NCBI RefSeq assembly: GCF_900100155.1
Contig: NZ_FMTP01000002.1
Location: 62,001-126,000, forward strand
DNA length: 64,000 bases
DNA from: Ancylobacter rudongensis
GTDB taxonomy: Bacteria; Pseudomonadota; Alphaproteobacteria; Rhizobiales; Xanthobacteraceae
Reading direction: 5' to 3'
The notes under the pieces are model-generated. The model made no database searches. It had not been told where the DNA came from and worked only from the letters and a program-made list of their open reading frames with translations. Positions 1 to 64,000 of this stretch are shown here, piece by piece. How positions within the stretch are numbered: position 1 is the first letter of the stretch; each line of letters begins with the position of its first letter. A program made the position numbers and the translations under genes.

Positions 1-616
1 AGTTGATGTCGGTGTGGGTGAACTGCGGGCAGATGTAGTTCACGTAGTCCGGCATGCGGCGCAGGATGGTGTCGGTCACCGCCTCGGTCGAATAGCCGCG
101 ATGGGAACGGTCGCGGTGGATCTTCTGGATCCATTCGAGGTTAATGACCGGCACCACGCCGATCTTGAGGTCGGCATAGCGGGCGACGTCGATATTGCCG
201 CTCGCCACCGCCCCGTGCAGTCCTTCGTAGAACAGCAGGTCGGTCGGGGTCGGGATCGGCTCCCAAGGCGTGAAGGTGCCGGGCGCGCCGCCATATTCGG
301 CCGCTTCCTTGTCGTCATGGACATAGTGGCGGTACTTGCCGGTGCCGGTCTGCGAATAGGAGCGGAACGTCTCCTCCAGCTCCTCGAACAGGTTCGAATC
401 CGGCCCGAAGTGGCTGTAGTGATGGTTGCCGCGCGAGGCTTCCTCCGACATGACGCGCTTCATCTCGGCGCGGTCATAGCGGTGATAGGCGTCGCCCTCG
501 ATATAGGCGGCGAGCACGTCCTCGCGGCGGAAGATCTGCTCGAAGATGCGCCGCACAGAGGTGGTGCCAGCGCCGGACGAGCCGGTGACGGAGATGATGG
601 GATGATGGATCGACAT
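1..616 (-). CDS. cbbP: Phosphoribulokinase, C-terminal part missing (window edge)
   Basis: Phosphoribulokinase phosphorylates ribulose 5-phosphate with ATP to give ribulose 1,5-bisphosphate, the CO2 acceptor of the Calvin cycle, in the cytosol. The start ATG is at 616. The first ~205 residues are visible and show the P-loop GSSGAGTT near residues 12-19 followed by VRRIFEQIF, the signature of the bacterial (class I) enzyme of about 290 residues. The YIEGDAYHRYDR segment and the FYEGLHG motif also fit. It lies 13 bases downstream of cbbF on the same strand, so the two are co-transcribed, opposite cbbR. The reading frame runs off base 1, so roughly the last third is outside the window. Confidence 0.96.
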   Translation of the reverse strand, partial: MSIHHPIISVTGSSGAGTTSVRRIFEQIFRREDVLAAYIEGDAYHRYDRAEMKRVMSEEASRGNHHYSHFGPDSNLFEELEETFRSYSQTGTGKYRHYVHDDKEAAEYGGAPGTFTPWEPIPTPTDLLFYEGLHGAVASGNIDVARYADLKIGVVPVINLEWIQKIHRDRSHRGYSTEAVTDTILRRMPDYVNYICPQFTHTDIN

Positions 617-629
617 GGGTCCTCTTCCC

Positions 630-1655
630 TCAGGCGCGCAGCAGGCCGCGGCGGCCGAACAGGGGCGAGCGCTCCGGCATGGCGGCGGCGTCGCAGTGGT
701 AGCGGGCAATGCGTTCGACCTCGGCGCGCGAGCCGAACACCAGCGGCACGCGCTGGTGCAGGCTCAACGGAACCAGATCGAGGATCGGCAGGCGTCCGTC
801 GGTGGCGCCGCCCTGCGCCTGTTCCATCAGGAAGGCGACGGGGTTGGCCTCGTAGACCAGCCGCAGGCGGCCCTGGCCGTAGCCGCGGCGGGCGTCGCCG
901 GGATAGAGATAGACCCCGCCGCGCACCAGGATGCGGAACACATCCGCCACCATGGACGCGACCCAGCGGGTGTTGAAATCCTTGCCCCTCGGCCCGTCGG
1001 CCCCGGCCAGGCAATCCTCGACATAGCAGCGGATCGCCACGTCCCAATGGCGCAGATTGGAAGCGTTGATGGCGTATTCGGCCGTTTCCGGCAGCACCAG
1101 CGCCCGCTCCTCGGCGAGCAGGAAGGCACCGCTGGCACGGTCGAGAATGAAAATCTGCGTGCCGATGCCCACCGTCAGCACCAGCGCGGTCTGCGGGCCG
1201 TAGAGCAGGAAGCCGGCGGCGAGCTGCGCCCGTCCCGGCTGCAGCAGCGAATCGGCGCCGACATAGGGCAGGATCGAGAAGATCGTCCCGACCGTGGCGT
1301 TGCTGTCGATATTGGACGAGCCGTCCAGCGGATCGACCGCCACCGCCAGCGTGCCGGCGGCGTCCAGCAGCACCGCCTCATCGGCTTCCTCGGAGCCGAA
1401 AAGGGCGACCGGCGCGCCCGCCAGCGCGTCGCGGACCAGATCGTCGGCGATCAGGTCGAGTTCCTTCTGGCTATCACCATCGGCGTGATAGCCGCGCACG
1501 GTGGCGAGCGGGCCGGCCAGCGGGCCGGCGGCAAGGAGCTCGGCGATCTTCATGCCGGCGCCGGCCAGAGCGAGCACGGCGTCGGCGACGTCGCGACGCA
1601 GGGCGTCGGCCTGTGACCACCCCTCAAGGTGGTCCTGCAATGTCGGGCGTGTCAT
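630..1655 (-). CDS. cbbF: Fructose-1,6-bisphosphatase class I, Calvin-cycle type
   Basis: It hydrolyses fructose 1,6-bisphosphate (and, in this clade, often sedoheptulose 1,7-bisphosphate) in the regenerative part of the Calvin cycle. The 341-residue product has the class I metal-binding motif DPLDGSSNID at about residues 108-117 and an upstream EE pair (GSEEAD) for Mg2+. It is the first gene of a cbbF-cbbP unit that is divergent from cbbR, an arrangement seen in autotrophic alphaproteobacteria. Expression is likely activated by CbbR from the 180-base divergent region. Length and motifs are normal for the family. Confidence 0.95.
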   Translation of the reverse strand: MTRPTLQDHLEGWSQADALRRDVADAVLALAGAGMKIAELLAAGPLAGPLATVRGYHADGDSQKELDLIADDLVRDALAGAPVALFGSEEADEAVLLDAAGTLAVAVDPLDGSSNIDSNATVGTIFSILPYVGADSLLQPGRAQLAAGFLLYGPQTALVLTVGIGTQIFILDRASGAFLLAEERALVLPETAEYAINASNLRHWDVAIRCYVEDCLAGADGPRGKDFNTRWVASMVADVFRILVRGGVYLYPGDARRGYGQGRLRLVYEANPVAFLMEQAQGGATDGRLPILDLVPLSLHQRVPLVFGSRAEVERIARYHCDAAAMPERSPLFGRRGLLRA

Positions 1656-1809
1656 GGCGTTCCCCAGTTATGTTCTTGTGGGCTTGAGCCCTTTGGCGTG
1701 TCGTTTCCGTGTGCCTTCGAGCGGGGACCCGAAGCGGCGGACGCCTTTTGTTGATCGCAGACTGCCTGAATTGCCGGCGTAAGGAAATTCGAATAATCTA
1801 ACCTATCGC

Positions 1810-1824
1810 TTCAATTTAGCTGAA
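1810..1824. promoter_or_regulatory. Candidate CbbR operator in the cbbF/cbbR divergent promoter
   Basis: The 180-base gap between the cbbF start (1655) and cbbR start (1837) holds an inverted repeat TTCA-N7-TGAA at 1810-1824, 12 bases before cbbR. An AT-rich stretch precedes it (about 1780-1800). LysR-family regulators including CbbR bind such T-N11-A dyads and autoregulate. Seen: the dyad. Inferred: the binding. Confidence 0.5.
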
Positions 1825-1836
1825 ATGTAATGTTCC

Positions 1837-2820
1837 ATGCGTAATGCCACGCTCAAGCAGCTGCGGGCCGTCGCCGCCATCGTCGAGACGGGCAGCGTCA
1901 CCGGCGCCGCCAAGAAGCTGAACGTCACCCCGCCGGCGGTGACGATGCAGGTGCAATTGCTCGAACAGCATCTGGGGCTGCCGCTGCTCGACCGCGCCGG
2001 AGACCGCTTCCAGCCCAGCGCCGCCGGCCGCGAGATCCTCGCCGCCACCGCCCGCATCGAGCACGCATTGGCCGATTGCGGCGCGGCGCTCGATTCAATG
2101 AAGGGGCTTCGCTCGGGTCGGGTCTCGGTGGGGCTGGTGTCGACGGCGAAATATTTCGTGCCGGCGGCGCTCGGCGCCTTCACCCGCGCCCATCCCGGCA
2201 TCGACGTGGTGATCTCGGTCGGCAATCGCGAGGCGATCATCGCCGGCCTGCGCTCGGACGCCATCGATGTCGCCGTCATGGGCCGGCCGCCGCTCGACAT
2301 CGAGGTCGACAAGACGCTGATCGGCGACCATCCGCATGTGCTGATCGCCCCGGCCGATCATCCCCTGCTCGGCCGGCGCATTCTTCCGACGGTGCTGGCC
2401 AGTTCCACCTTCATGTCGCGCGAGCCGGGCTCGGGCACGCGCGGGCTGATGGAGCGGTTCTTCCAGCAATCCGGCATCGAGCCGCGCATCGGCATGGAGA
2501 TCGATTCCAACGAGACCATCAAGCAGGCTGTCATGGCGGGGCTGGGCCTCGCCTTCATCTCCGCCCACACCATCGCGGCTGAGGTGGCGGATGGGCGCCT
2601 CGCCGTGCTCGATGTCGAGGGGCTGCCGGAGGTGCGGCAATGGTTCGTGGTGAAGCGCTCGGCCAAGCGCCTCACGCCCCCGGCGGCGGCGCTGACCGAA
2701 TTTCTCGCCCGGCGCGGACCGGAATTCCTGCCCGACACACTGCATTTGCCCGGCGTAGCCGAGGCAAGGGCCGCGCGGGAGGCGGAGCGACGGGCAGCGG
2801 AAGCGCGGGAGAAGCCGTAG
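1837..2820 (+). CDS. cbbR: LysR-family regulator of the Calvin-cycle genes
   Basis: CbbR activates CO2-fixation genes in response to metabolites such as NADPH or ribulose bisphosphate, depending on species. The 327-residue product has an N-terminal winged helix-turn-helix (about 3-62: LKQLRAVAAIVETGSVTGAA, then TPPAVTMQVQLLEQHLG) and the periplasmic-binding-like effector domain (about 90-295). The start ATG at 1837 gives the usual MRxxTLxQLR beginning of CbbR. It is divergent from cbbF-cbbP, which is the reason for the specific name. The C-terminal ~25 residues are Ala/Arg/Glu-rich and probably disordered. Confidence 0.9.
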   Translation: MRNATLKQLRAVAAIVETGSVTGAAKKLNVTPPAVTMQVQLLEQHLGLPLLDRAGDRFQPSAAGREILAATARIEHALADCGAALDSMKGLRSGRVSVGLVSTAKYFVPAALGAFTRAHPGIDVVISVGNREAIIAGLRSDAIDVAVMGRPPLDIEVDKTLIGDHPHVLIAPADHPLLGRRILPTVLASSTFMSREPGSGTRGLMERFFQQSGIEPRIGMEIDSNETIKQAVMAGLGLAFISAHTIAAEVADGRLAVLDVEGLPEVRQWFVVKRSAKRLTPPAAALTEFLARRGPEFLPDTLHLPGVAEARAAREAERRAAEAREKP

Positions 2821-2845
2821 CTCTCCACGCGCCTATGCCCGGGCG

Positions 2846-3667
2846 TTACGCCGCCTCTGACGCCGTCGCCTTGGCCAGCCGGCTCTGGCGCCAGCGCAGC
2901 AGCCCGGCGAGGCCCGCGAGGCACAGCGTGCCGATGATGAGCAGGAAGGCGGCGGCCGCCACGGTCGGGCTCACATTCTCACGGATGCTCGAAAACATCT
3001 GCCGGGCGAGCGTGCGCTGGTTCGGGCCGGCGACGAACAGGGTGATGACCACCTCGTCCAGCGAGGTGGCGAAGGCGAACACCGCGCCCGAGATCACCCC
3101 CGGCAAGGCGAGCGGCAGGGTGATGCGCCGGAACACCGTGGCGGGATTGGCGCCCAGGCTGCTCGCCGCCCGCTCGATCGACCCGTCAATGCCTCCGAGC
3201 GAGGCCGAGACGCTGACAATGACGAAGGGCACGCACAGCACCGAATGGGCGACGATGACGCCGAGATGGGTGCTGGCAAGGCCGAGCCGCGTGTAGAGAA
3301 TCTGCATGCCGACGCCCAGCACCACCGCCGGCACCACCATGGGCAGCAGGAACATCACCCGCAGCAGGCTGGCGAAAGGCAGGCGGGCATTGCGCAGGCC
3401 GAGCGCCGCCAGCGTGCCGATGACGGTCGACAGCACGGTGGCGCCGCAGCCGATGATCAGGCTGTTGATGATGGACCGCCGCCAGGTCTCGCTGGTCTGC
3501 AACTCGACGAACCAGCGCGAGGAGAAGCTCTCGATCGGGTAGTTCAGGAACACGCTGGAATTGAACGCCAGCGGCAGGATGGCGATCACGGGCGCCACCA
3601 GAAAGAACACCACCGCGGCACCGAAGACGATCTGGCCGGTGCGGAAGGCGGGGGAATGCGCCGCCAT
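2846..3667 (-). CDS. ABC transporter permease, PotC-like
   Basis: Second integral-membrane subunit of an importer of the spermidine/putrescine (PotC) class. The 273-residue product has about six membrane helices and the ABC-interaction loop (SSLGANPATVFRRITLPLALPG, the EAA motif, about residues 170-190). The start at 3667 follows the stop of the upstream permease by one base; a longer frame to 3709 would overlap that gene and lacks support. It is the last gene of a four-gene transporter unit with the binding protein at 6157-7212. The substrate cannot be read from the sequence. Confidence 0.9.
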   Translation of the reverse strand: MAAHSPAFRTGQIVFGAAVVFFLVAPVIAILPLAFNSSVFLNYPIESFSSRWFVELQTSETWRRSIINSLIIGCGATVLSTVIGTLAALGLRNARLPFASLLRVMFLLPMVVPAVVLGVGMQILYTRLGLASTHLGVIVAHSVLCVPFVIVSVSASLGGIDGSIERAASSLGANPATVFRRITLPLALPGVISGAVFAFATSLDEVVITLFVAGPNQRTLARQMFSSIRENVSPTVAAAAFLLIIGTLCLAGLAGLLRWRQSRLAKATASEAA

Positions 3668-3668
3668 C

Positions 3669-4847
3669 TCAGGCTCCCACCATGTTGGGCGAACGCGACA
3701 GGCGGCCATAGACGAGATAGAGCGCTGTCGTCGCGACCAGGAGGATCAGGCCGAGCGCGCCGGCCATGCCCCAGTTCGCCGTGCCGGTGGCGAAGAAGGC
3801 GATGACGGAGGAGATCATCTGGTCCTCCGCCCCGCCGACCAGCGCCGGGGTGATGTAATAGCCCAGCGCCACCATGAACACGAGCAGTGAGCCGGAGGCA
3901 ACGCCGGGCAGCGCCATCGGCAGCAGCACATGCCAAAAGGCCCGCAGCCGGCTGGCCCCGAGCGAAGAAGCCGCCGGCATCAGGTTGCGTGGAATGCCGA
4001 GCAGCACGGAATAGATCGGCAGCACCATGAAGGGCAGCAGCACATGGGTCATGGCGATGATGACGCCGGTGCGGTTGAAGATCAGCTGCAGCGGCTGGTC
4101 GACGATGCCGATGGCGAGGAGCGCCTTGTTTATCAGCCCCTCATTCTGCAGCAGGATCACCCAGGAGGCGGTGCGCACCAGCAGCGAGGTCCACAGCGGC
4201 AGCAGCACGGCGAGCAGCATCCCATTGCGCACCCAGCCCGTGCTGGCGGCGGCGATCATCGCATAGGGCAGGCCGATGAGGGCGCACAGCAGCGTCACCA
4301 GCGCGGCGATGGTGAAGGTCCGGACCATGATGACGCGGTTGGCCGAGACGTCGGCGGTGATGCTGCCCTCGGTGTCGCGCTTGAGATCGACGGCGGCGAG
4401 CAGGTTGCGGTCGGTGTAGTTCGGCATGGCCCGTTGCAGCGCCTGCCAGTAGCGCCCCTCGCCCCAGCGCGGGTCGATCGCCGCGAGGTGGATGGGCTGG
4501 CCAGCCGGCGCGTCGCGTACCGCGCTGGCGGTGCGGCTGAGCAGGGTGCGGAAGCCCGACACTTCGCTGTTGAGCCGGCGCACGGCATCGCCGAACGCCA
4601 TCTGCTCGCTCGGCGCGCGCAGATCGGCAATGAGCGCGTCCTGCACCTCTTGCGGCGGCAGGCCGGAGCCGTCCCAGGCACGGATCGAGCTCGCGGTTTC
4701 CGGCATCACCTGCCGCACCGTACCGTCGGTGACGGAGACGGTGATCATCATGACGAGCGGCCAGACGAAGAACGCCGCCAGAAACAGGAACAGCGGCGCC
4801 ACCAGGAGAAGCGCCGAGACGCGGGCGCGTGCCGGGGACCCGCTCAT
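3669..4847 (-). CDS. ABC transporter permease, PotB-like, with a large N-terminal insertion
   Basis: First membrane subunit of the importer. It is 392 residues, about 100 longer than typical PotB. After the first helix (about 10-35) there is a hydrophilic, presumably periplasmic segment of about 130 residues before the next helix near 175. The rest is a normal PotB core with the EAA loop (ASSLGASRLRAFWHVLLPMALPG). Its ATG overlaps the stop of the ATPase gene by ATGA at 4844-4847, so the two are translationally coupled. Known: importers of this type move polyamines, amino acids or other small organic cations. Here the substrate is unknown. Confidence 0.9.
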   Translation of the reverse strand: MSGSPARARVSALLLVAPLFLFLAAFFVWPLVMMITVSVTDGTVRQVMPETASSIRAWDGSGLPPQEVQDALIADLRAPSEQMAFGDAVRRLNSEVSGFRTLLSRTASAVRDAPAGQPIHLAAIDPRWGEGRYWQALQRAMPNYTDRNLLAAVDLKRDTEGSITADVSANRVIMVRTFTIAALVTLLCALIGLPYAMIAAASTGWVRNGMLLAVLLPLWTSLLVRTASWVILLQNEGLINKALLAIGIVDQPLQLIFNRTGVIIAMTHVLLPFMVLPIYSVLLGIPRNLMPAASSLGASRLRAFWHVLLPMALPGVASGSLLVFMVALGYYITPALVGGAEDQMISSVIAFFATGTANWGMAGALGLILLVATTALYLVYGRLSRSPNMVGA

Positions 4848-5932
4848 GAAGCGCTTCCCGGCGCGTTATCAGGCGCGATCAACGTGCATTCAGACGGCTC
4901 GAAGCAGGCGAAGGCGGTGCTGCCGACCGGACCCACCGGCACGCGCCGCTGCACCTTGCCGACGAGTTCTATCCCCGGACCGACGAGATGGGTGCGCAGA
5001 TGGTCGCCCTGATAGACATTATCGGTGACGGTGACCGGGATCACATTGCCCGTTCCCGGCCCGTCCTGGAGGTGCAGCCGCTCCGGCCGCACCGAGGCGA
5101 GGATCGGCGCGCCGATCTCCACCGGGCCGAGCAGCGCGGCGCGCACGACGACGCCGCTGGTGAGTGCGACCTCGGCGATGCCGTCTTCCACCTGCTTCAC
5201 CACCCCCTCGAACAGGTTGGTCTCGCCGATGAATTCGGCGACGAAGCGGGTGCGCGGGCGGTCATAGATGCCTTCCGGCGTGTCGAGCTGCTCGATGCGT
5301 CCGCGATTGAACACGGCGATGCGGTCCGACATGGTCAGCGCTTCGGACTGGTCATGGGTGACGAAGATCACCGTCAGGCCGAGCTTGCGGTGCAGGTCGC
5401 GCAGTTCGAGCTGCATATGCTCGCGCAATTGCTTGTCGAGCGCGCCGAGCGGTTCGTCCATCAGCACCACGGTGGGTTCGAACACCAGCGCGCGGGTGAG
5501 CGCCACGCGCTGCTGCTGGCCGCCGGAGAGCTGGGCCGGGCGGCGGTCCTTCAGATGGGCGAGGCGCACCATGTCCAGCGCCCGCGCCACGCGCTCGCCG
5601 GCTTCGCCCTTGCCCACGCCGCGCATGACGAGCGGGAAGGCGACGTTCTCGGCCACGGTCATGTGGGGAAACAGCGCGTAGTTCTGGAACACCACGCCCA
5701 TATTGCGCTTGTGCGAGGGCAGGTTCTCGATCCGGGTACCGTCGAGCCAGATGGCCCCGTGCGAGGGGTGCTCGAAACCCGCCAGCATCATCAGGATGGT
5801 GGTCTTGCCCGAGCCGGACGGACCGAGCAGGCTGACGAACTCGCCCTTGGCGACCTGGAGATCGAGATTGTCGACCACACGCAGCGGGCCAAAGGACTTC
5901 GTGACCTGATCGAAATGGATGAAGGGCGCCAA
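4844..5932 (-). CDS. ABC transporter ATP-binding protein, PotA-like
   Basis: Energises the polyamine-type importer. Walker A is GPSGSGKTT, the signature is LSGGQQQR and Walker B is VVLMDEP, followed by the H-loop THDQSEAL; a C-terminal TOBE domain covers about residues 280-350. I place the start at TTG 5932: a GGAG lies 7 bases upstream (5940-5943), and no ATG is available near the beginning of the conserved domain (FIHFDQVTKSFG). The longest frame, from 6058, adds a low-complexity Arg/Pro leader that does not belong to the family. Predicted length 362 residues, normal for PotA. Confidence 0.88.
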   Translation of the reverse strand: MAPFIHFDQVTKSFGPLRVVDNLDLQVAKGEFVSLLGPSGSGKTTILMMLAGFEHPSHGAIWLDGTRIENLPSHKRNMGVVFQNYALFPHMTVAENVAFPLVMRGVGKGEAGERVARALDMVRLAHLKDRRPAQLSGGQQQRVALTRALVFEPTVVLMDEPLGALDKQLREHMQLELRDLHRKLGLTVIFVTHDQSEALTMSDRIAVFNRGRIEQLDTPEGIYDRPRTRFVAEFIGETNLFEGVVKQVEDGIAEVALTSGVVVRAALLGPVEIGAPILASVRPERLHLQDGPGTGNVIPVTVTDNVYQGDHLRTHLVGPGIELVGKVQRRVPVGPVGSTAFACFEPSECTLIAPDNAPGSAS

Positions 5933-6074
5933 CCGCAATCTCCGAGTGATGGGCTTGGCCCTGACGTTACCCGGGCGGGCAGCCCGCACCAAGCGCCGGC
6001 CGCTCCCGTCCCCGCCTTTCGGCAGTTGCGGGCGCCGGTCCCGCCTTCGCCCGCACAAGGGGGCGGATTAGAGG

Positions 6075-6105
6075 CCGGGCCGCGCCCTCGAAAGGCGCGG
6101 CCCGG
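6075..6105 (-). terminator. Strong hairpin between binding-protein gene and ATPase gene
   Basis: Arms 6075-6086 and 6094-6105 form a perfect 12-base-pair GC stem with a 7-base loop. There is no T-tract on the minus strand, so it is less likely a full terminator than a partial one or an mRNA-stabilising stem. Such stems commonly allow the binding-protein transcript to outnumber those of the membrane subunits. Confidence 0.6.
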
Positions 6106-6156
6106 AAATGTGGAGTCGTCGGCGGGCCGGCACGCGCACGGCCCGCGTGGGGCGCC

Positions 6157-7212
6157 TTACTTCGCCAGCCAGGCGTTGAAGCGCTTGGTCAGTTCCTCGA
6201 CATTGTCGACCCAGAACGCGCCGTCCAGCGCGATGGCGCCGGTGAGGTTGGCCTGGGTGGTCGGCAGGTCCTTCTGCAGGGCGGGGGGCACCATCGCGGC
6301 GGCTTCCTTGTTGGGCAGGCCGTAGGCGATGTAGTCCGGCAGCTTCGACTGGTTGGCCGGCGCGCTGGCGAAGGCGATGAAGTCCATCGCTTCCTTGGCA
6401 TTCGGGCTGTCCTTGAGGATGACCCAGCTGTCGATGGCATAGATGCTGCCCGGCCAGACGCCCTGGAAGTTCTTGCCTTCGGTCTTGTTGATGCCGGCGA
6501 GGCGACCATTATAGGCGGTCGACATCACCACTTCGCCCGAGGCCAGCAGCGAGAGCGGCTGCGCGCCGGCTTCCCACCACACGATGTTCGGCTTGAGCTC
6601 GTCCAGCTTCTTGAACGCGCGGTCGACGCCTTCCGGCGTGCCGAGAACCTTGTAGACCTCCTCCGGCTTCACGCCGTCGGCCATCAGGGCGAATTCGAGC
6701 GAATATTTCGGGCCGCGACGGAAGCCGCGCTTGCCGGGGAACTTGGTGGTATCCCAGAAATCCGCCCAGGAGGTCGGGGGCGTCTTGAGCCGGTCGGCGT
6801 CGTAGCTCAGCATGGTCGACCAGACGATGGCGCCGACGCCGCAATCGCTGACCGCCGCGGGGAGGAACTTGTCCTTGCCGCCGAGCGTGGCCCAGTCGAT
6901 CTTCTCATAGAAACCGTCGGCGCAGCCGAGTTCCAGTTCCTCGGTCTCGACCTGCACCACGTCCCAGTTCGGCACGCCGGCCTTCACCTTGGCGGCGATG
7001 ACGCCGATGCCGCCATCCCAGCTCTCGTCCAGCACCGGCTTGCCGATCTCCTTGGAGAAGGGCTCGAAATAGATTTTCTTCTGGGCGTCCTGGTAGTTAC
7101 CGCCCCAGGACACGACGGTGAGGTCGCGGGCCGAGGCCGTGCCGCCGGCCACCATCAGGCCAAGGGCGAGGCCTGCGCCGCCGATCCGCAGAAGAGTCGA
7201 TGTCGCCTTCAT
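6157..7212 (-). CDS. Periplasmic substrate-binding protein, PotD/PotF family
   Basis: Captures the importer's substrate in the periplasm. The 351-residue product has a Sec signal peptide (MKATSTLLRIGGAGLALGL..., cleavage near ASA-RD at about residue 28) and then LTVVSWGGNYQDAQ, the beginning of PotD/F-like extracellular solute-binding proteins. The start ATG at 7212 has a purine-rich GGGGGAAA just upstream; the longer frame to 7248 adds residues ahead of the signal peptide. First gene of the transporter unit. A motif at 7300-7316 in its promoter is shared with the promoter region of the XRE-cupin gene. Confidence 0.9.
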   Translation of the reverse strand: MKATSTLLRIGGAGLALGLMVAGGTASARDLTVVSWGGNYQDAQKKIYFEPFSKEIGKPVLDESWDGGIGVIAAKVKAGVPNWDVVQVETEELELGCADGFYEKIDWATLGGKDKFLPAAVSDCGVGAIVWSTMLSYDADRLKTPPTSWADFWDTTKFPGKRGFRRGPKYSLEFALMADGVKPEEVYKVLGTPEGVDRAFKKLDELKPNIVWWEAGAQPLSLLASGEVVMSTAYNGRLAGINKTEGKNFQGVWPGSIYAIDSWVILKDSPNAKEAMDFIAFASAPANQSKLPDYIAYGLPNKEAAAMVPPALQKDLPTTQANLTGAIALDGAFWVDNVEELTKRFNAWLAK

Positions 7213-7299
7213 GGAATTTCCCCCTGTTGTCGCTTGTCCCCGCAGCAAAGCACGCCCCCGGCATGGGCGACAGAACGGCGGGGACCCGGCCGGGGGGTA

Positions 7300-7316
7300 T
7301 GGTGAATATACTAACC
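7300..7316. promoter_or_regulatory. Candidate operator upstream of the binding-protein gene
   Basis: A 17-base AT-rich element with core GAATATACTA. It matches the element at 7935-7951 at 13 of 17 positions. Both lie in the only two non-coding gaps of this module, so they may be sites for the XRE-cupin regulator; the AATATAAT-like core recalls the reported PuuR box of Escherichia coli. The repeat is seen; the binding is inferred. Confidence 0.4.
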
Positions 7317-7347
7317 GATTCTGCCCGATTTTCGAGCGGCGCGGCGC

Positions 7348-7896
7348 CTAATAGGTGGGCGGATTGATGGCGCTGACAATCTCGCTCGGCTCCTCCGCCA
7401 CATTGCGGAAGCGGTGCGGCAGCTTGCTGTCGAAATAATAGGCGTCGCCAGCATGCAGGATCTTGGAATTGTTCTCCACCGTCACCTCCACCGCGCCGCG
7501 GATCACCATGCCGGCCTCCTGCGCGGTGTGCGAGAAGGCCTCCCCGGTATCGGCACCGACAGCATAGGTTTCGTGCAGGACAAGAATCTGCCGGTTGGGG
7601 TGGTTGATGCCGATCACCCGGTAGGAAATCGCCTCGCCACTGCCCACTTCCGGCAGTTCCGAGGCTTCATAGAAGGGCGAGTAGGACGACATCTGCTGAA
7701 GCTCGGAGAAAAAGCCGACCAGCGTCGTTCCCAAGGCCTCCAATATGGCGGCGAGCGTGTCGATGGACGGGCTGATGCGGTCGCGCTCGATCAGCGAGAT
7801 CGAGGAATGCGAGACGCCGGAGCGCAGCGCCAGCCGGCGGATGCCGAGATTGCGGCGGCGGCGCAGCTCGCGAATTCCGGGTCCGATATGCGGCAT
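7348..7896 (-). CDS. XRE-family regulator with C-terminal cupin domain
   Basis: A PuuR-like transcription factor of 182 residues. Residues about 8-62 are an XRE helix-turn-helix (LRRRRNLGIRRLALRSGVSHSSISLIERD). Residues about 105-175 are a cupin-2 sensor domain (SHTAQEAGMVIRGAVEVTV, then HAGDAYYFDSKLPHRFRN). Members of this group usually repress or activate neighbouring uptake and catabolic genes in response to the substrate. It lies between the importer and the divergent dehydrogenase, which makes it their likely regulator. The start at 7896 begins the conserved domain; a longer frame to 7968 runs into the promoter. Confidence 0.88.
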   Translation of the reverse strand: MPHIGPGIRELRRRRNLGIRRLALRSGVSHSSISLIERDRISPSIDTLAAILEALGTTLVGFFSELQQMSSYSPFYEASELPEVGSGEAISYRVIGINHPNRQILVLHETYAVGADTGEAFSHTAQEAGMVIRGAVEVTVENNSKILHAGDAYYFDSKLPHRFRNVAEEPSEIVSAINPPTY

Positions 7897-7934
7897 GCGG
7901 GGCCTCGTCTGCGTGGCGCGAATTCCGGGCAGGG

Positions 7935-7951
7935 TGGAGAATATAATAGAC
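7935..7951. promoter_or_regulatory. Candidate operator in the regulator/dehydrogenase divergent gap
   Basis: A 17-base element with core GAATATAATA in the gap between the regulator gene (start 7896, minus) and the dehydrogenase gene (start 8023, plus). It is the partner of 7300-7316. Position and similarity suggest control of both divergent genes by the XRE-cupin protein. Confidence 0.4.
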
Positions 7952-8022
7952 AGTCGCTTCGTCGCCAATTGCCGGCATGGACGGGCGGCCTCACCATCGG
8001 CCGATCCTCACAGGAAACCGCC

Positions 8023-9303
8023 ATGCCCGCGCTCAGCCCCGCCCTTGCCGACCAGATCCACCCCGTCAAGGCGCCGCGCCCGGACGATGGCAGCGACACC
8101 AACCAGATCGCGGCGACCGTCAAGGAGGTGCTGGACGCCGTACGGGCCGGTGGCGACGCGGCGGTGCGCAATTATTCCAAGCTGTTCGACAAGAGCGATG
8201 TCGCCTCCATTGAGGTGACGGCCGAGGAGCGCGCAAGCGCGCTGGCCGCTCTCGACCCGCAGACCCGCACCGATACCGAATTCGCCATCGAGCGGGTGCG
8301 GGCCTTCGCGCAGGCGCAGCTTGCCACCATCCTGCCGCTGGACATCGAGGCGCTGCCCGGCCTGCATCTCGGCCATCGGGTGATCCCGATCCAGCGCGTC
8401 GGCGCCTATGTGCCCGGCGGGCGCTACCCGCTGCTGTCCGCGCCGATCATGACCATCGTGCCGGCCAAGGTGGCGGGCTGCGACGAGGTGATCGCCTGCC
8501 TTCCGCCGACCGCCCACCCCGCGATGATCGCCGGCTGCCACCTCTCCGGCGCCGATCGCATCTTCCGCGTCGGTGGCGCCCAGGCGATCGCGGCGATGGC
8601 GTTCGGCACTGAAACCATTCCCGCCGTCGACAAGGTGGTCGGCCCCGGCAATGCCTATGTCAACGAGGCCAAGCGGCAGGTGTTCGGCCCCGTCGGCATC
8701 GACCAGCTCGCCGGGCCGAGCGAGATCTTCATCGTCGCCGACGAGACCGGCGACGCGGAGATGATCGCCACCGATCTGCTGGCCCAGGCCGAGCACGACA
8801 TCCGCACCCGGGTCGGCCTCATCACCACCAGCCGCGCGCTCGCCGAGGCCACGCTGGTGGAAGTGGAGAAGCAGCTCGCCACGCTCTCCACCGCGCCGGT
8901 GGCCGGCAAGGCCTGGGCGGATTTCGGCGAGATCGTCGTGTGCGACAGCGAAGAGGCGATGATCGCCTATTCCGACCACATCGCCGCCGAGCACCTGCAG
9001 GTGCACACCGCCGACCCGCACGCCATGGCGGCGAAGCTGCGCAATTACGGCTCGCTGTTCATCGGTACGCTGGCCAGCGTCGTCTATTCCGACAAATGCT
9101 GCGGCACCAACCACACGCTCCCGACCATGGGTGCCGGCCGCTACACCGGCGGGCTCTGGGTCGGCTCCTTCGTCAAGATCTGCACCCATCAATGGCTGGA
9201 CGCGCGCGGCGTCGCCGCCGTCGCCCCGCCGGCCATCCGCCAGAGCGCCAGCGAAGGGCTCGAAGGCCACCGCCGCGCCGCCGCCTACCGCGTCCAGGGG
9301 TGA
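8023..9303 (+). CDS. Histidinol dehydrogenase-family (HisD-like) NAD-dependent alcohol dehydrogenase
   Basis: A 426-residue HisD-fold zinc dehydrogenase. The zinc and catalytic positions of the family are present: Q and H in LLAQAEHD, the E-H pair in AAEHLQVH, an Asp in YSDKCCGTNHTLP and a late His in GLEGHRRAA. The RYTGGLWVGSF segment differs from biosynthetic HisD and resembles the catabolic paralogue clade that includes sulfopropanediol dehydrogenase (HpsN). It is not next to histidine genes but divergent from an XRE-cupin regulator and ABC importer, so a catabolic oxidation of an imported alcohol is the better guess. The ATG at 8023 is chosen because the longer frame overlaps the regulator gene. 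The substrate is unknown. Confidence 0.85.
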   Translation: MPALSPALADQIHPVKAPRPDDGSDTNQIAATVKEVLDAVRAGGDAAVRNYSKLFDKSDVASIEVTAEERASALAALDPQTRTDTEFAIERVRAFAQAQLATILPLDIEALPGLHLGHRVIPIQRVGAYVPGGRYPLLSAPIMTIVPAKVAGCDEVIACLPPTAHPAMIAGCHLSGADRIFRVGGAQAIAAMAFGTETIPAVDKVVGPGNAYVNEAKRQVFGPVGIDQLAGPSEIFIVADETGDAEMIATDLLAQAEHDIRTRVGLITTSRALAEATLVEVEKQLATLSTAPVAGKAWADFGEIVVCDSEEAMIAYSDHIAAEHLQVHTADPHAMAAKLRNYGSLFIGTLASVVYSDKCCGTNHTLPTMGAGRYTGGLWVGSFVKICTHQWLDARGVAAVAPPAIRQSASEGLEGHRRAAAYRVQG

Positions 9304-9388
9304 GCGGCGGCACGTCGAGCGCGCCCCTGTCCCCCGAGCCCTGGTACGGACGGGGGCGCGTCTCGCTTCCTTGACGTCTCGACAACAA

Positions 9389-9428
9389 AAAGCCCCCAGA
9401 ACCGGCCCTCGCCGGCTCTGGGGGCTTT
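9389..9428. terminator. Bidirectional intrinsic terminator
   Basis: Arms 9389-9405 and 9412-9428 pair over 16 of 17 positions with a 6-base loop; AAA lies on one side and TTT on the other. It lies after the HisD-like gene and before the end of the minus-strand DUF2778 gene, so it can end both transcripts. Confidence 0.85.
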
Positions 9429-9512
9429 CGACATTTGGAGGCCCAATTGAGGTAGGCACGCTCGGGATTGCAGCTGGCCCGCCGCCTCAATGGAAAGGCG
9501 CGGTCGCACCCG

Positions 9513-9554
9513 CCTGTTCAGTCCCGCCTGCTCAGTCCCGCGTGCTCAGTCTCT
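9513..9554. repeat. Three tandem copies of a 14-base unit at a gene end
   Basis: Units at 9513-9526, 9527-9540 and 9541-9554 share the pattern CTGYTCAGTCYCG; units 1 and 2 differ at one base. The third copy overlaps the stop codon (9546-9548, minus) of the DUF2778 gene. Because 14 is not a multiple of three, a copy-number change inside the coding part would shift the frame. Confidence 0.75.
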
Positions 9555-10550
9555 CTTGCCGCCGGTCAGCCAGGAGAGCAGCGGGTTGGCCGGCTCGGCC
9601 GATTTCGGCATCGCCTCGACCACGATGACTTCCTCGACATGCCCCTTCTTGAAGGCGACCAGGAAGGCGTCGTAATCGGCCAGCGAGATGCAGCCATTGG
9701 AATCGCCGCGCGGCCCCAGAAGATAGGGGTGGAGCAGGAAACCGTTGCGGCCATACATCTTGCCGTCGCCGACCGGGGTCATGCGCACCGCCTCGGTGCC
9801 GTGGAACAGGGCCTCGCGCATGCGCAACTTGTAGCGGTTCGGCGGGGTGGGGCCGAGCATCTTCACATGCACGTAGCGGGGATCGTCGAACTTGTCGCCA
9901 TAGCCGGAATGCGCCTCCAGCTTCTTGCCGTTGGGCAGATAGAGCTTCTTGGCGCGAATGTCGTAAATGGCGAACTTGTCTTCGCTCGTGGGGTAGCGCA
10001 GCTCGTCCTTCGGCGCCTCGGTGGCGGCGGGCGGCGCCTCCGGCTCGGCCGGCTCGTCTTCCTCCATCGGCGGAGGAAGGGCGGCGATCTGCGCTTCCAT
10101 ATCGGGCTTGCGCGGCGGGCGCGGGGCCAGCGTCAGCACGTCCTCCGGCTCGTCCCCCGGCATCACGCGCCCGGCAAAGAGCGGGTTGGCCATCGGCAGC
10201 GGCACGGTGCTCACCGTCTCCATCGGCGGCACGGTCGCGTCCGGGGCCGCGGCAACGGCGGCCGGACGCGCCACCATCGGGTCGGGATTGAACAGCCAGT
10301 CGCGCGGCGGCGCAAAGGCGCCGGCCGTCTGGAAATTGCGGATGTCCATGACCGAATAGGTCGGCGGCGGCGAAGGCTCGTCCACCACCACGCTGGCGAC
10401 GGCCGGCGCGGGAGGTGCCGACATGAGCGGGGGATCGACGCGCGCGGCATCGGCGGGGGTCGGAATCGCGGTGTTGGAAATCCACGCGACGGCAACCGCC
10501 ACGCCAACAAATCCCGCCGAGCCGATAAGGAACGAGCCAACTAGCCGCAT
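9546..10550 (-). CDS. Membrane-anchored DUF2778 (Tlde1-like, L,D-transpeptidase-fold) protein
   Basis: A 334-residue protein with one N-terminal membrane segment (about 3-26, RLVGSFLIGSAGFVGVAVAVA), then about 180 Pro/Ala/Glu-rich residues, then a C-terminal DUF2778 domain (about 205-325). That domain carries GRNGFLLHPYLLGP and DSNGCIS, giving the His274 and Cys287 expected of YkuD-like L,D-transpeptidases. Some relatives are Tlde1 type VI effectors, but this one has a transmembrane anchor and no secretion genes nearby, so it more likely acts on periplasmic peptidoglycan. An AGAG sits 6 bases before the ATG at 10550; the ATG at 10556 is also possible. Confidence 0.82.
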   Translation of the reverse strand: MRLVGSFLIGSAGFVGVAVAVAWISNTAIPTPADAARVDPPLMSAPPAPAVASVVVDEPSPPPTYSVMDIRNFQTAGAFAPPRDWLFNPDPMVARPAAVAAAPDATVPPMETVSTVPLPMANPLFAGRVMPGDEPEDVLTLAPRPPRKPDMEAQIAALPPPMEEDEPAEPEAPPAATEAPKDELRYPTSEDKFAIYDIRAKKLYLPNGKKLEAHSGYGDKFDDPRYVHVKMLGPTPPNRYKLRMREALFHGTEAVRMTPVGDGKMYGRNGFLLHPYLLGPRGDSNGCISLADYDAFLVAFKKGHVEEVIVVEAMPKSAEPANPLLSWLTGGKRD

Positions 10551-10896
10551 AGGCATCTCTATACAGATGACGGACGTTCGCGCACGACCCGCAGATCGTC
10601 CACGCCCGGCGTCAGCCTTCGGTTGCACACGGCACCGGCGCCCAAGCCATTGTCCGCCGGTGGCCCCCAAGCCAAATCGTTCCTAGCCAATTTTAGGTAA
10701 TATTTCATTAATGCCGTGCCGACAACCCGGCTCTGGCACCAACGCGCCGCCTGTGCACCGGCGGCCCCCTCGCTCCGCGGCACGCCGTCCTTTGGCCTGA
10801 AATCAGTGGTCCGGGCGATAGCAATCACTCTAGTTTGGAATTACTAAAGACAGGAATGCCGGCAGGTCATCTGCCCGGCGAACCGACGGTGTCTTC
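10551..10896. promoter_or_regulatory. Divergent non-coding region, DUF2778 gene / P-type ATPase gene
   Basis: About 346 bases without a convincing gene. It contains an AT-rich patch around 10680-10712 (AATTTTAGGTAATATTTC) that could serve as a -10 region on either strand, and near 10832-10848 a short dyad TAGT-N8-ACTA before the ATPase start. No recognised operator or riboswitch is visible. Confidence 0.45.
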
Positions 10897-12819
10897 GTGA
10901 CCCCTCCTGCTGTCGCCGACCTTGCGCCGCACCCGGAACCGAAACCCGTGCGACGACGCGCGCCGGAACTTCGGAACCTGCTGCTGCCCGCGCTGCTGCT
11001 GGCGCTGGCGGCCGGTGGAATGGCGTGGGCCGCCGGGCGGGGCCTGCTCGCCGAGCGCATCTGGGCCGGGGCGACGGCGCTGGTGCTGGGCCTGCTCGTC
11101 CTCCACATCCTCTCCAGCCTGCGACGCGGCGAGTTCGGCCTCGATCTCATCGCCGCCCTGGCCATGGCGACCGCCCTCGTCTTCGGCGAGAATCTGGCCG
11201 GGGCCATCGTCGCGCTGATGTTCACCGGCGGCGAGGCGCTGGAGGCCTTTGCCCAGCGCCGGGCGGCGCGGGAGATGAGCGCCCTGCTGGCCCGGGTGCC
11301 GCGCACCGCCGCGCGCTATGAGAACGGCCGGCTGGCGGACATCCCGCTCGACGCGCTGCGCCCCGGCGACCGCCTGCTGGTGCGGCGGGGCGAGGTTGTG
11401 CCGGTGGATGGCACGCTCGACAGCGCCCTTGCCGCGCTCGACCAGTCGGCGCTGACCGGCGAGGCGCTGCCTGTGCGCCGGGCGCGGGGCGAAGAGGTCA
11501 TGAGCGGGGCGACCAATGCCGGCGACGCCTTCGATCTCGTCGCCAGCCACGCGGCGGCGGACAGCACCTATGCCGGCATCGTCCGGCTGGTGGCCGCCGC
11601 CCAGCAGTCGAAGGCGCCGATGGTGCGCCTCGCCGATCGCTACGCGCTGGGCTTTCTCGCGCTGACGCTGGTCATTGCCGGCGCCGCCTGGGCGTTCAGC
11701 GGCGACCCCATCCGCCTGCTGGCGGTGCTGGTGATCGCCACCCCCTGCCCGCTCATCCTCGCCGTGCCGGTGGCGATCATTTCAGGCATTTCGCGCTGCG
11801 CCCGGCGCGGCGTGCTGGTGAAGGATGGCGGGGCGCTGGAGCGGCTGGCGAATCTCCGTACCGTGCTCATCGACAAGACCGGCACCCTCACCGGCGGGCG
11901 CCCCAAGCTGGTCGCCATCACGGTGGGTGGCGGGCTTGCGCCGGACGAGGTGCTGCGCTTGGCGGCCTCGCTCGACCAGGCCTCCGCCCATGTGGTCGCG
12001 AGCGCGCTGGTGGAAGCGGCGGGCGCGCGCGGCCTCACCCTCGCCTCGCCCGACGACATCAACGAGGAACCCGGCGCCGGCCTCACCGGCCGCGTCGAGG
12101 GCCATGAGGTGGCGGTGGGCGGCTGGGGCTTCGTCGCCGCCCGGCTGGCGGCGAGCGCCCTGGACCCGCAGGTCGTGGCCGGGCGGGCGGCGTGGGCCGG
12201 AAGGCCGGGCACGGTGGTGGTCGCCGTGGCGGTGGATGGCGCTCTGGCCGGCGCGCTGCTGCTTGCCGACGCGGTGCGCGAGGAGGCGCAGGCGGTGCTC
12301 GGCGCCCTGCGCGAAATGGGCGTCGCCCGCCTCATCCTCGCCACCGGCGACGAGACCGGGCGGGCCGAGGCGATCGCCGCCGGCCTCGGCTTCGACGCCG
12401 TGCTGAGCAACATGACGCCGCAGGACAAGGCGGCCGCCGTGGCCGCCGAGCGCGCCGGCGGCCCTGTCATGATGATCGGCGACGGGGTCAACGATGCCCC
12501 GGCGCTGGCCGCGGCCGATATCGGCGTCGCGATGGGCGGACGGGGCTCGGCCGCCGCGTCGGAGGCCGCCAGCATTGTCGTCCTGGTCGACAAGCTCGAC
12601 CGGCTGATCGACGCGATGGCGATCGCCCGCCGCTCCCGCGCCATTGCGGTGCAGAGCGTCGTCGCCGGCATCGGCCTCTCCACCCTCGGCATGATCGCCG
12701 CCGCCTTCGGCCTGCTGGCGCCGGTGGAAGGCGCGCTTTTGCAGGAGCTGATCGACGTGGCGGTGATCCTCAACGCGCTGCGGGCGTTGCGCGCGCCGCG
12801 GGCCGAGGCAAAGGGCTGA
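10897..12819 (+). CDS. P1B-type heavy-metal-transporting ATPase with TPCP motif, no metal-binding domain
   Basis: ATP-driven export of a transition metal across the inner membrane. The 640-residue product has the actuator TGEALP, the phosphorylation site DKTGTLTGG at Asp326 and the hinge GDGVNDAPAL. The intramembrane metal site is Thr282-Pro-Cys284-Pro, not CPC or SPC, so the metal is unlikely to be simple Cu+ or Zn2+; TPC-type sites were reported for the P1B-5 (Ni/Fe) group. No N-terminal heavy-metal-associated domain and no C-terminal hemerythrin domain is present. The GTG start at 10897 lacks a strong ribosome site and may be off by some codons. Confidence 0.88.
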   Translation: MTPPAVADLAPHPEPKPVRRRAPELRNLLLPALLLALAAGGMAWAAGRGLLAERIWAGATALVLGLLVLHILSSLRRGEFGLDLIAALAMATALVFGENLAGAIVALMFTGGEALEAFAQRRAAREMSALLARVPRTAARYENGRLADIPLDALRPGDRLLVRRGEVVPVDGTLDSALAALDQSALTGEALPVRRARGEEVMSGATNAGDAFDLVASHAAADSTYAGIVRLVAAAQQSKAPMVRLADRYALGFLALTLVIAGAAWAFSGDPIRLLAVLVIATPCPLILAVPVAIISGISRCARRGVLVKDGGALERLANLRTVLIDKTGTLTGGRPKLVAITVGGGLAPDEVLRLAASLDQASAHVVASALVEAAGARGLTLASPDDINEEPGAGLTGRVEGHEVAVGGWGFVAARLAASALDPQVVAGRAAWAGRPGTVVVAVAVDGALAGALLLADAVREEAQAVLGALREMGVARLILATGDETGRAEAIAAGLGFDAVLSNMTPQDKAAAVAAERAGGPVMMIGDGVNDAPALAAADIGVAMGGRGSAAASEAASIVVLVDKLDRLIDAMAIARRSRAIAVQSVVAGIGLSTLGMIAAAFGLLAPVEGALLQELIDVAVILNALRALRAPRAEAKG

Positions 12820-12832
12820 GCGGCGGCCCGCC

Positions 12833-13741
12833 TCACCCCAGCGGCGCGATGATCGACCACCAGCCCCAGGCGGTGAGCAGAGACAGTGGCACGCCGAGGC
12901 CGATCAGCAGCGCCACGAGGTCGGGCTCCAGCTCGTGTTCCATGGCGATGATGCTGGCGCCCAGCATGGGCGGCATCGCCATTTCCAGCATCGCTACCTT
13001 GGCAACGGGATCGCCGGCCTGTCCGAGCGCGAGATAGAAGCCGATGAGCAATGCCGGCGCGAGAATGAGCCGGTGGAACAGGCCCAGCGCCACCGGCCCG
13101 GCGCGACCCGCCAGCCGGTCGAGCCGCAGCGCGAAGCCCACCGCCGCCAGCGCGATCGGGGTCAGCGTGTTGGCGAGGATTTCGATCAGCTGCTGCAGCC
13201 AGTCGGGCCGGGCCAGATCATTGGTCGCGAAGGCGATCAGCACCGCATAGAAGGGCGGGAAGGTGGCGATGCGCTTCGCCACCACGGCGAGGTCGAGCCG
13301 GCCTGAAATCGCCACCGTGGCGACCGCGAGACCCAGCGTCGACACGGCGAGATAGGTGCCGAACAGGTCGATGACGATGCCGAGCCCCAGCCACTGGCTG
13401 CCGGCGAAGGCGGCGATCATCGGCAGGCCGACAAAAGACGTGTTGCCCCAGCCGGCCACCAGCAGGATGGCGCCGGTGCGCTGGCGCGACCAGCCGAGCC
13501 AGCGGCAGAGCGGCACCAGCAGCGCGATGGAGACGAGGACGCCGAGCCAGGGCGTTGCTGCCGCCAGCCACCAGTCGGGGCGAAGGGTCACGCCCTGCAC
13601 GCTGTGCAGCGCCGCCGCCGGCAGCGCGACATTGATCACCCAGCCGCCCAGCACCTTGGTGGCGCTCTCCGGCAGCCGGCCGGACAGCCGCAGCAGCACG
13701 CCGATGGCGAGGCACAGCACGATCAGCAGTATTTCCGACAT
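12833..13741 (-). CDS. AEC-family (auxin efflux carrier) transporter
   Basis: A 302-residue inner-membrane carrier with about ten hydrophobic helices. The repeated five-helix topology, the VINVALPAAALHSV segment early on, the GNTSFVGLPM motif in the first half and an EMAMPPMLGASIIA motif in the second are typical of the bile acid/AEC superfamily (Pfam Mem_trans). Characterised bacterial members export malonate, malate or related anions, or auxin-like compounds in plants. It ends 13 bases from the convergent P-type ATPase gene and is divergent from hsp20, so context gives no substrate. Confidence 0.85.
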   Translation of the reverse strand: MSEILLIVLCLAIGVLLRLSGRLPESATKVLGGWVINVALPAAALHSVQGVTLRPDWWLAAATPWLGVLVSIALLVPLCRWLGWSRQRTGAILLVAGWGNTSFVGLPMIAAFAGSQWLGLGIVIDLFGTYLAVSTLGLAVATVAISGRLDLAVVAKRIATFPPFYAVLIAFATNDLARPDWLQQLIEILANTLTPIALAAVGFALRLDRLAGRAGPVALGLFHRLILAPALLIGFYLALGQAGDPVAKVAMLEMAMPPMLGASIIAMEHELEPDLVALLIGLGVPLSLLTAWGWWSIIAPLG

Positions 13742-13895
13742 TGCCAGCGATCTCCGCGTCCGCCGTTCCGGCGGTAGTCGGTTCAGGATTGCCGGAAATC
13801 CCGCCGGACGTCACGCGGGCGGTTTTCCAGATCGCCGCACTGCACCGGTGCCACTCACTGGTGTTGCCGATCGGCATCACTATATGAGCCTGCGT

Positions 13896-13940
13896 GGGCC
13901 TCCACCCCCCAGGGGAATTTGGGCCTGCCAGGAGAAGCCC
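13896..13940 (+). promoter_or_regulatory. Candidate RNA thermometer hiding the hsp20 ribosome site
   Basis: In the predicted 5' leader, GGGCCTCC (13896-13903) can pair with GGAG-AA-GCCC (13931-13940), sequestering the Shine-Dalgarno GGAG and reaching to the base before the ATG at 13941. A smaller CCCC/GGGG hairpin can form inside the loop. Small heat-shock genes of rhizobia carry ROSE-type thermometers at this position. The canonical ROSE UUGCU motif is not visible, so this would be a variant. Confidence 0.45.
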
Positions 13941-14360
13941 ATGAACAAGACTGATCCCCGCCTGTGGATGTGGTCGGACGCGGTCGAGATGCTCAACCGC
14001 GCCGACCGCCTGCACCGGCAGATGTTCCAGCCGGTAGCGCGACCCGAGGCGCCGGCGCGTCACCGTGCCCCGTGCTGGGAGCCGCCGGTCGACATGCTGG
14101 AGACCGACCACGAATTGCTGGTGCTCGCCGCCCTGCCCGGCGTCGACCCCGACCGCATGACGGTGTCGATCCAGAACGGCGTGCTCACCATCGCCGGCGC
14201 CCGCGTGCTGCCGCCAGAGCTGCACCGCGCCACCATCCACCGCATGGAGCTGCCGCAGGGCCGGTTCGAGCGCCAGCTCGCTCTGCCGCCCGGCCGCTAC
14301 GAGGTGAACCGCCCGCGCGTGGTCAATGGCTGCCTCGCCATCGTGCTGCGCAAGGTTTGA
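13941..14360 (+). CDS. Small heat-shock protein, Hsp20/alpha-crystallin family
   Basis: A 139-residue holdase chaperone that binds unfolding proteins in the cytosol. The alpha-crystallin domain covers about 48-138 (PPVDMLETDHELLVLAALPGVDPDRMTVSIQNGVLTIAG...), with a short N-terminal arm. The usual C-terminal I-x-I tail is reduced to AIVLRKV, so oligomer contacts may be altered. A GGAG lies 6 bases before the ATG at 13941. It is 14 bases upstream of lon, so both are probably made together after heat or misfolding stress. Confidence 0.92.
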   Translation: MNKTDPRLWMWSDAVEMLNRADRLHRQMFQPVARPEAPARHRAPCWEPPVDMLETDHELLVLAALPGVDPDRMTVSIQNGVLTIAGARVLPPELHRATIHRMELPQGRFERQLALPPGRYEVNRPRVVNGCLAIVLRKV

Positions 14361-14374
14361 GGGGGATTGAACCG

Positions 14375-16813
<2,439 letters not shown>

Positions 16814-16830
16814 ACCGGCCGCAGCAAACG

Positions 16831-16865
16831 GGCCGTCCCGGAACAATGCCGGGGCGGCCTTTCTT
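16831..16865 (+). terminator. Intrinsic terminator after hsp20-lon
   Basis: Arms 16831-16841 and 16849-16859 form an 11-base-pair stem with one G-T pair and a 7-base loop, followed by TTTCTT. It lies 18 bases after the lon stop. Confidence 0.85.
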
Positions 16866-16932
16866 CTGCCGCCCTGGCCGCAGATGACGCTGGGCGGGAA
16901 ACGGGCTAGAGACGCCCTGCCTTAACCGATCA

Positions 16933-18375
16933 ATGGGTGCCATGGAGAGTTTCTGGTCGACCTACTGGCCGCACATCGTGCTCGTCACGAGTGGTACGGT
17001 GGGCCTTGTCGCCGCCATCCACGCCGCGATGACCAAGGACGACGTGCGCGCCGCCATTGGCTGGGTCGGCGTCATCCTGCTGTCGCCGCTGATCGGGGCC
17101 TTCCTCTATCTCGTCGCCGGCATCAACCGTATCCGCCAGAGCGCGGCCGGGCGCCGGCGCGCCAGCCAGGACCGCCACCGCCGGCATGAGCGGCCGCCCG
17201 CCGCCATCGCGCTCTCGCCCAGCCTCTCGGCGATGAAGCGGCTCGGCGACCGGGTTTCCGCCTTTCCGCTGACAACAGGCAATGCGGTGGCGATGCTGGA
17301 CAGCGGTGATGAAGCCTATCCCGCCATGCTCGCCGCCATTGCCGGGGCGCAACGGCATGTCGCCCTCTCCTCCTATATCTTTGACAATGACCCCGTCGGC
17401 ATTCAGTTCGCCGAGGCGCTGATCGCGGCGCGCAAGCGCGGCGTGGCGGTGCGGGTGCTGATCGACGCCATCGGCGCGCGCTATTCGCGCCCCTCCATCG
17501 TCGGGCTCTTGCAGGCCGGCGGCGTGGTGACCGACCTGTTCATGGGGAATCTGATCGGCCTGCGCCTGCCCTATGCCAATCTGCGCAGCCACCGGAAGAT
17601 ACTGATCGTCGACGGCACGCTGGCCTTTACCGGCGGCATGAACATCCGCGCCCAGTTCACCCGCGCCCATGCCGGCGACAGCCCGGCGCGCGACACGCAT
17701 TTCCGCGTCGAGGGACCGGCGGTGGAGCAATTGCTCACCGTGTTCGCGCAGGACTGGGCCTTCACCACCGACGAGCATCTCGAAGGACCGGCCTGGGCGG
17801 AGGGCGACCACACCACGCCGCGCGGCCCGGTGGCGGTGCGGGTGGTGCCCTCAGGCCCCGACCGCAACCTCGCCTGCGCCCATTCCATGATCATGGGCGC
17901 GCTCACCATGGCGCAGAGCCGGGTGAGCCTGTGCTCGCCCTATTTCCTGCCCGACCAGCAGCTGATCGGCGCGCTCTCGGTCGCCGGGCGCCGCGGAGTG
18001 GAGGTGGATGTGGTCATTCCCTCCGCCAACAACCTCAAGCTGGTCGACTACGCCATGACCGCGCAGCTCGACCAGGTGCTGGCGGGTGACTGCCGCGTGT
18101 GGCGGGCGGGCGGCATGTTCGACCATTCCAAGCTGATGGCGGTGGATGGCAGCTGGGCCTATGTCGGCTCGTCCAATCTCGACCCGCGCAGCCTGCGGCT
18201 GAATTTCGAGCTCGATCTCGAACTCTACGACCCCACCATCGCCGGGGAGATCGAGGCGCGGATCGCCGCCATGGTGGCGGATGGGCAGCAGGAGACGGCG
18301 GCGACCCTCAAAGCCCGGCCTTTCCTGAAGAAACTGCGCAACCGCGCCATCTGGCTGGCCTCGCCCTATCTGTGA
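16933..18375 (+). CDS. cls: Cardiolipin synthase, phospholipase D superfamily
   Basis: Condenses two phosphatidylglycerol molecules (or PG with another phospholipid) into cardiolipin at the inner membrane. The 480-residue product has two N-terminal membrane helices (about 10-30 and 40-62, PLDc_N domain) and two HKD motifs, His220/Lys222 in RSHRKILIVDG and His398/Lys400 in FDHSKLMAVDG. This matches the long ClsA type. The start is either 16933 or an in-frame ATG at 16942; neither has a clear ribosome site. It stands alone between lon and glnII. Confidence 0.9.
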   Translation: MGAMESFWSTYWPHIVLVTSGTVGLVAAIHAAMTKDDVRAAIGWVGVILLSPLIGAFLYLVAGINRIRQSAAGRRRASQDRHRRHERPPAAIALSPSLSAMKRLGDRVSAFPLTTGNAVAMLDSGDEAYPAMLAAIAGAQRHVALSSYIFDNDPVGIQFAEALIAARKRGVAVRVLIDAIGARYSRPSIVGLLQAGGVVTDLFMGNLIGLRLPYANLRSHRKILIVDGTLAFTGGMNIRAQFTRAHAGDSPARDTHFRVEGPAVEQLLTVFAQDWAFTTDEHLEGPAWAEGDHTTPRGPVAVRVVPSGPDRNLACAHSMIMGALTMAQSRVSLCSPYFLPDQQLIGALSVAGRRGVEVDVVIPSANNLKLVDYAMTAQLDQVLAGDCRVWRAGGMFDHSKLMAVDGSWAYVGSSNLDPRSLRLNFELDLELYDPTIAGEIEARIAAMVADGQQETAATLKARPFLKKLRNRAIWLASPYL

Positions 18376-18540
18376 GGCGCGGGGCGACGGCCCCGTCACA
18401 GCCGGGCATGACCGGGGCTCCACGACGGGCGCAGCCGCGTATCGGCCGTCGAGCAAGGCCGAAAGACGGGATGGCCGCGCCGTGCCTGAAAGTGACGCTT
18501 CAGAGGTGGGTGGCGGCTATCGGGAGGGTCGACGCCCGCA

Positions 18541-18575
18541 CCAAAACAAAAGCCAGCCCCGCGAGGGGCTGGCTT
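18541..18575 (-). terminator. Intrinsic terminator of glnII
   Basis: Perfect 11-base-pair stem, arms 18550-18560 and 18565-18575, with a 4-base GCGA loop. Read on the minus strand it is followed by TTTTGTTTTGG, a good T-tract. It lies about 75 bases past the glnII stop. Confidence 0.88.
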
Positions 18576-18651
18576 GAGCGAGACGGGGACCCGACTCGGG
18601 AGATGGGTCTCGGGAGAGTGCCGGCGGCGGGGTGTCCCGCCGCTTCGCACC

Positions 18652-19686
18652 TCACGCGGCGGCAACGGCCTTGATTTCGACTTGCGAGATCGTCTTGAGG
18701 ACCTGGGAAGCGATCTTGTAGGGGTCGCCCTGGGAATTCGGGCGGCGATCCTCAAGGTAGCCCTTGTAGTCGTTGCGGATGAAGGAGTGCGGCACGCGGA
18801 TGGAGGCGCCACGATCCGCCACGCCGTAGGAGAACTTGTTCCACGGCGCCGTCTCGTGCTTGCCGGTCAGGCGCAGATGGTTGTCCGGACCATAGACCGC
18901 GATGTGATCGTCAAGGTTCTTCTCGAAGGCGGCCATCAGCGCCTCGAAATACTCCTTGCCACCCACTTCGCGCAGATACTTGGTGGAGAAGTTGCAGTGC
19001 ATGCCCGAGCCGTTCCAGTCGGTATCGCCGAGCGGCTTGCAGTGGAACTCGATGTCCACGCCATACTTTTCGGTCAGACGGAGCAGCAGGTAGCGGGCCA
19101 TCCACACTTCGTCAGCAGCGCGTTTGGAGCCCTTGCCGAAGATCTGGAATTCCCACTGGCCCTTGGCGACTTCCGCGTTGATGCCTTCATGGTTGATGCC
19201 GGCTTCGAGGCAGAGCTCGAGATGCTCTTCCACGATCTCGCGGGCCACGTCGCCGACATTCTTGTAGCCGACGCCGGTGTAATAGGGGCCCTGCGGCGCG
19301 GGATAGCCATGCTCGGGGAAGCCGAGCGGACGGCCGTCCTTGTAGAAGAAGTATTCCTGCTCGAAGCCGAACCAGGCGCCTTCGTCGTCAAGAATGGTGG
19401 CGCGGGCATTGGTGGCATGCGGGGTGACGCCGTCGGGCATCATCACTTCGCACATCACGAGCACGCCGTTCTTGCGGGCCGGATCGGGATACAGCGCGAC
19501 GGGCTTCAGCACGCAGTCGGAGCTGCGGCCCTCGGCCTGCTCCGTGGACGAACCGTCGAAGCCCCACAGGGGGAGCTCTTCCAGCGAGGGGAAGTGGTCG
19601 AATTCCTTGATCTGGGTCTTGCCGCGCAGGCTCGGGGTCGGCTTGTAACCGTCGAGCCAGATGTACTCGAGTTTGTACTTCGTCAT
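18652..19686 (-). CDS. glnII: Glutamine synthetase type II (eukaryote-like)
   Basis: Makes glutamine from glutamate, ammonia and ATP. The 344-residue length, the opening [14 protein letters not shown] and the [11 protein letters not shown] motif are those of GSII, which is shorter than GSI (GlnA, about 470 residues), is not adenylylated and is found in rhizobia and relatives. The start ATG at 19686 excludes an upstream Arg-rich extension of the frame. It is divergent from gstI, whose product in Rhizobium leguminosarum inhibits glnII expression. A sigma-54-type promoter lies at 19774-19789, so transcription is expected to depend on RpoN and NtrC under nitrogen limitation. Confidence 0.97.
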
Positions 19687-20129
19687 TGCGTGTCTCTCAT
19701 CACTTAAGACCGGGTGCCGAACAGCCCTGGTCGTTGTGCCGGCCGTGCGACCGCCAACGGCTAGCCTCACACAAGCATATGCTGTGCCAAATGGTCGGCG
19801 CCGGGCTCGAAGGCGCCCCGTCGGCGGGAGGCGACGGCGACGGAGACGTCCGGTCCACCGGCGGAGAACAGGTTGATTCGCGTTGATCCTGCGGCGTTTG
19901 CGGCCCCCCAGCACCTGCCGAGCGCCTGCTGCGCTGCAACAGCCGATGCAACCCTCGGGGGGCGAACGCCGTTACCCCCGCAGGACTTGCAGAAGCGTGT
20001 GGCGGTGCACATATTCTATGCTCATTGTGATTGCAAAATGTGCATCTTGCGCAAACGCCATGCAAAAGATGTTATAGGTAAACCAAGGGCTGGCGCAGGA
20101 ACGCGCAGCCCAGAAAGGAGAAACGTGCC
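19687..20129. promoter_or_regulatory. glnII/gstI divergent control region
   Basis: 443 bases without a gene. Besides the sigma-54 promoter at 19774-19789 it holds an AT-richer part at about 20005-20085 with TGCA-N5-TGCA at 20032-20044 and several GCAC/TGCA half-sites reminiscent of NtrC sites. A TTATAG near 20072-20077 could be the -10 of gstI. NtrC binding here is inferred from the known rhizobial arrangement. Confidence 0.55.
19774..19789 (-). promoter_or_regulatory. Sigma-54 (RpoN) promoter of glnII
   Basis: On the minus strand TGGCAC-N5-ATGCT matches the -24/-12 consensus TGGCAC-N5-TTGCW at all but one position, with the invariant GG and GC at correct spacing. It ends 88 bases before the glnII start. 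GSII genes of rhizobia are known NtrC/RpoN targets. Confidence 0.75.
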
Positions 20130-20315
20130 ATGAACGCTCACACCCAGCGCGAGAGCGCGCAGATCGTCCCCTTCCCCGTCGGGGGCCGTGCCGGCCTTGC
20201 CGCGCGTCGTCCGGATCTGCTGTCTTCCGAGGCCCTCAAGGTATCGCCCCGCGTCATGATCGGGAGCTGGTACCATGAAGAGGCCATCAAGGAAGATGGC
20301 GGGCGCACCAACTGA
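20130..20315 (+). CDS. gstI: Glutamine synthetase translation inhibitor, DUF2735 family
   Basis: A 61-residue protein with the conserved N-terminal part QRESAQIVPFPVGGR of DUF2735. In Rhizobium leguminosarum the small gene gstI, divergent from glnII, makes a protein that blocks GSII synthesis under nitrogen excess. The same position, orientation and size here support the name. A clear ribosome site AAGGAG precedes the ATG at 20130. A terminator follows at 20382-20415. The similarity assignment is from memory of the family and not from a search. Confidence 0.82.
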   Translation: MNAHTQRESAQIVPFPVGGRAGLAARRPDLLSSEALKVSPRVMIGSWYHEEAIKEDGGRTN

Positions 20316-20381
20316 GCCGCATCCGTGCCTGTCTTGCGGATGACCTCAGTGCCTCGTGCCCCCCAGCTACCCACCACCGCC

Positions 20382-20420
20382 CAAGAGGGCCGCGACTGAC
20401 CGTCCGGCCCTCTTGTTGTA
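20382..20420 (+). terminator. Intrinsic terminator after gstI
   Basis: Arms CAAGAGGGCC (20382-20391) and GGCCCTCTTG (20406-20415) pair perfectly, with one further pair inside, and are followed by TTGTA. It ends 32 bases before the convergent glutaminase stop. Confidence 0.75.
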
Positions 20421-20451
20421 TCTGGACCACTTCGATCAGCCGACGATCGGA

Positions 20452-21378
20452 CTAGCCGAAGATCGACCAGCCCATGCGCTGGGTCAGCCTTTCCAGGGCA
20501 ATGCGGCCGAGATGCGAATTGCCGCTGGCGTCCAGTCCCGGCGACCACACGGCGATCGAAGCCTTGCCTGGCGCCACTGCCAGAATGCCGCCCCCCACCC
20601 CGCTCTTGCCCGGCAAGCCGACGCGATAGGCGAACTCGCCCGAGCCGTCATAATGGCCGCAGGTCAGCATGATGGCGTTGATGCGCCGCGCCCGTTCCGG
20701 CGACACCACGCTGAAGCCGGTGGCCGGGTTGCGCCCATTATGGGCGAGGAAGCGACCCGCCATGGCGAGCTGGCGGCAGCTCATGGCGATGGCGCAATGG
20801 TGGAAATACACGCCGAGCGTGAAGTCGACCGGGTTTTCCAGCACGTTGAACGACTTCATGTAGTTCGCCAGCGCCCGGTTGCGAAAACCGGTGCGCTGCT
20901 CGGACGCCGCCACCGCCTCGTCAATGCCGATCGCCGGGTCCTCGGCGAGGAACTGCAGGAAGCGCAGGATCTCGCCCAGCGTGTCGCGCGGCTGGTGGCC
21001 GGAGAGAATGACGTCGGTGACGGCAATGGCGCCGGCATTGATGAAGGGGTTGCGCGGAATCCCGTGCTCGTTCTCCAGCTGAACGATGGAATTGAACGGG
21101 CTGCCGGAAGGCTCGCGCCCTACCCGGCGCCACAGCCGATCGCCGATCTTGCCCAGCGCCAGCGTCAGGGTGAAGACCTTGGAAATGCTCTGGATCGAGA
21201 ACGCCGCCTCGGCATCGCCACCCACCACCACACGGCCCTCGCGGTCAACCACCGCGATGCCGAAGGCATTGGCGTCGGCCCGCGCCAGTTCGGGAATGTA
21301 GCTGGCCACCTCGCCCCGGTCGGGACGGGCGCGCATCTCTTCGGCAATCTCGCGGACGACGGTCTCAAGCTCGGGCAC
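20452..21378 (-). CDS. glsA: Glutaminase A
   Basis: Hydrolyses glutamine to glutamate and ammonia in the cytosol. The 308-residue product is a serine-dependent beta-lactamase-fold glutaminase with SISK (Ser64, Lys67) as the SxxK pair, NPFINAGAI, and KSGVGGGI near residue 255. The start is GTG at 21378. It is convergent with gstI, placing a glutamine-consuming enzyme beside the glutamine-synthesising glnII/gstI pair; co-regulation is possible but no shared site is visible. Confidence 0.94.
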
Positions 21379-21607
21379 GGCGATCGGTCACCTTCTTGGC
21401 TGGGGCTCCATCGCCTGTAACGCAGCGATGCGGTGGAAGGCCAGCACCGTGCAAGGCGGGTGCCGCTCGCGGGCCGGCCCGCCGGCGCCACCCATGGCTT
21501 GCACAGATGGCGCGGCATTCGCGAAAGAACCGCCCTTCCGTCGGGCCTAGGGTGAGCCATCAGCCAGTCGCCGATCGCGCGCCGGCGCCAAGACGGGAGT
21601 AAAGCCG

Positions 21608-22426
21608 ATGCCCTGCCGCCCCCGCGCCGCGCTGGCGCTCGCCAGTGCCCTCTGTCTCGCCCTGCCGCTCGCCTTACCGCTCGCCTTGCCCGCCATGGCG
21701 CAGACGGCGCCGGCCGCCGCGCCCCTGCGCAACATCGTGCTGGTGCACGGCGCCTGGGTCGATGGCTCCGGCTGGAAAGCGGTCTACGACCATCTGGTGG
21801 CGGACGGTTTCCATGTCACGATGGTGCAGGAGCCGGAAACCTCCTTCGCCGACGATGTCGCCGCCACCAAGCGGGTGCTCGATCTGCAGGATGGCCCGAC
21901 GCTGCTGGTCGGCCATTCCTATGGCGGCTCGATCATCACCGAAGCCGGCATGCATGCGAAGGTGGCGGGCCTCGTCTATGTCGCCGCCCACGCTCCCGAT
22001 GTCGGCGAGGACGAGGCCGCGCTGGGCGCGACCATGCCGAGCGTGCTGGCGAAGACCCCTGGCGCCGTCGAGAAGACTGCGGATGGCTACACCTATCTGA
22101 ACCCCGCGCTGTTCCCCAGGCTGTTCGCCCCGGACCTGCCGGTGGCGCGGGCGACCTTCGAGGCTCGCGCCCAGGTGCTCGCCGCCGCCAGCGTGTTCAG
22201 CACCCCGCTCACCGCCGCCGCCTGGCAGTCGAAGCCGAGCTGGGGCATCGTCGCGGGCGATGACCAGATCATCAATCCGGAGTTGGAGCGGTTCTACTAC
22301 GAGCGGGCGGGGGCGCCGATCACCACCATTCCCGGCGCCAGCCATTCGGTCTACGAATCCCATCCGCGCGAGGTCGCCGCCGTCATCGAAAGGGCCGCGC
22401 GCACGCTGGGCGGCGGGCTGAACTGA
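21608..22426 (+). CDS. Exported alpha/beta hydrolase
   Basis: A 272-residue alpha/beta-hydrolase with a strongly hydrophobic signal peptide (about 1-31, ending PAMAQ-T). The nucleophile is Ser104 in VGHSYGGS; an acid in AGDDQIINPE and the His in GASHSVYESHP complete a triad. It resembles the salicylate esterase/MeSH-like alpha/beta hydrolase_6 group often exported by Rhizobiales. A GGGAGT lies 8 bases upstream of the ATG. The natural substrate is unknown; a small ester or lactone is likely. Confidence 0.86.
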   Translation: MPCRPRAALALASALCLALPLALPLALPAMAQTAPAAAPLRNIVLVHGAWVDGSGWKAVYDHLVADGFHVTMVQEPETSFADDVAATKRVLDLQDGPTLLVGHSYGGSIITEAGMHAKVAGLVYVAAHAPDVGEDEAALGATMPSVLAKTPGAVEKTADGYTYLNPALFPRLFAPDLPVARATFEARAQVLAAASVFSTPLTAAAWQSKPSWGIVAGDDQIINPELERFYYERAGAPITTIPGASHSVYESHPREVAAVIERAARTLGGGLN

Positions 22427-22451
22427 GCCGGCGGCGGGCGGCAGGCCGCGA

Positions 22452-23816
22452 TCAGCCCACCTTCCGGCGCCCGATCGCCGGCTTCAGCAGCACCAGCGCC
22501 CCGCCGAGGGTGATCCAGAAGGCGACGATGTAGGGCCACAGATTGTCCGGGAAGGCTGGCACCGGATAAATCGAGTTATAGAGCGGCCACAGCATCGCCA
22601 GCGTGCCGAGAGCGCCCAGCACCAGCCACAGCCGGCTGCCAGCCCGCACCGCGTGCACTGCGGCGGCGGCGGTCACGCCGAGATAGGCGACGATCAGCGC
22701 CAGCACGCCGATGGTGCCGACATTGTCGTAATAGCTCGCCGGCCCGATGAAGGGTGCCCAGGCCAGCAGCCCCACCAGCATCGACAGGCTCACCACGCCC
22801 ACCGCGACGACGGGCGTGCCATAGCGCGGATGCACCCGCGCCAGCCTGTCGGACAACCCGCCACGGCCAAGCACGAACAGCATGCGCGCGCCGGCCGAGA
22901 GCGTGCCCAGCACGCAGGAGACGGCGGAAACGGATGCCGCGAGGTCGAGCGCGGTGGCGATGTGGATGTTGCCGTATTTCAGCGCCAGCGTGTTGAGGGG
23001 CGCATCGCTGGCCGCCAGCGCCTTCATGTTGTCGAGCCCGAAGCCGATCACCTGGATATAGGAAGCGAAGACGAAGAACAGGCCGGCCACCACCACCGAG
23101 CCGACCAGCGCGATGGGAATGGTGCGGCCGGGCTGCCCGGCTTCCTCGGCCAGCGTGGCCGCCGCCTCAAAGCCGGCGAAGGACAGCACCGCGAACACCA
23201 CCGCATAGCCGATGCCCCACCAGCCGATGGTCGGATCGGGGTGGAACGGCGCCAGGCTCAGCCCGCCCTGGGCCTCGACCGCGATCAGGATGCGGATGCC
23301 GAGATAGATGATGACGGCGATGGAGGAGAGCTCCAGCACGAGCATGACCCGCGTGGCCAGGCGCACGTCCCGCCAGGCGAGCAGCGTGCCGCCGACAAGG
23401 GCGGCAACCGCGACAGGCAGCCACCAGGCGCCGAGATGCACGCCATGGTCATCGAGTGCCGCGCTGAGAAAATCCCCGACCAGCGCCGCGCTGCCCGAAC
23501 CGCCGGCGATGTAGAGCAGCACCATGCACCAGCCGGCGATGAAGCCGGCACGCGGGCCGAAAGTCTGGCCGATATAGGCATAGCCTGAGCCGGCACTGGT
23601 GACGCGGCTGGCGAAGAAGACGAAGGACAGGCCGACAAGGCCCACCACAAAGGTGCCTACGGCGAAGCCAAGCGGGGCCGCGACGCCGGCCGCGCCGACG
23701 GCAAGGGTGACATTGAGCGCCATGCCCATGGTCGGGGCGATGACCGACAGAGAAAGCCCGACGGCCTCCACCGGCCCCAGAGTGCCCTTGAGAACTTCGC
23801 CGCCCGTCTTTGCCAT
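22452..23816 (-). CDS. APC-superfamily amino acid permease
   Basis: A 454-residue inner-membrane carrier with about twelve helices. The opening helix GLSLSVIAPTMGMALNVTL and the SFAGFEAAATLAEEAGQPGRTIPIAL segment (helix 6 and the following loop) are characteristic of amino acid/polyamine/organocation permeases, closest in feel to the YfnA/AdeC-like and ethanolamine-permease-like groups. The cargo cannot be read. It is a single gene convergent with the hydrolase. Confidence 0.88.
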   Translation of the reverse strand: MAKTGGEVLKGTLGPVEAVGLSLSVIAPTMGMALNVTLAVGAAGVAAPLGFAVGTFVVGLVGLSFVFFASRVTSAGSGYAYIGQTFGPRAGFIAGWCMVLLYIAGGSGSAALVGDFLSAALDDHGVHLGAWWLPVAVAALVGGTLLAWRDVRLATRVMLVLELSSIAVIIYLGIRILIAVEAQGGLSLAPFHPDPTIGWWGIGYAVVFAVLSFAGFEAAATLAEEAGQPGRTIPIALVGSVVVAGLFFVFASYIQVIGFGLDNMKALAASDAPLNTLALKYGNIHIATALDLAASVSAVSCVLGTLSAGARMLFVLGRGGLSDRLARVHPRYGTPVVAVGVVSLSMLVGLLAWAPFIGPASYYDNVGTIGVLALIVAYLGVTAAAAVHAVRAGSRLWLVLGALGTLAMLWPLYNSIYPVPAFPDNLWPYIVAFWITLGGALVLLKPAIGRRKVG

Positions 23817-23905
23817 GCCGTCCCCCTTGCGCGGGTACAGTCATCCGGCAAGGGGAAGGGCGAGACAATGGCGAAATTTGCTTCTAATGGCGGCGTGGTT
23901 ACCGC

Positions 23906-24091
23906 CTACTTCGCGGGCTCATAACCCGCGTCGCGGCCTTCCGGCTTCTGGTCGCGCTCGCCGGCCTTGTCGTCCTGCTGCGGGTTGGCGCTGCGGGCGT
24001 GGCCGGCCTCCTCAGGCGCGCGGTCCTTCTTCTCGACGCGGCGATCCCCCGGCTTGGCGGGGTTCTTGTCGTGCTGGTCGGCGATGATCAT
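23906..24091 (-). CDS. Small hydrophilic protein of unknown function
   Basis: A 61-residue, highly charged protein (Asp, Glu, Lys, Arg, Gln-rich, one Tyr) with no membrane segment and probably no fixed fold. A very good ribosome site, AAGGAGA, lies 7 bases before the ATG at 24091, which is the main support. It follows a run of small stress genes on the same strand. Similar disordered proteins are common in Hyphomicrobiales stress loci. I recognise no family. Confidence 0.6.
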   Translation of the reverse strand: MIIADQHDKNPAKPGDRRVEKKDRAPEEAGHARSANPQQDDKAGERDQKPEGRDAGYEPAK

Positions 24092-24115
24092 GGAAGTCTC
24101 CTTTGTGCGTGCGGT

Positions 24116-24244
24116 TCAGTCGCGGGGACGAATGTCGCCTTTGGGCGGAGGAACATCGTGCGGGTGCTCCGCACGGGCCCCGTCCTCCGCACGCGGACGG
24201 CGCAGGCCCAGTTCCACCAGAAGCTGGACGACCCAGTTGCCCAT
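24116..24244 (-). CDS. Possible 42-residue protein, unknown function
   Basis: ATG at 24244, stop at 24116; the product begins MGNWVVQLLVELGLRRP and ends with a Pro-rich acidic tail. It starts 8 bases after the DUF2934 stop and ends 24 bases before the next small gene, filling the gap exactly. The ribosome site is weak, so this is a tentative call based on position. Confidence 0.35.
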   Translation of the reverse strand: MGNWVVQLLVELGLRRPRAEDGARAEHPHDVPPPKGDIRPRD

Positions 24245-24252
24245 GGTGCCGC

Positions 24253-24702
24253 TCACGAACGCTTGCGGCTGCCGGCCGCGCCGCTCATGGCGCCGATCCG
24301 GTCGTCCGCCGGCGAGGTGCGGCCGCGCCGGCTCTTCGGTATTTCCAGCGTCCGGTGGATGGTCTCGATCTCGGTGACCGGCTCGTTGTCCTGCCCCGCA
24401 TCGGTTCGCACCTGCGGCTCGATCAACCGGTCCTGCGGAGGGCGCTCAGCGGCCTCGATGCCTCCGTCCTCCGAGGGCGCGCGAAAGCCGGGGCCGGCAG
24501 CGGGGCTTCCCGCCGCCTCGGGCGGCACCTCGGCCGCATCGACCGGGCGGAAGGCACCGGAACCGTGGCCGGAGGCGTTGCCTTCCGCAATCAGCATCTC
24601 GCTGGCGCGGCGCCAGTGGTCCTCGGATTGCCCCTCCGGGCGACCCTCGGCCTCCCACAATTCGTGGGCGCGCTGGCGGATGGCTTCCTCATTCATGCTC
24701 AT
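24253..24702 (-). CDS. DUF2934-containing protein
   Basis: A 149-residue soluble protein. Residues about 5-40 (EEAIRQRAHELWEAEGRPEG, then SEDHWRRASEML) match DUF2934, a short helical motif frequent in rhizobial stress and plasmid genes. The remaining ~105 residues are Pro/Ala/Glu-rich with a basic end (SRRGRTS, SRKRS) and probably disordered. The start ATG at 24702 overlaps the preceding stop by ATGA, so translation is coupled to the EEP gene; an in-frame ATG at 24696 is the alternative. The function is unknown. Confidence 0.72.
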   Translation of the reverse strand: MSMNEEAIRQRAHELWEAEGRPEGQSEDHWRRASEMLIAEGNASGHGSGAFRPVDAAEVPPEAAGSPAAGPGFRAPSEDGGIEAAERPPQDRLIEPQVRTDAGQDNEPVTEIETIHRTLEIPKSRRGRTSPADDRIGAMSGAAGSRKRS

Positions 24703-25484
24703 GGACGTTCTCCCTGTTCCACCAGATCAACGCCCGGCTGCGACGCCTGTTCCGGCAGGCCGAGCGCGGGCGGCGGCGAAAGGGACGGCTGCAGCTGGAT
24801 GTCGGCGATAACAGGCAGGTGATCGGAGGCATGCCGCGCGGCGGCGTCGGTAAAGCTGCGCGCCATCATCCCGCGCCGGCTGCAATAGAGCCGGTCGAGC
24901 CGCAGCAGTGGCCAGCAGGCGGGAAAACTGCGCACATCCGTGCTTTCGGGCAGGGCCCGCGCCAGTGCCCGCCGCACCGGGCGGAAGGAGAACCAGTCGT
25001 TGAAATCGCCCATCATCACGGTCGGCGCGCCGCTGCCGGCGCGGGCCATCCGGGCGAGCATGGCGGTCTGCCGTCGCCGCTCCAGCAAAGCGAGGCCGAG
25101 ATGGACCGCCACCACCCGCAGCGGACCCTGCGGGGTGTCAATATGGGTATCGATCGCCATGCGCGGCTCGCGGCGGCGCACGGAGAGGTCATGCAGCACG
25201 GTATCGCGCGTCGGCCAGCGCGAATACAGCACATGGCCGTAATGGCCGTCGGGCACGGCGATGGTCCGCGCCTCGGCGAGATGGCCAATGCCCAGCCCTT
25301 TGAGCGGCGCCAGGCACGCCACCCCGCGTCCGCGCGTATCCACCTCCTGCAAGGCGAGAATGTCCGGCTGGTGGCGGGCGATGAGGGCGGCGATACGGTC
25401 GAGGTCAAAGCGCCTGTCGGGCCCGACGCCGCCATGGATGTTCCAAGTCATCAGCCGCAGGAACGGCGGCGGCGCAACGTTCAC
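24699..25484 (-). CDS. Endonuclease/exonuclease/phosphatase (EEP) family protein, YbhP-like
   Basis: A 261-residue metal-dependent phosphoesterase. The family positions are visible: WNIHGG (Asn), LQEVD (Glu metal ligand), MMGDFNDW (Asp/Asn) and the terminal SDHLPV (Asp-His). I choose the GTG start at 25484: it overlaps the PLD stop by GTGA and has GGAGG 5 bases upstream. In Escherichia coli the EEP protein YbhP is encoded beside cardiolipin synthase ClsB, and the same pairing occurs here. It may act on lipid headgroups or nucleic acids; the substrate is unknown. Confidence 0.85.
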   Translation of the reverse strand: MNVAPPPFLRLMTWNIHGGVGPDRRFDLDRIAALIARHQPDILALQEVDTRGRGVACLAPLKGLGIGHLAEARTIAVPDGHYGHVLYSRWPTRDTVLHDLSVRRREPRMAIDTHIDTPQGPLRVVAVHLGLALLERRRQTAMLARMARAGSGAPTVMMGDFNDWFSFRPVRRALARALPESTDVRSFPACWPLLRLDRLYCSRRGMMARSFTDAAARHASDHLPVIADIQLQPSLSPPPALGLPEQASQPGVDLVEQGERP

Positions 25485-27646
25485 GCCGACCTCCGCAAGC
25501 GGGCGACGAGGAATTGCAGGCCGAGCGAGCAGGCGATCCACAGCCCGACAAAGCCGATGAGCAGCAGCACCCGGCCCAGCGTCGGATTGGAAATCACCTC
25601 GACGATCTGGTGGCCGAGCGCGCTCAGCACCACCAGCCCCGGCAGCAGCCCGAGGGCGGTGCCGAGCACGAAATCCACCAGCCGCAGCCCGGCCGCGCCG
25701 GCCACCAGATTGATGAAGGTGAATGGCGCCGCCGGCACCATCCGCATGGTAGCCACCGTTAGAATGCCCTGATTGGCGAGCCCGCGGCGAATGCGGTTGA
25801 TACGCGGGCCGATGAAGCGGCGCACCACCCCGGCGCCGAGATGGCGGCCGATGAAGAACGTCACCACCGCACTTGCCAGCGCTCCCAGCCCCGCCAGCAG
25901 CGCCCCGGCCCAGCCGCCATAGACCGCCACCGTGGCGATGATCAGCACCGAAACCGGAAACACCACCAGCCCGCCCAGTACATAGATGCCGACCACCGCT
26001 GCAGCGCCCCAGGGGCGCTCGGCCATGTTGTCCAGGGCGGCGATGATCCGGTCCGGCTCGGAGAAAGGCGAATTGGCCCAGGCGATCACCAGCGCCGCCA
26101 GCACGGCGAGGCCCACCAGCGCGGCGGCGATCGGCCATTTGCGCCGCTTGCCGTTCCCCGACGAGGCGCGCTCGTCATAGAGCGGCTCCTGTGGATCGGC
26201 AAGGGCGCCGATCTGCGGCAGCGAGAGATCGGTGGCGACGGGGGGCAGGTTGACAAGGCGCCGGCCCTCCCGGCTTTCGCCTGCGGCGGCGATGAGGCCG
26301 CGCTCGGCAACGAGGGCCGCGACCTCCTCGGGGGCGTGGCCGACATGCTCGCCGAGCAGCCGGTACCGAATGGCCGCGATCCCTGCCCGCTCCTGCTCGC
26401 TGCGGGCCTCGATGACGAGGTCGCACTCGCTGTCGAAGCCCATGGAGCGGTTGCAGATATTGGCCGAGCCGACGCGCATCATCCGGTCATCGACGATGAG
26501 GATCTTGGCGTGGATGAAGACCTCGACCGTGGCATCCGCGACGGTGACTTGCGGGAAAACGAGCCGCGCGCGGTCCGCGAGCCCTTCCTGCTCCAGCCGC
26601 GCCCTCAGCCGCTCGCGCGGCACGCCCATCACCTGCTGCTCGATCCAGGAGCGGTAGATGTTCGGCGTCACCATCAGCGCTTCAAGCGCGGGCCGCTCCT
26701 TCATCCGCGCCACCAGCCGCTCGGTGAAACGCTCACAGGTGATGAACTGGTTCTCGACATAGATCGTGCGCTCCGCGCTCTCGATCATGTCGAACAGCAG
26801 GGTCTCGACCTCGCGCGCGCCGGGCGCGCCATCATAGACCGGCAGGGTGCGGGCAATGCCGATCTCGACATCGGTGAAATCGGTCGGCAGCGCCTCGGGC
26901 CAGCGGTTGCCCCGCACCCGCGCCGGCGCCAGACGCTCGGACGCGGCGCGCTTCCAGCGGTCGCGGAACAGCGCGCCGAGCGCGTCGGCGGCCTCGCTAT
27001 CGACCGCCATCTGCACGTCGTGGAACGGCTCATAGAGGGCACCCTGCGGGTCGCGGCGCAGCGGGTCGCCGGGCGTGTGATGAGGGGTGTCCCAGCGATG
27101 GCCGGTAAGGTCGAGCCCGCCGGAAAAGGCCAGCGAATCGTCGATCACTACAATCTTCTGGTGGTGCGAGGCGCCGATCGGCAGCGCGTCATCGAGGCAT
27201 AGCTCGATCTGCTTCGGCGTTGCCCAGAGGAAGGAGAAGATCGGCGTCAGTTCGCGCTCCAGAGCGAACATCACCGAATAGTCCCAGAGCAGCAGCCGGA
27301 TGCGCAGGCGCGGATTGCGGGCCACCAGCGCCGAGAGAAACGCCGCCAGCGTCTCGGGCAGCCCGTCCTCGGCGGCGCCGCTCTCGCCCACCAGCTTCAT
27401 CCGGCTGTCGAGGTCCCAGCCGGCGATGTGGATGGTCTCGCGGGCCTCCAGCATCGCCACCCGCAGCGCGCCAAAATAGGCCGCGCCGTCCACCAGCACC
27501 CGCGCCCGCGCGGCGCCGGCCACCCGCCACACATTGCGTCCGGGATTCAGCACCGGGCCATCCTCCTGCCGCTCGGGCGGGTTGGGACCTTCCGGGGCAG
27601 GCCGGACGGCCATGGCACTTTCGATCAGATCTTGGCTAACGGACAT
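25481..27646 (-). CDS. Phospholipase D-like protein fused to a C-terminal VTT (DedA-like) membrane domain
   Basis: A 721-residue fusion. The N-terminal two thirds form a PLD pair with HKD motifs HHQK (Lys164) in IGASHHQKIVVIDD and HAK in VFIHAKILIVDD, as in cardiolipin synthase-like phosphatidyltransferases. After a hydrophobic helix near 505-525 the C-terminal ~190 residues are a VTT/SNARE-associated domain with several helices (VFPVSVLIIATVAVYGGW, GRHLG). DedA/VTT proteins act in lipid scrambling and membrane homeostasis, so the fusion may couple lipid synthesis with transbilayer movement. It heads an operon with the EEP gene and is preceded by an EcfG-type promoter at 27687-27712. Confidence 0.88.
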   Translation of the reverse strand: MSVSQDLIESAMAVRPAPEGPNPPERQEDGPVLNPGRNVWRVAGAARARVLVDGAAYFGALRVAMLEARETIHIAGWDLDSRMKLVGESGAAEDGLPETLAAFLSALVARNPRLRIRLLLWDYSVMFALERELTPIFSFLWATPKQIELCLDDALPIGASHHQKIVVIDDSLAFSGGLDLTGHRWDTPHHTPGDPLRRDPQGALYEPFHDVQMAVDSEAADALGALFRDRWKRAASERLAPARVRGNRWPEALPTDFTDVEIGIARTLPVYDGAPGAREVETLLFDMIESAERTIYVENQFITCERFTERLVARMKERPALEALMVTPNIYRSWIEQQVMGVPRERLRARLEQEGLADRARLVFPQVTVADATVEVFIHAKILIVDDRMMRVGSANICNRSMGFDSECDLVIEARSEQERAGIAAIRYRLLGEHVGHAPEEVAALVAERGLIAAAGESREGRRLVNLPPVATDLSLPQIGALADPQEPLYDERASSGNGKRRKWPIAAALVGLAVLAALVIAWANSPFSEPDRIIAALDNMAERPWGAAAVVGIYVLGGLVVFPVSVLIIATVAVYGGWAGALLAGLGALASAVVTFFIGRHLGAGVVRRFIGPRINRIRRGLANQGILTVATMRMVPAAPFTFINLVAGAAGLRLVDFVLGTALGLLPGLVVLSALGHQIVEVISNPTLGRVLLLIGFVGLWIACSLGLQFLVARLRRSA

Positions 27647-27686
27647 CGCTTCGCATGGCTGGAGGAGGAGACAACAAGCCTGCGCT

Positions 27687-27712
27687 AACGGCGCACCCGC
27701 CGAAGCGGTTCC
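27687..27712 (-). promoter_or_regulatory. EcfG-type general-stress promoter of the PLD operon
   Basis: On the minus strand GGAAC (27708-27712), 17 bases, CGTT (27687-27690): an exact match to the alphaproteobacterial EcfG/RpoE2 consensus GGAAC-N16/17-CGTT. The start codon lies 40 bases downstream. Confidence 0.8.
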
Positions 27713-27767
27713 CGGGAGGGAGGTATGCGAAGGGCGGATAGCGGGTTCGCCAGCGCTGCCGTCGGGG

Positions 27768-28082
27768 TCAGCTCATCAGCGCCGCGACCAGCGCCCCGGC
27801 GCCGATCACTACCACCAGCAGCCCGACCACGGCGGTTGCGAAGGACACGCCGGGCACCGTGGCGCCCTTGTCGTCATAGGGGCGGCCGCGCTCATCCGTG
27901 CCGCCACCAGCGCTCGACGTGCCAACTGGACCTGCCGTCGCCGCGCGGCGCTCCACCCCGGCGGGATGGCCGGCGGCCTCGTCGTCCGTTCCCAGGGGTG
28001 CGGCGGCGGGATCGGAGAACGGCACCTTGTCACCGGTTCGGCCAGCGTCGATATCGCCGCGCAAGCGTTCAGTTTCGGACAT
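27768..28082 (-). CDS. Small protein with one C-terminal membrane helix, unknown function
   Basis: A 104-residue protein. The first ~75 residues are hydrophilic (TERLRGDIDAGRTGDKVPFSDPAAAPLGTDDEAA), and the last ~30 form one membrane helix (SFATAVVGLLVVVIGAGALVAALM), so it is probably C-tail anchored. The ribosome site GAGGAGGGG supports the ATG at 28082. The charged N-terminal pattern is one I associate with uncharacterised Hyphomicrobiales proteins. It is divergent from the first ku gene. Confidence 0.7.
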   Translation of the reverse strand: MSETERLRGDIDAGRTGDKVPFSDPAAAPLGTDDEAAGHPAGVERRAATAGPVGTSSAGGGTDERGRPYDDKGATVPGVSFATAVVGLLVVVIGAGALVAALMS

Positions 28083-28221
28083 AGGGCCCCTCCTCGCATC
28101 GGGGCGAGGTCGCACCCGAGCTCGCTATCAACTCCCGAGCGCCGGGATCGGTTCAGCCGGGGGGAACCTGTTGTCGCGCCGGAGATTGTTACCGGAGCAA
28201 GGTTCAACGAGGGGATGTCAG

Positions 28222-29043
28222 ATGGCGCCGCGCGGGCTCTGGAAAGGCTATCTCAAGCTCTCGCTGGTCACATGCCCGGTCGTCCTGGCACCCGCCACGA
28301 GCGCGTCGGAAAAGATCCGCTTCCACACCCTCAACCGGGCGACCGGCAACCGGGTCGAGGGCATTTATGTCGATGCGCAGACCGAGGAGACCGTCGATGC
28401 CGACGACCAGGCGCGCGGCTATGAGCGCGAGCCGGACACCTATGTGATCCTTGACGACGAGGATCTGGCGTCGGTGGCGCTGGAGAGCAACCGCACCATC
28501 GACATAGAGAGCTTCGTGCCGGCCGATACGGTGGAATGGATCTGGTACGACACCCCGCATTTCCTGATACCGGACGACCCGGTGGGCGAGGAAGCCTTCG
28601 CCGTCATCCGCGAGGCGATGGTGGCGACCGGCAAGGTCGGGCTGTCCCGGGTGGTACTGCACCGGCGCGAACGGCTCGTGATGCTGGAGCCGCGCGGGCG
28701 GGGCATCGTCTTGTGGACGCTGCATTACTCCGACGAGCTGCGCCGGCCTGAGGGCTATTTCGAGGACATTGACGCACCCGCCGAGGCCGATCTGGTGACG
28801 TTGGTCGGCAAGCTGATCAACAAGCGGACCGGCAAGTGGGACCCCACTTTGGTGCGCGATCCGTTGCAGGCCAATCTCAAGCAACTCATCGCCGCCAAGA
28901 AGAAGAAGAATAAGCGGCCCGCCAGGCGCCGCGCCGCCCGAGCCAGCGAGGAGGACGAGGCGCCGACCAACGTCGTCAACATCATGGATGCGCTGAAGAA
29001 GAGCCTCGCGGCCGAACGCAAGCCCGGCGGCCGCAGCCGTTAG
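28222..29043 (+). CDS. ku: Ku protein, non-homologous end joining (first copy)
   Basis: Bacterial Ku forms a ring on broken DNA ends and recruits LigD. The 273-residue product begins MAPRGLWKGYLKLSLVTCPV, the standard Ku start, and the Ku core spans about 8-230; the tail is rich in Lys/Arg (AAKKKKNKRPARRRAAR) and binds DNA beyond the ring. A GAGGGG lies upstream of the ATG at 28222. It is convergent with the ku-ligD-mgtC operon on the other strand. The two Ku proteins differ clearly in sequence. Confidence 0.93.
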   Translation: MAPRGLWKGYLKLSLVTCPVVLAPATSASEKIRFHTLNRATGNRVEGIYVDAQTEETVDADDQARGYEREPDTYVILDDEDLASVALESNRTIDIESFVPADTVEWIWYDTPHFLIPDDPVGEEAFAVIREAMVATGKVGLSRVVLHRRERLVMLEPRGRGIVLWTLHYSDELRRPEGYFEDIDAPAEADLVTLVGKLINKRTGKWDPTLVRDPLQANLKQLIAAKKKKNKRPARRRAARASEEDEAPTNVVNIMDALKKSLAAERKPGGRSR

Positions 29044-29055
29044 AGCACGCGGCGA

Positions 29056-29580
29056 TCAATGGTCGGCGAGGTCGGAGGGGCCTGCATCGCGCCGGGCCGG
29101 CGGCTCGGCGTCCGCCTCCAGCGCCTTCTCCATCGGCACCATCGCCGCCAGCAGAACGAACGTCGTCACCAGGGCCAGGAAAACGAGGTGCCAGGAGGCG
29201 ATGGCGCAGGCGACGCCGAGCGCCGCCGTGACCCACACCGTGGCCGCCGTCGTCAGCCCGTGCACCTCCAGCCGGTCGCCATCGCGCAGCACCACGCCGG
29301 CGCCGAGAAAGCCGATGCCGGTCATCACGCCCTGCACGATGCCCTGCACCACGCGGCTGGTGGCATCCGGGTGGCCCTCGATACCCCCGACATTGATCGC
29401 CGACAGCGAGATCAGCGCCGCCCCCAGCCCGACCAGCCCGAGCGTGCGCATGCCGGTCGGCTTGCCCTTGAGGTCGCGGTTGATGCCGATGATCATGCCG
29501 CAACCGGCCGCCGCGAGCATCCGGAGCAGGTTTTCCATCTCGTCGGGAGTGAGCCACCAATCCTGCGGAAGCCAGTCCAT
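29056..29580 (-). CDS. MgtC/SapB-family membrane protein
   Basis: A 174-residue protein with about four to five helices. GCGMIIGINRDLKGKPTGMRTLGLV and GIGFLGAGVVLRDGDRLEVHGLTTAATVW are hallmarks of MgtC/SapB. MgtC in pathogens inhibits the F-type ATPase or supports growth in low magnesium; the role of the free-living members is unclear. It is the third gene of the ku-ligD unit. ATG 29583 overlaps the ligD stop (ATGA); the next ATG, 29580, has AGGAG at a better 5-base spacing and is used here. Confidence 0.9.
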   Translation of the reverse strand: MDWLPQDWWLTPDEMENLLRMLAAAGCGMIIGINRDLKGKPTGMRTLGLVGLGAALISLSAINVGGIEGHPDATSRVVQGIVQGVMTGIGFLGAGVVLRDGDRLEVHGLTTAATVWVTAALGVACAIASWHLVFLALVTTFVLLAAMVPMEKALEADAEPPARRDAGPSDLADH

Positions 29581-32150
29581 CATCTCTCCTTGGCGCCCCG
29601 CCGGCGCCCGCCTGCGGTCTTGGGCAGCGGTACGGCGGCGGCGCGGAAACCGTCCCAGGGATCGGCGGCGAGATGCGCGAGCCGGGCGGGCGCATCGGTC
29701 AGGGTGAACTGCGCCGCACCGGCCAGCTGATCGAGCTCGTCCCATGCCACCGGCATGGAAACGCCCGCCCCGGCACGGGCGCGCGGGCAATAGGCCGACA
29801 CTGCCGTGGCGCCGCGCCCGTTGCGGAGATAATCGACGAAGATGCGCCCCTTGCGCCGCGCCTTGGTGGCCACGGCGATGAAGCGGTCGGGGTCGTCGGC
29901 CGCCAGGGAATCCGCCAGCGCCTTGGTGAAGGCCTTGGCCGCCTCCCAGCTCGCCTGCGGCTTCAGCGGCGCCACCACATGCAGCCCCTTGCCGCCAGAC
30001 GTCTTGACGAAGGCCGCCAGGCCATGCGCTTCCAGCCGGGTGCGGATGTCGCGCGCGCCGGCCACCACCCCCTCCCAACCGACGCCCTCGCCGGGGTCGA
30101 GGTCGAAGATCAGCATGTCCGGGCGCTCAATATCGGCCAGCGGCGCGCCCCAGGGGTGAATTTCCAGCGCGCCCGACTGCACCAGCGCGATCAGCCCGTC
30201 GAGGTCCTCGATAAAGAGCAGTTCCTCGCCGTCCCTGTCCTTCGCGACCTTGATCGCCTTGTTCATCCCGCGCCAGGAATGCTTCTGGAAGAAGCACTGG
30301 CTGGCGATACCGTCCGGGCAGCGCAGCAGCGCCAGCGGCCGGGCGACGACGAAGGGCAGGATGTGGCGCCAGACCTCGGCATAATAGTCGGCGAGACCCT
30401 GCTTGGTGATGCCCTCCTCCGGCCAGTAGACGCGGTCGGGATGGGTCAGTTTGACCTTCGAGCGGGCGGCGCTGCCTGCGGGAGCCATGTCCTTCCCCTC
30501 CGCCGGCGTCTCGCGCACGATCTCGCGCGCCGGCTTGTCCTCGCGCAGACCGCGAAAGGCAGCGTGGCGCAAATGCTGGTCGCCGGTCCAGCCGCGAAAC
30601 TCCACTTCCGCCACCAGATCGGGCGCCACGAAGGTTACGCCACGCCGCTCCTGCGCCGTCAGCGTGCCGGCAAACGGGCTGCGGGTGCGGGCAAGGCTGG
30701 AGAGCCGGGCGTGAAGATCGCACGCCACGCTCTGCGAGAAGCCGGTGCCGACCCGGCCGACGGCCACCAGCTTGCCCGCCTCGTGCACACCGAGCACCAA
30801 CGACCCGATCGCGTTCTTGGCGGCGGTGGAGGGCGTGAAACCGCCAATGACGAATTCCTGCCGGAAGGCGCATTTCGACTTCACCCAGTCCTTGCTGCGC
30901 CCCGAGCGATAGGGCACGTCCGCCCGCTTCGACACCAGCCCTTCGAGACTGAGACGGCAGGCATGGCGCAGCATGTCACCGCCATCCTCCGCCAGATGTT
31001 CGCTGTAGCGCAGCCCGTCCGCAGCTTGGCGAAGCAGCAGTTCCAGCCTCTGCTTTCGCAGCTTGAGCGGCTCGCCGGTCAGATCCCGCCCGTCGAGATG
31101 GAGCAGGTCGAAGGCGTAATAGACGAAGCGGTCGTGCCGCCCTTCGCTGAGATCTTGTTGCAGCAGGCTGAAATTCGATACGCCGGCGCCGGTCTCCACC
31201 ACCAGTTCGCCGTCGATCAGCGCGTCCCGCGCCGGCAGCGCCTCCAAAGCCGCCACCAGCCCCGGCCCGAAGCGGGGGGTCCAGTCGAGCCCGGAGCGGG
31301 TGAGCAGCTTTACCCGGCTCTTGCCTTTGGAGGTGGCGTCGATCCGGGCCTGCAGTCGGTAGCCATCGTATTTGATCTCGTGAATCCACGCCTTTCCGCT
31401 CGGCGCCTTGGCCACCAGCGTGGCCAGCTGCGGCTCGACGAAAGCGGGCAGCGGGCCCTCGCCGGCCGCAGGGGCGGAGACCTTTGGCTGCGGCGCGGCC
31501 TTGGGCTTGGACGCGGTGGGGGCGCGGGAGGGGTTTCGCGTTGTCGTCTTCGGCTCGGCAGCGCCGGGCGGATCGGCCGGCTGCTCGCCTTTGGCGATGG
31601 CGTCGAGCGTGCGGCCGGTCTTCACCGAATCCGGGCTCTCGTCGAGAATGTCCGGCGCCCCTTCCGGCCGGGCGGCATCGTCCTCGGCCTTGATCAGCAG
31701 CCAGTTGTCGGCCTTCTCGCCTTTGCGCGGCGCCATCCGCACCAGATGCCAGCGCCCGGTGAGCTTCTCGCCGTGCAGCTCGAATTCGAGATGGCCCTTT
31801 TTGTATCCCTTCGCCGCATCGCCCACCGGCGCCCAGCTCCCGGTGTCCCACAGCAGGACGGTGCCGCCGCCATATTCGCCCTTGGGAATGGTGCCCTCGA
31901 AGCTGCCATAGTCGAGCGGATGGTCCTCGACATGCACGGCGAGCCGCTTCTCGCCCGCCACCAGGCTCGGGCCCTTGGTGACAGCCCAGCTCTTCAGCAC
32001 GCCATCCATTTCAAGCCGCAGGTCGTAATGCAGCCGCCGCGCCGCATGCTTCTGGATCAGATAGGCATGGCCCGCGGCGGCGCTCTCGCCTCCCTGCGGC
32101 TCCTGTGTGCGGGTGAAGTCGCGCTTGCGACGGTAGACATCGAGCGCCAT
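29580..32150 (-). CDS. ligD: Multifunctional ATP-dependent DNA ligase D
   Basis: The enzyme that processes, fills and seals ends in bacterial end joining. The 856 residues carry, in order, a 3'-phosphoesterase domain (about 20-180, YLIQKHAARRLHYDLRLE), an ATP-dependent ligase (about 235-530, adenylated Lys260 in IKYDGYR), and a primase-polymerase domain (about 560-830, with the metal-binding DLDPGEG). This is the PE-Lig-Pol order seen in many proteobacteria. It starts 5 bases after the upstream ku stop and overlaps mgtC. Confidence 0.96.
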   Translation of the reverse strand: MALDVYRRKRDFTRTQEPQGGESAAAGHAYLIQKHAARRLHYDLRLEMDGVLKSWAVTKGPSLVAGEKRLAVHVEDHPLDYGSFEGTIPKGEYGGGTVLLWDTGSWAPVGDAAKGYKKGHLEFELHGEKLTGRWHLVRMAPRKGEKADNWLLIKAEDDAARPEGAPDILDESPDSVKTGRTLDAIAKGEQPADPPGAAEPKTTTRNPSRAPTASKPKAAPQPKVSAPAAGEGPLPAFVEPQLATLVAKAPSGKAWIHEIKYDGYRLQARIDATSKGKSRVKLLTRSGLDWTPRFGPGLVAALEALPARDALIDGELVVETGAGVSNFSLLQQDLSEGRHDRFVYYAFDLLHLDGRDLTGEPLKLRKQRLELLLRQAADGLRYSEHLAEDGGDMLRHACRLSLEGLVSKRADVPYRSGRSKDWVKSKCAFRQEFVIGGFTPSTAAKNAIGSLVLGVHEAGKLVAVGRVGTGFSQSVACDLHARLSSLARTRSPFAGTLTAQERRGVTFVAPDLVAEVEFRGWTGDQHLRHAAFRGLREDKPAREIVRETPAEGKDMAPAGSAARSKVKLTHPDRVYWPEEGITKQGLADYYAEVWRHILPFVVARPLALLRCPDGIASQCFFQKHSWRGMNKAIKVAKDRDGEELLFIEDLDGLIALVQSGALEIHPWGAPLADIERPDMLIFDLDPGEGVGWEGVVAGARDIRTRLEAHGLAAFVKTSGGKGLHVVAPLKPQASWEAAKAFTKALADSLAADDPDRFIAVATKARRKGRIFVDYLRNGRGATAVSAYCPRARAGAGVSMPVAWDELDQLAGAAQFTLTDAPARLAHLAADPWDGFRAAAVPLPKTAGGRRRGAKER

Positions 32151-32155
32151 GGCGA

Positions 32156-33067
32156 TCAGCCCGCCTTGCGCGTGGGCGCGCGCGAGGGCTTGCGCGCCGC
32201 CGGCTTCCTGGCGGCAGCCTTCTTGCCCGCAGCCTTCTTGTCAGTGCCCTTCTTGGCAGGCGCCTGCGCGGCCGATGCCTTCTTGTCGCCACCGCCTGCC
32301 AGACCCGCGCTCTCGCGCAGCGCGTCCATCAGGCTCACCACCTTGGCCGCGCTCTTCTTTGGCGGGGCAATCTTGCGGCCTTCCATCTTCGCCCGCACCA
32401 GTTCGGCGAGGGCGTCGTCATAGCGGTCGTCGAAGGCTTCGGGCTGAAAGCGCCCGGCCTTGGTCTCGATGATATGGCGGGCGAGATCGAGCATTTCCGG
32501 CTCCATCTTCACCTCGGCGATGTCCTCGAAGGCCTCCTGCGCCGAGCGCACCTCATAGTCATGGTTCAGCGTGGTGGCGATGAGGCCGTCATCATAGGCG
32601 CGGATCAGCAGGCTGCGCGGCCGGCGGAACAGGACGGCGCTCGCCACCGCCGCCACCTTCTGCCGGCGCAACCCTTCGCGGATGACGGCGAAGCTCGCCT
32701 GCGAACTCTCATCGGCCGGGCGCAGATAATAGGGACGATCGAAATAGAGATCGTCGACCTCGGCGCAGGGCAGAAAGCTGTCGATTGTCAGCGCCTTGTC
32801 GCCCTTTGGCGTCACCTCGGCGATCTCTTCCGGCTCCAGCACGATGAAGTCGCCGGAATCGACCTCAAAACCCTTAACCTGCTCGTCGCGCTCGACCACC
32901 TTGCCGGTTTCCGCATCGACGAAGCGCCGCTGCAGGCGGTTGCCGGTCTTGCGATTGACCATGTGCAGGCTGACGCGATCGCTGGCACTGACGGCGGTGT
33001 AGAGGCCGACGGCACAGACCAGCTCGCCCAGCCGGAGAAAGCCCTTCCATGTCGCGCGCGCCGCCAT
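32156..33067 (-). CDS. ku: Ku protein, non-homologous end joining (second copy)
   Basis: A 303-residue Ku homologue, beginning MAARATWKGFLRLGELVCAVGLY. The ring core covers about 6-250, and the last ~50 residues are an Ala/Lys-rich, histone-like tail (PAKKGTDKKAAGKKAAARK) that should bind DNA. First gene of ku-ligD-mgtC. An exact EcfG-type promoter at 33117-33141 lies 50 bases upstream, so the unit is probably part of the general stress response, as reported for ku/lig genes of Sinorhizobium meliloti under RpoE2. Confidence 0.93.
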   Translation of the reverse strand: MAARATWKGFLRLGELVCAVGLYTAVSASDRVSLHMVNRKTGNRLQRRFVDAETGKVVERDEQVKGFEVDSGDFIVLEPEEIAEVTPKGDKALTIDSFLPCAEVDDLYFDRPYYLRPADESSQASFAVIREGLRRQKVAAVASAVLFRRPRSLLIRAYDDGLIATTLNHDYEVRSAQEAFEDIAEVKMEPEMLDLARHIIETKAGRFQPEAFDDRYDDALAELVRAKMEGRKIAPPKKSAAKVVSLMDALRESAGLAGGGDKKASAAQAPAKKGTDKKAAGKKAAARKPAARKPSRAPTRKAG

Positions 33068-33116
33068 GCCTGCCTGCCTTTATGCCGGCCCGGGGGTGCC
33101 GGGATGCCTCGCCGTT

Positions 33117-33141
33117 AACGCGCCGGCCAGTGGCGCGTTCC
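33117..33141 (-). promoter_or_regulatory. EcfG-type general-stress promoter of ku-ligD-mgtC
   Basis: Minus-strand GGAAC (33137-33141), 16 bases, CGTT (33117-33120): exact consensus. The second ku gene starts 50 bases downstream. Confidence 0.82.
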
Positions 33142-33209
33142 ACGACCGACGGTGGCCCGCAGCAGAACGGGCGCCGCAGCGCCCGCCTGTCGTCATGGGG
33201 GTAAAACGC

Positions 33210-33773
33210 TCACGCCACCTTGCGGCGCTCGTGCCGGCCCTCGCCGATCTCCTCGACGATCTTGCCGACAAAAGCCTTGAGGTCGGCCGGCGAACGGCTG
33301 GTGATGATGCCCTTGTCCACCGCCACCTCGCGGTCGACCCAGTTGCCGCCGGCGTTCTTCACGTCGGTGCGGATCGAGGCATAGGAGGTCACGGTGCGCC
33401 CGCGCACGGCATCGGCTTCCACCAGCAGCCACGGGCCGTGGCAGATGGCGGCCACCACCTTGCCGCTGTCGAGGAAGGCGCGGACGATCGCCATCGCCTC
33501 CTTGTTGACGCGCAGCAGGTCCGGGTTGATCTGCCCGCCGGGAATGACCAGCGCGTCGTAGTCTTCCGGCTTAACGGCGCCGAGCGAGGTGTCGGCGTCG
33601 GCGCTCTCGCCCCAGTCCTCGCCCTTCCAGCCGCGAATGGCCTTGCCGTCCGGGCTCGCCACGTCGACGCGGGCGCCGGCGGCGCGCAGCTCGTCGCGCG
33701 GCACCATCAGCTCGGACTGCTCGAAGCCGTTGGCGGAAATGATGAGAATGCGTGAATCGGCGATCTTCGCCAT
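33210..33773 (-). CDS. DJ-1/PfpI-family protein (YhbO-like)
   Basis: A 187-residue class I glutamine-amidotransferase-like protein. The nucleophile elbow AICHGPW places Cys111 followed by His112, and a Glu near residue 18 (NGFEQSEL) completes the PfpI/DJ-1 site. Family members have been described as glyoxalases, deglycases or stress-protective proteases; the activity is disputed. AGGAGACAA precedes the ATG at 33773. It is a single gene with its own exact EcfG-type promoter, fitting a stress role. Confidence 0.9.
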   Translation of the reverse strand: MAKIADSRILIISANGFEQSELMVPRDELRAAGARVDVASPDGKAIRGWKGEDWGESADADTSLGAVKPEDYDALVIPGGQINPDLLRVNKEAMAIVRAFLDSGKVVAAICHGPWLLVEADAVRGRTVTSYASIRTDVKNAGGNWVDREVAVDKGIITSRSPADLKAFVGKIVEEIGEGRHERRKVA

Positions 33774-33821
33774 GGGTTGTCTCCTTGAATGTCGTTGAGC
33801 CCCCATGCCCCTTGTGAAGCG

Positions 33822-33846
33822 AACGTCCGCGCCCGGCCGATGTTCC
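33822..33846 (-). promoter_or_regulatory. EcfG-type general-stress promoter of the PfpI gene
   Basis: Minus-strand GGAAC (33842-33846), 16 bases, CGTT (33822-33825): exact consensus, 49 bases before the start codon. Confidence 0.8.
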
Positions 33847-33887
33847 CAGAAAGGGATCTGGCCGGGCGCCGATACCGTCCCTTCGGC

Positions 33888-35285
33888 TCACATTGCCTGT
33901 TCAGGCGCCGCGCCTGCGGCGGGGGCCGGCGCTTCGGAGGCGACCGGCGACACCCGCCACACCGTATTGCCGACATCGTCGGCGACCAGCAGGCCACCGC
34001 GCGTATCGACGAGAACGCCGACGGGACGGCCCTGCGCATTGCCTTCGCCATCGAGGAAGCCGGTGAGGATCTCCTGCGGCGCGCCGGAAGCCCGGCCCTC
34101 GGCGAAGGGCACGAAGATCACCCGGTAGCCGGCCGGCTCGCTGCGGTTCCACGAACCGTGCTGGCCGATGAAGGCGCCCGAGGAATAGCGATCCGCCAGT
34201 GCCGGGCCATTGGCGAAGGTGAAGCCGAGCGAGGCGGTGTGGGCGCCCAGCGCGTAATCCGGCTTGATCGCCTTGGCGACGAGGTCGGGCCGCGCCGGCT
34301 CGATGCGTTCATCGACATGCTGGCCGTAATAGGAATAGGGCCAGCCATAAAAGCCGCCCTCCTTCACCGAGGTCATGTAGTCGGGCACGAGATCGTCGCC
34401 GATCTCATCGCGCTCGTTCACCGCCACCCACAATTCGCCATTGGCCGGGTTCCAGTCGATGCCGACGGGATTGCGCAGGCCGGAGGCGAAGACGCGCGAG
34501 GCGCCGGTGGCGACATCCACCTCCAGCACGGCGGCGCGGTTCTCCTCCTCTTCCATGCCGTTCTCGCCGACATTGGAATTGGAGCCGACGCCGACATAGA
34601 GCTTTGAGCCGTCCGGGCTCGCCAGCAGGCTCTTGGTCCAGTGATGGTTGCGCCCGGCCGGCAGGTCGGTGAGCTTCTCGGCCGGCGCGGTGATCGCCGT
34701 CGCGCCCTCCTGATAGGGGAAGCTGACGATGGCGTCGGCATTGGCGACATAGAACCGCTCGCCAACCAGCGCCATGCCGAAGGGCGAGGTCAGGTTTTCA
34801 AGAAACACCGTCTTCACCTCGGCCGTGCCATCGCCATCGGCGTCGCGCAGCAGCGAGATGCGGTCGGCGCTCGGTGTCTGCGAGCCGGCCTTCTTCATGA
34901 ACAGGCCCTGCACCCAGCCGCGCAAGCCGCCTGACTTGTCCTCGGGCTTCGGCGGCGCGTCCGATTCCGCCACCAGCACATCGCCATTGGGCAATTCGTA
35001 GAGCCAGCGCGGATGGGCAAGGCCGGAAGCGAAGGCTGTGACCTGCATCCCTGCCGTCGGGGTCGGCTGCGCGCCATTCTGCCAGCCGATGGCCTCCGCC
35101 ACCTTGATGGTCGGGAGCGTCGACGTAACCGGCTCGGGCAGCTGCGGATCGGGCCCGTAGCCGGCGCTTTCCGGCAGGGTCGGGGGCGCCCGGTCGCACG
35201 CGGCGACGCCGACGGCGAGGACCAGCAGGCAGGGCACGGCCAGCGCGCGGCGTGCGAGGGTGTGGCGGGCAGAACGTGCGGACAT
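33888..35285 (-). CDS. PQQ-dependent sugar dehydrogenase-like lipoprotein (sorbosone dehydrogenase family)
   Basis: A 465-residue six-bladed beta-propeller protein of the GSDH/L-sorbosone dehydrogenase family. A lipoprotein signal ([12 protein letters not shown], modified Cys at about residue 30) anchors it to a membrane facing the periplasm. Repeated blades include [39 protein letters not shown] and [16 protein letters not shown]. Such proteins oxidise sugars with PQQ as cofactor, but many members are untested. The ATG at 35285 has GAGAGGAAT upstream; the longest frame adds a non-family leader. No electron acceptor gene is adjacent. Confidence 0.85.
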
Positions 35286-35505
35286 CAGTATTCCTCTCGA
35301 AGACGGCGCGTTCCGTCGCGTTCGACAGGTGACGCGGCGGGCCATGAACGGCGTGATCGGAGGGGCAACGCCGGGGCGGCGCGATGGTTCGGCCTGCGCG
35401 CCACCATGGACTGCGCCGTCATGCCAGCTCCGGTGCCTCGTAAAGGGCTGACCGGGGCGATGTCTGCCAAGCCCTTCGCCCCGCGTCGGTTCCGCCGACC
35501 ACCCC

Positions 35506-35530
35506 GGAACCAACGCGCCCGCCCTTCGTT
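35506..35530 (+). promoter_or_regulatory. EcfG-type general-stress promoter of the SDR operon
   Basis: GGAAC (35506-35510), 16 bases, CGTT (35527-35530): exact consensus, 46 bases before the SDR start. Confidence 0.8.
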
Positions 35531-35575
35531 GGCCGTGCAACCACCTTTCACCGATGACAGCGACAGGAGCCGTCC

Positions 35576-36433
35576 ATGCTCGACCACCCGCGCCCGCCTT
35601 TTCAGGAGCAGCAGCAGCCGATTCCCGGTCGGACGGAGGCGATGTCGCCGCGTCCCGACCATGGCGAAGAGAGCTACAAGGGATCGGGCCGGCTGCAGGG
35701 GCTCAAGGCGCTGATCACCGGCGGCGACAGCGGTATCGGCCGCGCCGTGGCGCTGGCCTATGCCCGCGAGGGCGCGGACGTGCTGATCTCCTATCTCGAC
35801 GAACATGAGGACGCCGAGGCCACCGCTGCCTTGGTGCGCGAGGCGGGCCGGCAGGCGGTGCTGGTGCCCGGCGACATCCAGTACGCCGCCCATTGCCGCG
35901 CTCTGGTGGAGAAGGCGGTGGAAACTTTCGGGCGCATCGACCTTCTGGTCAACAACGCCGCTCACCAGAAGACCTTCGGCGACATCGCCGACATTCCCGA
36001 CGAGGAATGGGAGCTGACCTTCAGGGTGAACATCCACGCCATGTTCTGCCTGACCAAGGCGGCCGTGCCGCACATGAAGCCCGGCAGCGCCATCATCAAC
36101 ACCGCCTCGATCAATTCCGACAAGCCGAACCCCAGCCTCCTCGCCTATGCGACGACCAAGGGGGCGATCCAGAACTTCACCGCCGGGCTGGCGCAGCTTC
36201 TCGCCGAAAAGGGCATCCGCGCCAATGCGGTGGCACCGGGGCCGATCTGGACCCCGCTGATCCCCGCCACCATGCCGGCGGAGAAGGTGGCCCATTTCGG
36301 CGAGCAGGTTCCGATGAAGCGGCCGGGTCAGCCGGCCGAGCTCGCCACCGCCTATGTGATGCTGGCCGACCCGCTGTCGAGCTACGTCTCGGGCGCCACC
36401 ATCGCCGTCACCGGCGGCGCTCCGATGATCTGA
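35576..36433 (+). CDS. Short-chain dehydrogenase/reductase (YghA/GSP39-like)
   Basis: A 285-residue NAD(P)-dependent oxidoreductase with an extra ~40-residue N-terminal arm. The Rossmann motif is GGDSGIGRA (49-57), NNAA is at 126-129, and Tyr191/Lys195 form the YxxxK catalytic pair. The long arm ending [14 protein letters not shown] is typical of the general stress proteins YdaD/GSP39 and YghA, often induced under stress; the substrate is unknown. A GGAG lies 6 bases before the ATG. It is the first gene of a short operon behind an EcfG-type promoter. Confidence 0.9.
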
Positions 36434-36459
36434 GATCGGCCGTGGAAGAGGAGAAGATC

Positions 36460-36696
36460 ATGCAGAATCAAGCATCCAGCCGTTCGGCCCATTACCGCCT
36501 GCGCGGCAGCGCGGGGCAGTGGCGGGTCGAGGGCGATGGCGAGGCCGGCATGGCCTATGCCAGCAAGGAGGCCGCTTTCGAGGCCGCCGTCGCCGCCGCC
36601 TCCAACGCCATCCGCGACGGCTACGACGTCACCATCACCGTGCCCGGCGCCGGAGAAACCATGCTCGGTGTCGAGGACACGGGGCACCGCACATAG
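36460..36696 (+). CDS. Small DUF2188-like protein
   Basis: A 78-residue protein starting 26 bases after the SDR stop, with GAGGAG 5 bases before the ATG. The pattern of a short beta-hairpin (YRLRGSAGQWRVEGDG) followed by an Ala-rich helix (SKEAAFEAAVAAASNAI) resembles DUF2188 proteins, which have a tryptophan hairpin and a following helix. Function unknown; a stress role is inferred from the operon. Confidence 0.65.
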   Translation: MQNQASSRSAHYRLRGSAGQWRVEGDGEAGMAYASKEAAFEAAVAAASNAIRDGYDVTITVPGAGETMLGVEDTGHRT

Positions 36697-36812
36697 AGAG
36701 CGGCCGCATCGCGCGCACGGCCGGCGCCGCCGGGAGGACGGCTACCGGCCGCTGTTGTCACCCGGCGATTCCGCGCGGGCGGCACGAAGCCATGCGAAGG
36801 AAGGAGAACACG

Positions 36813-36950
36813 ATGGAGATGCTCTATGGGCTCGGCGTCCTGCTGCTTGTCGCGGCTCTCGCCTACGCCATGCACCAGTCGAAAAAACGCCGCCGGGCGA
36901 AGGACATCGAGCTTCCGGACGAGAAGGTCGACCGTAAGAGCCCGCACTAG
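36813..36950 (+). CDS. Small single-span membrane protein, unknown function
   Basis: A 45-residue protein: one helix (about 3-20, MLYGLGVLLLVAALAYAM) followed by a basic stretch (KKRRRAK) and an acidic/basic tail, so the C-terminus should be cytosolic. AAGGAG 7 bases upstream supports the ATG at 36813. An in-frame ATG at 36792 would place the ribosome site inside the gene. It is last in the SDR stress operon. Confidence 0.6.
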   Translation: MEMLYGLGVLLLVAALAYAMHQSKKRRRAKDIELPDEKVDRKSPH

Positions 36951-36971
36951 GTCCTGCGTCGCCCTGCGGTC

Positions 36972-39158
36972 CTATGCGCCGGTGCTCTCCAGCGCGGCGA
37001 CGCGCGTGAGCGGTTCGACCTTTCGGCTTGCCAGCGCCAGAAGCAAATCGAGGGCGTGGAAATCGCCCAAGGCGGCAGCCTTTTCGCGCGGGTTAAGCAC
37101 GCCTAGCGCCGCTTCAAGGTTCGGCGCATCCTCGATTTTCGCCACTGCAATCAGCCTATCCGGCGCATAATCGCCGGGCCGGCGTTCGCCATCGACAAGC
37201 TGGGCACGATGGAAGGCGGCGAGGTCCGGCGCGACGGCGAGATGGGCGACCGCCTCGGAGGGAGCCGGCGCCGGGTTCGCCTTCCGCAGCTGACGCGCCC
37301 GCAGCAGGACCTCGGGCGGCTCCTGTTCCTCGGGGGTGCGGAACAGCGCCGGCAGGGAGGCACGCGCGGCACCCGTCCACATCACAAGCGGGATCGCCAG
37401 CGCGAGGCCGAGCACCACCGGCGTCATCCAGAGGAAGAGCGGCAGGGAGATGCTGAGCGCGGCGCCCCCCAACAGCCATCCCGCCACCGTATGGGGCAGG
37501 AAGAAGCGCAGGATCGAGGCGGCATCGATGCGGTCGTCGTCGCGCCGCTGCGGCTGCCAGCCGCCATCGCGTCCGGCCAAGATGCTGACCACCGCCGCCG
37601 ACTGGGTAAACATCGTCACCGGGGCGAGCAGGCCGGAGATCAGCGTCTCTGCCAGCATGCCGAAAAGCGCCCGCACGCCGCCGCCGAAGCGCTGGCGGCC
37701 GGCGCGGGACGCCAGCAGCGCCGCGAAGGCGAACAGCTTGGGTAGCAGCAGCACCGCCATGGTGCCGACGAAGACCCACACGGCGCGCACCGGGTCCTGG
37801 GCCGGCCAGCTGGGAAACAGCGCGAAGCCGGAAGGGAAATAGTCTGGCGGCACGAAGCGGGCCTGGAGCGCGGTGGCGAGCCCGGCCAGCAGCATCACCA
37901 GCCAGAGCGGCGCGGTCAGGTAGGAGCCGATGCCGGTGAGAAGATGCAGCCGGCTGACCGGGTGCAGCCCGCGCGCCGGCAGGACGGCCATATGCTGCAG
38001 ATTGCCCTGGCACCAGCGCCGGTCCCGCACGGCGAGGTCCGCCAGTGTCGGCGGGCCTTCCTCATAGGAGCCCTCCAGCCAAGGCACCATATGCATGCCC
38101 CAGCCGCGCCGGCGCATCAGCGCCGCCTCGATGAAATCATGGCTGAGGATGTGGCCGCCAAACGGCCTGGGTCCCTTCAGCTCCGGCAGCCCCGCGCCCT
38201 CGGCGAAGGCGCGGGTGCGGATCATGGCGTTGTGGCCCCAGTAATTGCTCTCCGGTCCGCTCCAGCTGGCGAGACCATGAGCGATGAGCGGGCCATAGAG
38301 CCGGCCGGCGAATTGCTGCAGCCGGGCGAACAGGGTGCGGCCGCCGACGATGACCGGCAGGGTCTGGATCAGCCCGGCGGTCGGATTGGCTTCCATGGCG
38401 GCGGCGAGACGCACGATGCAGGCGCCCGTCATCACGCTGTCGGCGTCGAGAATGAGGAAGCTCTCATAGGCCCCGCCGAAGCGCGTCACCCATTCGGCGA
38501 TGTTGCCGGCCTTGCGGCCGGTGTTGCGTGGCCGCCGCCGGTAGAACAGCTGGCCCGGGTCGCCGCGCCGGGCCCGCAGATCGAGAAAGCCCGCCTCCTC
38601 GGCGATCCACACGTCGGGATCGGTGGTGTCGCTGAGGATGAACACGTCGAAATGGGCCCCGGCGCCGGTGGCGTCGAGCGACTCGCAGGTCGCCTCCAGC
38701 CCGGCCAGCACCCGCGCCGGCTCTTCATTGTAGACCGGCAGCAGGAGGGCGGTGCGTGCGGTCAGGCTCGGCAGGGCCCCGGCCGGCGCGATGCCGAGCT
38801 GCCCCGCCGTCCGGCGCAGGAGGCTCGGCAGGCCGACCAGCGCATTGGTGAAGGCAAAGCTGATCCAGGCGAAAAGGACGACGAAAAGGCACAGCACCAG
38901 ATATTCGAGCAGCGTGACCCCGCCGACATCGAGCACGAGATACATTTCATGGGCGGCGAGAACGGTGAGCGCCCCCGCGCCGCCAAGCACGAAGGCGCGG
39001 CGAAAGAAAAGGCTCACCGGGCGCGGACCCGGCGCGGGAGCTGGCGGCACCCTGCCGAGCGACTGCACGGGCATGGCCAAGGGCGCTTGCGGCGGCAGCG
39101 CGGGCCCAGCGTCACCCCTGCCAAGGAGGCCGGGGTCGGTGTCGTCTGACCGCCTCAT
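36972..39158 (-). CDS. opgH: Osmoregulated periplasmic glucan glucosyltransferase
   Basis: OpgH/MdoH makes the linear beta-1,2-glucan backbone from UDP-glucose and moves it across the inner membrane. The 728-residue product has N-terminal helices (about 50-115), a GT2 domain with LLPVYNE, ILDADS and the RRWCQGNLQH (Q/R-x-x-R-W-like) motif, and a further helix bundle at about 410-610. The ATG at 39158 overlaps the opgG stop by ATGA. A GTG at 39167 is less likely. The last ~100 residues are a soluble, Ala/Arg-rich tail. Two-gene operon with opgG. Confidence 0.93.
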   Translation of the reverse strand: MRRSDDTDPGLLGRGDAGPALPPQAPLAMPVQSLGRVPPAPAPGPRPVSLFFRRAFVLGGAGALTVLAAHEMYLVLDVGGVTLLEYLVLCLFVVLFAWISFAFTNALVGLPSLLRRTAGQLGIAPAGALPSLTARTALLLPVYNEEPARVLAGLEATCESLDATGAGAHFDVFILSDTTDPDVWIAEEAGFLDLRARRGDPGQLFYRRRPRNTGRKAGNIAEWVTRFGGAYESFLILDADSVMTGACIVRLAAAMEANPTAGLIQTLPVIVGGRTLFARLQQFAGRLYGPLIAHGLASWSGPESNYWGHNAMIRTRAFAEGAGLPELKGPRPFGGHILSHDFIEAALMRRRGWGMHMVPWLEGSYEEGPPTLADLAVRDRRWCQGNLQHMAVLPARGLHPVSRLHLLTGIGSYLTAPLWLVMLLAGLATALQARFVPPDYFPSGFALFPSWPAQDPVRAVWVFVGTMAVLLLPKLFAFAALLASRAGRQRFGGGVRALFGMLAETLISGLLAPVTMFTQSAAVVSILAGRDGGWQPQRRDDDRIDAASILRFFLPHTVAGWLLGGAALSISLPLFLWMTPVVLGLALAIPLVMWTGAARASLPALFRTPEEQEPPEVLLRARQLRKANPAPAPSEAVAHLAVAPDLAAFHRAQLVDGERRPGDYAPDRLIAVAKIEDAPNLEAALGVLNPREKAAALGDFHALDLLLALASRKVEPLTRVAALESTGA

Positions 39159-40684
39159 GGCGTCCACCGATAGACCCAGCTTTCGGCCATGCGCTCCTCA
39201 CCCCGCAGCAGGTCGGCACGCAGTTCGACCAGTCCGGCCCCGCGCGGCTCCAGCGCAAACGAGACGCGCCAACCGCCGATCTCCGGGTTCGGTTGCAGGA
39301 CGATATCCCTGACCTCGCCGGCATCGGCCGTCACCCGCGCCACCAGGCTTTCCGGGGGCAGGTCCTTCACCCTGTCGCCGACAATATCGAGCACGAACAG
39401 ACGGCGCTCGGCATTGCCGCCGACACGGGTAGCGGTAAAGCGACCCGCATCCGTGACATCCGGCCCGGACCAGCCCCAGTGCAGGCGGTAGGTGTTGCTG
39501 TATTCGCGTCCCTTGCGCAGCGGCTCGCGCGGGCGCCAGAAGGCGACGATGTTGTCGTGGATCTCTTCCGGCGTCGGTATTTCGACCAGCACCACCGAGC
39601 CGTCGCCCCAATCGCCGATCGGCTCGACCCAGACGCTGGGCCGTCGTTCATAGCGCGCCTCAAGGTCCTGATAGTCGAAGAACGAACGCTGGCGCTGCAT
39701 CAGGCCGAAGCCTCGCAGGTCCGAGACGGCGAAGGAGGAAATCTGCAGCCGCTGCGGGTTGGCCAGCGGCCGCCACAGCCGCTCGCCGGTTCCGGTAACG
39801 ATGGCGAGGCCATTGGCGTCGCACACCATGGGACGGAAATCGTCGATGCCGTCGCGATCATTAGGCCCGAACATGAACATGCTGGTCAGCGCGCCGATGC
39901 CGACCTGGTCGATGTCGACCCTGGGATAGACGGTCATCTCAACCGACATCACCGTCTCGGTGCCGGGGCGGATGGTGAAGCGATGCGCCGCCGACGCGCT
40001 CGGGCTGTCGAGAAGCGCGTGAACGACCACCGAATCCACCCCCGGACGAGGCTGTTCGAGCCAGAAGGCGCGGAAAGCGGGGAATTCCTCGCCGCCGGCA
40101 TCGCCTGTCTTCACCGCCAGCCCGCGGGCGGACGAGCCATAGACCTGCCCCTTGCCGACGCCACGGAAATAGCTGGCGCCCTGGAACACGGCGATCTCGT
40201 CGAAATAGTCCGGCCGGTTGATCGGACCGTGCAGGCGAAAGCCGGAAAAGCCGATATCGGCTTTCGGCGGCGGCTGGGCGACGCCGTGCTCGAAGCGGAA
40301 CATCGCCGGGTCATAGGCGAGCTTACGGGCCTGGCCGTCCGCGACCTGGTAGATATCGACGCGGTCCCGGAACAGAAAGCCGCGATGCAGCATCTGCGCC
40401 TGAAAACCGGTATTGGCCTCCCGCCAGAGGGCGTGATCGCCATTGAAGCGCACATTGCGATAGTCGTCATAGCTGAGCTTGTCGAAGGCGCCGGGCAGGT
40501 CGCTGGCCGGGCCCTTATACGGCTTGGCCGCCAGTTCGCGCGCAAGCTGGCGCACGGTCTGGGCGTCAAAGGGAACAGCCTGCTCCTCTTCTTCCGACCA
40601 CGCCTCGCTGATGCCAAGACGCGACAACGGCACCGGCGCCATCGCCAGGAGACCCAAACCCAGCAACAGATGACGTCGATGCAT
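39155..40684 (-). CDS. opgG: Periplasmic glucan biosynthesis protein, OpgG/OpgD family
   Basis: Acts in the periplasm on the growing glucan, in branching or release. The 509-residue product begins MHRRHLLLGLGLL, a twin-arginine-like signal that resembles OpgD more than the Sec signal of OpgG. The body carries the MdoG beta-sandwich (about 35-390: FDKLSYDDYRNVRF, YFRGVGKGQVYGSSARGLA, FMFGPNDRDG) and the C-terminal domain. It precedes opgH with a 4-base overlap; in most bacteria the opgH partner is named opgG. Confidence 0.92.
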   Translation of the reverse strand: MHRRHLLLGLGLLAMAPVPLSRLGISEAWSEEEEQAVPFDAQTVRQLARELAAKPYKGPASDLPGAFDKLSYDDYRNVRFNGDHALWREANTGFQAQMLHRGFLFRDRVDIYQVADGQARKLAYDPAMFRFEHGVAQPPPKADIGFSGFRLHGPINRPDYFDEIAVFQGASYFRGVGKGQVYGSSARGLAVKTGDAGGEEFPAFRAFWLEQPRPGVDSVVVHALLDSPSASAAHRFTIRPGTETVMSVEMTVYPRVDIDQVGIGALTSMFMFGPNDRDGIDDFRPMVCDANGLAIVTGTGERLWRPLANPQRLQISSFAVSDLRGFGLMQRQRSFFDYQDLEARYERRPSVWVEPIGDWGDGSVVLVEIPTPEEIHDNIVAFWRPREPLRKGREYSNTYRLHWGWSGPDVTDAGRFTATRVGGNAERRLFVLDIVGDRVKDLPPESLVARVTADAGEVRDIVLQPNPEIGGWRVSFALEPRGAGLVELRADLLRGEERMAESWVYRWTP

Positions 40685-40972
40685 GCCTGACCTCGCGCGT
40701 TTCAGGGCGGCACGCCCTACGCCCGAAACAAGTGCCGAAAGCGCCCTGGGTTCCGAGAATTGTGCGGCGCGGCATATTTACGCGGGGCTCCCGCCTGCGT
40801 GCGCGGCCGGCGTTGCACTGCAGCGCGATCTGTTCTAAGCAACTACCACCCGTCAGGACCCGGTGAAAGCCCGGGTGGCTCTTCCGGCCGCCGATCCGCC
40901 GGACCACGCACAGTCAGCGCCTGTTCCGCCGCCTTGTCCGCGGACGCCCGCTCTTTGCGAAGATTGCTCCTC

Positions 40973-42454
40973 ATGACATTGACCTCACGCTATTTCCGCG
41001 ACTGGACCTCCAATATTCGGGGCGACATCCTTGCCGGAATCGTCGTCGCCCTTGCCCTCATTCCCGAAGCGATCGGCTTCTCCATCATCGCCGGCGTCGA
41101 CCCGAAAGTCGGGCTGTTCGCCTCCTTCGCCATCGCCTGCGTCTCCGCCGTCGTCGGCGGGCGCCCGGGCATGATCTCGGCCGCCACCGCCGCCACAGCG
41201 GTGGTGATGGTTTCCCTCGTGCGCGACCACGGGCTCGACTATCTGTTCGCGGCCACCATCCTGATGGGGCTGATCCAGCTCCTCGCCGGCGCACTGAAGC
41301 TGGGGCGGGTGATGCGCTTCGTCTCGCGCTCGGTCATCACCGGCTTCGTCAATGCGCTGGCCATCCTCATCTTCATGGCGCAATTGCCGGAACTGATCGG
41401 CGTGCCGATCGAGACCTACCCGATGATCGCGGTCGGCCTCGCCATCATCTATCTGTTTCCCCGCCTGACCCGGGCGGTGCCCTCGCCGCTGGTCGCCATT
41501 GCCGCGCTCACCCTGTTCGCGTGGTGGAGCGGGATGGACCTGCGCACCGTCGGCGATCTCGGCGAACTGCCCTCGGGCCTGCCGATGCTGACGCTGCCCA
41601 ACGTACCGCTCACGCTGGAGACGCTGCAGATTATCCTGCCCTATTCGCTCACTTTGGCGGCTGTCGGCCTGCTGGAGTCGCTGCTCACGGCGCAGATCGT
41701 CGACGACATGACCGACACGATGAGCAACAAGAGCCAGGAATGCATCGGCCAGGGCACCAGCAATATCGCCTCGGCGCTGATCGGCGGCATGGGCGGCTGC
41801 GCCATGATCGGCCAGTCGGTCATCAACGTTAGCTCGGGCGGACGCGGGCGGCTTTCCACCTTTGTCGCCGGCGCCTTCCTGCTGTTCCTGATCCTGGTGC
41901 TCGACGACATTGTCCGCATCATTCCGATGGCGGCGCTGGTGGCGGTCATGATCATGGTGTCGATCGGCACCTTCTCCTGGCGCTCGATCCTCGACCTTCG
42001 CACCAATCCGCGCTCCTCCTCGCTGGTGATGCTGGCCACCGTTTTCACCGTGGTGACGACGCACGACCTCGCCATCGGCGTGCTGGTCGGCGTGCTGCTC
42101 TCGGGCGTGTTCTTCGCCGGCAAGGTGTCGCAACTGGTGGCGGTCGGCGAGATCATCGACGAGGCGGCCGGTCGGATCACCTTCGTTGTCGAGGGCCAGA
42201 TCTTCTTCGCATCCTCCGAGGTGTTCCTCGCCGGCTTCGACTTCGACAACCCGGCGCGCGAGGTGGTGATCGACCTCACCCACGCGCATTTCTGGGACAT
42301 CACGTCGATCGGCGCGCTGGACAAGGCGGTGCTGAAGTTCCGCAAGGCGGGGGCCAGCGTCGAAGTGATCGGGCTCAACGAGGCCAGCGCCACCATGGTC
42401 GATCGCTTCGGCACGCACCACAAGGACGAGCCGGCCGTCGCCAGCCTGCATTGA
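40973..42454 (+). CDS. SulP-family anion transporter with C-terminal STAS domain
   Basis: A 493-residue inner-membrane transporter of the SLC26/SulP family (sulfate, bicarbonate or other anions). The N-terminal core shows [27 protein letters not shown] (helix 1 region) and multiple helices to about 385. A STAS domain follows at about 400-480 ([35 protein letters not shown]). The ATG at 40973 is preferred over the longer frame, which adds a leader without family residues. In this carbon-fixing organism a bicarbonate role is conceivable but not shown. The 288 bases before it have no gene. Confidence 0.9.
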
Positions 42455-42474
42455 TGGGCCGATGGGGCGGCCGG

Positions 42475-43713
42475 CTAAAGCCCCTGCCCCATCGCCTCGA
42501 CCCGGACCAGCACCTCGGCGATTTCCGCATCCGTCACGGTGAGCGGCAGCGACAGGCCGATGGCACCGTCACCCTTGGCGGTGGTGGAAAGCCCCTGCGC
42601 GAAGGCGCTCGCCACCAGATGCGCGGCAAAATCCGGCCCCGGTCGGCGCCCGCAGCGTGCGGCGTCGAATTCAATCGCCAGCAGCAGTCCCAGCCCGCGC
42701 GCGCCTCTCACGCAAGGCACGCGGGCAGCGATGGCGGCCACGCCATCTTTGAGCGTCCGGCCCAGTTCGTCGGCGCGGGCGACCAGATCGTCGCGGGCAA
42801 TAATCTGCAGCGCCGTCAGCGCCGCGCGGGTGGTGAGCGGGTTCTTCTCGTGGGTGTAGTGACCCAGCTCCAGCTCCGGCGCGGTGTTGAGCCGGGCGTC
42901 GGCGACCACCGCAGCGATCGGCACCATGCCGCCGCCCAGCGCCTTGCCGAGCACCACCGCATCCGGCAGCGCGCCGAAATGCTCGAAGGCGAAGAAACGC
43001 CCGGTCTTGCCGAGCCCGGAGGGAATTTCGTCGAAGATCAGCTTGACGCCATAGGCGTCGCACAAGGCACGGATGCGTGGCCACAGATCGGCCGGGGGCA
43101 CATGGCAGTTCGAGCGCATAGGCTCGGCGATGACGGCCGCGATGCGTCGGGTGGCGAGGAGGCCGGCCACCTCCTCCAGCATCCGCGCCGGCCCCTGCTC
43201 GCCCGCCCAATAGGGGGTGACGTGATGGCGCCCGGGCAGAAAGCGGCCGAGGCGTGCGTCCGGCGTCGCCGCCGACAGGCCGAAGGCGCCGAAGCCATGG
43301 CCGTGATAGCAGCCTTCCAATGAAACCGTCTCATCCCGCCCGGTGGCGACCCGGGCCAGCTTGAGCGCGATCTCGATGGCGTCGGAGCCGCCAGTGGCGA
43401 ACAGCACCCGCGCCGGCGCCCCCGGCCAGCGCGCCAGCAACGCTTCCGCCAGTGCGACGGCCGGCTCATTGGTGAAGCGGCGCGGCGTGAAGGCCAGTTC
43501 GTCGAGCTGCCGCTTCAGTGCCGCCACGATCTCCGGATGACCATGGCCAAGATGGTGCACGGTGTTGCCGTGCAGATCGATGCAGCGGCGGCCGGTTCCG
43601 TCTTCCAGCCAGATGCCTTGGGCGGCACGCAAGGCGCCGATGCAGGGGCTGGAGCCCTGCTGGTGGAAAAAGGCCGCCGCATCGCGGGCAACGAGGGCGT
43701 CGGGATCGGTCAT
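42475..43713 (-). CDS. pbfA: PLP-dependent (R)-1-hydroxy-2-aminoethylphosphonate ammonia-lyase
   Basis: PbfA is a class III aminotransferase-fold enzyme that eliminates ammonia from (R)-1-hydroxy-2-aminoethylphosphonate to give phosphonoacetaldehyde. The 412-residue product has the PLP lysine at Lys257 (VVLGKALGGG) and FDEIPSGLGKTGRFFAFEH, a variant of the aminotransferase motif that I associate with PbfA. It is the last gene of an operon whose other members are the 2-aminoethylphosphonate importer, and its ATG overlaps the permease stop (ATGA). Enzymes acting on the product (PhnX, or PhnY and PhnA) are not in the window. Confidence 0.82.
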   Translation of the reverse strand: MTDPDALVARDAAAFFHQQGSSPCIGALRAAQGIWLEDGTGRRCIDLHGNTVHHLGHGHPEIVAALKRQLDELAFTPRRFTNEPAVALAEALLARWPGAPARVLFATGGSDAIEIALKLARVATGRDETVSLEGCYHGHGFGAFGLSAATPDARLGRFLPGRHHVTPYWAGEQGPARMLEEVAGLLATRRIAAVIAEPMRSNCHVPPADLWPRIRALCDAYGVKLIFDEIPSGLGKTGRFFAFEHFGALPDAVVLGKALGGGMVPIAAVVADARLNTAPELELGHYTHEKNPLTTRAALTALQIIARDDLVARADELGRTLKDGVAAIAARVPCVRGARGLGLLLAIEFDAARCGRRPGPDFAAHLVASAFAQGLSTTAKGDGAIGLSLPLTVTDAEIAEVLVRVEAMGQGL

Positions 43714-45818
43714 GGCGTCACCAAGGCGGGGGCGGTCGGTCGGACACGCGGCGAAGCGCGAAGGGCGGGCGTGCGGTTCTCAATGAGCCAGACCAGCCCC
43801 ATGGCGGCAAGCGCGAACCCGAGCAGGGCCAGGCTCTTGGCAGCCGCGTAGCCATAATCGCCTGACGTGGCGTGGTTGAAGATCGCCACGGAGGCCAGCT
43901 TGTGATTGCCGGAGACGAGGAAGATCACCGAGGACAAAGTGGTCAGCCCGTCGATGAACACATACAGCATGCCCAGCAGCAGCGCCGGCCGCAGCATGGG
44001 CAGTGTCACCCGGAAGAAGCGGGCGACCAGCCCGGCGCCGAGGCTCTCCGCCGCCTCGTCCATCGAACGGTCGAGCCGCTGCAGCGCCGCTCGGGCGGCG
44101 AGCACGCCGACGAACAGGTTGGAGAACAATATGTTGATGACCAGGATCGCCGAGGTCCCGGTCAGCGAGAGCGCCGGGATGCCGAACGGCACATTGAAGG
44201 CGACGATATAGCCGATGCCGAAGACGATGCCGGGCAGGATCGCCGGTACCAGCGCCAGGAACATGATGAGATGGGCGCCGGGCGGACGCAGGCGCTCTAC
44301 CACATAGGCGATGATCACAGCGAACAGCCCGCCGATCGGCCCGGCAATGCCGGCCACACGCACGCTGTCCCACACCAGCCCGAGCCAGCGCTCGGACGAG
44401 CCATAGCCGGAACCGGCAAGGCCGACATCGACGCCGGCGCCGGTGAAATAGCCCAGCGTCAGGCTCCAGTCGACGCCCCAGACGCGGGTGACGGCGCCCA
44501 GGGCCATGGTGCCATAGACCGCGAAGATCAGCGCCGCCACGACGCCCGCCGTCAGGGTGAGCCCGGCGCGGACGACCGCTGGCACCGGAAGCTCGGCGCG
44601 CGCACCGGCGGTGCCGGCATAGGATTTGCGCCGGCCGAACGCTTCCAGCGCGAGATACAGCAGCAGCGAGGGAATCAGCAGCCACATGCACAACGCCGCC
44701 GCCAACGGCGTGTTGCGATAGGCGGTGATCTCGTCATAGACCACGCCCGCCAGCACCGGCGTATCGCGGCCGAGCACCATCGGGTTGCCGAAATCGGTCA
44801 GGCTCAGGATGAACACCAGCACCACGGCGCGCTTGATGCCCGGCCAAGCCATGGGCAGCGTCACCTGCAGGAAGCTGCGCAAGGGTCCGGCGCCGAGCCC
44901 GGCCGCGGCCTCGTCAATGCGGCCATCCTGCCGGCGCAGGCTGTTGTCGAACACGATCAGCGCCGCAGGTACGAAGGAGAGCGTCTGCGCCAGCACCACC
45001 CCGAACAGGCCGTAGAGATTGGTCTGGTCGGCATCGATCAGGCCGAGCCAATCGTCGAGCAATGTGTGCGTCACCAATCCGCGCCGGCCGAACAGCATGA
45101 TGGTGGCGGTGGCGATCAGCACCGGCGGCGCCACCAGCGGCATCAGCAGCACCACGCGGGTGAGCGATGGCCAAGGGATGGCGCGGGCATTGATGCCATA
45201 GGCCAGCGCGAAAGCCAGCGTCACGGTGAACGCCACCGAGAGCGCCGCCAGCAGGAGACTGTTGAGCGCCGCCCTGCGCAGATAGGGCTCCTCGAACACT
45301 TTGAGATAATGGTCGAGGCCCCAGCGATCATCAGTGCCGTTGCGCAGCGCGTCGAAGCCCTCGGGCCCGAGCGCCTCCCGCACCTTGAACGCCAGCGCCG
45401 TGCGCTTGTGCAGCATGATATGGGCGACGGCGAAATTGTCCTCCACCGCCGCGCGCTCGGCCTCGGGCAGCGCCCTGAGCGCCGCCGCCATCGCCGCGCT
45501 CTGATCGGAATAGGCGGCCTTGCGGTCCCAGCCCATCGGCGCTCCGGCCAGCGTGAAAGCGGCGGCGGTGGCTTCCACCATCTCGGCCTCAGTGGCGCTG
45601 GCCGTCCAGCGCTGCACTAGCGCGTCGCGTTCGCCGGCCGGCACGGCGTCGAGCGCGGCGGATGTCACGGCCTTCAGCTTGGCCGGCGGCATCGGGCCGG
45701 AAATGACGAAGCTCTCCACCAGCACCGCGCCGATCGGGTAGGCGATGAACAGCGCCAGCACCAGCGCCACGGCAGCGCTGAGCAGCAGGCCCGGCAGAGA
45801 GCGCAGCGACAGAGTCAT
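43710..45818 (-). CDS. aepW: 2-Aminoethylphosphonate ABC transporter double permease
   Basis: A fused two-domain permease of 702 residues. The first half contains an EAA loop (AAAGLGAGPLRSFLQVTLPMAWPG) and the second another (AESLGAGLVARFFRVTLPMLRP), so one chain supplies both membrane halves, as in PhnU2/AepW. After the first helix (about 10-32) there is a hydrophilic insert to about residue 180, which makes it longer than the ~560 residues usual for this group. The ATG at 45818 overlaps the ATPase stop by ATGA. Confidence 0.85.
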   Translation of the reverse strand: MTLSLRSLPGLLLSAAVALVLALFIAYPIGAVLVESFVISGPMPPAKLKAVTSAALDAVPAGERDALVQRWTASATEAEMVEATAAAFTLAGAPMGWDRKAAYSDQSAAMAAALRALPEAERAAVEDNFAVAHIMLHKRTALAFKVREALGPEGFDALRNGTDDRWGLDHYLKVFEEPYLRRAALNSLLLAALSVAFTVTLAFALAYGINARAIPWPSLTRVVLLMPLVAPPVLIATATIMLFGRRGLVTHTLLDDWLGLIDADQTNLYGLFGVVLAQTLSFVPAALIVFDNSLRRQDGRIDEAAAGLGAGPLRSFLQVTLPMAWPGIKRAVVLVFILSLTDFGNPMVLGRDTPVLAGVVYDEITAYRNTPLAAALCMWLLIPSLLLYLALEAFGRRKSYAGTAGARAELPVPAVVRAGLTLTAGVVAALIFAVYGTMALGAVTRVWGVDWSLTLGYFTGAGVDVGLAGSGYGSSERWLGLVWDSVRVAGIAGPIGGLFAVIIAYVVERLRPPGAHLIMFLALVPAILPGIVFGIGYIVAFNVPFGIPALSLTGTSAILVINILFSNLFVGVLAARAALQRLDRSMDEAAESLGAGLVARFFRVTLPMLRPALLLGMLYVFIDGLTTLSSVIFLVSGNHKLASVAIFNHATSGDYGYAAAKSLALLGFALAAMGLVWLIENRTPALRASPRVRPTAPALVTP

Positions 45819-46915
45819 TCCGCGCGCCCATTGCCGATGAGGGCGGCGCGCAGCGGGTCGGGCCGCAGCCATGCCACCGCTCCACGCCGCCACGGCCCAC
45901 CGGCCTCGAAGGAGGGGCGGTCGGCGATGACGGCACGTCCGGAGGCGAGGCGGAGGCTCAGCCGCACATGCGCGCCGAGAAAGGTGGCGCTTTCCACCGT
46001 CGCGGGAATGCCGCCGCCCTCGCTGGCAAGCCCGATATGCTCGGGCCGGTAGACCGCGGTAAGCGGCGCGCCCGGCGCGAGCCCGGCCGGCAGCGCCAGC
46101 GGCCAGACCACGCCCTCGGACTCGATCCCTCCTGCCACCGCCCGACCCTCGATCAGGTTGGAGATGCCGACGAACGCGGCGACGAAGCGCGTGGCCGGGC
46201 GATGATAGACATCGGCCGGGCTGCCGATCTGCTCGATCCGGCCGTGGCGCATCACCGCCACCCGGTCGGAGAGTGCCAGCGCCTCCTCCTGGTCATGCGT
46301 CACATAGAGGGTAGTGATGCCGAGCCGGTCGACCAGCGCGCGCAGTTCCCCGCGCAGCTTCACGCGGATACGGGCGTCGAGCGCCGACATCGGCTCGTCG
46401 AGCAGCAGCACCTCGGGGTCCGAGGCCAGCGCCCGCGCCAGCGCGACACGCTGCTGCTGGCCACCGGAAAGCTCATGCGGAAAGCGTTCCAAGAGCGCGT
46501 CGATCTCGACAAGGCGCGCCAGCTCCTCGATGCGGCGGGCGCGGACAGCGCGGGGGCCGGAGAGCGCGAAGCCGATATTCTGCGCCACCGTCTTGGTCGG
46601 AAACAGCGCGTAGGACTGGAACACGAAGCCCATGCGGCGCCGGGCCGGGGCCATGTGGGTGACATCCTCGCCCTCGCGCAGCACCTGGCCGGCATCGGGG
46701 CGGGCAAAGCCGGCAATGATCCGCAGCAGTGTGGTTTTGCCGCAGCCGGAATCGCCCAGCAGGGTGACGAACTCGCCCTTGGCGAGGTCGAAGGACACCG
46801 CGTCCACCGCGCGATGGCCCTCATAGTCCTTGCTTACCGCCCGCACGGCCAGATGCGGCCGGCTCACCTGCGGAGCCGGCCGCGCCGGGGCGCGCGTGAA
46901 GGAGGCGTCGTTCAC
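45815..46915 (-). CDS. aepV: 2-Aminoethylphosphonate ABC transporter ATP-binding protein
   Basis: A 366-residue ATPase with Walker A GDSGCGKTT, signature LSGGQQQR, Walker B VLLLDEP and a C-terminal TOBE domain (about 270-360). I choose the GTG at 46915, which overlaps the stop of the binding-protein gene (GTGA); the frame extends to 46984 but that would run far into the preceding gene. The Q-loop and H-loop (FVFQSYALFP, YVTHDQEEA) are intact. The specific name rests on its operon partners. Confidence 0.85.
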   Translation of the reverse strand: MNDASFTRAPARPAPQVSRPHLAVRAVSKDYEGHRAVDAVSFDLAKGEFVTLLGDSGCGKTTLLRIIAGFARPDAGQVLREGEDVTHMAPARRRMGFVFQSYALFPTKTVAQNIGFALSGPRAVRARRIEELARLVEIDALLERFPHELSGGQQQRVALARALASDPEVLLLDEPMSALDARIRVKLRGELRALVDRLGITTLYVTHDQEEALALSDRVAVMRHGRIEQIGSPADVYHRPATRFVAAFVGISNLIEGRAVAGGIESEGVVWPLALPAGLAPGAPLTAVYRPEHIGLASEGGGIPATVESATFLGAHVRLSLRLASGRAVIADRPSFEAGGPWRRGAVAWLRPDPLRAALIGNGRAE

Positions 46916-47871
46916 TGCTTCAGGATGCGGCGGGCGAACTCGCGGCGGAAGGCCGCGATATCGACCGGGCGGCGCATCTGCCACAGGGTGATCTCGTTAA
47001 GGTCGACCAGGCCATGGCCGGGAACGGCGGTGGCACCGACGACCTTGCCGAGAACCTGCGCCGCCTCTTCGCTCGCCATGAAGTCGAGGAAGGTCTTTCC
47101 TTCCGCCGGGTTCGGCCCGCCGGCGACAAGACCGCCGCCTTCCGAGACGTTCGGGGTGATGCGGCCATAGACGATGTCGACCGGCTTGCCGGACGACTTG
47201 GTCTCAAAGCAGGTGGTGTCGAAGGTGAGGCCGATGGCGACCTCGCCCGCGCCCGCCAGCGCAGCGCCGCCCGAGCCGCCATCGGAATACTGGTAGACGT
47301 TCTCGTTCAGGTTCTCGACGAAGGGCCAGCCGAAGGCGTCGACGAAGGTGGTGAGGATCGCCCCGCCCGTGCCGGATTTCAGCGGCGAGGGCAGCGCGAT
47401 TTCCTTCGCGTAGACCGGCTTGATCAGGTCTTCCCAGGTGGTCGGCATCGGCAGCTTCTTCTGCGCCAACCGGTCCTTGTTCACCACCATGCACATCGTG
47501 GTGGCGAAGTACTTGCTGTAGAAATCGTCGGGGTCGCGGAAGGCAGGGGCGATCTTGCTGTCCTTGGGCGCGTAGGGCTCGAACACGCCCGCCTGCTTCA
47601 GCTGTTCCAGCGCGACATTGTTGACGAGATAGACCACATCCGCCTGCGGCTTGCCCTTCTCGGCAATCGCGCGCTCGGTGATCGGCCCGGTCGAGCCGGA
47701 GACGAATTTCACCTCGATCTCCGGGTGTGCCTTCTTGAAAGCGGCAACCAGCGCGGTGTTGACGCTGTCGGAGGCGTTGTAGAGCACGACTTCCCGGGCA
47801 AGGGAGGGGGCCGCGCCGAGCGTGGCGAGGGCGGCGGCAAGGCCGAGGGCTTTCAGCGTATCGAAGAACAT
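46912..47871 (-). CDS. aepX: 2-Aminoethylphosphonate ABC transporter substrate-binding protein
   Basis: A 319-residue periplasmic binding protein of the iron(III)/AEP-binding type. A signal peptide covers about 1-24 (LGLAAALATLGAAPSLA-R), followed by VVLYNASDSVN and VVYLVNNVALEQLKQAG, which resemble the AEP-binding AepX/PhnS2 family. It is the first gene of the aepXVW-pbfA operon, and an inverted repeat lies in its promoter. The start at 47871 gives a normal signal peptide; the longer frame adds 26 residues of leader. Confidence 0.85.
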   Translation of the reverse strand: MFFDTLKALGLAAALATLGAAPSLAREVVLYNASDSVNTALVAAFKKAHPEIEVKFVSGSTGPITERAIAEKGKPQADVVYLVNNVALEQLKQAGVFEPYAPKDSKIAPAFRDPDDFYSKYFATTMCMVVNKDRLAQKKLPMPTTWEDLIKPVYAKEIALPSPLKSGTGGAILTTFVDAFGWPFVENLNENVYQYSDGGSGGAALAGAGEVAIGLTFDTTCFETKSSGKPVDIVYGRITPNVSEGGGLVAGGPNPAEGKTFLDFMASEEAAQVLGKVVGATAVPGHGLVDLNEITLWQMRRPVDIAAFRREFARRILKQ

Positions 47872-47907
47872 CGGGGTCTCCGCAGGCAGGGGAAATGAGG
47901 CCGTGAT

Positions 47908-47953
47908 ATAAGTGTCGTTAAAGTGTGTGACGGCTGAATGAAGCTGCACTTAT
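47908..47953. promoter_or_regulatory. Candidate LysR operator between aepX and aepS
   Basis: ATAAGTG (47908-47914) and CACTTAT (47947-47953) form a perfect 7-base inverted repeat 32 bases apart, with an extra AAAGTG between them, inside the 113-base divergent gap. LysR proteins cover about 50-60 bases with two such boxes. It is the natural binding place for AepS. Confidence 0.5.
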
Positions 47954-47984
47954 GTCCTGAGTCCCCTTGCCGAGACCGATCACC

Positions 47985-48899
47985 ATGAATTTCGCCCAGC
48001 TCCGCGCCTTCCAGGCCATCGCCACCCACCGCACTTTTTCCGCGGCGGCGCAGGCACTGGGGGTGAGCCAGCCGGCCATCACCCAGCATGTGAAGGCGCT
48101 GGAGGAAGCGGTCGGCGCGCGGCTGTTCCTGCGCACCGGGGCGGGCATCGAGCTCTCCCCCGATGCCCGCGACCTGCTACCCCGGGTGCGGCAGGTGATG
48201 CTGATGCTCGACGATATCGGCGCGCGCATGGAGGAGGGCCGCACGCTGAATGCCGGCTACCTCGCGCTGGGCCTATGCGCGCCCTATGTGGCGATGCCGA
48301 TCCTGCAGCGTTTCACCGCGCTGCATCCCGGGATCAGGCTCGATGTGCGGCTGGAGAATTCCAGCTTCCTGCTCGATCTCGTGGCCCAGAACCGTGTGGA
48401 TGTCGCCATCGCCACGCTGGAAGCCCCGCACCCGGACTTCGCCTGCGACCGCCTGCTCGCCCAGGAGGTGATGGTGCTGGTGCATGAGGGTCATCCCTGG
48501 TGGGGACGAGGCACGGTCGCGGTTGCCGAACTGAAAGACCAGCGCATTGTGCTGCGCGAGCCCGGCTCGATGACGCGGCATTTGTTCGAGGCGGCGCTGG
48601 CGAAGCACGGCGTCACCCTCGCGCCGCACCTAATGCTCGGCAGCCGCGAGGCGGTGAAGGAGGCGGTGGCGGCGAAGATCGGCCTCGGTATCGTGCTGAA
48701 TCGCGAACTGGGCTGCGACCCTCGCCTGCATGCGGTGGCGATCGAAGGCGCGCCGGCGCGGGCTGACGAGTATCTCGTCACCCGTCGGGAGAACCGTCCG
48801 CTCGGCGCCGTCGCGGCTTTCGCCGCTGTGGCGCGCACGGTGTTCACCACGCAGGGCAACGTCCCGACCGATACATCGACCAGTGCTGGCACGTCGTAG
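47985..48899 (+). CDS. aepS: LysR-family regulator of the AEP operon
   Basis: A 304-residue LysR protein: winged helix-turn-helix at about 4-62 (AQLRAFQAIATHRTFSAAAQALGVSQPAITQHVKALE) and effector domain at about 90-290. It is divergent from aepX by 113 bases, the position of the AEP regulator in described aepXVWPS clusters. I use the ATG at 47985; a TTG at 47967 would add six residues. It probably responds to a phosphonate and not to phosphate starvation, since no PHO box is evident. Confidence 0.85.
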   Translation: MNFAQLRAFQAIATHRTFSAAAQALGVSQPAITQHVKALEEAVGARLFLRTGAGIELSPDARDLLPRVRQVMLMLDDIGARMEEGRTLNAGYLALGLCAPYVAMPILQRFTALHPGIRLDVRLENSSFLLDLVAQNRVDVAIATLEAPHPDFACDRLLAQEVMVLVHEGHPWWGRGTVAVAELKDQRIVLREPGSMTRHLFEAALAKHGVTLAPHLMLGSREAVKEAVAAKIGLGIVLNRELGCDPRLHAVAIEGAPARADEYLVTRRENRPLGAVAAFAAVARTVFTTQGNVPTDTSTSAGTS

Positions 48900-48941
48900 C
48901 CCTCCGGCGTCGCCGACGGCTAGAGCCGACCGAGTTCCGCG

Positions 48942-49196
48942 TCAGCTGCCCTTTGCGGGGTCATCGATCTCGACATCCGGCCGGTCGACGCCCTGCGCCA
49001 CCTCCTCATGCCACCGCCCGCTCTTGTCCTGATAGGCGATGGGCCGGGTCTCGCCGGAAAGCGACTGCCGCGCCGCCGCGTCGCGGGCGGCGGCGAGCGC
49101 CGATTCATGGGTGGGATGGGTTTCCGAGAACACGTCGCCGAGCTTGTAGGCCCAGCCCCCGTCATGCTCGACGATCTCGTAGCGAATATGGCTCAT
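48942..49196 (-). CDS. DUF2188-family protein
   Basis: An 84-residue protein: YEIVEHDGGWAYKLGDVFSETHPTHESALAAARDAA matches DUF2188, with tryptophan and DGGW in a beta-hairpin and an Ala-rich helix. Function unknown; DUF2188 genes are frequent in rhizobial stress loci. GGGAGG precedes the ATG at 49196. An EcfG-like promoter, GGAAC-N17-GGTT, lies at 49217-49242. Confidence 0.8.
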   Translation of the reverse strand: MSHIRYEIVEHDGGWAYKLGDVFSETHPTHESALAAARDAAARQSLSGETRPIAYQDKSGRWHEEVAQGVDRPDVEIDDPAKGS

Positions 49197-49216
49197 GATG
49201 GTTCCTCCCGCTGGCT

Positions 49217-49242
49217 AACCGTGCAGCCGGCATAGCGGTTCC
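49217..49242 (-). promoter_or_regulatory. EcfG-like promoter of the DUF2188 gene
   Basis: Minus-strand GGAAC (49238-49242), 17 bases, GGTT (49217-49220). The -35 is exact and the -10 differs from CGTT at one position. The gene starts 20 bases downstream. Confidence 0.6.
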
Positions 49243-49303
49243 GCATCCCTAGCCCCGGAACACGCCAGCGTCTTGCCGATTGCCACGGCGTAAGCACGGG
49301 CCA

Positions 49304-50248
49304 TCACTCGGGCAGGCGGAGCACACGCTGCAGGCGTCTGAAGTCGTCGTTCGAAAAGTCGTGCCTTAGCGCCGCTATGCAGCGTGGATGGTAGGCATGC
49401 ACTGACATCACCGCCTGGGGTACGAACCGCACACCAGCAGAGCGAAGTGTCGCGTCAATGATCTCCATTCCGTCGAGCCAGGAGCCACCGACAGGCGGGG
49501 CGTAGGCGGGACTTGCCACCGTTCCGTCGCGGAAAGTGACGGCGTAGATCATCCTGTTAACTGGCCCGCCCTTGGCCTGATAGTGGTTGCATCCAATCTC
49601 AACAGAGACCGCAGAGGCCCAGGGCCGGAAGCGAGGCGTCTCCCAGGGGAGCAGGGGCGATACGTAGTAGTCTTCAGCCGTGAACACCTCGAACGCCCGG
49701 ACCTCGCAAAACGCCAATGGGACGCTGATTGCGAGAACGAGAACGCCCGCGCCTGCGAGAAACCAGGCCGGCATGAGAACGAACCGGCGCACATAGCGCG
49801 CAGGGTCGGCCTCATTCGCGAGCCGCGCCATGATCAGCCGCTGTAGCTGCCGCGTGAACCGCTTCCTCGCTGGCGAAGTGACAAACACGGCAAAACCGGC
49901 AGCCTGCCAGTTGCTGAGTGAGAGAGTCGAAAATATCGACAGCGCAAGAGAAATAAGTAAAATACCGATAATACCAACAACTACATGATATAACAGTCCA
50001 TATTCATATAAAACGCCACCCATTCTGTCGGCAAAAATACAGACATTAGGGCGTGTTATATCCTCGAAACGCCTCGATAATAAAATAAAATTCGTCAATA
50101 GAAAAATTGATATAATTATAAACACAATCATAATAGCCATGTCGAGCGATCCGACACGGCTGTATTTCGAGACATGCTCGATGACCGATTGAGGAACGCC
50201 CTCCCACGCCAGCCTTGCGCTGATGTCTTCTTTCTCGCTTCCGTCCAC
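49304..50248 (-). CDS. Membrane protein of unknown function with AT-rich core
   Basis: A 314-residue protein of no family I recognise. The N-terminal ~35 residues are soluble, then come helices at about 38-60 (MAIMIVFIIISIFLLTNFIL), 82-106 (VVVGIIGILLISLALSIF) and 150-172, and a C-terminal ~140-residue domain that may lie outside the membrane (with Cys in GCNHYQ and HPRCIA). A GTG at 50248 with GGGAGG 5 bases upstream is the best start. Bases about 49925-50150 are far richer in A and T than the surroundings, and codon use there is unlike the neighbours, which suggests recent transfer. Confidence 0.7.
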   Translation of the reverse strand: MDGSEKEDISARLAWEGVPQSVIEHVSKYSRVGSLDMAIMIVFIIISIFLLTNFILLSRRFEDITRPNVCIFADRMGGVLYEYGLLYHVVVGIIGILLISLALSIFSTLSLSNWQAAGFAVFVTSPARKRFTRQLQRLIMARLANEADPARYVRRFVLMPAWFLAGAGVLVLAISVPLAFCEVRAFEVFTAEDYYVSPLLPWETPRFRPWASAVSVEIGCNHYQAKGGPVNRMIYAVTFRDGTVASPAYAPPVGGSWLDGMEIIDATLRSAGVRFVPQAVMSVHAYHPRCIAALRHDFSNDDFRRLQRVLRLPE

Positions 50249-50462
50249 AGGCGCCTCCCCGCCACTGAACCGACATTCAACGGCCGGGGCACCCGGAGCC
50301 GCCAGCGGGCATGGCTGCGACGCGCGCCGCAGCGCCCCTTCCACGAGAGGTGCGGCGGAGCGCAACGCCCGATGGATGTAAGCCGCCAGTCGGCCTTTCG
50401 TCCATTGCCATGCGCGCACACGCGCCGGGCGGCATCCCGTGCCGCTGATGACCTTTTCTTGA

Positions 50463-50477
50463 TGCAACTCGTTTGCA
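50463..50477 (+). promoter_or_regulatory. Mur/Fur-like box 1 upstream of sitA
   Basis: Perfect TGCAA-N5-TTGCA dyad, 62 bases before the sitA start. It matches the second box at 13 of 15 positions. Mur, a manganese-sensing Fur homologue, binds TGCAA...TTGCA-type sites before sitABCD in rhizobia. Confidence 0.65.
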
Positions 50478-50511
50478 GTTGCACAAGCATCGGCTTGGCG
50501 TAGAATGCTTC

Positions 50512-50526
50512 TGCAACTCATTCGCA
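50512..50526 (+). promoter_or_regulatory. Mur/Fur-like box 2 upstream of sitA
   Basis: TGCAA-N5-TCGCA, one base short of a perfect dyad, beginning 49 bases after box 1 and ending 13 bases before the sitA ATG. It nearly touches the ribosome site AAGGGGG, so a bound repressor would also cover the leader. Confidence 0.6.
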
Positions 50527-50539
50527 AAAGGGGGCCGGC

Positions 50540-51484
50540 ATGTGGAGACAATCGAGGCGCGTAATCCTGACCGGCCTTCTGGCCGTCGGCCTGGCCGGGT
50601 TCGCCGGGGCGCCCGGCGCCCTGGCGCAGGAGGGCGCGGCGCCGGACAAGCCGCCGAAATTCAAGGCGGTGACGACGTTCACCGTCATCGCCGACATGGC
50701 GCGCAACGTGGCCGGCGACGCGGCGGTGGTGGAATCGATCACCAAGCCCGGCGCGGAAATCCACAATTACGCGCCGACCCCGGGCGACATACAGCGCGCA
50801 CAGGGGGCGCAGCTGATCCTCTGGAACGGCTTGAACCTTGAACTCTGGTTCGAGAAGTTCTTCCAGAACCTCAAGGATGTTCCCAGCGTCGTCGTGACCG
50901 AGGGCATCACCCCGATGAGCATTGCCGACGGCCCTTATCGCGGCAAGCCGAACCCGCATGCCTGGATGTCGCCGGCCAATGCGCTGATTTATGTCGACAA
51001 CATCCGCGACGCCTTCGTGAAATACGACCCCGCCAATGCCGCGACCTACGAGGCCAATGCGAGCGCCTACAAGGCCAAGCTGGAAGCGGCGGTGGCGCCG
51101 ATCCGCGCTGAACTGGACGCCATCCCCGCCGACAAGCGCTGGCTGGTGACGAGCGAAGGCGCCTTCTCCTATCTCGCCCGCGATTATGGCCTGAAGGAAC
51201 TCTATCTCTGGCCGATCAATGCCGACCAGCAGGGCACGCCGCAGCAGGTGCGCAAGGTCATCGACGCGGTGCGCAAGAACAGCGTTCCCGCCGTGTTCAG
51301 CGAAAGCACCGTCTCCGACAAGCCGGCGCGGCAGGTCGCGCGGGAGACCGGCGCGGCCTATGGCGGCGTGCTCTATGTGGATTCGCTCAGCGAGGCTGAC
51401 GGCCCGGTGCCGACCTATATCGACCTGCTCCGCGTGACCACCGCCACGGTGGAAAAGGGCCTGTCGCAGGGGCTGTCGCAATGA
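50540..51484 (+). CDS. sitA: Manganese/iron ABC transporter substrate-binding protein
   Basis: A 314-residue cluster A-I (ZnuA/SitA/MntC) metal-binding protein with a signal peptide (about 1-29, ending ALA-Q). Metal ligands of the family are visible: His in [12 protein letters not shown], His in NPHAWMSP, Glu in [13 protein letters not shown] and a late Asp in [27 protein letters not shown] and the absence of a His-rich loop favour Mn2+/Fe2+ over Zn2+. It is first of the sitABCD operon behind two Mur-like boxes. Confidence 0.92.
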
Positions 51485-52368
51485 ACGCGCCCTCGCCCGT
51501 CCTGTCGGCGACCGGGCTTTCGGTCACCGGCCTCACCGTGACCTATCGCAACGGTCACACCGCGCTGCGCGATGCCAGCTTCGCCATTCCGCTGGGCACC
51601 ATCACGGCGCTCGTCGGGGTGAATGGCTCGGGCAAGTCCACCCTGTTCAAGGCCATTATGGGTTTCGTGCGCCCGGCGGCGGGTGAGATCAGCATTCTCG
51701 GTGGCACCGTGGGCGAGGCATTGCGGCAGAACCTCGTCGCCTATGTCCCGCAGAACGAGGAGGTCGACTGGAACTTCCCGGTGCTGGTCGAGGACGTGGT
51801 GATGATGGGCCGCTACGGCCATATGGGGTTCATGCGCCTCCCCCGCGCCGCCGACCGGCAGGCGGTGACGCAGGCGCTGGGCCGCGTCGGGATGAACGAC
51901 TTCCGCACCCGGCAGATCGGCGAACTCTCCGGCGGCCAGAAGAAGCGGGTCTTCCTTGCCCGCGCTCTGGCGCAGGATGCGCGGGTGATCCTGCTCGACG
52001 AGCCGTTCACCGGCGTTGACGTGCAGACCGAGCAGGCGATCATCGCGCTGCTCCGGTCGCTGCGCGACGAGGGTCGTGTCATGCTGGTCTCCACTCACAA
52101 TCTCGGCAGCGTGCCGGAATTCTGCGACCGCACCGTGCTGGTGAAGGGCACCATCCTCGCCCATGGCCCGACCGCCGAGACCTTCACCGAGGCCAATCTG
52201 GAAAAGACCTTTGGCGGCGTGCTGCGCCATTTCGTGCTGGGCGGCGCCGGGCTGCACGCGGATGACGACAGCCGCCAGATCTCGGTTCTGACCGACGATG
52301 AGCGCCCACTGGTGTTCTATGGCGAGAAGGGCGAATGCCCGCCCCGCACGCGGGAGAACGCCCCGTGA
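51481..52368 (+). CDS. sitB: Manganese/iron ABC transporter ATP-binding protein
   Basis: A 295-residue ATPase: Walker [10 protein letters not shown], signature LSGGQKKR, Walker [14 protein letters not shown]-loop STHNLG. The family-typical [28 protein letters not shown] is present. The ATG overlaps the sitA stop by ATGA. The last ~50 residues extend beyond the core, as in SitB of rhizobia. Confidence 0.93.
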
Positions 52369-53228
52369 TCGACCTTCTGGCGGAGCCCTTCGGCTACGAG
52401 TACATGCGCAATGCCATGTGGGTGTCGGCGCTGGTCGGCGCCGTCTGCGCGTTCCTGTCGTGCTATCTCATGCTCAAGGGCTGGTCGCTGATCGGCGACG
52501 CGCTGTCCCATGCCGTCGTGCCCGGCGTGGCCGGCGCCTATATGCTCGGCCTGCCCTATGCGGTCGGTGCCTTCTTCTCCGGCGGGCTGGCGGCCGCCGC
52601 CATGCTGTTCCTCAACCAGCGCACAAGGCTGCGGGAGGACGCCATCATCGGGCTGATCTTCTCCTCCTTCTTCGCGCTGGGGCTGTTCATGGTGTCGCTC
52701 TCGCCGACCTCTGTGAACATCCAGACCATCGTGCTCGGCAACATCCTCACCATCACCCCCGAGGACACGCTGCAACTGGCGATCATCGGCGTGGTCTCGC
52801 TGGTGATCCTCCTGCTGAAATGGAAGGATCTGCTGGCGGTGTTCTTCGACGAGGCGCATGCGCGCTCGATCGGGCTGAAGCCGACCGCGCTGAAGATCAT
52901 GTTCTTCACGCTGCTCTCGGCTTCCACCGTAGCGGCGCTGCAGACGGTGGGCGCCTTCCTCGTGATCTGCCTCGTGGTGACGCCCGGCGCCACCGCCTAT
53001 CTCCTGAGCGATCGTTTCCCGCGCCTGCTGATGATCGCCGTCGCCATTGGCGCCGTGACAAGCTTTGTCGGCGCCTATGTCAGCTATTTCCTCGACGGCG
53101 CCACCGGCGGCATCATCGTGGTGCTGCAGACGCTGATCTTCCTCGCCGCCTTTGTCTTCGCCCCCAAGCACGGCATGCTGGCGGCGCGGCGGCGGGCGGC
53201 GCAGGCTCTCAAGGTCGAGGAGGCGTGA
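52365..53228 (+). CDS. sitC: Manganese/iron ABC transporter permease 1
   Basis: A 287-residue ABC-3 family permease with about eight to nine helices. [33 protein letters not shown] early on is the conserved ABC-3 segment, and [14 protein letters not shown] follows. The GTG at 52365 overlaps the sitB stop by GTGA with GGAGA 8 bases upstream; a longer frame from 52335 would overlap sitB further. Confidence 0.92.
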
Positions 53229-53230
53229 TC

Positions 53231-54070
53231 ATGGTGGAGACCCTGCTCGCCCCCTTCCAGTTCCCCTTCATGGTCAATGCGCTCGTCATATCGGCGCTGG
53301 TGGCGGTGCCGATGGCGCTGCTGTCCTGCTTCCTGGTGCTGAAGGGCTGGTCGCTGATGGGCGACGCCATTTCTCACGCCGTTTTCCCCGGCGTGGTCAT
53401 CGCCTATATCGTCGGGCTGCCGCTGGCGGTCGGCGCCTTCGCCGCCGGCATGTTCTGCGCCGTGGCGACGGGATTCCTCAAGGACAACAGCCGCATAAAG
53501 CAGGATACGGTGATGGGCATCGTGTTCTCCGGCATGTTCGGCTTCGGGCTGGTGCTCTACGTCAAGATCCAGACCGAGGTGCATCTCGACCACATCCTGT
53601 TCGGCGACATGCTCGGTGTCGCCTGGCGCGACATTGGCGAGAGTGCGCTCATCGCCGCCCTTGTCGCCGGCGCCATAGCGGTGAAGTGGAAGGACCTGCT
53701 GCTGCACGCCTTCGACCCGGCGCAGGCGCGCGTGGTCGGGCTGCGGGTCGGGCTGCTGCATTACGGCCTGCTGTGCCTGATCTCGCTCGCCATTGTCGGC
53801 GCGCTCAAGGCGGTGGGGCTGATCCTGGCCATCGCCATGCTGATCGCACCGGGGGCCATCGCCTTCCTGGTGACGCGCACCTTCGGCGCCATGCTGGCGG
53901 CCTCACTGGTGATCGGCGTCGGAGCGTCGCTTCTGGGGGTCTATCTCTCGTTCTTCCTCGACAGCGCGCCGGCCCCGACCATCGTGCTGGTGATGAGCGC
54001 GGTCTTCATCGCCGCCCTGCTGCGCTCATCGCTGGCGACCCGCCGGATCGAGACGGGAGATGCCGGCTAG
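53231..54070 (+). CDS. sitD: Manganese/iron ABC transporter permease 2
   Basis: A 279-residue ABC-3 permease, paralogue of sitC (SCFLVLKGWSLMGDAISHAVFPGVVIAYIVGLP). GAGGAG stands 8 bases before the ATG at 53231; an in-frame GTG at 53225 overlapping the sitC stop is the alternative. SitC and SitD probably form a heterodimer in the inner membrane. Confidence 0.92.
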   Translation: MVETLLAPFQFPFMVNALVISALVAVPMALLSCFLVLKGWSLMGDAISHAVFPGVVIAYIVGLPLAVGAFAAGMFCAVATGFLKDNSRIKQDTVMGIVFSGMFGFGLVLYVKIQTEVHLDHILFGDMLGVAWRDIGESALIAALVAGAIAVKWKDLLLHAFDPAQARVVGLRVGLLHYGLLCLISLAIVGALKAVGLILAIAMLIAPGAIAFLVTRTFGAMLAASLVIGVGASLLGVYLSFFLDSAPAPTIVLVMSAVFIAALLRSSLATRRIETGDAG

Positions 54071-54105
54071 GGCGGCGCCGGTTTCCTCAAACCCAGGCAC
54101 GGACG

Positions 54106-54399
54106 CTAGACGACCAGCATCACGGCCAGCCAGACCAGCGCCCCCGCCCGGGCAAGCAGGCCCTCGCCGGGTGCTACCTGCCCGGCGGACCGCCACACCG
54201 AGACGGTGAGCAGCACATTCAGCGGCAGCGGCAGGAAGAAGATCAGCGCCGCGAGCCAGAACGGGGCGCCGGCGACATGGGCGGCCAGTGCCGTCCCGCC
54301 GGCGATCAGATTGACCAGCGTGCCGACGATGAGCATGTCCCACCAGAAGACGCGCGCCAGCGGCACCCGGCCTTGCCAATGGCATCTCACGAACTCCAC
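54106..54399 (-). CDS. Small membrane protein, unknown function
   Basis: A 97-residue protein with about three helices (MLIVGTLVNLIAGGTALAA, FWLAALIFFLPLPLNVLLTV, AGALVWLAVMLVV). The GTG at 54399 with GAGG 7 bases upstream starts it at VEFVRCHWQGR; the longest frame extends to 54495. It is convergent with sitD. No family recognised. Confidence 0.6.
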   Translation of the reverse strand: MEFVRCHWQGRVPLARVFWWDMLIVGTLVNLIAGGTALAAHVAGAPFWLAALIFFLPLPLNVLLTVSVWRSAGQVAPGEGLLARAGALVWLAVMLVV

Positions 54400-54513
54400 C
54401 CTGCCACCTCGCACTGACACATCGGCGGCGCCGGCCTCCCGGCGCGCCAATGTGCCTTTACGGGAGGTTGCGCGAGAGCGCCACCGGCGCCGCACTCCCG
54501 CCCCACCGCGCCG

Positions 54514-56106
54514 TCAATGCGCAAAAGCCTCCGCGACTCCCTGGTTCTCCGCGTCGCGCGGCTTCAGGCCGGCGCGGTCGAGCGAGACCAGGCGCGGGGC
54601 CATCTGCGTGTCGACCACCGCGGGCGTGCGGTCGTCCACCTTGCCGGTCCAGCCCCCGCCCAGCGCCTTGTTGAGCGCGACATAGTCGGTGGCGATGGCC
54701 ACCCGGCTGGTGAGCAGCGTGTCGTCGGCGGAATAGGCCGAGCGCTCGGCGACGAGCACGTCGAGAAAGCTCGACGAGCCGCTCTGGTAGAGCACACGGG
54801 CGAGGTCCACGGCCTGCCGGTAGGACGCGGCGGAGGCGCTGAGACTGCGATATTTGAGGCGCTCCTGCTGAAGGGCGACGCTGGCATTCTCCACATCCTG
54901 CAGGGCGGTTAGCACGGCGGCGTGATAGGTGAGGAAATACTCGTCGCGCTGGGCCTGGGCGAAGTCTACCGCCGCCTTCAGCTGGCCGGCGTTGAAGATC
55001 GGGATGCTGACGCTCGGCCCGAAGCTCCAGCTGACCGACGAGCTCTTGGCGAGATCGCCAACCGTGGCGGCTGAGGTCGTGACTTCGCCGACGAGGCTGA
55101 CATCGGGATAGCGCGCGGCCTCGGCCTGGCCGATCTTGGCCGTGTACTGGGCGTATTGGCGTTCGGCGAGGCGCACGTCGGGGCGCGAGAGCAGCACATT
55201 GGCCGGCACGCCGCGCGGGATCGCCTTGACCGGCGTCGGGATCGGGGCGCTGCGCTTCATGGTCTCGTTGAGCGCGCTCGGCGGCTGGCCGAGCAGGATG
55301 GCCAGCTGATGGACGGTCTGCTGGTAGTTCGATTCCAGTTCGGGAATATTGGCCTCGGTGCTTGCCGCCTGGCCTTCCGCATTGGCGACATCGACGGCGG
55401 AGGCCGAGCCGGCCTGCAGCTTGGTGCGGGTCAGGGCGGCGGTCTCGCGCTGCGAGACGGCGGTGCGGCGGGCGAGTGCCGCCCGGGCCTGATAGCCGCG
55501 CGCCTCGACATAATACGTCGCCACATCGCCGATCAGGGTGAGCAGCGTGTTGCGCAGCGTCTCCTCCGCCGCATCCAGCCCATAGGTCGCCGCCTCGGCC
55601 GCGCGACGATTCTCGCCGAACAGGTCGAGCTCCCAGCTGGCATTGGAACCGAGGGAGAAGGAATCGAACGGACCGGAGACGGTCACGTCGCCGGTATCGG
55701 AGACGTTGGTGCCATTGTCGGCGCGGGTATAGCTGCCCGATCCAGTGACGCTGGGTGCCAGCGCGCCGATTGCCTGCTGTCGCGTGGCGCGGGCCTGGCG
55801 CACCCGCGCCTTCGCGGTGGCGACGTCGAGATTGCCCGCGATCGCCTCGTCGACAAGCCGGTTCAGCGTCGGATCGCCGAGCCGTTTCCACCAGTCCGCG
55901 AGCTCCGGCGGGCGGTTGTCCGCCTCCTCGCCGGTGGCGGTCACGGACGGTGAGGCCTTGCCCCAGCTGGCGGGCAGCTGGAAGCCGGGGGCGCGGTAGT
56001 CGGGCCCCACCGCGCAGCCGCCGAGCAGCGCGGCAAGAAAGAGCGCGCCGGCCAGGCGCGGCGCCGCGACACCGAAGGGGCGACACATCACAGGCGAGAG
56101 GGACAT
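54514..56106 (-). CDS. RND efflux outer-membrane channel lipoprotein (NodT/OprM family)
   Basis: A 530-residue TolC-like channel. The lipobox LAALLGGC puts the lipid-modified Cys at about residue 31, followed by AVGPDYRAPG, the standard NodT/OprM opening. Two outer-membrane efflux repeats (about 75-280 and 285-480) form the helical barrel. The start at 56106 begins the signal peptide; the longer frame is Arg-rich leader. Last gene of a three-gene MFP-RND-OMF unit. Confidence 0.92.
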   Translation of the reverse strand: MSLSPVMCRPFGVAAPRLAGALFLAALLGGCAVGPDYRAPGFQLPASWGKASPSVTATGEEADNRPPELADWWKRLGDPTLNRLVDEAIAGNLDVATAKARVRQARATRQQAIGALAPSVTGSGSYTRADNGTNVSDTGDVTVSGPFDSFSLGSNASWELDLFGENRRAAEAATYGLDAAEETLRNTLLTLIGDVATYYVEARGYQARAALARRTAVSQRETAALTRTKLQAGSASAVDVANAEGQAASTEANIPELESNYQQTVHQLAILLGQPPSALNETMKRSAPIPTPVKAIPRGVPANVLLSRPDVRLAERQYAQYTAKIGQAEAARYPDVSLVGEVTTSAATVGDLAKSSSVSWSFGPSVSIPIFNAGQLKAAVDFAQAQRDEYFLTYHAAVLTALQDVENASVALQQERLKYRSLSASAASYRQAVDLARVLYQSGSSSFLDVLVAERSAYSADDTLLTSRVAIATDYVALNKALGGGWTGKVDDRTPAVVDTQMAPRLVSLDRAGLKPRDAENQGVAEAFAH

Positions 56107-56152
56107 CGGTTCACCTGACGGGCGAATGAGGGGCGTGGCGGGGCGGCGGGGA

Positions 56153-59100
56153 TCAGGCGGAAGGAGCATCGTGCGCCTCCCCGGCCGGACGGGCAGGCGC
56201 CGATGCCGGCGGCGCCTCTTCCTTGGCCGGCGCCTTGCCGGCAAAGACCCGGCGCACGACGACGAACAGCAACGGCACGAAGAAGACGCCGAGCACGGTG
56301 GCGGCGATCATGCCGCCCATGACGCCGATGCCGATGGCGTTCTGCGCACCCGAGCCGGCGCCGCTGGCGATCGCCAGCGGGGTCACGCCCAATATGAAGG
56401 CGAAGGAGGTCATCAGGATCGGGCGCAGCCGCTGGCGCGCGGCGTCCAGCGTCGCCTCGACGAGGCTCACCCCATGCGCCTGCCGCTCGAGGGCGAATTC
56501 GACGATGAGGATCGCGTTCTTGGCCGCGAGGCCGATGGTGGTGAGCAGGCCGACCTTGAAGTAGACGTCGTTGGTCTGGCCGAAGAGCGAGGCCGCGAGC
56601 AGCGCGCCAAACACGCCGATCGGCACCGAGAGCAGTACGGCGAACGGGATCGACCAGCTTTCATAGAGCGCGGCGAGGCACAGGAAGATGACCAGCACAG
56701 AGATGGCGTAGAGCGCCGTCGCCTGATTGGCGGAGAGCCGCTCCTGATGCGACAGCCCGGTCCATTCATGGTCGAAGCCGGGCGGCAGCTTGCCGACCAG
56801 GGCGTCCACCGAGTCCATCGCCACGCCGGAGGAGACGCCCGGCGCCGCCTGGCCCTGTATCTCCACCGCCGAGGCGCCGTTGAAGCGCTCCAGGCGCGGC
56901 GACCCGTAGGTCCAGCGCGTCGAGGCGAAGGAGGAGAAGGGCACCATGGCGCCTTGGGAGTTGCGCACCTCCCATTTGGCGAGGTCTTCCGGCTGCATGC
57001 GGAAATCCGCCGCCGACTGGAGATAGACCTTCTTCACCCGGCCGCGGTCGAGGAAGTCGTTCACATAGTCGCTGCCCCAGGCCGAGGAGAGCGTGTCGTT
57101 GATATCGGCCAGCGACACGCCGAGCGCGCTTGCCTTCTCCTGGTCGATGTCGACGACGAATTGCGGTTCGTCCTCGAGCCCGTTCGGGCGGGTGGCGACG
57201 AGTTGCGGGTCCTGCGCTGCCATGCCGAGAAGCTGGTTGCGGGCCGCGATCAGCTTTTCATGGCCGGCGCCGGTGACATCCTGAAGATAGAAGCTGAAGC
57301 CGCCGGAATTTCCCATGCCCTGGATCGCCGGCGGCATGAGGGTGAACACCATGGCGTCGCGTGCGTGCAGCGCCGCCATCGCCCGGCCGGCAACCGCGCT
57401 GGCGGACACTGCGGGGGATTTGCGTTCGTCGAAGGGCCGCAGTTGCACGAAGGCGATGCCAAGATTCTGCCCCTGCCCGCTGAAGCCGAATCCGTTGACG
57501 GTGAACACCCCCTGGACCGCCTCCTTCTCATCCTCGAGGAAATGGGCCCGAACCTTGTCGAGCTCCTGTTCCGTGCGGTCGGATGTGGCACCGGCCGGCA
57601 GCTGCACCATGGTGATGAGCATGCCCTGGTCCTCCTCCGGCAGGAAGGACGAGGGAAGCCGGGCGAACATCCAGCCCATGCCAAGGGCGATGGCGAGGAA
57701 CACCACGAGGAAGCGGCCCGAGCGCGCCACTATACCGGCGGTCCCGTGGCGGTAGGCGTTTGTGGTGCGGTCGAACGTGCGGTTGAACCAGCCGAACACG
57801 CCACGGCTCTTGGCGTGCTCCTTCGGCGGCCTCAGCAGGGTCGCGCACAGGGCCGGGGTGAGGACCAGCGCCACCACCACCGAGAGCACCATGGCCGAGA
57901 CGATGGTGACGGAGAACTGGCGATAGATCACGCCGACCGAGCCGCCGAAGAAGGCCATCGGGATGAACACGGCCGAGAGCACGGTGGCGATGCCGACCAG
58001 CGCGCCGGTGATCTCGCCCATCGACTTGCGGGTCGCCTCCTTCGGCGAAAGCCCCTCCTCCTCCATCACGCGCTCGACATTCTCGACCACGACGATCGCA
58101 TCATCGACCAGGAGGCCGATGGCGAGCACCATGGCGAACATGGTCAGCGTGTTGATGGAATAGCCGAACAGCGCCAGCACGCCGAAGGTGCCGAGCAGCA
58201 CCACCGGCACCGCCAGCGACGGGATCAGCGTCGCGCGGAAATTCTGCAGGAAGACGAACATCACCACGAAGACGAGGACGATCGCCTCGAACAGCGTGCG
58301 CACCACCTCCTCGATAGAGAGCAGCACAAAGGGCGTGGTGTCGTAGGGATAGACGACCTCCACCCCTTCCGGGAAGGTCGGCTTCATCCGCTCGATGGCG
58401 GCCTTGACCTTCTCCGCCGTGTCGATGGCGTTGGCGCCCGTGCCCAAATTGATGGCGAGCCCGCCCGCCGCCATGCCGTTGTAGCGGGAGGAGGTGGTGT
58501 AGCTCTCCGCGCCGAGCTCCACCGTCGCCACATCGTTAACCCGCACCAGCGAGCCGTCCGTGGTGCTCTTGAGGATGATGTTGCGGAACTGCTCGGGCGT
58601 TTGCAGCCGCGAGCGCGCCGTGACCGTGGCGTTGAGCTGCTGCCCCTGCCGCGCCGGCAGGCCGCCGAGCTGGCCAGCGGAAACCTGCGTGTTCTGTGCC
58701 TCGATGGCACTCGCCACGTCGCTCGGCATCAGCTGGTACTTGGAGAGCTTTTCGGGGTCGAGCCATATGCGCATCGCATAGGAGGAGCCGAACAGCGTGG
58801 TGGAGCCCACCCCCTCGATGCGCCGCAGCGTGTCGTTGAGGGTGGAATCGACATAGTCGGACACATCGGTCGACGACATGCGCCCATCGGTCGAGACGAA
58901 GCCGATCACCATCAGGAAGCCGTCGGAGGCCTTGTCGACCGAGATGCCGTTGGTCTGCACCACGCTCGGCAACTGGGGGGTGACGAGCTGCAGCTTGTTC
59001 TGCACCTGCATCTGCGCGATGTCGGGATCAGCCGCGTTGGTGAAGGTCAGCGTGATCGTCGACTGCCCTGTCGAGAGCGAGGTCGCCGACATGTAGTCGA

Positions 59101-59323
59101 GATTGTCGATGCCGGTCAGGCCCTGCTCGATGACCTTGGTGACCGAATTCTCCACGGTCTGGGCGTCGGCGCCGGGATAGGAGGCGGTGACGCTGACCGT
59201 GGGCGGGGCGATCTGCGGGTATTGCGCAATGGGCAGGGTGTTCAGCGCCAGCACGCCGCCGAGCATGATCAACAGTGCGATGACCCAGGCGAAGACCGGG
59301 CGGTCGATGAAGAAACGGGACAT
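56153..59323 (-). CDS. RND multidrug efflux pump (AcrB/MexB-like, HAE1)
   Basis: A 1056-residue proton-driven inner-membrane pump that takes hydrophobic compounds from the periplasm or membrane. [23 protein letters not shown] begins helix 1. [18 protein letters not shown] holds the proton-relay Asp pair of helix 4, and [17 protein letters not shown] and the second-half helix set are standard. The start ATG at 59323 lies 10 bases after the adaptor stop. The drug spectrum cannot be inferred. Confidence 0.95.
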
Positions 59324-59333
59324 GGACGCGCCT

Positions 59334-60614
59334 TCAGTTCGACGTGGCGGTCGGGGAACCGGCGGAGGAGCCGGCGGAAGCACCGGCCATGGCCTGTCTG
59401 CCGGCGGGAACAGGCGCCGTGCTCTGCTGGCCTCGGTCGCGCACTTCACCGGTGGTCTCGTCCACCACCACGTCGACCGGGGTGACGTCCTGGCCCGGGC
59501 GGGCGAACTGGCTGCCCTCGACGATGACGCGGTCGCCATCGGTTATACCGCTATCAACCAGCCAGCTGTTGCCGACGCTGCGCGACACGGCGAGCACGCG
59601 CTGCTCGACCTTGTTGTCGGCGTTGACGACGAGCGCCACCGGCTCGCCCTTGGAGTTGCGCGTCACCCCGCGCTGGGGGACGAGGAAGCTGTCGGGGGCG
59701 ACGCCTTCCTCGATGACGGCGCGCACATACATGCCCGGCAGCAGCAGCCGGTCCGGGTTGGGAAACTGCGCCCGCACGCCATAGGTGCCGGTGGTCGTGT
59801 CGACGTAGGCCGAGGTGAATTCCAGCGTGCCGGGATGGGCGTAGGTCTCGCCATTGTCGAGTTCGAGCCGCACCTGGACGCGGTCGCCGGAGATCTTGAT
59901 CCGCCCGTCACGGATCGCCTGGCGCAGGTTCAGAAGGTTGGTGCTGGACTGGGTGACGTCGACATTGATCGGGTCGAGCGTGCGGATGGTGGTGAGCGCC
60001 GTGTCCTGGCTCGCCGTGACCAGCGCGCCGGGGGTCAGCGTCGACTTGTCGATCCGCCCGCCGATCGGCGCGGTGATGCGGGTGTAGTCGAGATTGATCC
60101 GGGCGGTGTCGACATCGGCCTTGGCGGCCGCGACATCGGCCCTGGCCTGCGCCAGTGAAGCGACAGCGTCGTCGTAGTCCTGCTTGCTGACGGCGTTCTG
60201 CTTGATGAGCCCTTCATAGCGCTCCACCTTGGACTGGGCGCTCGGCACCGCCGCCTCGGCCTTCTGCTGGCTCGCCACCGCGCTGTCATAGGCGGCCTGA
60301 TAGCTCGCCGGGTCGATCTGGTAGAGGGCGTCGCCGGCCTTGACCTCCGACCCTTCCTCGAACAGCCGCGACTTGATGATGCCGCCGACCTGCGGGCGCA
60401 CCTCGGCAACGACCGAGGCGGTGGTGCGCCCGGGCATTTCTGCGGTTATGGCGACCGACTGCGGGCGCACCGTCACCACGCCGACCTGCGGGCGACCCTG
60501 CGCGCCAGGGCCCTGCGGCTGGCCGGCCTCGCGGCCATCGCAGCCGATGAGCGCGAGAAGCAGGGCCAGAGTGCTGGGAAGGAGCGCCGAACGCGCGGGG
60601 CGAAATGACGCCAC
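59334..60614 (-). CDS. RND efflux periplasmic adaptor (membrane fusion protein)
   Basis: A 426-residue AcrA-like lipoprotein: signal with lipobox LALIGC (Cys at about 25), lipoyl halves ([18 protein letters not shown] and [14 protein letters not shown]), the alpha-hairpin at about 105-175 and beta-barrel to about 310. The last ~35 residues are Ser/Ala/Gly-rich. The start is GTG at 60614. First gene of the unit, facing the tetR gene across a 110-base gap with a palindromic operator candidate. Confidence 0.92.
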
Positions 60615-60628
60615 AGTGAAATTCCCTA

Positions 60629-60653
60629 TATAGAGTACCGATCAGTATCTATA
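60629..60653. promoter_or_regulatory. Candidate TetR operator between the efflux operon and its regulator
   Basis: Nested dyads: TATAGA (60629-60634) pairs with TCTATA (60648-60653), and inside them TAC-C-GATC-A-GTA (60636-60647) is palindromic but for one pair. The element sits in the only gap between divergent genes and overlaps -10-like sequences, as expected for an AcrR-type operator. Confidence 0.6.
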
Positions 60654-60724
60654 TTATCGAGTCTGTTGATCTGTCAATTGGTGCGCTCGGACGGTCCGCC
60701 GGGCCCCGGAAGGGGAGAAGTCGC

Positions 60725-61417
60725 TTGTCGCAGGCTGGAAATGAGGGGCAGGGGCTGCAGACCCGCGGGCGCGGGCGCCCGAAGACGGCGCCGGATTCGG
60801 CCCGGCGCAGGGAAATCGTGGCGCAGGCGCTGCAGATCTTTCGCGAAGTTGGCTATGCCCGGATGACGACCGACACCGTGGCCGCCCGCTGCCAGATCTC
60901 GAAGACGACGCTCTATCGGCTGTTCCCGAGCAAGACCGCGCTCATGGCGGCGATCATCGAAGCGCATACCGAGAGCATGATCGACCTGCCGCGCGACTAT
61001 GACCATCTATCTCTGGCAGAGGCCCTCGACCGCATCTTCTTCAACGAGATCGACGATGAGGCCGATCGCGAGCGCTTCGCCTTTCTGCAGTTCCTCTTTC
61101 TGGAGGCGGCGGTGAACCCCGAGCTCAGGGCGATCTCGGACAAGTTCGGCCGCAACGCCGTGCTCCGGCTGCTCACCGACTGGCTCGACCACCAGCGCTC
61201 GCTTGGCCGGATCGACGTACCGGACTTGCACGATGCCGCCTCGATGCTGATGGACCTGGTGGGGGGATCGATCGCGCTGACACGCGACGGTCGGATGCAC
61301 TGGCCCGGCAGCGAGCGGCGGCGCGCCTATGTGCGCGAGTGCATCCGGGTGTTTCTGCGCGGGGTGGCGACGCCCGCCGGCGCCACGCCCACCGAGGGGG
61401 ATGGCCGTTCAACGTGA
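60725..61417 (+). CDS. TetR/AcrR-family repressor of the efflux operon
   Basis: A 230-residue TetR protein: helix-turn-helix at about 45-78 (TTDTVAARCQISKTTLYRLFPSKTALMAAI) and an all-helical ligand domain. The start TTG at 60725 has GGGGAG 7 bases upstream. A basic N-terminal arm (TRGRGRPK) may add DNA contact. It is divergent from the MFP gene, so it probably represses the pump until a drug binds. Its stop overlaps the convergent LysR gene by 9 bases. Confidence 0.92.
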   Translation: MSQAGNEGQGLQTRGRGRPKTAPDSARRREIVAQALQIFREVGYARMTTDTVAARCQISKTTLYRLFPSKTALMAAIIEAHTESMIDLPRDYDHLSLAEALDRIFFNEIDDEADRERFAFLQFLFLEAAVNPELRAISDKFGRNAVLRLLTDWLDHQRSLGRIDVPDLHDAASMLMDLVGGSIALTRDGRMHWPGSERRRAYVRECIRVFLRGVATPAGATPTEGDGRST

Positions 61418-62329
61418 GGCGAGGCCCAGCCCCACGCAGGCAGCTTCGCTCTCGCGGGCCAGTTCCTCGAACTGTGCCGCCCGCCCGTTGCCGGCGCGCC
61501 AGAAATAGCCCATGTCGCGGCTGGCCGGCCAGCCGTCGAGGGTGAGCAGGGCGATGTCGTCCTCCATGCGGAATTCCGAGCGCGCATAAAGCTCGGGGAA
61601 CAGCGACATGCCCATGCCCATCACCACCATCTGCCGCAGCGCGTCGAGGCTGGTGCCCTCGTAATCCTCCCGCATGTCGGCGCCGCAGGCCGCGGCAAGC
61701 TCGCGGGTCCGCTCGAACAGATGGTGCCCACGCCCGAGAGTCAGCAGCCGCTCGCCCCGCAGCGCCTGGGGGTCGACATGACCGATGCTCGCAAGCGGGT
61801 GGTCCTTGGGCACGCCGAGGAAGATCGTCTCGCGGCACAGCCGCCGGAAGGTGACGGCATGGCCGGAATCCGGCGCCGGACCCAGGCCGCAGTCCAGCGC
61901 GCCGGAGACCACCTCGCGCAAGATCGCCGCCGGCCGCTCCTCCTTGATGTAGATTTGCAGCGCCGGATAGCGCGCATGCAGGGGCGGCAGCAGGTAAGGC
62001 AGGAAATAGGGCCCGAAGGTCGGCGCCACCCCGAGCCGGATCAGCCCGCCGAGATTGCGCGCCCCGCTCGCCGCCACCGCGACGATATCATCCAGCGTCA
62101 GCAGCACGGCACGCGCCGCCTCAATGACCCGCTCTCCAATGGCGGTGGGCTGCACGCGGCCGGGCGTGCGGTCGAACAGCGTGGCGCCAAGCTGCGCCTC
62201 CAGCTGGGCGATCTGCACGGAAAGAGTCGGTTGAGAGACATGGCAGCGCCGCGCCGCCGCGCCGAAATGGCCGGTCTCGGCCAGCGCGACGGCGTATTCG
62301 AGCTGGCGGTGGGTTGGACGGAAGGCCAT
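61409..62329 (-). CDS. OxyR-like LysR regulator lacking the redox cysteines
   Basis: A 306-residue LysR protein close to OxyR in overall pattern (PTHRQLEYAVALAETGHFGAAARRCHVSQPTLSVQIAQLE, then LPYLLPPLHARYPALQIYIKEE and TSLDALRQMV). The peroxidatic Cys199 of Escherichia coli OxyR (GHCL) is His203 here (GHHL), and Cys208 is Ala; only Cys215 lies near. It should not form the classical disulfide. The ATG at 62329 is chosen over an upstream one at 62392. An ATAG-N7-CTAT dyad, the OxyR half-site, lies just upstream. Confidence 0.85.
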   Translation of the reverse strand: MAFRPTHRQLEYAVALAETGHFGAAARRCHVSQPTLSVQIAQLEAQLGATLFDRTPGRVQPTAIGERVIEAARAVLLTLDDIVAVAASGARNLGGLIRLGVAPTFGPYFLPYLLPPLHARYPALQIYIKEERPAAILREVVSGALDCGLGPAPDSGHAVTFRRLCRETIFLGVPKDHPLASIGHVDPQALRGERLLTLGRGHHLFERTRELAAACGADMREDYEGTSLDALRQMVVMGMGMSLFPELYARSEFRMEDDIALLTLDGWPASRDMGYFWRAGNGRAAQFEELARESEAACVGLGLASR

Positions 62330-62334
62330 AGCCG

Positions 62335-62349
62335 ATAGTTCCGATCTAT
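62335..62349. promoter_or_regulatory. OxyR-type ATAG-N7-CTAT operator
   Basis: ATAG (62335-62338), 7 bases, CTAT (62346-62349): the OxyR repeat motif, 6 bases before the regulator's start and in the gap shared with the small plus-strand gene. A second full copy is not clear. Autoregulation is likely. Confidence 0.55.
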
Positions 62350-62423
62350 CGATGATATTGAGACTATGCATTGGAACTATGGGCCCGTCCACGTCATCTT
62401 GCCCTCATCGAAAGGAGGGTGAC

Positions 62424-62660
62424 GTGGACCAGTTCCTCAAATCGCTGACGACCCGCAGCCAGATGCTCGATGTCGAGCTCGCGGCCGAGCGCCGGCGCGA
62501 CAAGCCTGACGGCGAGCGCATGATGGCGCTCAGGCGCATCAAGCGCCAGCTGATGGCGCAGATCGACTATATCCGCCGTGAAGGGCGCGATATGGCCGAG
62601 GTGAGGGTATCGCGCCGGCCAGGGCGCTTCACTGATCTGAGCCTCCCGCCGCTGCGCTGA
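62424..62660 (+). CDS. Small YdcH/DUF465-like protein
   Basis: A 78-residue, charged helical protein (DQFLKSLTTRSQMLDVELAAERRRD, then MMALRRIKRQLMAQIDYIRRE) whose spacing of LD and the KRxL-LK-type helix recalls DUF465/YdcH. AGGAGG 5 bases before a GTG at 62424 is a very strong ribosome site, better than the upstream ATG of the longer frame. It is divergent from the OxyR-like gene and may be in its regulon. Family assignment tentative. Confidence 0.6.
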   Translation: MDQFLKSLTTRSQMLDVELAAERRRDKPDGERMMALRRIKRQLMAQIDYIRREGRDMAEVRVSRRPGRFTDLSLPPLR

Positions 62661-62847
62661 GCGCCACGTCCCCGCCTAATCCCTTCCAACCCGAGGTCCG
62701 GGTCCCTCTGACGGCATCGCGCCGCCATGTCGGTCCTCCCCCTACCCGCACTCCCCAGCGCACGTCCGCGCGAACGACCTGCGGCGCCTGCCCGGCGCCG
62801 CCGGCCGGCGTGTCGGCGTGTGTCGTGGGGGCTGAACCGAGGACCCG

Positions 62848-63834
62848 ATGGACACATTGATATCACTGATCACGGCCGACATCGTCGGCACGCCCGCCTG
62901 GCTCTGGCTGAGCTTCCTCGCCATTGTCTTCGTCCTGCTCGCCTTCGATCTCGGCGTGCTGAACAAGGGCAACAAGGAACTGGGCATCGGCGAAAGCCTC
63001 CGGCTCTCGCTGTTCTATATCTTCGTCGCCGTGCTGTTCGGCGGCTGGGTCTGGTACTCGCGAGGGGCCGACGCCAGCATGCAGTACTTCACCGGCTATG
63101 CGATCGAGAAGGCGCTCTCGATCGACAACGTCTTCGTCATCTCGCTGATCTTCAGCTACTTCGCCATTCCCCGCATCTACCAGTACCGCGCCCTTGTCTG
63201 GGGCATCATCGCGGTGCTGGTGCTGCGCGGCCTCATGATCGGCGTCGGCGCTGCGCTGGTGCAGGAATATGACTGGGTGCTGCTGCTGTTCGGCGCCTTC
63301 CTCGTCGCGACCGGCATCAAGATGCTGATCGTCAAGGAAGGCGAGCAGGACATTTCCAAGAACCCGGTGGTTCGCCTGCTCTCGCGGGTCCTGCGGGTGA
63401 CGCCCCAGTTGCACGGCCAGCGCTTCATCGTGCGCCAGCCGCACCCGGTGACGGGCAAGATGGTGCTCTGGGTGACGCCGCTGTTCCTGGCGCTGGTCGT
63501 CATCAACATTGCCGACCTGGTCTTCGCGGTCGACTCGGTGCCGGCGATCTTCGCCATCACCACCGACACCTACATCGTCTTCACCGCGAACATCATGGCG
63601 ATCCTCGGTCTGCGCGCCCTCTACTTCGCGCTGGCCGCCATGGTGCACCGCTTCGAGTACCTGAAATACGCCCTGGCGCTGGTGCTGGTGTTCATCGGCG
63701 GCAAGATCTTCTGGAACTACTTCTACGGCAAGCTCGACCCGGCGGTCTCGCTCTCGGTCACGCTGGCGATGATCGCCGGTGGCGTCGTCTTCTCCCTGTG
63801 GAAGACCCGCAAGACCGGGCTTGGCGCCCATTGA
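62848..63834 (+). CDS. TerC-family membrane transporter
   Basis: A 328-residue TerC/Alx-family protein with about nine helices. WLSFLAIVFVLLAFDLGVLNKG, EKALSIDNVFVISLIFSYF and NIADLVFAVDSVPAIFAITTD carry the conserved acidic residues inside the membrane. Alx and relatives export manganese or protect against high calcium/alkalinity; others are linked to tellurite resistance. GAGGA precedes the ATG. I see no convincing yybP-ykoY manganese riboswitch in the 187-base leader, although such genes often have one. Confidence 0.9.
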   Translation: MDTLISLITADIVGTPAWLWLSFLAIVFVLLAFDLGVLNKGNKELGIGESLRLSLFYIFVAVLFGGWVWYSRGADASMQYFTGYAIEKALSIDNVFVISLIFSYFAIPRIYQYRALVWGIIAVLVLRGLMIGVGAALVQEYDWVLLLFGAFLVATGIKMLIVKEGEQDISKNPVVRLLSRVLRVTPQLHGQRFIVRQPHPVTGKMVLWVTPLFLALVVINIADLVFAVDSVPAIFAITTDTYIVFTANIMAILGLRALYFALAAMVHRFEYLKYALALVLVFIGGKIFWNYFYGKLDPAVSLSVTLAMIAGGVVFSLWKTRKTGLGAH

Positions 63835-63840
63835 TCCCGA

Positions 63841-63868
63841 GGCCGGCGCTACGGCGCCGGCCTTCCCC
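63841..63868 (+). terminator. Terminator after the TerC gene
   Basis: GGCCGGCGC (63841-63849) and GCGCCGGCC (63854-63862) form a perfect 9-pair stem with a TACG loop, followed by TTCCCC. The tail is poor in T, so termination may be partial. Confidence 0.6.
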
Positions 63869-63962
63869 TGAAGCCTTCGAGGGCCGGGCCGGCCGCCGCG
63901 CACAGCGGTGCCGCGCCCGGCTCTTGCCTGTCCACGACGCCCCGTCAGACGAGGGAGCCCCC

Positions 63963-64000
63963 ATGTCGCTCGCCAGTGCCGCCCTGCTCTCGCCTCCGGT
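63963..64000 (+). CDS. Start of an unidentified gene, cut by the window edge
   Basis: ATG at 63963, with GGGAG 5 bases before it, reads MSLASAALLSPP and is open to the last base. Only 12 codons are visible, so no family can be given. It is likely a real gene start because of the ribosome site. Confidence 0.4.
   Translation, partial: MSLASAALLSPP

Follow-up and report, generated by a model that had tools for sequence, protein, structure and literature searches.

The cyanobacterial proteins IF7 and IF17 are small glutamine synthetase (GS)-inactivating factors that are made under nitrogen plenty and bind the GS protein. GstI of rhizobia can be likened to them in size and logic, as a small protein that lowers GS in nitrogen plenty; IF7 and IF17 act by binding GS, whereas GstI is proposed to act on translation of glnII, which encodes GSII. 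The papers of Spinosa in 2000 and Napolitani in 2004 are said to have founded the study of this glnII/gstI circuit. In excerpts from two S. meliloti papers, GstI is termed an inhibitor of GSII translation; nitrogen limitation induces glnII (28-fold in one of the two) and lowers gstI three- to four-fold, a drop with a P value of 0.07 in one paper and seen in the other only with sufficient phosphate (PMC8829014; PMC3596328). The same excerpts describe a glnD mutant in which GSII is undetectable though gstI is still lowered, and other controls on GSII therefore exist (PMC8829014; PMC3596328).

The locus described here lies in an Ancylobacter genome, in a stretch of 64,000 nucleotides that was analysed as a whole (the window), and, judged by its sequence, is a further member of this circuit already known in rhizobia. 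It shares with R. leguminosarum and S. meliloti a divergent gene pair, a homologous GstI and a sigma-54 site before glnII. In R. leguminosarum (L074) NtrC-like sites lie near gstI, and in S. meliloti (L073) none reaches 8 of 10 positions; the window's own candidates match at 8 of 10, which is chance level for a single window. The window also differs from the rhizobial circuit: a NodA search of its own genome found no match, its GstI is only 37% identical to the R. leguminosarum protein, and a glutaminase gene lies beyond gstI.

A divergent glnII-gstI pair in the window

An earlier note on this DNA had proposed that a small DUF2735 gene opposite GSII, together with the sigma-54 promoter TGGCAC-N5-ATGCT, reproduces the rhizobial layout. 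The divergent pair, the GstI homologue and the sigma-54 signature are all there: gstI, at 20130-20315(+), diverges from glnII, at 18652-19686(-), with 443 bp between them. The span 19687-20315 that the note had marked takes in the intergenic region and gstI and leaves out the body of glnII. The features of the locus are as follows.

18652..19686, minus strand: glnII, glutamine synthetase II, 344 amino acids (Pfam Gln-synt_C and Gln-synt_N)
19687..19763, minus strand: glnII 5′ leader, about 77 nt, its start predicted from the -24/-12 element
19694..19698, minus strand: GAGAG, presumed glnII ribosome-binding site, 8-12 nt upstream of the ATG
19774..19789, minus strand: putative sigma-54 (-24/-12) promoter TGGCACAGCATATGCT, a sequence signature
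20006..20022, strandless: NtrC-like 17-mer, 8 of 10 positions
20019..20035, strandless: NtrC-like 17-mer, 8 of 10 positions, overlapping the 20006..20022 site
20047..20076, plus strand: presumed gstI -35/-10, TTGCGC-N18-GTTATA, placed by eye and tentative
20048..20064, strandless: NtrC-like 17-mer, 8 of 10 positions, within the presumed gstI promoter
20115..20120, plus strand: AAGGAG, presumed gstI ribosome-binding site, from the sequence
20130..20315, plus strand: gstI (DUF2735), 61 amino acids, PF10931 match
20452..21378, minus strand: glutaminase gene, convergent with gstI, a recurrent neighbour outside the core circuit

The window GlnII is 89% identical over 336 amino acids to the GlnII adjoining the annotated gstI of R. 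leguminosarum (89.0% to R. leguminosarum against 85.5% to S. meliloti 1021) and scores 393.7 bits against NF041605 (gln_syn_GlnII), under that model's cut-off of 500. Among the best 80 of 576 confirmed loci, the GlnII of Xanthobacteraceae bacterium 501b is 99% identical to it, which places the host near Ancylobacter and is in keeping with the Xanthobacteraceae member supposed in the earlier note. The note had also taken the host for a Calvin-cycle bacterium; a fructose-bisphosphatase gene with an opposite-strand LysR gene at 630-2820 is consistent with this and may mark where a cbb operon and its regulator begin. The genome encodes both NtrC (726.5 bits) and RpoN (437.1 bits), each above its cut-off. 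Elsewhere in the window, a Ku-domain gene at 32156-33067(-) suggests end-joining DNA repair.

The 61-residue protein matches PF10931, which Pfam lists as a domain of unknown function, at E 7.2e-15 and 55.7 bits (cut-off 25), and the alignment with the annotated R. leguminosarum gstI product (NZ_CP022567.1) extends over 51 amino acids, confirming the expected homology. Identity to the window GstI spans 23-97% among 44 homologues. The gene behaves as a protein gene under purifying selection, with pN/pS of 0.10-0.53 when the window is compared with six near relatives and a median of 0.24 across 168 related pairs. Residues A10, F15, P16, Y48 and H49 are invariant in all 113 aligned homologues, A52 is kept in 112 and W47 in 107, and the window protein carries both conserved motifs, A-x-I-x-x-F-P and W-Y-H-x-x-A; because the homologue profile was seeded with W-Y-H-type matches, this conservation arises partly by selection, while the Pfam searches are independent of it. 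Apart from these two motifs, GstI probably lacks structure over most of its length. AlphaFold gives a low-confidence model (pLDDT 67.5, pTM 0.23) that shows two short helices and an otherwise mostly unstructured chain, and a PDB profile search gave no significant match (best E 0.53). A tblastn search of plasmids with the window GstI gave no match at E 0.01 and missed the gstI genes that S. meliloti and R. leguminosarum plasmids do carry, so short and divergent a protein being a poor query for this kind of search.

Glutaminase catalyses the reaction opposite to that of GlnII. A glutaminase gene lies near gstI, within the flanks, at eight of the best 80 of 576 loci (L092, L094, L095, L117, L120, L130, L153 and L163), none of them a Rhizobium or Mesorhizobium record, and is absent at the window's nearest relative, L091. 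It also occurs near gstI at L008, L009, L012, L015 and L022, several families being involved, and downstream of glnII at L084 and L078, where gstI is not adjacent.

glnII and gstI occur together in sampled relatives

Sampled relatives that have this GlnII carry the pair as a rule, and it is no peculiarity of the window's genome. Among 100 genomes sampled from the family, a rhizobial-type GlnII is present in 40, and the identical 40 have DUF2735 above the cut-off, adjacent and divergent in every case (in G561 glnII is in two pieces); a further genome, G563, has a sub-cut-off DUF2735 match with a stop codon and no GlnII. Of 199 genomes sampled from the order, 37 have GlnII, 36 have DUF2735 above the cut-off and 35 of the 37 have the two genes adjacent. 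The gstI of the 37th, G117, at 19.3 bits under the Pfam cut-off, was recovered with a 14-seed profile at 24.6 bits. At E 1e-60, the class sample (289 genomes) yields eight genomes with GSII. Three of them are the window's own, G117 and G442; the other five carry a distant GSII (50-54% identical) and gave no match to DUF2735 at E 0.01. Three genomes without GSII (G252, G395 and G401) have weak DUF2735 matches that fall under the cut-off. Across the phylum sample (349 genomes), 29 have GSII, that of G240 being distant; DUF2735 exceeds the cut-off in 26, all with GlnII, and rhizobial-type GlnII without a DUF2735 match is confined to G117 and G874. The four samples share genomes, and absences in them are soft, as only part of the first-look candidates was scored in many genomes.

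When loci were gathered with a GlnII-only query, a divergent gstI was found at 78 of the 79 assessable among the best 80 of 576 confirmed loci; L134 ends with its contig and could not be assessed, at L125 gstI is truncated, and the one exception is L149. The pair is also adjacent in G442 (L067), which lies outside the order, and in a metagenome-assembled genome labelled Caulobacter (L115). These two cases may reflect either transfer of the pair as a unit or misbinned contigs.

Promoter and NtrC-like sites between the genes

The sigma-54 site of the window, TGGCAC-AGCAT-ATGCT at 19774-19789(-), has GG-N10-GC spacing, and its first base lies 103 nt upstream of the glnII ATG. Within the 64-kb window there is a single match to TGGCAYRN5TGCW, against 0.44 expected by shuffling, which alone is not significant. 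A strict -24/-12 site, however, precedes glnII in 113 of 123 distinct upstream regions, starting 82-141 nt upstream, whereas it turns up in 10 of 984 control stretches taken from within glnII and in none of 114 on the gstI strand; a looser sigma-54 score gave 82 of 984 controls. As a sequence signature, the promoter claimed in the earlier note is thus borne out. Seven gstI-linked glnII genes have no recognisable sigma-54 site (L044, L053, L057, L087, L120, L153 and L163), possibly a switch of transcriptional control at these loci.

The 123 rows were drawn from L031 upward, with L001-L030 (places that recur in later loci) and L171-L190 not included. Rows with identical upstream regions (L099, L116 and L127), a contig end (L134), repeats (L061 and L076), a partial sequence (L083) and the five distant GSII genes (L068-L072) were dropped. 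The locus rows are related, and counts of loci are not independent.

For NtrC we scored 17-mers against TGCAC-N7-GTGCA, which we take to be the consensus, counting those that matched at least 8 of 10 positions in the region between gstI and the sigma-54 site, with mononucleotide shuffles as the null; these counts, and the leader comparison below, used rows having both gstI and a sigma-54 site. Of the 107 loci, 67 have such a site (13.0 expected) and 28 have one that matches at 9 or more positions (1.06 expected). The sites cluster on the gstI side: 78 of 95 fall 40-125 nt before the gstI ATG, where 27% would be expected, and 60 of the 107 loci have one there against a shuffle mean of 3.0, in a zone that was chosen after seeing the site counts. 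At 40 of the 107, S. meliloti included, there is no NtrC-like site at 8 of 10. For the window by itself, the best-placed site is no more than chance would give (1 found, 1.07 expected); the 17-mer at 20048..20064 is identical in L091, L094, L095 and L117. A consensus scan for a sigma-70 site upstream of gstI found none. Excerpts from a further S. meliloti paper mention an NtrC motif recognisable at the glnII promoters of several rhizobia and an sRNA gene repressed by NtrC (PMC10746234).

The glnII leader and its ribosome-binding site

The window and L091 have the same leader sequence, with 80% identity in the middle of their spacers. Over 158 close, non-independent pairs, mean identity is 0.785 for the leader, 0.633 for the spacer middle and 0.746 for the 130 nt adjoining gstI; third codon positions of glnII, at 0.839, exceed the leader in the same pairs.

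GAGAG lies within 20 nt of the ATG in 95 of 123 glnII genes versus 19 of 114 gstI genes, and an 8-wide motif at this place has a log-likelihood ratio of 225.9 versus 20.6-25.2 in five shuffled sets. Predicted pairing with the 16S end is -5.4 kcal/mol for glnII and -13.4 kcal/mol for gstI in the window, with means of -6.55 and -9.32 kcal/mol across loci and the stronger value on gstI in 84 of 114. The 71 long open reading frames of the window, many of which are not genes, average -5.96, a value than which the glnII mean is not weaker, and the glnII ribosome-binding site is weak relative to gstI only. GAGAG is absent from 23 of 107 gstI-linked leaders with a sigma-54 site, present in 6 of 9 leaders without an adjacent gstI and found in one of the five distant GSII leaders (L071). 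Since it occurs both with and without an adjacent gstI, it marks this glnII lineage and is no proof of GstI binding.

Other candidate leader elements were considered. A folded, riboswitch-like leader is not supported, as the mean folding z over 68 non-redundant leaders is -0.24, with two below -2; the sole Rfam match up to E 5 is RF03063, on the other strand, at 18.5 bits against a threshold of 44.2. An upstream open reading frame overlapping the glnII start, which appeared conserved by eye among Ancylobacter relatives, does not keep its frame and start codon in other rows. The sequence AGCCG-TGGCGG at the predicted glnII transcript start scores above shuffles; its loose pattern matches only 18 of the 68 leaders.

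gstI apart from glnII or absent

In one genus (g83), three genomes (G117, G174 and G807) have gstI at a distance from glnII, and two (G196 and G710) have it adjacent; a Methylobacterium bullatum copy groups with this genus in the GlnII tree. The three separated cases keep the sigma-54 site at glnII, and an NtrC-like site starts 123-124 nt before each gstI ATG, matching at 8, 7 and 7 of 10 positions, respectively, in upstream regions that are mutually related; the chance comparison above covers matches at 8 or more positions. This separation argues for action in trans, and the sites hint that NtrC control may be a property of gstI itself.

Nine of the 123 glnII genes have no adjacent gstI (L066, L075, L078-L082, L084 and L149), as does that of G874. 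The genome of L149 has two copies of glnII, the other of which, L156, is accompanied by gstI. Copies without an adjacent gstI that are borne on plasmids are L075 and L078-L083. While L078-L081 retain the sigma-54 site and GAGAG although gstI is not adjacent, L075, L082 and L149 have neither adjacent gstI, sigma-54 site nor GAGAG. On R. johnstonii plasmid pRlX5, glnII (L075) adjoins type III secretion genes, and the plasmid copies of Ensifer adhaerens, Shinella and Phyllobacterium (L079, L080 and L081) branch near the base of the lineage.

Relation to symbiosis

We searched 80 of the 84 known genomes with rhizobial-type GlnII for NodA, among them G874, which has no adjacent gstI. NodA exceeded the Pfam cut-off in 14; it was full length (>290 bits) in only 6 of the 80, the best of the other eight reaching 37.8 bits, in a test that would miss nodulation without Nod factors. 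The pair is therefore not a symbiosis trait. The GlnII tree separates 106 rhizobial-type rows from the five distant GSII (SH-aLRT 97), with inner branches that are weakly resolved and mix families; it was built by a quick method without bootstrap, and some of its branches are long.

The earlier note had suggested that the translational inhibitor is older than symbiosis. The pair is likely of old origin and older than symbiosis, judging from its presence in non-nodulators of many families, most of the genomes being without NodA. As the tree is weakly resolved and mixes families, transfer of the pair between lineages is also possible.

Discussion

Most probably, the window carries the rhizobial glnII/gstI module, in which NtrC activates glnII and blocks gstI, and GstI lowers GSII translation. 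Under nitrogen shortage, NtrC would bind near the gstI promoter, from where it could activate the glnII sigma-54 promoter some 230-275 bp away and, at the same place, presumably block gstI transcription directly. When nitrogen is plentiful, glnII transcription would drop and gstI would be expressed, and the 61-residue GstI would lower translation of the leftover glnII mRNA, perhaps at GAGAG if the leader is its target. Such a double switch would remove residual GSII synthesis under nitrogen plenty, presumably also in the Ancylobacter host.

Other readings deserve consideration. GstI may be the nearly obligate partner of one GSII lineage throughout the order, much older than nodulation, and an unstructured peptide with two motifs that reads the glnII leader and its GAGAG in trans and brings its own NtrC control. 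We regard this version as tentative and less likely than not: the sites of genus g83 match at no more than 7-8 of 10 positions, and third codon positions of glnII surpass the leader in conservation. It is unlikely, though conceivable, that GstI acts on the GSII protein, nascent or finished, so that the apparent translational effect is protein loss. IF7 and IF17 are of the same size class and follow similar regulatory logic, DUF2735 above the cut-off accompanies only rhizobial-type GSII in our samples and is missing from the five distant-GSII genomes at E 0.01, and the low-confidence model, mostly unstructured apart from two short helices, would suit such a factor; however, the glnII leader is conserved beyond the spacer, its ribosome-binding site is unusual, and excerpts of the S. 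meliloti papers call GstI a translational inhibitor (PMC8829014; PMC3596328).

Alternatively, gstI could adjoin glnII through a shared regulatory region and have another function, or none, outside rhizobia. GstI function has been reported from rhizobia alone and the protein diverges strongly between lineages (23-97% identity), but purifying selection on gstI among Xanthobacteraceae relatives, the five residues invariant in 113 of 113 homologues (from a profile seeded with W-Y-H-type motifs) and the retention of an unlinked gstI by three genomes of genus g83 make this explanation quite improbable. Divergent neighbours also invite the idea of a gstI-side transcript that pairs with glnII mRNA as a cis-antisense RNA. 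As the predicted starts, near 19763 for glnII and beyond 20076 for gstI, are some 300 bp apart, the transcripts diverge and gstI is under protein-level selection, we consider such pairing highly implausible.

Our search, outside which most subscription papers lay, found no earlier report of the family-level link between DUF2735 and glnII, of the site statistics or of the unlinked cases. Nearly every sampled genome with DUF2735 has it tied to glnII, which supports naming PF10931 GstI. The glnII leader with its GAGAG is a candidate target for the GstI peptide. Finally, a circuit that has been studied in legume symbionts would extend to free-living bacteria, in which it may be tested without plants.
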